A program made the translations under genes and the position numbers. The notes under the pieces are model-generated. The model was not told the DNA's origin. It worked only from the letters and a program-made list of their open reading frames with translations, and searched no databases. From Candidatus Dojkabacteria bacterium (GTDB lineage: Bacteria; Patescibacteriota; Dojkabacteria; B142; OLB20), in contig JAGQLK010000025.1 in assembly GCA_020429485.1 (NCBI GenBank), positions 1 to 10,733 of the forward strand: DNA of 10,733 nucleotides. Direction: 5' to 3'. Positions 1 to 10,733 of the stretch are shown in pieces (the first letter of the stretch is position 1; every line of letters starts with the position of its first letter).

Positions 1-130
1 AGTATGTGAGAATCGCTACAAGTGCTTTGCGTAGGTTGCTTGTTTCCCAAGCTTTGTCTTGTTCTACCCGGAGATTTCTATTCTTTAGCTGCTCTATTTC
101 ACTTCTTAGCTGCTGTATTTCCTTTTCCAT
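1..130 (-). CDS. Small coiled-coil plus membrane protein, N-terminal part (runs off left edge)
   Basis: The reverse strand reads an open frame from an ATG at 128-130 to the window edge, giving 43 residues without a stop. Residues 2-25 are Glu/Gln/Leu-rich heptad-like sequence (EIQQLRSEIEQL), so a short coiled coil is likely. A DKAWETS motif follows at about 25-31, and then a hydrophobic stretch begins (ALVAILTY), probably the first membrane segment. I recall small proteins of this layout (charged coiled coil, DKAWETS, then one or two membrane helices) as widespread conserved hypotheticals in Patescibacteria. That is from memory, and no function is known to me. Its start lies inside the end of lgt (32-nt overlap, different frame), so it is probably the last or next gene of the leftward operon and is translated by coupling. 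There is no Shine-Dalgarno sequence. The C-terminus is not in the window. Confidence 0.72.
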   Translation of the reverse strand, partial: MEKEIQQLRSEIEQLKNRNLRVEQDKAWETSNLRKALVAILTY

Positions 131-962
131 TTCTAAATACAAACAAATAATAAACTATTATTACAATCATCAACACAATACTCGTTAACTGCGCAGTTGA
201 AAACTTCCAGATTATATTAGGCTCTAATCTTATCATGTCGACTGCAAAGCGAACTATACTATAGCCAAAGAGATATAACAGAATAAAGAACCCATCACTT
301 TTTACTCCTCTCCTCTTGTATAGATTGTAAAGAATAAGAAACAAAACCATGTTGCCAATTTGTTCGTATAAAAATGCGGGATGATGGTAGCTTTCTTTAG
401 CATTAATGTATTGCCCCCATGGCAAGCTAGTTGCGCCACCATATAACTCCTGATTAGCAAAGTTTCCTAACCTACCGATCATATGAGCTAACGGGAAAAA
501 TATACTAGTTAATTCTAAACCCTTAATAAGGTTTACTTTTCTTTTACGTGTATATAGATATGCTCCTAATACACCGCCGACCATACCTCCGAAAATACCT
601 AATCCCCCATTCCAGACGTACAGCGCATCAATCAACTTATCTTGGTAAAGATGGAAATCAGTTATAACATGCCATAGTCTCGCAAAAATAATACCTGGAA
701 TTATCATCCAGACAAGTGCTTCATCCAATTTTAGATCTTTCATATCTTTCTGACCAGCAGACTCCTGCTCCACCATAAAACCTGCCACAGCAATTCCTAT
801 CAAGATAAAAAAACTGTACAAACGAATATTAATAAGACTAATCTGAATTGTTTGAGGAAAGTCTAATTTACCCCTTAAGAAAGGAAATATGATTATTAAG
901 TAAACAAGAAATGCACTAATAACGTACAGAGAAAATTTATTCCGCTTTAAGAAAGATAACAT
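99..962 (-). CDS. lgt: Prolipoprotein diacylglyceryl transferase
   Basis: Lgt transfers diacylglycerol from phosphatidylglycerol to the lipobox cysteine of prolipoproteins in the cytoplasmic membrane, the first step of lipoprotein maturation. The 287-residue protein is strongly hydrophobic with about seven or eight membrane segments. The family signature GRLGNFANQELYG lies at 163-175. By alignment to E. coli Lgt, R164, N167, E172 and G175 match the essential R143, N146, E151 and G154. Y49 in IRLYSFF matches the conserved Tyr26. The loop WNGGLGIFGG (117-126) corresponds to the E. coli GG-x-SFHGG loop but has Phe where E. coli has His103. There is an extra N-terminal hydrophobic segment (about 10-29) before the usual first helix. 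The start ATG directly follows the TAG stop of the upstream reductase with no gap, indicating co-transcription and coupling. The stop is TGA. No lspA is visible nearby. Confidence 0.95.
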   Translation of the reverse strand: MLSFLKRNKFSLYVISAFLVYLIIIFPFLRGKLDFPQTIQISLINIRLYSFFILIGIAVAGFMVEQESAGQKDMKDLKLDEALVWMIIPGIIFARLWHVITDFHLYQDKLIDALYVWNGGLGIFGGMVGGVLGAYLYTRKRKVNLIKGLELTSIFFPLAHMIGRLGNFANQELYGGATSLPWGQYINAKESYHHPAFLYEQIGNMVLFLILYNLYKRRGVKSDGFFILLYLFGYSIVRFAVDMIRLEPNIIWKFSTAQLTSIVLMIVIIVYYLFVFRNGKGNTAAKK

Positions 963-1661
963 CTAATAAAATTGCTCAAAATGTATTTGCTCTTTTGCAA
1001 TATTTTTAGCAAGAAGTTTAGTTTGAACGTCTTCAATCATGTTCCTTGAACCGCATATATAACAATCTATATCTGCATTTTCTTTTATCATATCCTGATA
1101 ATATTCTGTAATTCTACCCTTGTTTCCTTGCCAAGCATCTGAGGGCTGAGAAACTGTAAGAGTATAATTAAAGTTTTCATATTTACTAGCTAATTCCTCG
1201 AGAACACTCTCATAAAAGACCCCTTCTTCATGTCTAAATCCAATAAATAAATGAATTTCACGATTACTTTGCTCTTGTTCAAGTGCAAATTTAATCATAC
1301 TCAAAAAAGGTACTAAGCCTGTCCCTGTAGCAAAGAAATACGCTGGTTTGGAGTTGCTTTGGTAAGTGAAGTTTCCAAGTGGGAAAAGAAACTGAACTTC
1401 ATCTTCTACTTTAATATTCTCAAAAAATTGTGATCCCGGGCCACCTGCAACTGTATCAGCGATAAGATCAATGAATGCCTCACCTGGGACAGAAGCAATA
1501 GAATAACTTCTCCTTGTATTTGGAGCAACTAATATCGTTGCGAATTGCCCTGGCTGAAAATCTAAGGGTTCATCATTTACATTAGCAATCCTTACTAAAT
1601 ATGTATCATGAGCTATCTCTTGTTTATCAGTTACTTTTAGTGTTAAGTTTTGTACTGCCAT
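963..1661 (-). CDS. Ferredoxin-NAD(P)+ reductase-like FAD-binding oxidoreductase
   Basis: This 232-residue protein has the two-domain ferredoxin-NADP reductase fold and no iron-sulfur domain. The N-terminal FAD barrel has FQPGQF (35-40) and the flavin motif RRSYSIAS (50-57). A second flavin-phosphate segment, GGPGSQFF (73-80), follows. The C-terminal NAD(P) domain starts with ATGTGLVPFLSM (from 111), where GTGLVP is the nucleotide loop. CGSRNMIEDV near 203-212 is the usual C-terminal nicotinamide-side motif. The chain ends FEQFY, with an aromatic last residue as in many family members that stack Tyr on the flavin. It would pass electrons between NAD(P)H and a carrier such as ferredoxin, flavodoxin or a small redox protein. 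No partner is encoded here, so the substrate is unknown. PyrK-type subunits were considered, but the cysteine cluster they carry is absent. It sits directly upstream of lgt in one operon. Confidence 0.88.
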   Translation of the reverse strand: MAVQNLTLKVTDKQEIAHDTYLVRIANVNDEPLDFQPGQFATILVAPNTRRSYSIASVPGEAFIDLIADTVAGGPGSQFFENIKVEDEVQFLFPLGNFTYQSNSKPAYFFATGTGLVPFLSMIKFALEQEQSNREIHLFIGFRHEEGVFYESVLEELASKYENFNYTLTVSQPSDAWQGNKGRITEYYQDMIKENADIDCYICGSRNMIEDVQTKLLAKNIAKEQIHFEQFY

Positions 1662-1685
1662 AAAGTTTACTTATTTGTAGATATC

Positions 1686-1697
1686 TAATACGTATTA
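1686..1697. promoter_or_regulatory. 12-bp palindrome in the leader of the reductase-lgt operon
   Basis: TAATACGTATTA is a perfect 12-bp palindrome in the 57-bp gap between the acidic-protein gene and the reductase gene. On the reverse strand a TTGTGA hexamer (about 1708-1713) lies 18 nt ahead of a TATTAG hexamer that overlaps the palindrome, so this could be a weak promoter with an operator. Palindromes of this length arise by chance in AT-rich spacers, so the support is thin. Confidence 0.25.
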
Positions 1698-1718
1698 TTC
1701 AGATTTTATCACAAGGAG

Positions 1719-2003
1719 TTAACCTACTACGTTATCGCCTGCTGGTGTACTCTCTTCATCAGCGCTCTCTTCGCTTCCCTGAGATAATTCAGGATCATTG
1801 TCTAAATCACCAATTTCCATATCACCAGAAGTAACAGGGATTTCATCCTCATGCTCTTCCATTTCATCAGGATCCATATTGTTATCTGCTAGCGCAGCAG
1901 CCTGGACGTCATCAGAATAAAAACTATCATCACTACTATTATCATCGTCATCATCACCAACAAAGCTCTTCACAGCATCATCTAAGAAGTTATCATCTGA
2001 CAT
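1719..2003 (-). CDS. Extremely acidic low-complexity protein of unknown function
   Basis: I do not recognise a family. The 94-residue product contains 23 Asp and 11 Glu (about 36 percent acidic) against a single Lys (K12) and no Arg, so the net charge is near -33. It opens with a short segment that could be an amphipathic helix (FLDDAVKSFVG, about 6-16), followed by a run of five Asp at 17-21 and Ser/Asp-rich sequence. A second acidic stretch, PDEMEEHEDE, lies at about 45-54. There is no signal peptide, membrane segment or cysteine. The chain is probably intrinsically disordered. It could be a nucleic-acid mimic, a divalent-cation binder or a disordered tail partner of a basic protein, but nothing visible chooses between these. 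It lies 57 bp upstream of the reductase gene in the same direction. The ATG at 2001-2003 has no Shine-Dalgarno sequence. Confidence 0.72.
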   Translation of the reverse strand: MSDDNFLDDAVKSFVGDDDDDNSSDDSFYSDDVQAAALADNNMDPDEMEEHEDEIPVTSGDMEIGDLDNDPELSQGSEESADEESTPAGDNVVG

Positions 2004-2036
2004 AATCGATTTTTAATATTTAATAATAAACTCATA

Positions 2037-2065
2037 ATAACAATATGTTGATCGAGATAACAATA
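2037..2065. repeat. Two 9-nt direct repeats, 20-nt period, upstream of the acidic-protein gene
   Basis: ATAACAATA occurs at 2037-2045 and again at 2057-2065, a spacing of two helical turns, in the 63-bp gap between the zinc-ribbon and acidic-protein genes. The reverse-strand form contains TATTGTTA, which also occurs once on the forward strand at 2244-2251 in the nearby divergent promoter region. The repeats could be regulator sites or AT-rich coincidence. Confidence 0.3.
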
Positions 2066-2066
2066 G

Positions 2067-2222
2067 TTACTCGCAACATGGATCTTTAAACCCACAGTTA
2101 TGGCATATTGCTTCTTTAGAGCCATTGATATTTCCTATCAATTCATTACATCTAGGACAAGGTTGCTTTTTATTTGCAATTAGCCAGTCTAGATCATACT
2201 TATTCTGTGTTTGATTCTCCAA
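2067..2222 (-). CDS. Small zinc-ribbon protein, TTG start
   Basis: A 51-residue frame on the reverse strand ends with TAA at 2067-2069. It has two CxxC knuckles: CPRC at residues 22-25 and CHNC at 40-43, separated by 14 residues (NELIGNINGSKEAI). This is the classic spacing of a rubredoxin-like zinc ribbon binding one zinc. A CC pair lies near the end at 49-50. The N-terminal 21 residues are polar, with a YDLDWLIANKK stretch that resembles a short helix. No ATG is available: the frame is closed by a TAA immediately before the TTG at 2220-2222, so TTG is the likely start unless the protein begins later. Such stand-alone ribbons often bind nucleic acid or a protein partner, but no function can be assigned here. 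It is the first gene of the leftward group and is divergent from the gene at 2270. Confidence 0.68.
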   Translation of the reverse strand: MENQTQNKYDLDWLIANKKQPCPRCNELIGNINGSKEAICHNCGFKDPCCE

Positions 2223-2269
2223 TTAGTTTCAAGGTAATATTAACTATTGTTAGTATAAAATAACTAATT
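2223..2269. promoter_or_regulatory. Divergent promoter region
   Basis: This 47-bp spacer must contain the start signals of both the leftward zinc-ribbon gene and the rightward DUF1232-like gene. On the forward strand TATAAA (2254-2259) sits 10 nt before the ATG. On the reverse strand TATACT overlaps almost the same bases. No convincing -35 boxes are visible, and the resulting leaders would be very short. Confidence 0.35.
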
Positions 2270-2513
2270 ATGAAGAACTTTATCAAGAAATACTGGTTAA
2301 TAATTATTTCTCTTATTTATCTTGTTTGGCCATTGGATATAGTATCCGAGCTTCTTGGACCTATTGGGCTCATTGATGACGGAGCAGTTCTATTAACTTC
2401 CTATTGGACTTATTGACGATGGAGCAGTTTTATTAACTGCTATAGCAAATGAAGCTTATAAGCACTACAAAGCAAAGAAAGAAGCTGAGAAGAGTGACGA
2501 TTCTGAAAACTAA
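2270..2513 (+). pseudogene. DUF1232/YkvA-like small membrane protein, frame broken by a 40-nt duplication
   Basis: From the ATG at 2270 the frame encodes a basic N-terminus, one hydrophobic segment (WLIIISLIYLVW, about 9-20), and then PLDIVSELLGPIGLIDDGAVL. The motif order YL-x-WP-x-D, GPIG, LDD/IDDGAVLL is that of the short DUF1232 (YkvA-like) family. The frame hits TGA at 2414-2416 after 48 residues because positions 2360-2399 are repeated as 2400-2439 and 40 is not a multiple of three. In the shifted frame the second copy repeats PIGLIDDGAVLLT and runs on through AIANEAYKHYKAKKEAEK to TAA at 2511-2513. Removing one copy restores a 67-residue protein with a charged tail. The function of DUF1232 is not known to me; the proteins are membrane-anchored. 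The break may be an assembly artefact rather than a real mutation (see findings). Confidence 0.7.
2360..2439 (+). repeat. Imperfect 40-nt tandem duplication
   Basis: Copy one is 2360-2399 and copy two is 2400-2439; 34 of 40 positions match. Both begin CCTATTGG and end TTATTAACT or CTATTAACT plus one base. Read in the frame of the host gene, five of the six differences are synonymous: GGG/GGA, CTC/CTT, GAT/GAC, GAC/GAT and CTA/TTA. The sixth is the junction base itself. Confidence 0.93.
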
Positions 2514-2547
2514 GTCGTTACAATAAATAATAACCAATCGATTTATC

Positions 2548-3366
2548 ATGCAAGAAATAAACAAGCTACTACATAAACATCTTAGTAAATTATTTGTACT
2601 TCAGTTCGCATTTATTGCCCTGCTATTCTTAGTAATAGTAATTTTAATAGGTCGAATAGTTATTCTGAATCAGAAATACGATGATAAAACACCTGAGCCA
2701 GCATATACTGGTTCAACTGTAACTTTCATAGAGCCCACTGGAATATATAATGCCAATAAGAGTACAACCTTAGTTGGATATATTAGGGATTCTGGGCTAA
2801 GTAGCTATCAAAACTCAGATTTAGGATTTGAGAATACAGATTTTCAAATAACTGATTTTAGTGGACAATATTATGATTCAGAAATAAAAGGATTCTTCTT
2901 AGATATAGATACTGAACTTATAGCCCAATTTAATAATCAATGTGTACAACTCCAAGGTGATATTAGAGAACTTCTGTATCAAGATTTTTCAGGTGATTAT
3001 CATTCTGACTTTTTAGGCAGAAAGATGCTTACCAATATTGAAAATGTATCTGAATCAGATGAGTGTTCAAAGAGTCACCTAATCAGTGCATACCCAGAAG
3101 AGCTTACTACATTAACAGGTGTAATCAACTATAACACTCAAAACCCTGCACCAGATATTATTTATGTTTATGAGTTAGATTTTGATACTCCGCAACCAAT
3201 AGAAAATAGTAGTGGCAATCCAATTAATTCAATCAATGTGATCCCTGTTTCTAGTTATGTAGAAGATAAGTTACTAAATAAACTAGGGTCAGAGGTTACT
3301 TTAGACGGTTACCTTGTCTGGAGTTATGCTGAGTCTAGAGTATTCTATGTAACAGATATTAGGTAA
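2548..3366 (+). CDS. Membrane-anchored extracytoplasmic protein of unknown function, possible tandem OB-like repeats
   Basis: I do not recognise a family for this 272-residue protein. Residues 1-14 are basic and polar, 15-40 form one strong membrane helix, and the remainder is a polar, beta-rich, probably exported domain. The basic side precedes the helix, so an N-in/C-out topology is expected. An internal two-fold pattern is visible. TTLVGYI (73-79) recurs as TTLTGVI (187-193). CVQLQGDI (132-139) recurs as EVTLDGYL near the C-terminus. RKMLTNI (158-164) recurs as RVFYVTDI at the end. This alternating xVxLxG arrangement resembles OB-fold strands, which is inference only. The only cysteines, C132 and C173, could form a disulfide. 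The gene starts 34 bp after the broken DUF1232-like gene and ends 109 bp before ileS. No lipobox or catalytic motif was seen. Confidence 0.8.
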   Translation: MQEINKLLHKHLSKLFVLQFAFIALLFLVIVILIGRIVILNQKYDDKTPEPAYTGSTVTFIEPTGIYNANKSTTLVGYIRDSGLSSYQNSDLGFENTDFQITDFSGQYYDSEIKGFFLDIDTELIAQFNNQCVQLQGDIRELLYQDFSGDYHSDFLGRKMLTNIENVSESDECSKSHLISAYPEELTTLTGVINYNTQNPAPDIIYVYELDFDTPQPIENSSGNPINSINVIPVSSYVEDKLLNKLGSEVTLDGYLVWSYAESRVFYVTDIR

Positions 3367-3415
3367 CTAAAGTACGTTTTTGCATCATTTTATATTCGCA
3401 AAGCTATATCCTGCC

Positions 3416-3444
3416 TTCAGTAATTATTTAATACATTGTATAAT
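3416..3444 (+). promoter_or_regulatory. Likely ileS promoter
   Basis: A perfect TATAAT lies at 3439-3444, with a weak TTCAGT at 3416-3421 and a 17-nt spacer. The predicted start near 3451 gives a leader of about 25 nt before the GTG at 3476. That is too short for a T-box, and no antiterminator structure is visible. Confidence 0.5.
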
Positions 3445-3458
3445 TGCTACATTGTATA
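3432..3458 (+). repeat. Two perfect 11-nt direct repeats at the ileS promoter
   Basis: TACATTGTATA occurs at 3432-3442 and at 3448-3458, a period of 16 nt. The first copy overlaps the TATAAT hexamer and the second covers the expected transcription start, so the pair could be a regulator site or a duplicated -10 region. Confidence 0.5.
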
Positions 3459-3475
3459 TTTAAAAATTAAGAAAC

Positions 3476-6400
3476 GTGTTTGATAAAGTAAACCCAAGAC
3501 AAAGTTTCCCTGAGCTGGAAGACAACATAACTAAATTCTGGAAAGAGCATAATATTTTTAAGAAATCTATTGAGCAAAGAGATCCAGAAAATAAGTACGT
3601 CTTTTATGATGGGCCACCTTTTATTACTGGCGCACCTCATTATGGATCGTTACTTCCTACAATTGCTAAGGATGTAATTCCAAGATATCAAACAATGAAT
3701 GGGAAATACGTAGAAAGACAATGGGGATGGGATGCTCATGGATTACCTATCGAAAATAAAGTAGAAAAGCAACTTGGCATTGAGAACAGACGTCAAATAG
3801 AAGAATATGGAATTCAGAAGTTTGTTGATGCCTGCTACGAATATACAAAAAATACATCAGCAGAATGGAAATGGTATATCGATAAAATTGGTAGATGGGT
3901 TGACTTTGATAACAGCTACAAGACAATGGACCAAGATTATATGGAGTCAGTAATCTGGGTATTCAAGCAAATATTTGAAAAAGATCTAATCTACGAAGGT
4001 ACCCGAACATCTTTGTACTGTACTAGATGTGGAACTCCAGTTTCGAATTTTGAAATTGCAATGGATAATTCATATGCAGATATGGAAGATCCAGCTGTCA
4101 CTATTAGGTTCCCAGTTATAACAGAAGGTAAATTTAAAGATGCAAGTATACTAGCTTGGACTACTACACCTTGGACATTACCATCAAATAAAGCACTGGT
4201 TGTAGACCCAGAAGAAGATTATGTTCTAATTTCAATAAATGACGAAAAGATAATATTAGCTAAGAAGAGAGCTGAATATGTATTAAAAGAACATGTACAT
4301 AATGTCGAGGATACTTTTAAAGGAGAAGAACTAGTTGGGCTCAAGTATAAACCACCATTTGATTATTTCGAGGCAACTGATGATGAGCATAAAGTTTACA
4401 GCTTTGAAGGAATGGTACACATGGAAGAAGGCACAGGTATCGTGCACTCTGCACCTGGCTTTGGAGATATCGACACAGAGATGGGAGCTCATTACAAACT
4501 TACAAATGCTATGAGCATCGATGATGCAGGTAAATATATTGCAAAAGTAAAAGATTACGAAGGCATATATGTAAAAGATGCTGATGAGAAGATAATTGCT
4601 GACCTGACTGAAGCGGGAATTCTATTCAAATCTGATAGGATAGTTCATAGATATCCATACTGTTGGAGATGCGAGACACCATTAATCCATAAAGCACAAC
4701 CATCGTGGTATATAAATATAGATAAAATCAGAGAAGAACTAATTGCTAATAACGAACATATCAACTGGGTACCAGATCATCTAAAAGAAGGTAGATTTAA
4801 GAAAGGTATTGAAGTTGCACCAGATTGGGGAATCTCCAGAACTAGATTCTGGGCTACTCCAATGCCAGTATGGCAATTAGTTAAGAAAAATGATTCAGGC
4901 GAACAAGAAGTTGTCGAACGAGTTGTTATTGGATCAAGAGATGAACTTAGAGAAAAGTCCGTGCAGCCAATAACCAAAGTAATATTGGTCAGGCATGCTA
5001 CACGAGATAAATCTGAACATGATGGAGAATTAACTGAAGATGGTTGGAAAGAAGTAGAAAAACTCAATGAATTACTAGCATCACAAGAAGTCGATGCAAT
5101 CTACACATCTACAATGAAAAGATGTAAGCAGACAATTGATGAATTTGCTTCCAACAAGGGTCTTACTCCAATTGAAGATGATACCTTCGGAAGTGTTGAT
5201 GTGCGTATGAGATCAGACGATTTACTAGATCCTCTTGTTGCAAAGCATAATGTACAATTCGTAAGTGAATTACCAGAAGAAGTTGTAGCTGAAACATTGA
5301 AAGAGGACTTGAATAAATTAGAAGAAGGATTCAAGAAAATCCTCAAGGAAAACGAAGGTAAATCAATTGTTATTTCAACTCATGGAGAACAGATTGCATT
5401 CATCAAACATTTATTTGAAAGAAAGAACATAACAGAGGGTTATGCAGCAGAAATAGCTAAAGGATCATTCATAACAATGTACTTCGTCGGAGATGAATTA
5501 CTAGATCTGCACAGACCAAAGATTGATAAAATTACTATTAAAGGAGAGAAAGGTGAACTAACAAGAGTAGAAGATGTTTTGGATGTTTGGCTTGATAGTG
5601 GTTCTATGCCTTATGCATCTAAACACTACCCTTTCCAAGATCGAACAGATTTTGAAGATAATTACCCTGCTGATTTCATTGTAGAATACATCGCTCAAAC
5701 AAGAGCATGGTTCTACGTAATGCATGTAATTTCAACTGCATTAATGGGTAGTCACTCATTTAAGAATGTAATAACAACTGGTGTACTATCTGGTACAGAT
5801 GGTAGAAAAATGAGTAAGAGCTATGGAAATTATCCTGATCCTAAAGGAGTACTTGAAGAAATTGGAGCTGAAGCATTGAGATTATATATGATGGGTTCAC
5901 CTATTATGATAGGTGGCGACATGGACTTTAACGAGCAAACATTAAAAGAACAAATCAAAACAATCATATTACCTCTTTGGAATAGCTATTCATTCTTTGT
6001 TACTTATGCAAATATGCATAAATGGGAACCAGATAAAATTCTAGCCGCAAATATTCGTACTGATAATCCAGATACGACTCATATACAATGGGATCATATA
6101 CCATTTGATAATCCTAAGAATAAACTAGATGTATGGATAATAGCTAAATTACAGCTTTTCATCAGGGATGTAAGAATCGCTTTAGATAGTTACAATACAC
6201 CTGCAACGGTTAGATTATTCCCAGAGATGATCAATGATTTATCGAGATGGTATATAAGAAGGTCAAGAGATAGATTTGCAGAAGGTGATAAAGATGCCCT
6301 AGATACGCTTTACTATGTACTAGTTGAAATGTCTAAAGTTATGGCACCAATCACACCTTTCGTGACTGAGGCAATTTACCAGAACCTTGTAGCTATGCAG

Positions 6401-7036
6401 AATAAAGAAGAAAAGCAATCAATTCATCTAACTGACTATCCACACCCAGATATTAAGTTCATGGAAAAATCTGAAGAATTGATGTATCAAATGGATAAGG
6501 TTCGACAAATAGTAGCTCTTGGACAATCAGTTAGAGTTCAAAACGGCTTGAAGGTAAGACAGCCGCTTGCAGAGATCGAGGTGATTTCTGACATCGATCC
6601 AAATCGTAATATCGATATTGAACAATGGATGAAGGAATTGATTATGGATGAATTAAATGTTAAGAAAGTAGATGAGAAATCAGAATTAACTGATAGAGAT
6701 GGGTGGATTAGAGCAAAAGATGATTCAAATAATATAGAAATTAGTATTGATACAAACCTAACTGATGCTTTAAGACGTGAAGGCATGTACCGAGAGTTAG
6801 TTAGACAGGTACAGAGTAACCGTAAAAAGTCAGGAATGCAGATAGGAGATAAAATATCATTGCAAATATCTAGTGAATCAAATGAAGTAAAAACAATGCT
6901 AGACTTATTTAAAGCAGAACTTCTCTCTGGTACAAATGCTAACGATATTATACTTGTCGATACACCTGGAGAAAATTGGGAAACAGCTAAGTTAGGCGAC
7001 GATAAAGCCCTATTCTCTATCACGAAAGTAAATTAG
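3476..7036 (+). CDS. ileS: Isoleucyl-tRNA synthetase (type 2) with embedded histidine-phosphatase domain
   Basis: IleRS charges tRNA-Ile with isoleucine in the cytoplasm. At 1186 residues the chain is longer than usual because of an insert at about 496-676 (described separately). The GTG start gives the typical N-terminus FPELEDNITKFWKEHNIF, and no ATG precedes the catalytic region. The HIGH-type motif reads HYGS (55-58), with Ser replacing the last His. The editing domain (CP1) has TTTPWTLPSN (from 229) and GTGIVHSAPGFGDID (319-333), where D333 aligns with the conserved editing Asp. Cys pairs CTRC (182-185) and CWRC (396-399) may bind zinc. The core resumes at about 677 with DLHR and then DVWLDSGSMPYA, and KMSKS is at 778-782. 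An anticodon-binding domain with WYIRRSRDRF follows, and then the C-terminal region of eukaryote-like IleRS (VRQPLAEIEV, RREGMYRELVRQVQ). The zinc C-terminus of type 1 enzymes is absent. Type 2 enzymes are typically mupirocin-tolerant. Confidence 0.96.
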   Translation: MFDKVNPRQSFPELEDNITKFWKEHNIFKKSIEQRDPENKYVFYDGPPFITGAPHYGSLLPTIAKDVIPRYQTMNGKYVERQWGWDAHGLPIENKVEKQLGIENRRQIEEYGIQKFVDACYEYTKNTSAEWKWYIDKIGRWVDFDNSYKTMDQDYMESVIWVFKQIFEKDLIYEGTRTSLYCTRCGTPVSNFEIAMDNSYADMEDPAVTIRFPVITEGKFKDASILAWTTTPWTLPSNKALVVDPEEDYVLISINDEKIILAKKRAEYVLKEHVHNVEDTFKGEELVGLKYKPPFDYFEATDDEHKVYSFEGMVHMEEGTGIVHSAPGFGDIDTEMGAHYKLTNAMSIDDAGKYIAKVKDYEGIYVKDADEKIIADLTEAGILFKSDRIVHRYPYCWRCETPLIHKAQPSWYINIDKIREELIANNEHINWVPDHLKEGRFKKGIEVAPDWGISRTRFWATPMPVWQLVKKNDSGEQEVVERVVIGSRDELREKSVQPITKVILVRHATRDKSEHDGELTEDGWKEVEKLNELLASQEVDAIYTSTMKRCKQTIDEFASNKGLTPIEDDTFGSVDVRMRSDDLLDPLVAKHNVQFVSELPEEVVAETLKEDLNKLEEGFKKILKENEGKSIVISTHGEQIAFIKHLFERKNITEGYAAEIAKGSFITMYFVGDELLDLHRPKIDKITIKGEKGELTRVEDVLDVWLDSGSMPYASKHYPFQDRTDFEDNYPADFIVEYIAQTRAWFYVMHVISTALMGSHSFKNVITTGVLSGTDGRKMSKSYGNYPDPKGVLEEIGAEALRLYMMGSPIMIGGDMDFNEQTLKEQIKTIILPLWNSYSFFVTYANMHKWEPDKILAANIRTDNPDTTHIQWDHIPFDNPKNKLDVWIIAKLQLFIRDVRIALDSYNTPATVRLFPEMINDLSRWYIRRSRDRFAEGDKDALDTLYYVLVEMSKVMAPITPFVTEAIYQNLVAMQNKEEKQSIHLTDYPHPDIKFMEKSEELMYQMDKVRQIVALGQSVRVQNGLKVRQPLAEIEVISDIDPNRNIDIEQWMKELIMDELNVKKVDEKSELTDRDGWIRAKDDSNNIEISIDTNLTDALRREGMYRELVRQVQSNRKKSGMQIGDKISLQISSESNEVKTMLDLFKAELLSGTNANDIILVDTPGENWETAKLGDDKALFSITKVN
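4961..5503 (+). other. Histidine-phosphatase (phosphoglycerate mutase-like) domain inserted in IleRS
   Basis: About 180 residues (496-676 of IleRS) match the histidine phosphatase superfamily. The first strand VILV leads into the R-H-x motif as RHA (506-508). LTEDGWKEVEKL follows (the usual LT-x-x-G helix), and YTSTMKRCKQT carries the pocket arginine R549. A variable helical region comes next, and VISTHGEQ supplies the second catalytic histidine H636. All four pocket residues (R506, H507, R549, H636) are therefore present, so the domain could be active. The reading frame is continuous on both sides. The flanks, GSRDELREKSV before and DLHRPKIDKI after, are contiguous in ordinary eukaryote-type IleRS. 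Substrate is unknown; the superfamily includes sugar-phosphate, nucleotide and phosphoprotein phosphatases. Confidence 0.9.
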
Positions 7037-7052
7037 GAAAAGGGAGAATATC

Positions 7053-7082
7053 TTTACCTTTAGCTAACTAGTTAGCTATACT
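7053..7082 (+). promoter_or_regulatory. Promoter-like region with perfect 18-bp palindrome upstream of the signal peptidase genes
   Basis: TTTACC (7053-7058) and TATACT (7077-7082) are spaced by 18 nt. The spacer plus the first two bases of the -10 box form a perfect palindrome, TAGCTAACTAGTTAGCTA (7061-7078). The site is 24 nt after the ileS stop and about 30 nt before the lepB start. No T-tract follows, so an operator is likelier than a terminator. Confidence 0.45.
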
Positions 7083-7109
7083 GATAGGGTAATTAGTTTT
7101 TATTAGTTT

Positions 7110-7751
7110 GTGTACATGATCGGGTCTAGTAATCCATTTTTAGCTTCTGATAACAGTAAGAGTACCAAGGATGTTGTAACGGACTTTCTGCAGACAATAG
7201 TTTTGGCATTAACATTCAGTTTAATTCTCTACCTAGTATTCCTTGTGCCGAGTATTGTTGATGGACCTTCTATGGAACCTAGTTTCTATGATAATGAGCT
7301 TCTATTTGCTAATAAAACAGTTCAATGGATTGGGAATACCAGTTTCGGCGAAAATTACGACTACAAAAGAGGTGATGTGATTATCTTTAGACATCTTGAA
7401 ACTAACTTAATCAAAAGAATTATAGCTGTGGAAGGTGACACTGTAAGAATCAGTTCAGGTAGCGTTTATGTTAATGGCAAAAAGCTAGAAGAGTCATATA
7501 TTGCTCCTGGTATTGAGACTTGGCCACCTACAGGCACTCGAGCATTTTTAGAAGATAATGAAACCATACGTGTCGAAGAAGGTACATACTTTGTTCTTGG
7601 AGATAATAGAACAGTTAGCAAGGATTCTAGATACTCTGAAGTGGGACTTGTACCAAGAGAAGATATTCGCGGCAGAGTATTTTTAAGATACTGGCCTATT
7701 AATCGCTTTGGTTTAATTGGAGCTGGAGAATTTGTTGAGACGTCTGAATAA
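7110..7751 (+). CDS. lepB: Signal peptidase I (first of two tandem copies)
   Basis: Type I signal peptidase removes signal peptides from exported proteins at the outer face of the cytoplasmic membrane, using a Ser-Lys dyad. The 213-residue protein has a polar N-terminus of about 25 residues, one membrane helix (about 26-47), and then the catalytic domain. Box B is DGPSMEPSF with nucleophile S54. YKRGDVIIF (85-93) is box C. LIKRIIAVEGD carries the general base K102 in box D, and GDNRTVSKDSR (164-174) is box E. A single helix and this length fit the Gram-positive-like short form. The start is either GTG at 7110 or ATG at 7116, two codons later; neither has a Shine-Dalgarno sequence, so the choice is open. 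Two bases separate it from the next copy, so the pair is one transcript, probably from the palindrome-bearing promoter just upstream. Confidence 0.95.
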   Translation: MYMIGSSNPFLASDNSKSTKDVVTDFLQTIVLALTFSLILYLVFLVPSIVDGPSMEPSFYDNELLFANKTVQWIGNTSFGENYDYKRGDVIIFRHLETNLIKRIIAVEGDTVRISSGSVYVNGKKLEESYIAPGIETWPPTGTRAFLEDNETIRVEEGTYFVLGDNRTVSKDSRYSEVGLVPREDIRGRVFLRYWPINRFGLIGAGEFVETSE

Positions 7752-7753
7752 TT

Positions 7754-8377
7754 ATGAATGAAAACGGTACAAAAATAAAAAAGGCAATAGTAGATATTTT
7801 CGAGACGCTAGTCATTGCGTTAGCAATAAGTATTGTCATTTATTTGACCATAGCAATCCCTAATCAGGTAGATGGCGTCTCTATGGAGCCCAATTTTAAG
7901 CACAATGAGTTTCTTCTTACAAATAAGACAATTCAATGGCTAGGACAAACAAGCTTTGGTCAAAACTTCAATTATGACTACAAAAGAGGTGATGTAATTA
8001 TATTTCACAATGGGGAATCTGATCTAATTAAACGAATAATAGCGGTAGGTGGAGACACAATAAGAATTGAAGATGACTCTATTTTCGTTAATGATAAAAA
8101 AGTTGATGAAAAATATATTCCAATTACAATTAGGACTGAAGCTTCAGACTCTTCAAATGCCTTTTTAGTTGAAGGAGAAACTATAACTGTACCTGAAGGA
8201 AGCTACTTTGTGATGGGTGACAATCGAGAAAACAGCAAAGATTCAAGGTTAGCAGATGTAGGATTTGTTGATAGAGAAAACATCAGAGGTAAAGTGTTTT
8301 TCCGTTATTGGCCACTAAATAAGTTTGGTATTATAAAGAGAGGTGAATTCACCGAAATCGAGATACAAACAACTTAA
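7754..8377 (+). CDS. lepB: Signal peptidase I (second of two tandem copies)
   Basis: This is a 207-residue paralogue of the preceding gene with the same layout. One membrane helix spans about 15-36, SMEP has nucleophile S43, and YKRGDVIIF is at 76-84. LIKRIIAVGGD carries base K93, and the box E motif is GDNRENSKDSR (155-165). Long stretches agree between the two proteins (NKT-x-QW-x-G-x-TSFG, YKRGDVIIF, LIKRIIAV, FRYWP/LRYWP), so they come from a tandem duplication. They differ in the N-terminal tail and in the loop before box E: residues about 122-140 here are Ser/Thr/Asp-rich, while the first copy has TWPPTGTR. This loop lies near the family's substrate-binding region, so different substrate preferences are possible but not shown. 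Translation probably depends on coupling to the first copy, two bases upstream. Confidence 0.95.
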   Translation: MNENGTKIKKAIVDIFETLVIALAISIVIYLTIAIPNQVDGVSMEPNFKHNEFLLTNKTIQWLGQTSFGQNFNYDYKRGDVIIFHNGESDLIKRIIAVGGDTIRIEDDSIFVNDKKVDEKYIPITIRTEASDSSNAFLVEGETITVPEGSYFVMGDNRENSKDSRLADVGFVDRENIRGKVFFRYWPLNKFGIIKRGEFTEIEIQTT

Positions 8378-8396
8378 TTCTGCCCTATTTTATTCT

Positions 8397-8405
8397 TATT
8401 ATAAT
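8397..8405 (+). promoter_or_regulatory. Possible -10 element directly before parA (leaderless start)
   Basis: TATTAT (8397-8402) and the overlapping TATAAT (8400-8405) lie 4-7 nt before the parA ATG at 8410. A -10 box this close would place the transcript start at or next to the start codon, giving a leaderless mRNA. No good -35 box is visible. Confidence 0.4.
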
Positions 8406-8409
8406 ATTT

Positions 8410-9174
8410 ATGGTAATCAGTATTGCTAACCAGAAAGGCGGAGTAGGTAAAACTACAACAACCATTAATCTAGGCGTATATCTTGCTAGCAAAGGGAAGT
8501 CTGTATTGTTGATTGACTTAGATCCACAGTCAAACTTAACATCAGGTCTAGGGATCTTAGCTGATGCGGATAAAGAAGCTACTAAAACAATCTACGATAT
8601 TCTAAGTGGAGATACTCCAGCTACTGAAGCAGTGTTGGAAAGTAAGTTCGAAAATCTATCAGTAATACCTGCAAAGATTGAGTTAGCTGGAGCTGAAATT
8701 GAGCTTGTAAATACAATGTCCCGAGAGATGGTACTAGCAAATGCATTGAACGAAATAAAAGAAAAGTATGACTATATTTTGATAGATTGCCCTCCTTCAC
8801 TTGGTTTACTAACAATTAATGCCTTAGCTGCAAGTGATGAAGCATTTATACCAGTCCAAGCTGAGTATTTTGCATTAGAAGGACTTGGCCAATTGATTAA
8901 TACCATTAACATTGTCAAAAAGAGACTAAATAGCCGTTTAGAAATAGGTGGCGTAATTATGACAATGTATGATATCAGAACTAACTTATCAAAAGACGTT
9001 AATGGAGAGGTGGTTAATTTCTTTGGTGATAAGGTATTCAAAACAATTATTCCAAGGAATGTACGACTCTCCGAAGCTCCTTCTCATGGCAAGCCAATTC
9101 TTGAATATGACTCAAACTCACAAGGCGCAATCGCATATGATAATTTAGCAAAAGAAGTTCTAGCAAAAAACTAA
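8410..9174 (+). CDS. parA: Chromosome-partitioning ATPase ParA/Soj
   Basis: ParA-type ATPases bind DNA non-specifically as ATP dimers and drive segregation of ParB-parS complexes. The 254-residue protein starts directly at the first strand. It has the deviant Walker A box KGGVGKTTTT (from K9, with signature lysine K9 and P-loop lysine K14), a Walker A' DLDPQSN (36-42), and a Walker B strand YILIDCPPS with D126. The lack of an N-terminal helix-turn-helix and the short length fit the chromosomal Soj subgroup rather than long plasmid ParA. The C-terminal RNVRLSEAPSHGKPI segment is also typical. ATG 8410 is the only plausible start, since the fold begins at residue 2. The gene lies 32 bp after the second lepB and 17 bp before a methyltransferase that separates it from parB. 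Confidence 0.96.
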   Translation: MVISIANQKGGVGKTTTTINLGVYLASKGKSVLLIDLDPQSNLTSGLGILADADKEATKTIYDILSGDTPATEAVLESKFENLSVIPAKIELAGAEIELVNTMSREMVLANALNEIKEKYDYILIDCPPSLGLLTINALAASDEAFIPVQAEYFALEGLGQLINTINIVKKRLNSRLEIGGVIMTMYDIRTNLSKDVNGEVVNFFGDKVFKTIIPRNVRLSEAPSHGKPILEYDSNSQGAIAYDNLAKEVLAKN

Positions 9175-9191
9175 CTATTAATAGATTCATT

Positions 9192-9770
9192 ATGCCACAC
9201 AAAAAATGGGAACAATTTTATCAAGATAACCAAAGATTTCATCTCGAACCACATGAGATGCTATCTAAAGTCATTACTCATTTACGAGAAATAGAGGCAC
9301 ATAAGGTATTAGATCTCGGATGTGGAAGTGGAAGACATCTAATTGCCCTTGCAGAAGAAGGCTTTGCTGTCGAAGGTATCGACTTTTCTCCTTCTGCTGT
9401 CGATTTAGCACAGAATTGGTTACAGGAAAAAGGTTTTGATTACCGAGTAAGCATTGCTGATCTGCATGAAGAAATTAAGTCTCTTGAAAAGGACTCTTTT
9501 GGGGGTATATTAGCAATCGACTCTATACATTATGGATCGTTAGAAGAATTCAAAAGTTCTTTAAGAGAAATAAATCGCTTACTGATTACAGGTGGACTAT
9601 TATTCCTAGTAGTGCCAACAGAGAATTCAATAATTGATCGGCAGAATATTGAACAAATAATATTCACAGAGGGTCAAATTAGAGACTTGCTAGCAGATCA
9701 TTTTGACATACTCGAATTACGAGTTGATTCCAATAACGACATTGCAATTCTAGCTACTGAAAAAAGCTAA
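9192..9770 (+). CDS. Class I SAM-dependent methyltransferase between parA and parB
   Basis: The 192-residue protein has a Rossmann-like methyltransferase fold. Motif I is VLDLGCGSGRH (39-49), the glycine-rich SAM loop. The second strand ends in GIDFS, with acidic D64 expected to hold the ribose hydroxyls. SIADLHE follows as the third strand, and LAIDSIHYGS occupies the motif IV position. INRLLITGGLLFLVVP then gives the post-motif helix and strand. The opening KWEQFYQDNQRFHLEP resembles the N-terminus of small TehB/UbiE-like methyltransferases that act on small molecules. The substrate cannot be told from sequence: no DNA-methylase DPPY/NPPY motif or RNA-binding domain is present. It is probably co-transcribed with parA (17-bp gap) and is followed 62 bp later by parB. 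Such an enzyme is not a standard member of the parAB unit. Confidence 0.88.
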   Translation: MPHKKWEQFYQDNQRFHLEPHEMLSKVITHLREIEAHKVLDLGCGSGRHLIALAEEGFAVEGIDFSPSAVDLAQNWLQEKGFDYRVSIADLHEEIKSLEKDSFGGILAIDSIHYGSLEEFKSSLREINRLLITGGLLFLVVPTENSIIDRQNIEQIIFTEGQIRDLLADHFDILELRVDSNNDIAILATEKS

Positions 9771-9776
9771 TTCGCT

Positions 9777-9822
9777 TTGAATTGATTTGATATTGATTTA
9801 TATTATAGATATTAGATATTAA
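9777..9822 (+). promoter_or_regulatory. Repeat-rich spacer upstream of parB
   Basis: The gap before parB has TTGA at 9777, 9782, 9787 and 9793, followed by a direct repeat TAGATAT at 9806-9812 and 9813-9819. TTGATT (9793-9798) with TATTAA (9817-9822) at 18-nt spacing could be a promoter whose transcript begins within a few bases of the parB ATG (9833). The repeats are short and AT-rich. Confidence 0.3.
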
Positions 9823-9832
9823 TTTCGAATAA

Positions 9833-10681
9833 ATGGGTTTAGGCAAAGGTCTATCAGCATTGATCTCTGAGGATACAATGAGTGAACTTCAGCAAGGATA
9901 TATTCCAGATTTAGATATTAATAAAATTGTACCTAATCCTTATCAGCCTCGTGCTGAAATCCAACCTGAAACGCTTGTTGAGCTTGCAGATTCTATCCGA
10001 GAACATGGTGTAATCGAGCCACTTATCGTGACTAAGAAATCCGATAGCCAATATGAGCTTATAGCAGGAGAAAGACGATGGCGTGCATCAAAACTCGCTA
10101 AGATTTCCAAAGTGCCAGTTGTTGTTAAGGAAGCATCTCCACAGCAAATGCTCGAACTAGCAATAGTTGAGAATGTTCAAAGAAGTGATTTGAACCCTAT
10201 CGAAGAAGCACTTGCCTTCGAACAACTAGTCAAAATGTTCAAGCTGAGCCATAAAGAAATCGCTGAGAAAATGGGCTTAAGCAGACCTGCTATCGCTAAT
10301 AAAATCAGGCTTTTAAGTCTTCCTGAAGAAGTGAAAAAGTATCTACTGGAATCTAAAATCACAGAAGGTCATGCACGAGCACTACTAGGTTTGACATCAA
10401 ATGATGCAATATTAGCGGCAGCTAAAATCGTTGTCAGAGATAAACTAAGCGTAAGAGCTGTAGAAGAGTTAGTTCGAAGACTAAATCATGGCCATAAAAA
10501 ACCTAATAGAAAACATATGCGAATAGTTGATGAGTATACTCAAAAGCTTGAAGATACACTTAAAGACACATATGGCAAGAAGGTTAAACTTTTCAGAACA
10601 TCCAAGGGTGGCAAGATCGTCATTCCATTTGAAAGTGATGATCAATTGAAAGAAATATACCAAGGACTTACAAAAGAATAA
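9833..10681 (+). CDS. parB: Chromosome-partitioning protein ParB/Spo0J
   Basis: ParB binds parS sites near the origin, spreads as a CTP-dependent clamp, and is the cargo of ParA. The 282-residue protein begins GLGKGLSALI, the short N-terminal peptide that stimulates ParA ATPase in this family. The CTP-binding domain contains NPYQPR (35-40), GERRWRA (79-85, phosphate-contacting arginines) and ENVQR (113-117). The DNA-binding helix-turn-helix follows at about 138-161 (LSHKEIAEKMGLSRPAIANK), then EGHARALLGL and a basic linker (RRLNHGHKKPNRKH). The C-terminal part ends KIVIPFESDDQLKEIYQGL and is probably the dimerisation domain. The length is normal for chromosomal ParB. No copy of the widespread parS consensus was seen in this window by eye. 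Confidence 0.97.
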   Translation: MGLGKGLSALISEDTMSELQQGYIPDLDINKIVPNPYQPRAEIQPETLVELADSIREHGVIEPLIVTKKSDSQYELIAGERRWRASKLAKISKVPVVVKEASPQQMLELAIVENVQRSDLNPIEEALAFEQLVKMFKLSHKEIAEKMGLSRPAIANKIRLLSLPEEVKKYLLESKITEGHARALLGLTSNDAILAAAKIVVRDKLSVRAVEELVRRLNHGHKKPNRKHMRIVDEYTQKLEDTLKDTYGKKVKLFRTSKGGKIVIPFESDDQLKEIYQGLTKE

Positions 10682-10714
10682 CAATCAATATCATAATCAA
10701 TTCTTTATATTCAC

Positions 10715-10733
10715 ATGGAAGAACAAAACTCCA
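10715..10733 (+). CDS. Possible start of the next gene (runs off right edge)
   Basis: An ATG at 10715 opens a frame reading MEEQNS to the window end, 33 bp after the parB stop. It is preceded by TATATT (10706-10711), the same arrangement of a -10-like box close to the start codon seen at parA. Only six codons are visible, so it is supported by position alone. Confidence 0.35.

Follow-up and report, generated by a model that had tools for sequence, protein, structure and literature searches.

The CP1 editing domain, a hydrolase inserted in the catalytic fold, is general to IleRS, ValRS and LeuRS. Editing domains are presented as insertion-only modules of synthetases, and synthetases as hosts of insertions, in the available part of PMC13114784, a paper in which terms for a histidine-phosphatase (HP) insert do not occur. 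Another CPR synthetase fusion joins an OB-fold B2 domain to the N-terminal end of TyrRS (PMC5370408, partial text), and the NCBIfam model NF040702 describes an IleRS with a GNAT domain, likewise an extra catalytic domain in IleRS, although that guest is an acetyltransferase and not a hydrolase. Among histidine phosphatases, PhoE, iPSP1 and HFP (PDB 1h2e, 4ij6 and 9mmh) are free enzymes, and MutT1 (PDB 5gg5, 3fjy) fuses HP with Nudix and has no synthetase. Among open-licence PMC papers we found nothing that describes HP or another hydrolase inserted in a CPR synthetase, and a term look-up in the available parts of PMC13215547 and PMC6744442 returned nothing on HP inserts. Novelty is judged here against open-licence papers only; the architecture has already been catalogued automatically, because Pfam annotation in protein databases records the pairing of a synthetase with an HP domain.

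The DNA analysed is a stretch of 10,733 nucleotides (the window) from a genome of Candidatus Dojkabacteria, a CPR lineage (1.29 Mb, 246 contigs, 77% complete). It encodes an IleRS of 1186 residues in one uninterrupted frame with a GTG start (Table 1), which scores 794.4 bits with the IleRS model TIGR00392 (cut-off 621.4) and contains a HIGH-like HYGS motif, seen in the alignment, TTTP at residue 229 and KMSKS at 778. With NF040702 the score is 276 bits against a cut-off of 1999. The best match to the whole predicted model is a Type 2 (eukaryote-like) IleRS, Priestia megaterium IleRS2 (PDB 8c8w; TMt 0.81, 28% identity). The core, editing and anticodon-binding parts are common to both, whereas the solved chain of 8c8w has 1032 residues and a title without histidine phosphatase. 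Named near relatives of the window IleRS are Candidatus Dojkabacteria/WS6. Neighboring genes encode lgt, an FAD/NAD oxidoreductase, two signal peptidases, a ParA-like ATPase, a methyltransferase and ParB; the signal peptidase genes (both PF10502) lie just 3' of IleRS at 7110-7751 and 7754-8377 on the + strand, three bases apart.

An HP domain of branch 1 of the superfamily is inserted in one interval of this class Ia synthetase. PF00300 (His_Phos_1) finds it as a single domain at 60.3 bits, compared with a curated cut-off of 21.7, and the insert modeled alone reached a pLDDT of 91.6, with histidine phosphatases as the top structure matches; score and matches together rule out a chance resemblance. 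Fewer residues align to MutT1 than to iPSP1, and SixA was not among the 50 VIA structure matches listed for the insert, an absence that excludes nothing. The Arg-His, Arg and His of the branch 1 pocket correspond to R506, H507, R549 and H636. A preliminary description, made from the sequence of the window, had reported a complete HP domain in an uninterrupted frame, with both histidines and both arginines present. The domain, the frame and the four residues are borne out by PF00300, the predicted fold and the alignments; completeness extends to the pocket but not to the proton-donor Glu, which is missing from this shortened form.

Table 1. Coordinates in the window of the IleRS gene, its HP insert and the motifs that border them. 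Insert borders follow from an alignment to the IleRS of genome G006, in which the site is empty.
Feature	Position	Strand	Basis or remark
IleRS, host of the insert	3476..7036	+	Open reading frame; TIGR00392 above cut-off; PF00133, PF08264, PF19302
Core motif SRTRFWATPMPVW, residues 454-466	4835..4873	+	Upstream border of the guest-holding interval
HP insert, residues 500-671	4973..5488	+	PF00300 at 502-668; fold
R506-H507, first pocket Arg and nucleophilic His	4991..4996	+	Roles by homology (HFP; available part of PMC12051542)
R549, second pocket Arg	5120..5122	+	
Residues 568-576	5177..5203	+	General-acid Glu segment of other HPs absent; profile alignment
H636, second catalytic His	5381..5383	+	
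DLHR, residues 677-680	5504..5515	+	First conserved IleRS segment after the insert; alignments including empty-site IleRS
DVLDVW, residues 700-705	5573..5590	+	Downstream border of the interval

In some relatives the site is empty. The IleRS of G006, from the same order, aligns to window residues 1-503 and 676-1171 (subject 4-506 and 503-996), skipping the insert alone, and the IleRS of G007 is also empty there, in keeping with the earlier claim that the domain separates segments adjoining in ordinary IleRS. Among 30 members of the class with an IleRS locus, seven have the insert (G000, which is the window genome, and G002, G003, G004, G005, G008 and G009), all from the window's own order. The insert is dispensable, since the other 23 lack it; in G001 and G037 an IleRS match was not found at the threshold used. 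An assembly artefact, a concern raised in the preliminary description, is ruled out because the fusion is present in other records too. Across relatives the site is empty, occupied, doubled or decayed.

The homologue search that had been proposed recovered 18 proteins with the window-type IleRS insert, the window's own included. A search with a ValRS insert gave 39 proteins, 30 of which (P0019-P0048) are ValRS with HP, under the names Dojkabacteria, WS6, Wolfebacteria and Liptonbacteria. The site is empty in five (P0051-P0053, P0056, P0057) and holds a Ser_hydrolase in two (P0054, P0055). In the ValRS P0043-P0048, two of them named Wolfebacteria and Liptonbacteria, HP is flanked by two CxxC-type cysteine pairs that to the eye look like a zinc knuckle. 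One Parcubacteria-type IleRS insert used as query matched 1978 proteins (E up to 0.001), and the best 120 are all IleRS, or fragments of it, that contain PF00300; those with a name come from Yonathbacteria, Nomurabacteria, Niyogibacteria and other CPR. Two HPs occur in five IleRS (L043, L044, L063, L064, L066) and one ValRS (L061), and a 1572-aa IleRS (L053:2867-7582, + strand) has three, the third lying elsewhere, downstream of the usual site. In a scan of the phylum, PF00300 was found in 213 of 286 genomes, and inside an open frame of at least 850 aa in at least 33. Thirty PF00300 places from the scan were examined: 26 lie in long frames, 23 of which encode IleRS and 3 ValRS, with no long non-synthetase protein among them, and the other four, in frames of 396-552 aa, are not synthetases.

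Outside this phylum scan we looked at named genomes, where HP is present in IleRS at 18 of 80 loci, all titled CPR or just 'bacterium': 17 loci, two of them with decayed copies, and a Gracilibacteria locus (L129) read with code 25. The 80 are a sample and not a census, because they are the best of 214 chosen by short IleRS patterns. The insert is absent from the IleRS of the 31 named non-CPR loci, 30 of which are informative (L186 ends just upstream of the insert site). Compared with CP1, HP is a second hydrolase in a different interval, patchy in occurrence and CPR-only in this sample.

The catalytic residues divide the family. In HFP, E82 is the likely proton donor and two insertions (residues 14-24 and 85-120) are thought to set specificity, SixA representing the minimal core fold, according to the available part of a 2025 structure paper (PMC12051542). 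The Glu of PhoE/HFP type is missing from the window insert, though the residues used for this role vary across families, and stretches matching the two HFP insertions are absent in the profile alignment. The window HP differs from PhoE, iPSP1 and HFP both in sitting inside IleRS and in missing the proton-donor segment and adjoining loops. The proton-donor Glu is found in 0 of 17 Dojkabacteria IleRS inserts (six decayed domains of the branch left out), vs. 31/32 other IleRS, 40/40 ValRS and 46/48 other domains. The pocket set R,H,R,H is kept in 48/55 IleRS domains, 39/40 ValRS domains and 46/48 domains outside synthetases, in counts from which L030, L031 and redundant copies of a protein were excluded and in which P0017 was not found by the profile. 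All 120 Parcubacteria-type IleRS keep R,H,R,E,H, a set in which close relatives are over-represented because it holds the best-scoring 120 of 1978. In the 20 rows of alignment A1, all four pocket residues are present in 14 and the pocket is broken in six (P0013 to P0018), and decayed copies are also seen in G003 and G004 (L074, L078). By alignment, the window copy is a member of a shortened branch with its predicted phosphate pocket intact and the putative proton-donor Glu gone. The earlier argument that conserved catalytic residues speak against decay is supported for the Parcubacteria-type and ValRS domains but weakened for the window's own branch, where the six broken rows are just the kind of homologue that had been named as evidence against an active domain.

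HP is not confined to IleRS in the window genome. The second and only other PF00300 match is inside a 959-aa ValRS, and its catalytic residues R,H,R,E,H are all present; the PF00300 scan found no stand-alone HP in this 77% complete genome. The LeuRS (G000:C66, L203:592-3651, - strand, 1020 aa) has a Ser_hydrolase (PF06821) at residues 472-652, downstream of the matching motif SRQRFWGAPIP; this domain has the GxSxG, Asp and His used by such enzymes. The motif SRTRFWATPMPVW or its match starts at residue 454 in IleRS, 430 in ValRS (L001) and 434 in LeuRS (L203), and all three branched-chain synthetases of the genome therefore have a hydrolase after it.

Similar guests recur in other genomes. Ser_hydrolase is also present in the LeuRS of G008, G009, G048 and G051, accompanied in that of G008 (L205:771-4796, + strand) by a Ham1-family domain (nucleotide pyrophosphatase), and the LeuRS of G007 (L208:1315-4164, - strand) has a Nudix domain. 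Two IleRS (L034:2141-6772, + strand; L035:3020-6994, - strand) carry, besides HP, Ser_hydrolase and Nudix domains in the editing region, and Ser_hydrolase occurs in the ValRS L037 and L038 and, with HAD, in L036. In frames of at least 650 aa, 24 of 24 matches from three family scans are in IleRS, ValRS or LeuRS, representing 17 distinct proteins (HP, 11 matches in 57 genomes; Ser_hydrolase, 10 in the same 57; Nudix, 3 in ten genomes of the order). This is a recurrent CPR pattern: small hydrolases in the matching interval or the editing region of IleRS and ValRS, and other hydrolases in LeuRS. The preliminary description had foreseen neither HP in ValRS nor the further hydrolases that LeuRS, ValRS and IleRS carry in this group; its observation is real and more general than it supposed.

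Several further features were seen in these genomes. Most Dojkabacteria IleRS (P0002-P0017, L087) have an editing-region insert of ~180 aa that is absent from the window IleRS; a CYTH-like identity for it, suggested by eye alone, was dropped, as Pfam gave no CYTH match. An ASCH-like identity of some ValRS inserts was likewise rejected (P0034, 17.6 bits against a cut-off of 21.2, E 0.0062). The LeuRS of G048 (L206:1862-5554, - strand) has an extra ~130 aa before KMSKR, nucleotidyltransferase-like by eye, for which a Pfam match was not found. Nudix (PF00293) matches are numerous for genomes of 0.9-1.6 Mb, with 6 to 19 in each of the order's ten genomes (G000-G009).

How do insert and host evolve? 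For two close pairs, dN/dS of HP vs. core was 0.051 vs. 0.034 and 0.050 vs. 0.035, figures that are rough because dS is saturated. By this rough measure HP is under purifying selection in both pairs, slightly weaker than in the core. In the same ValRS pair, the one measured, Ser_hydrolase has a dN/dS of 0.23 and an editing-region insert a pN/pS of 0.5, and both look less constrained. The HP insert evolves faster than the core (mean distance 0.68 vs. 0.39), and the two sets of distances correlate (r 0.68, 171 pairs of 19 rows; none of 2000 permutations as high), as expected if both travel together.

A core tree of 168 IleRS built with FastTree (83 with and 85 without HP, chosen not at random, some rows incomplete, and including 20 of the 120 Parcubacteria-type proteins listed as best of 1978) requires at least 12 changes in HP state, and supported branches force 9 of them. 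The best tree of HP domains, which left out seven decayed or partial domains, places the IleRS inserts in several clades: 17 from Dojkabacteria (UFB 95), 14 from other CPR (UFB 99), a group of 8 (UFB 55) and a second-HP clade of 5 (UFB 87). This domain tree suggests several captures of HP, but AU tests did not reject a single origin for all HPs of IleRS (p 0.105 and 0.162) or for all those of IleRS and ValRS together (p 0.114). In a quicker run the constrained tree was better than the run's own free tree (p 0.745), so that free search was too shallow.

What might the guest do? From its fold and residues we infer an activity, a class of substrate and a coupling to the host, as follows. The insert would act as a tethered phosphomonoesterase: the nucleophilic His would accept phosphate from a small molecule gripped by the two Arg and the second His, and water would then free the phosphate. 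The HP position would correspond to the connective region that links both halves of the catalytic fold, where the domain could act in cis to dispose of phosphorylated by-products, damaged nucleotides or adenylate-like inhibitors met by these synthetases. In the window branch, the loss of the proton donor and nearby loops would therefore restrict it to acid-free substrates, or mean that it is sliding into a structural role. We tentatively prefer, at somewhat less than even confidence, the reading that the insert is a phosphohydrolase tethered next to the synthetic site: ValRS and other CPR IleRS would have it in active form, whereas in the window branch it would be decaying toward a structural role. 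In favor of this reading are the place and predicted fold of the domain, the catalytic residues conserved in the Parcubacteria-type IleRS and in most ValRS and IleRS domains, the roughly measured purifying selection, the recurrence on the core tree, and the confinement to synthetases both of the long-frame matches from the three family scans and of the two HP matches in the window genome. Against it count the missing Glu and broken pockets of that branch, the dispensability of the insert and the weaker constraint that some other guests appear to be under. An enzymatic reading fits the wider family better than the window copy, and the active domain and structural passenger that had been offered as alternatives may both hold, in different lineages.

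A possible but somewhat unlikely alternative is that an ancestor of the window branch captured an active HP of which now the fold alone is needed, for packing or tRNA positioning, while the catalytic parts decay. Retention of the domain in spite of the Glu absent from 17/17 inserts and the pocket broken in 6/20 rows would be explained in this way, as would the decayed copies in G003 and G004 and an insert that changes faster than the core, but the R,H,R,H set kept in the window and 13 other rows of the 20 would not, nor the dN/dS of ~0.05 measured for HP in one IleRS pair from the branch, and the conserved catalytic set of other lineages is left unexplained. We consider it unlikely that the domain is a general-metabolism phosphatase, active and without a link to aminoacylation, that simply sits in a loop tolerant of insertions in an abundant, essential protein. 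The same hosts are used by unrelated hydrolases (Ser_hydrolase, Nudix, HAD, Ham1), and the two synthetase HPs are the sole PF00300 matches in the window genome, as a passenger would allow; however, all 26 long-frame HPs examined in the phylum scan are in IleRS or ValRS, and some genomes (e.g. G005, G007, G008, G009) have stand-alone HPs beside the fused ones. Cleavage of P-N bonds is not known to need a general acid. A SixA-like specialization of the shortened Dojkabacteria form for such bonds (phosphohistidine or phosphoramidate) is nonetheless very improbable: the form lacks the two stretches that separate HFP from SixA with its minimal core fold (PMC12051542, available part), SixA is a phosphohistidine phosphatase (PMC7948535, partial text), and phosphoramidate synthetase inhibitors exist that small hydrolases cleave (two Parcubacteria homologues of these were assayed and one was inactive; PMC7157772, partial text), but TIGR00249 (SixA) gives 21.8 bits against a cut-off of 74.5 and the decay seen in sister lineages resembles the effect of relaxed constraint.

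Two leads bear on substrates of the tethered hydrolases. Synthetases can make dinucleoside polyphosphates, and Nudix and HP share one chain in some CPR IleRS as in MutT1; this could be a lead on function and is not a test of it. Valacyclovir is a valyl ester, and human RBBP9 is presumably a relative of PF06821. RBBP9 is a valacyclovir-activating enzyme according to a title cited in the available part of PMC7730578, and the Ser_hydrolase guests could therefore be aminoacyl-ester hydrolases, which we offer by analogy as a lead only.

Extended to all these guests, the same idea would make the branched-chain synthetases of CPR bacteria platforms with a third catalytic center, in which interchangeable phosphohydrolases or esterases would act in cis on by-products that the enzymes themselves generate, on damaged substrates or on adenylate-like inhibitors. 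Quality control of translation, or self-protection, would thereby gain a layer separate from CP1 editing. We regard this broader proposal as rather unlikely as it stands. Since relatives present a mix of empty, occupied, doubled and decayed sites, the question is testable by assay and by comparison of enzymes. Synthetase-hosted hydrolases also bear on annotation, the ValRS P0032 being recorded as 'HAD-IA family hydrolase' in a public source. Synthetases are among the most conserved enzymes, yet one bacterial radiation repeatedly has them host catalytically conserved phosphatases and other hydrolases, and guests placed repeatedly in one matching region of IleRS, ValRS and LeuRS suggest that a chemical step or hazard at these enzymes has gone unrecognised.
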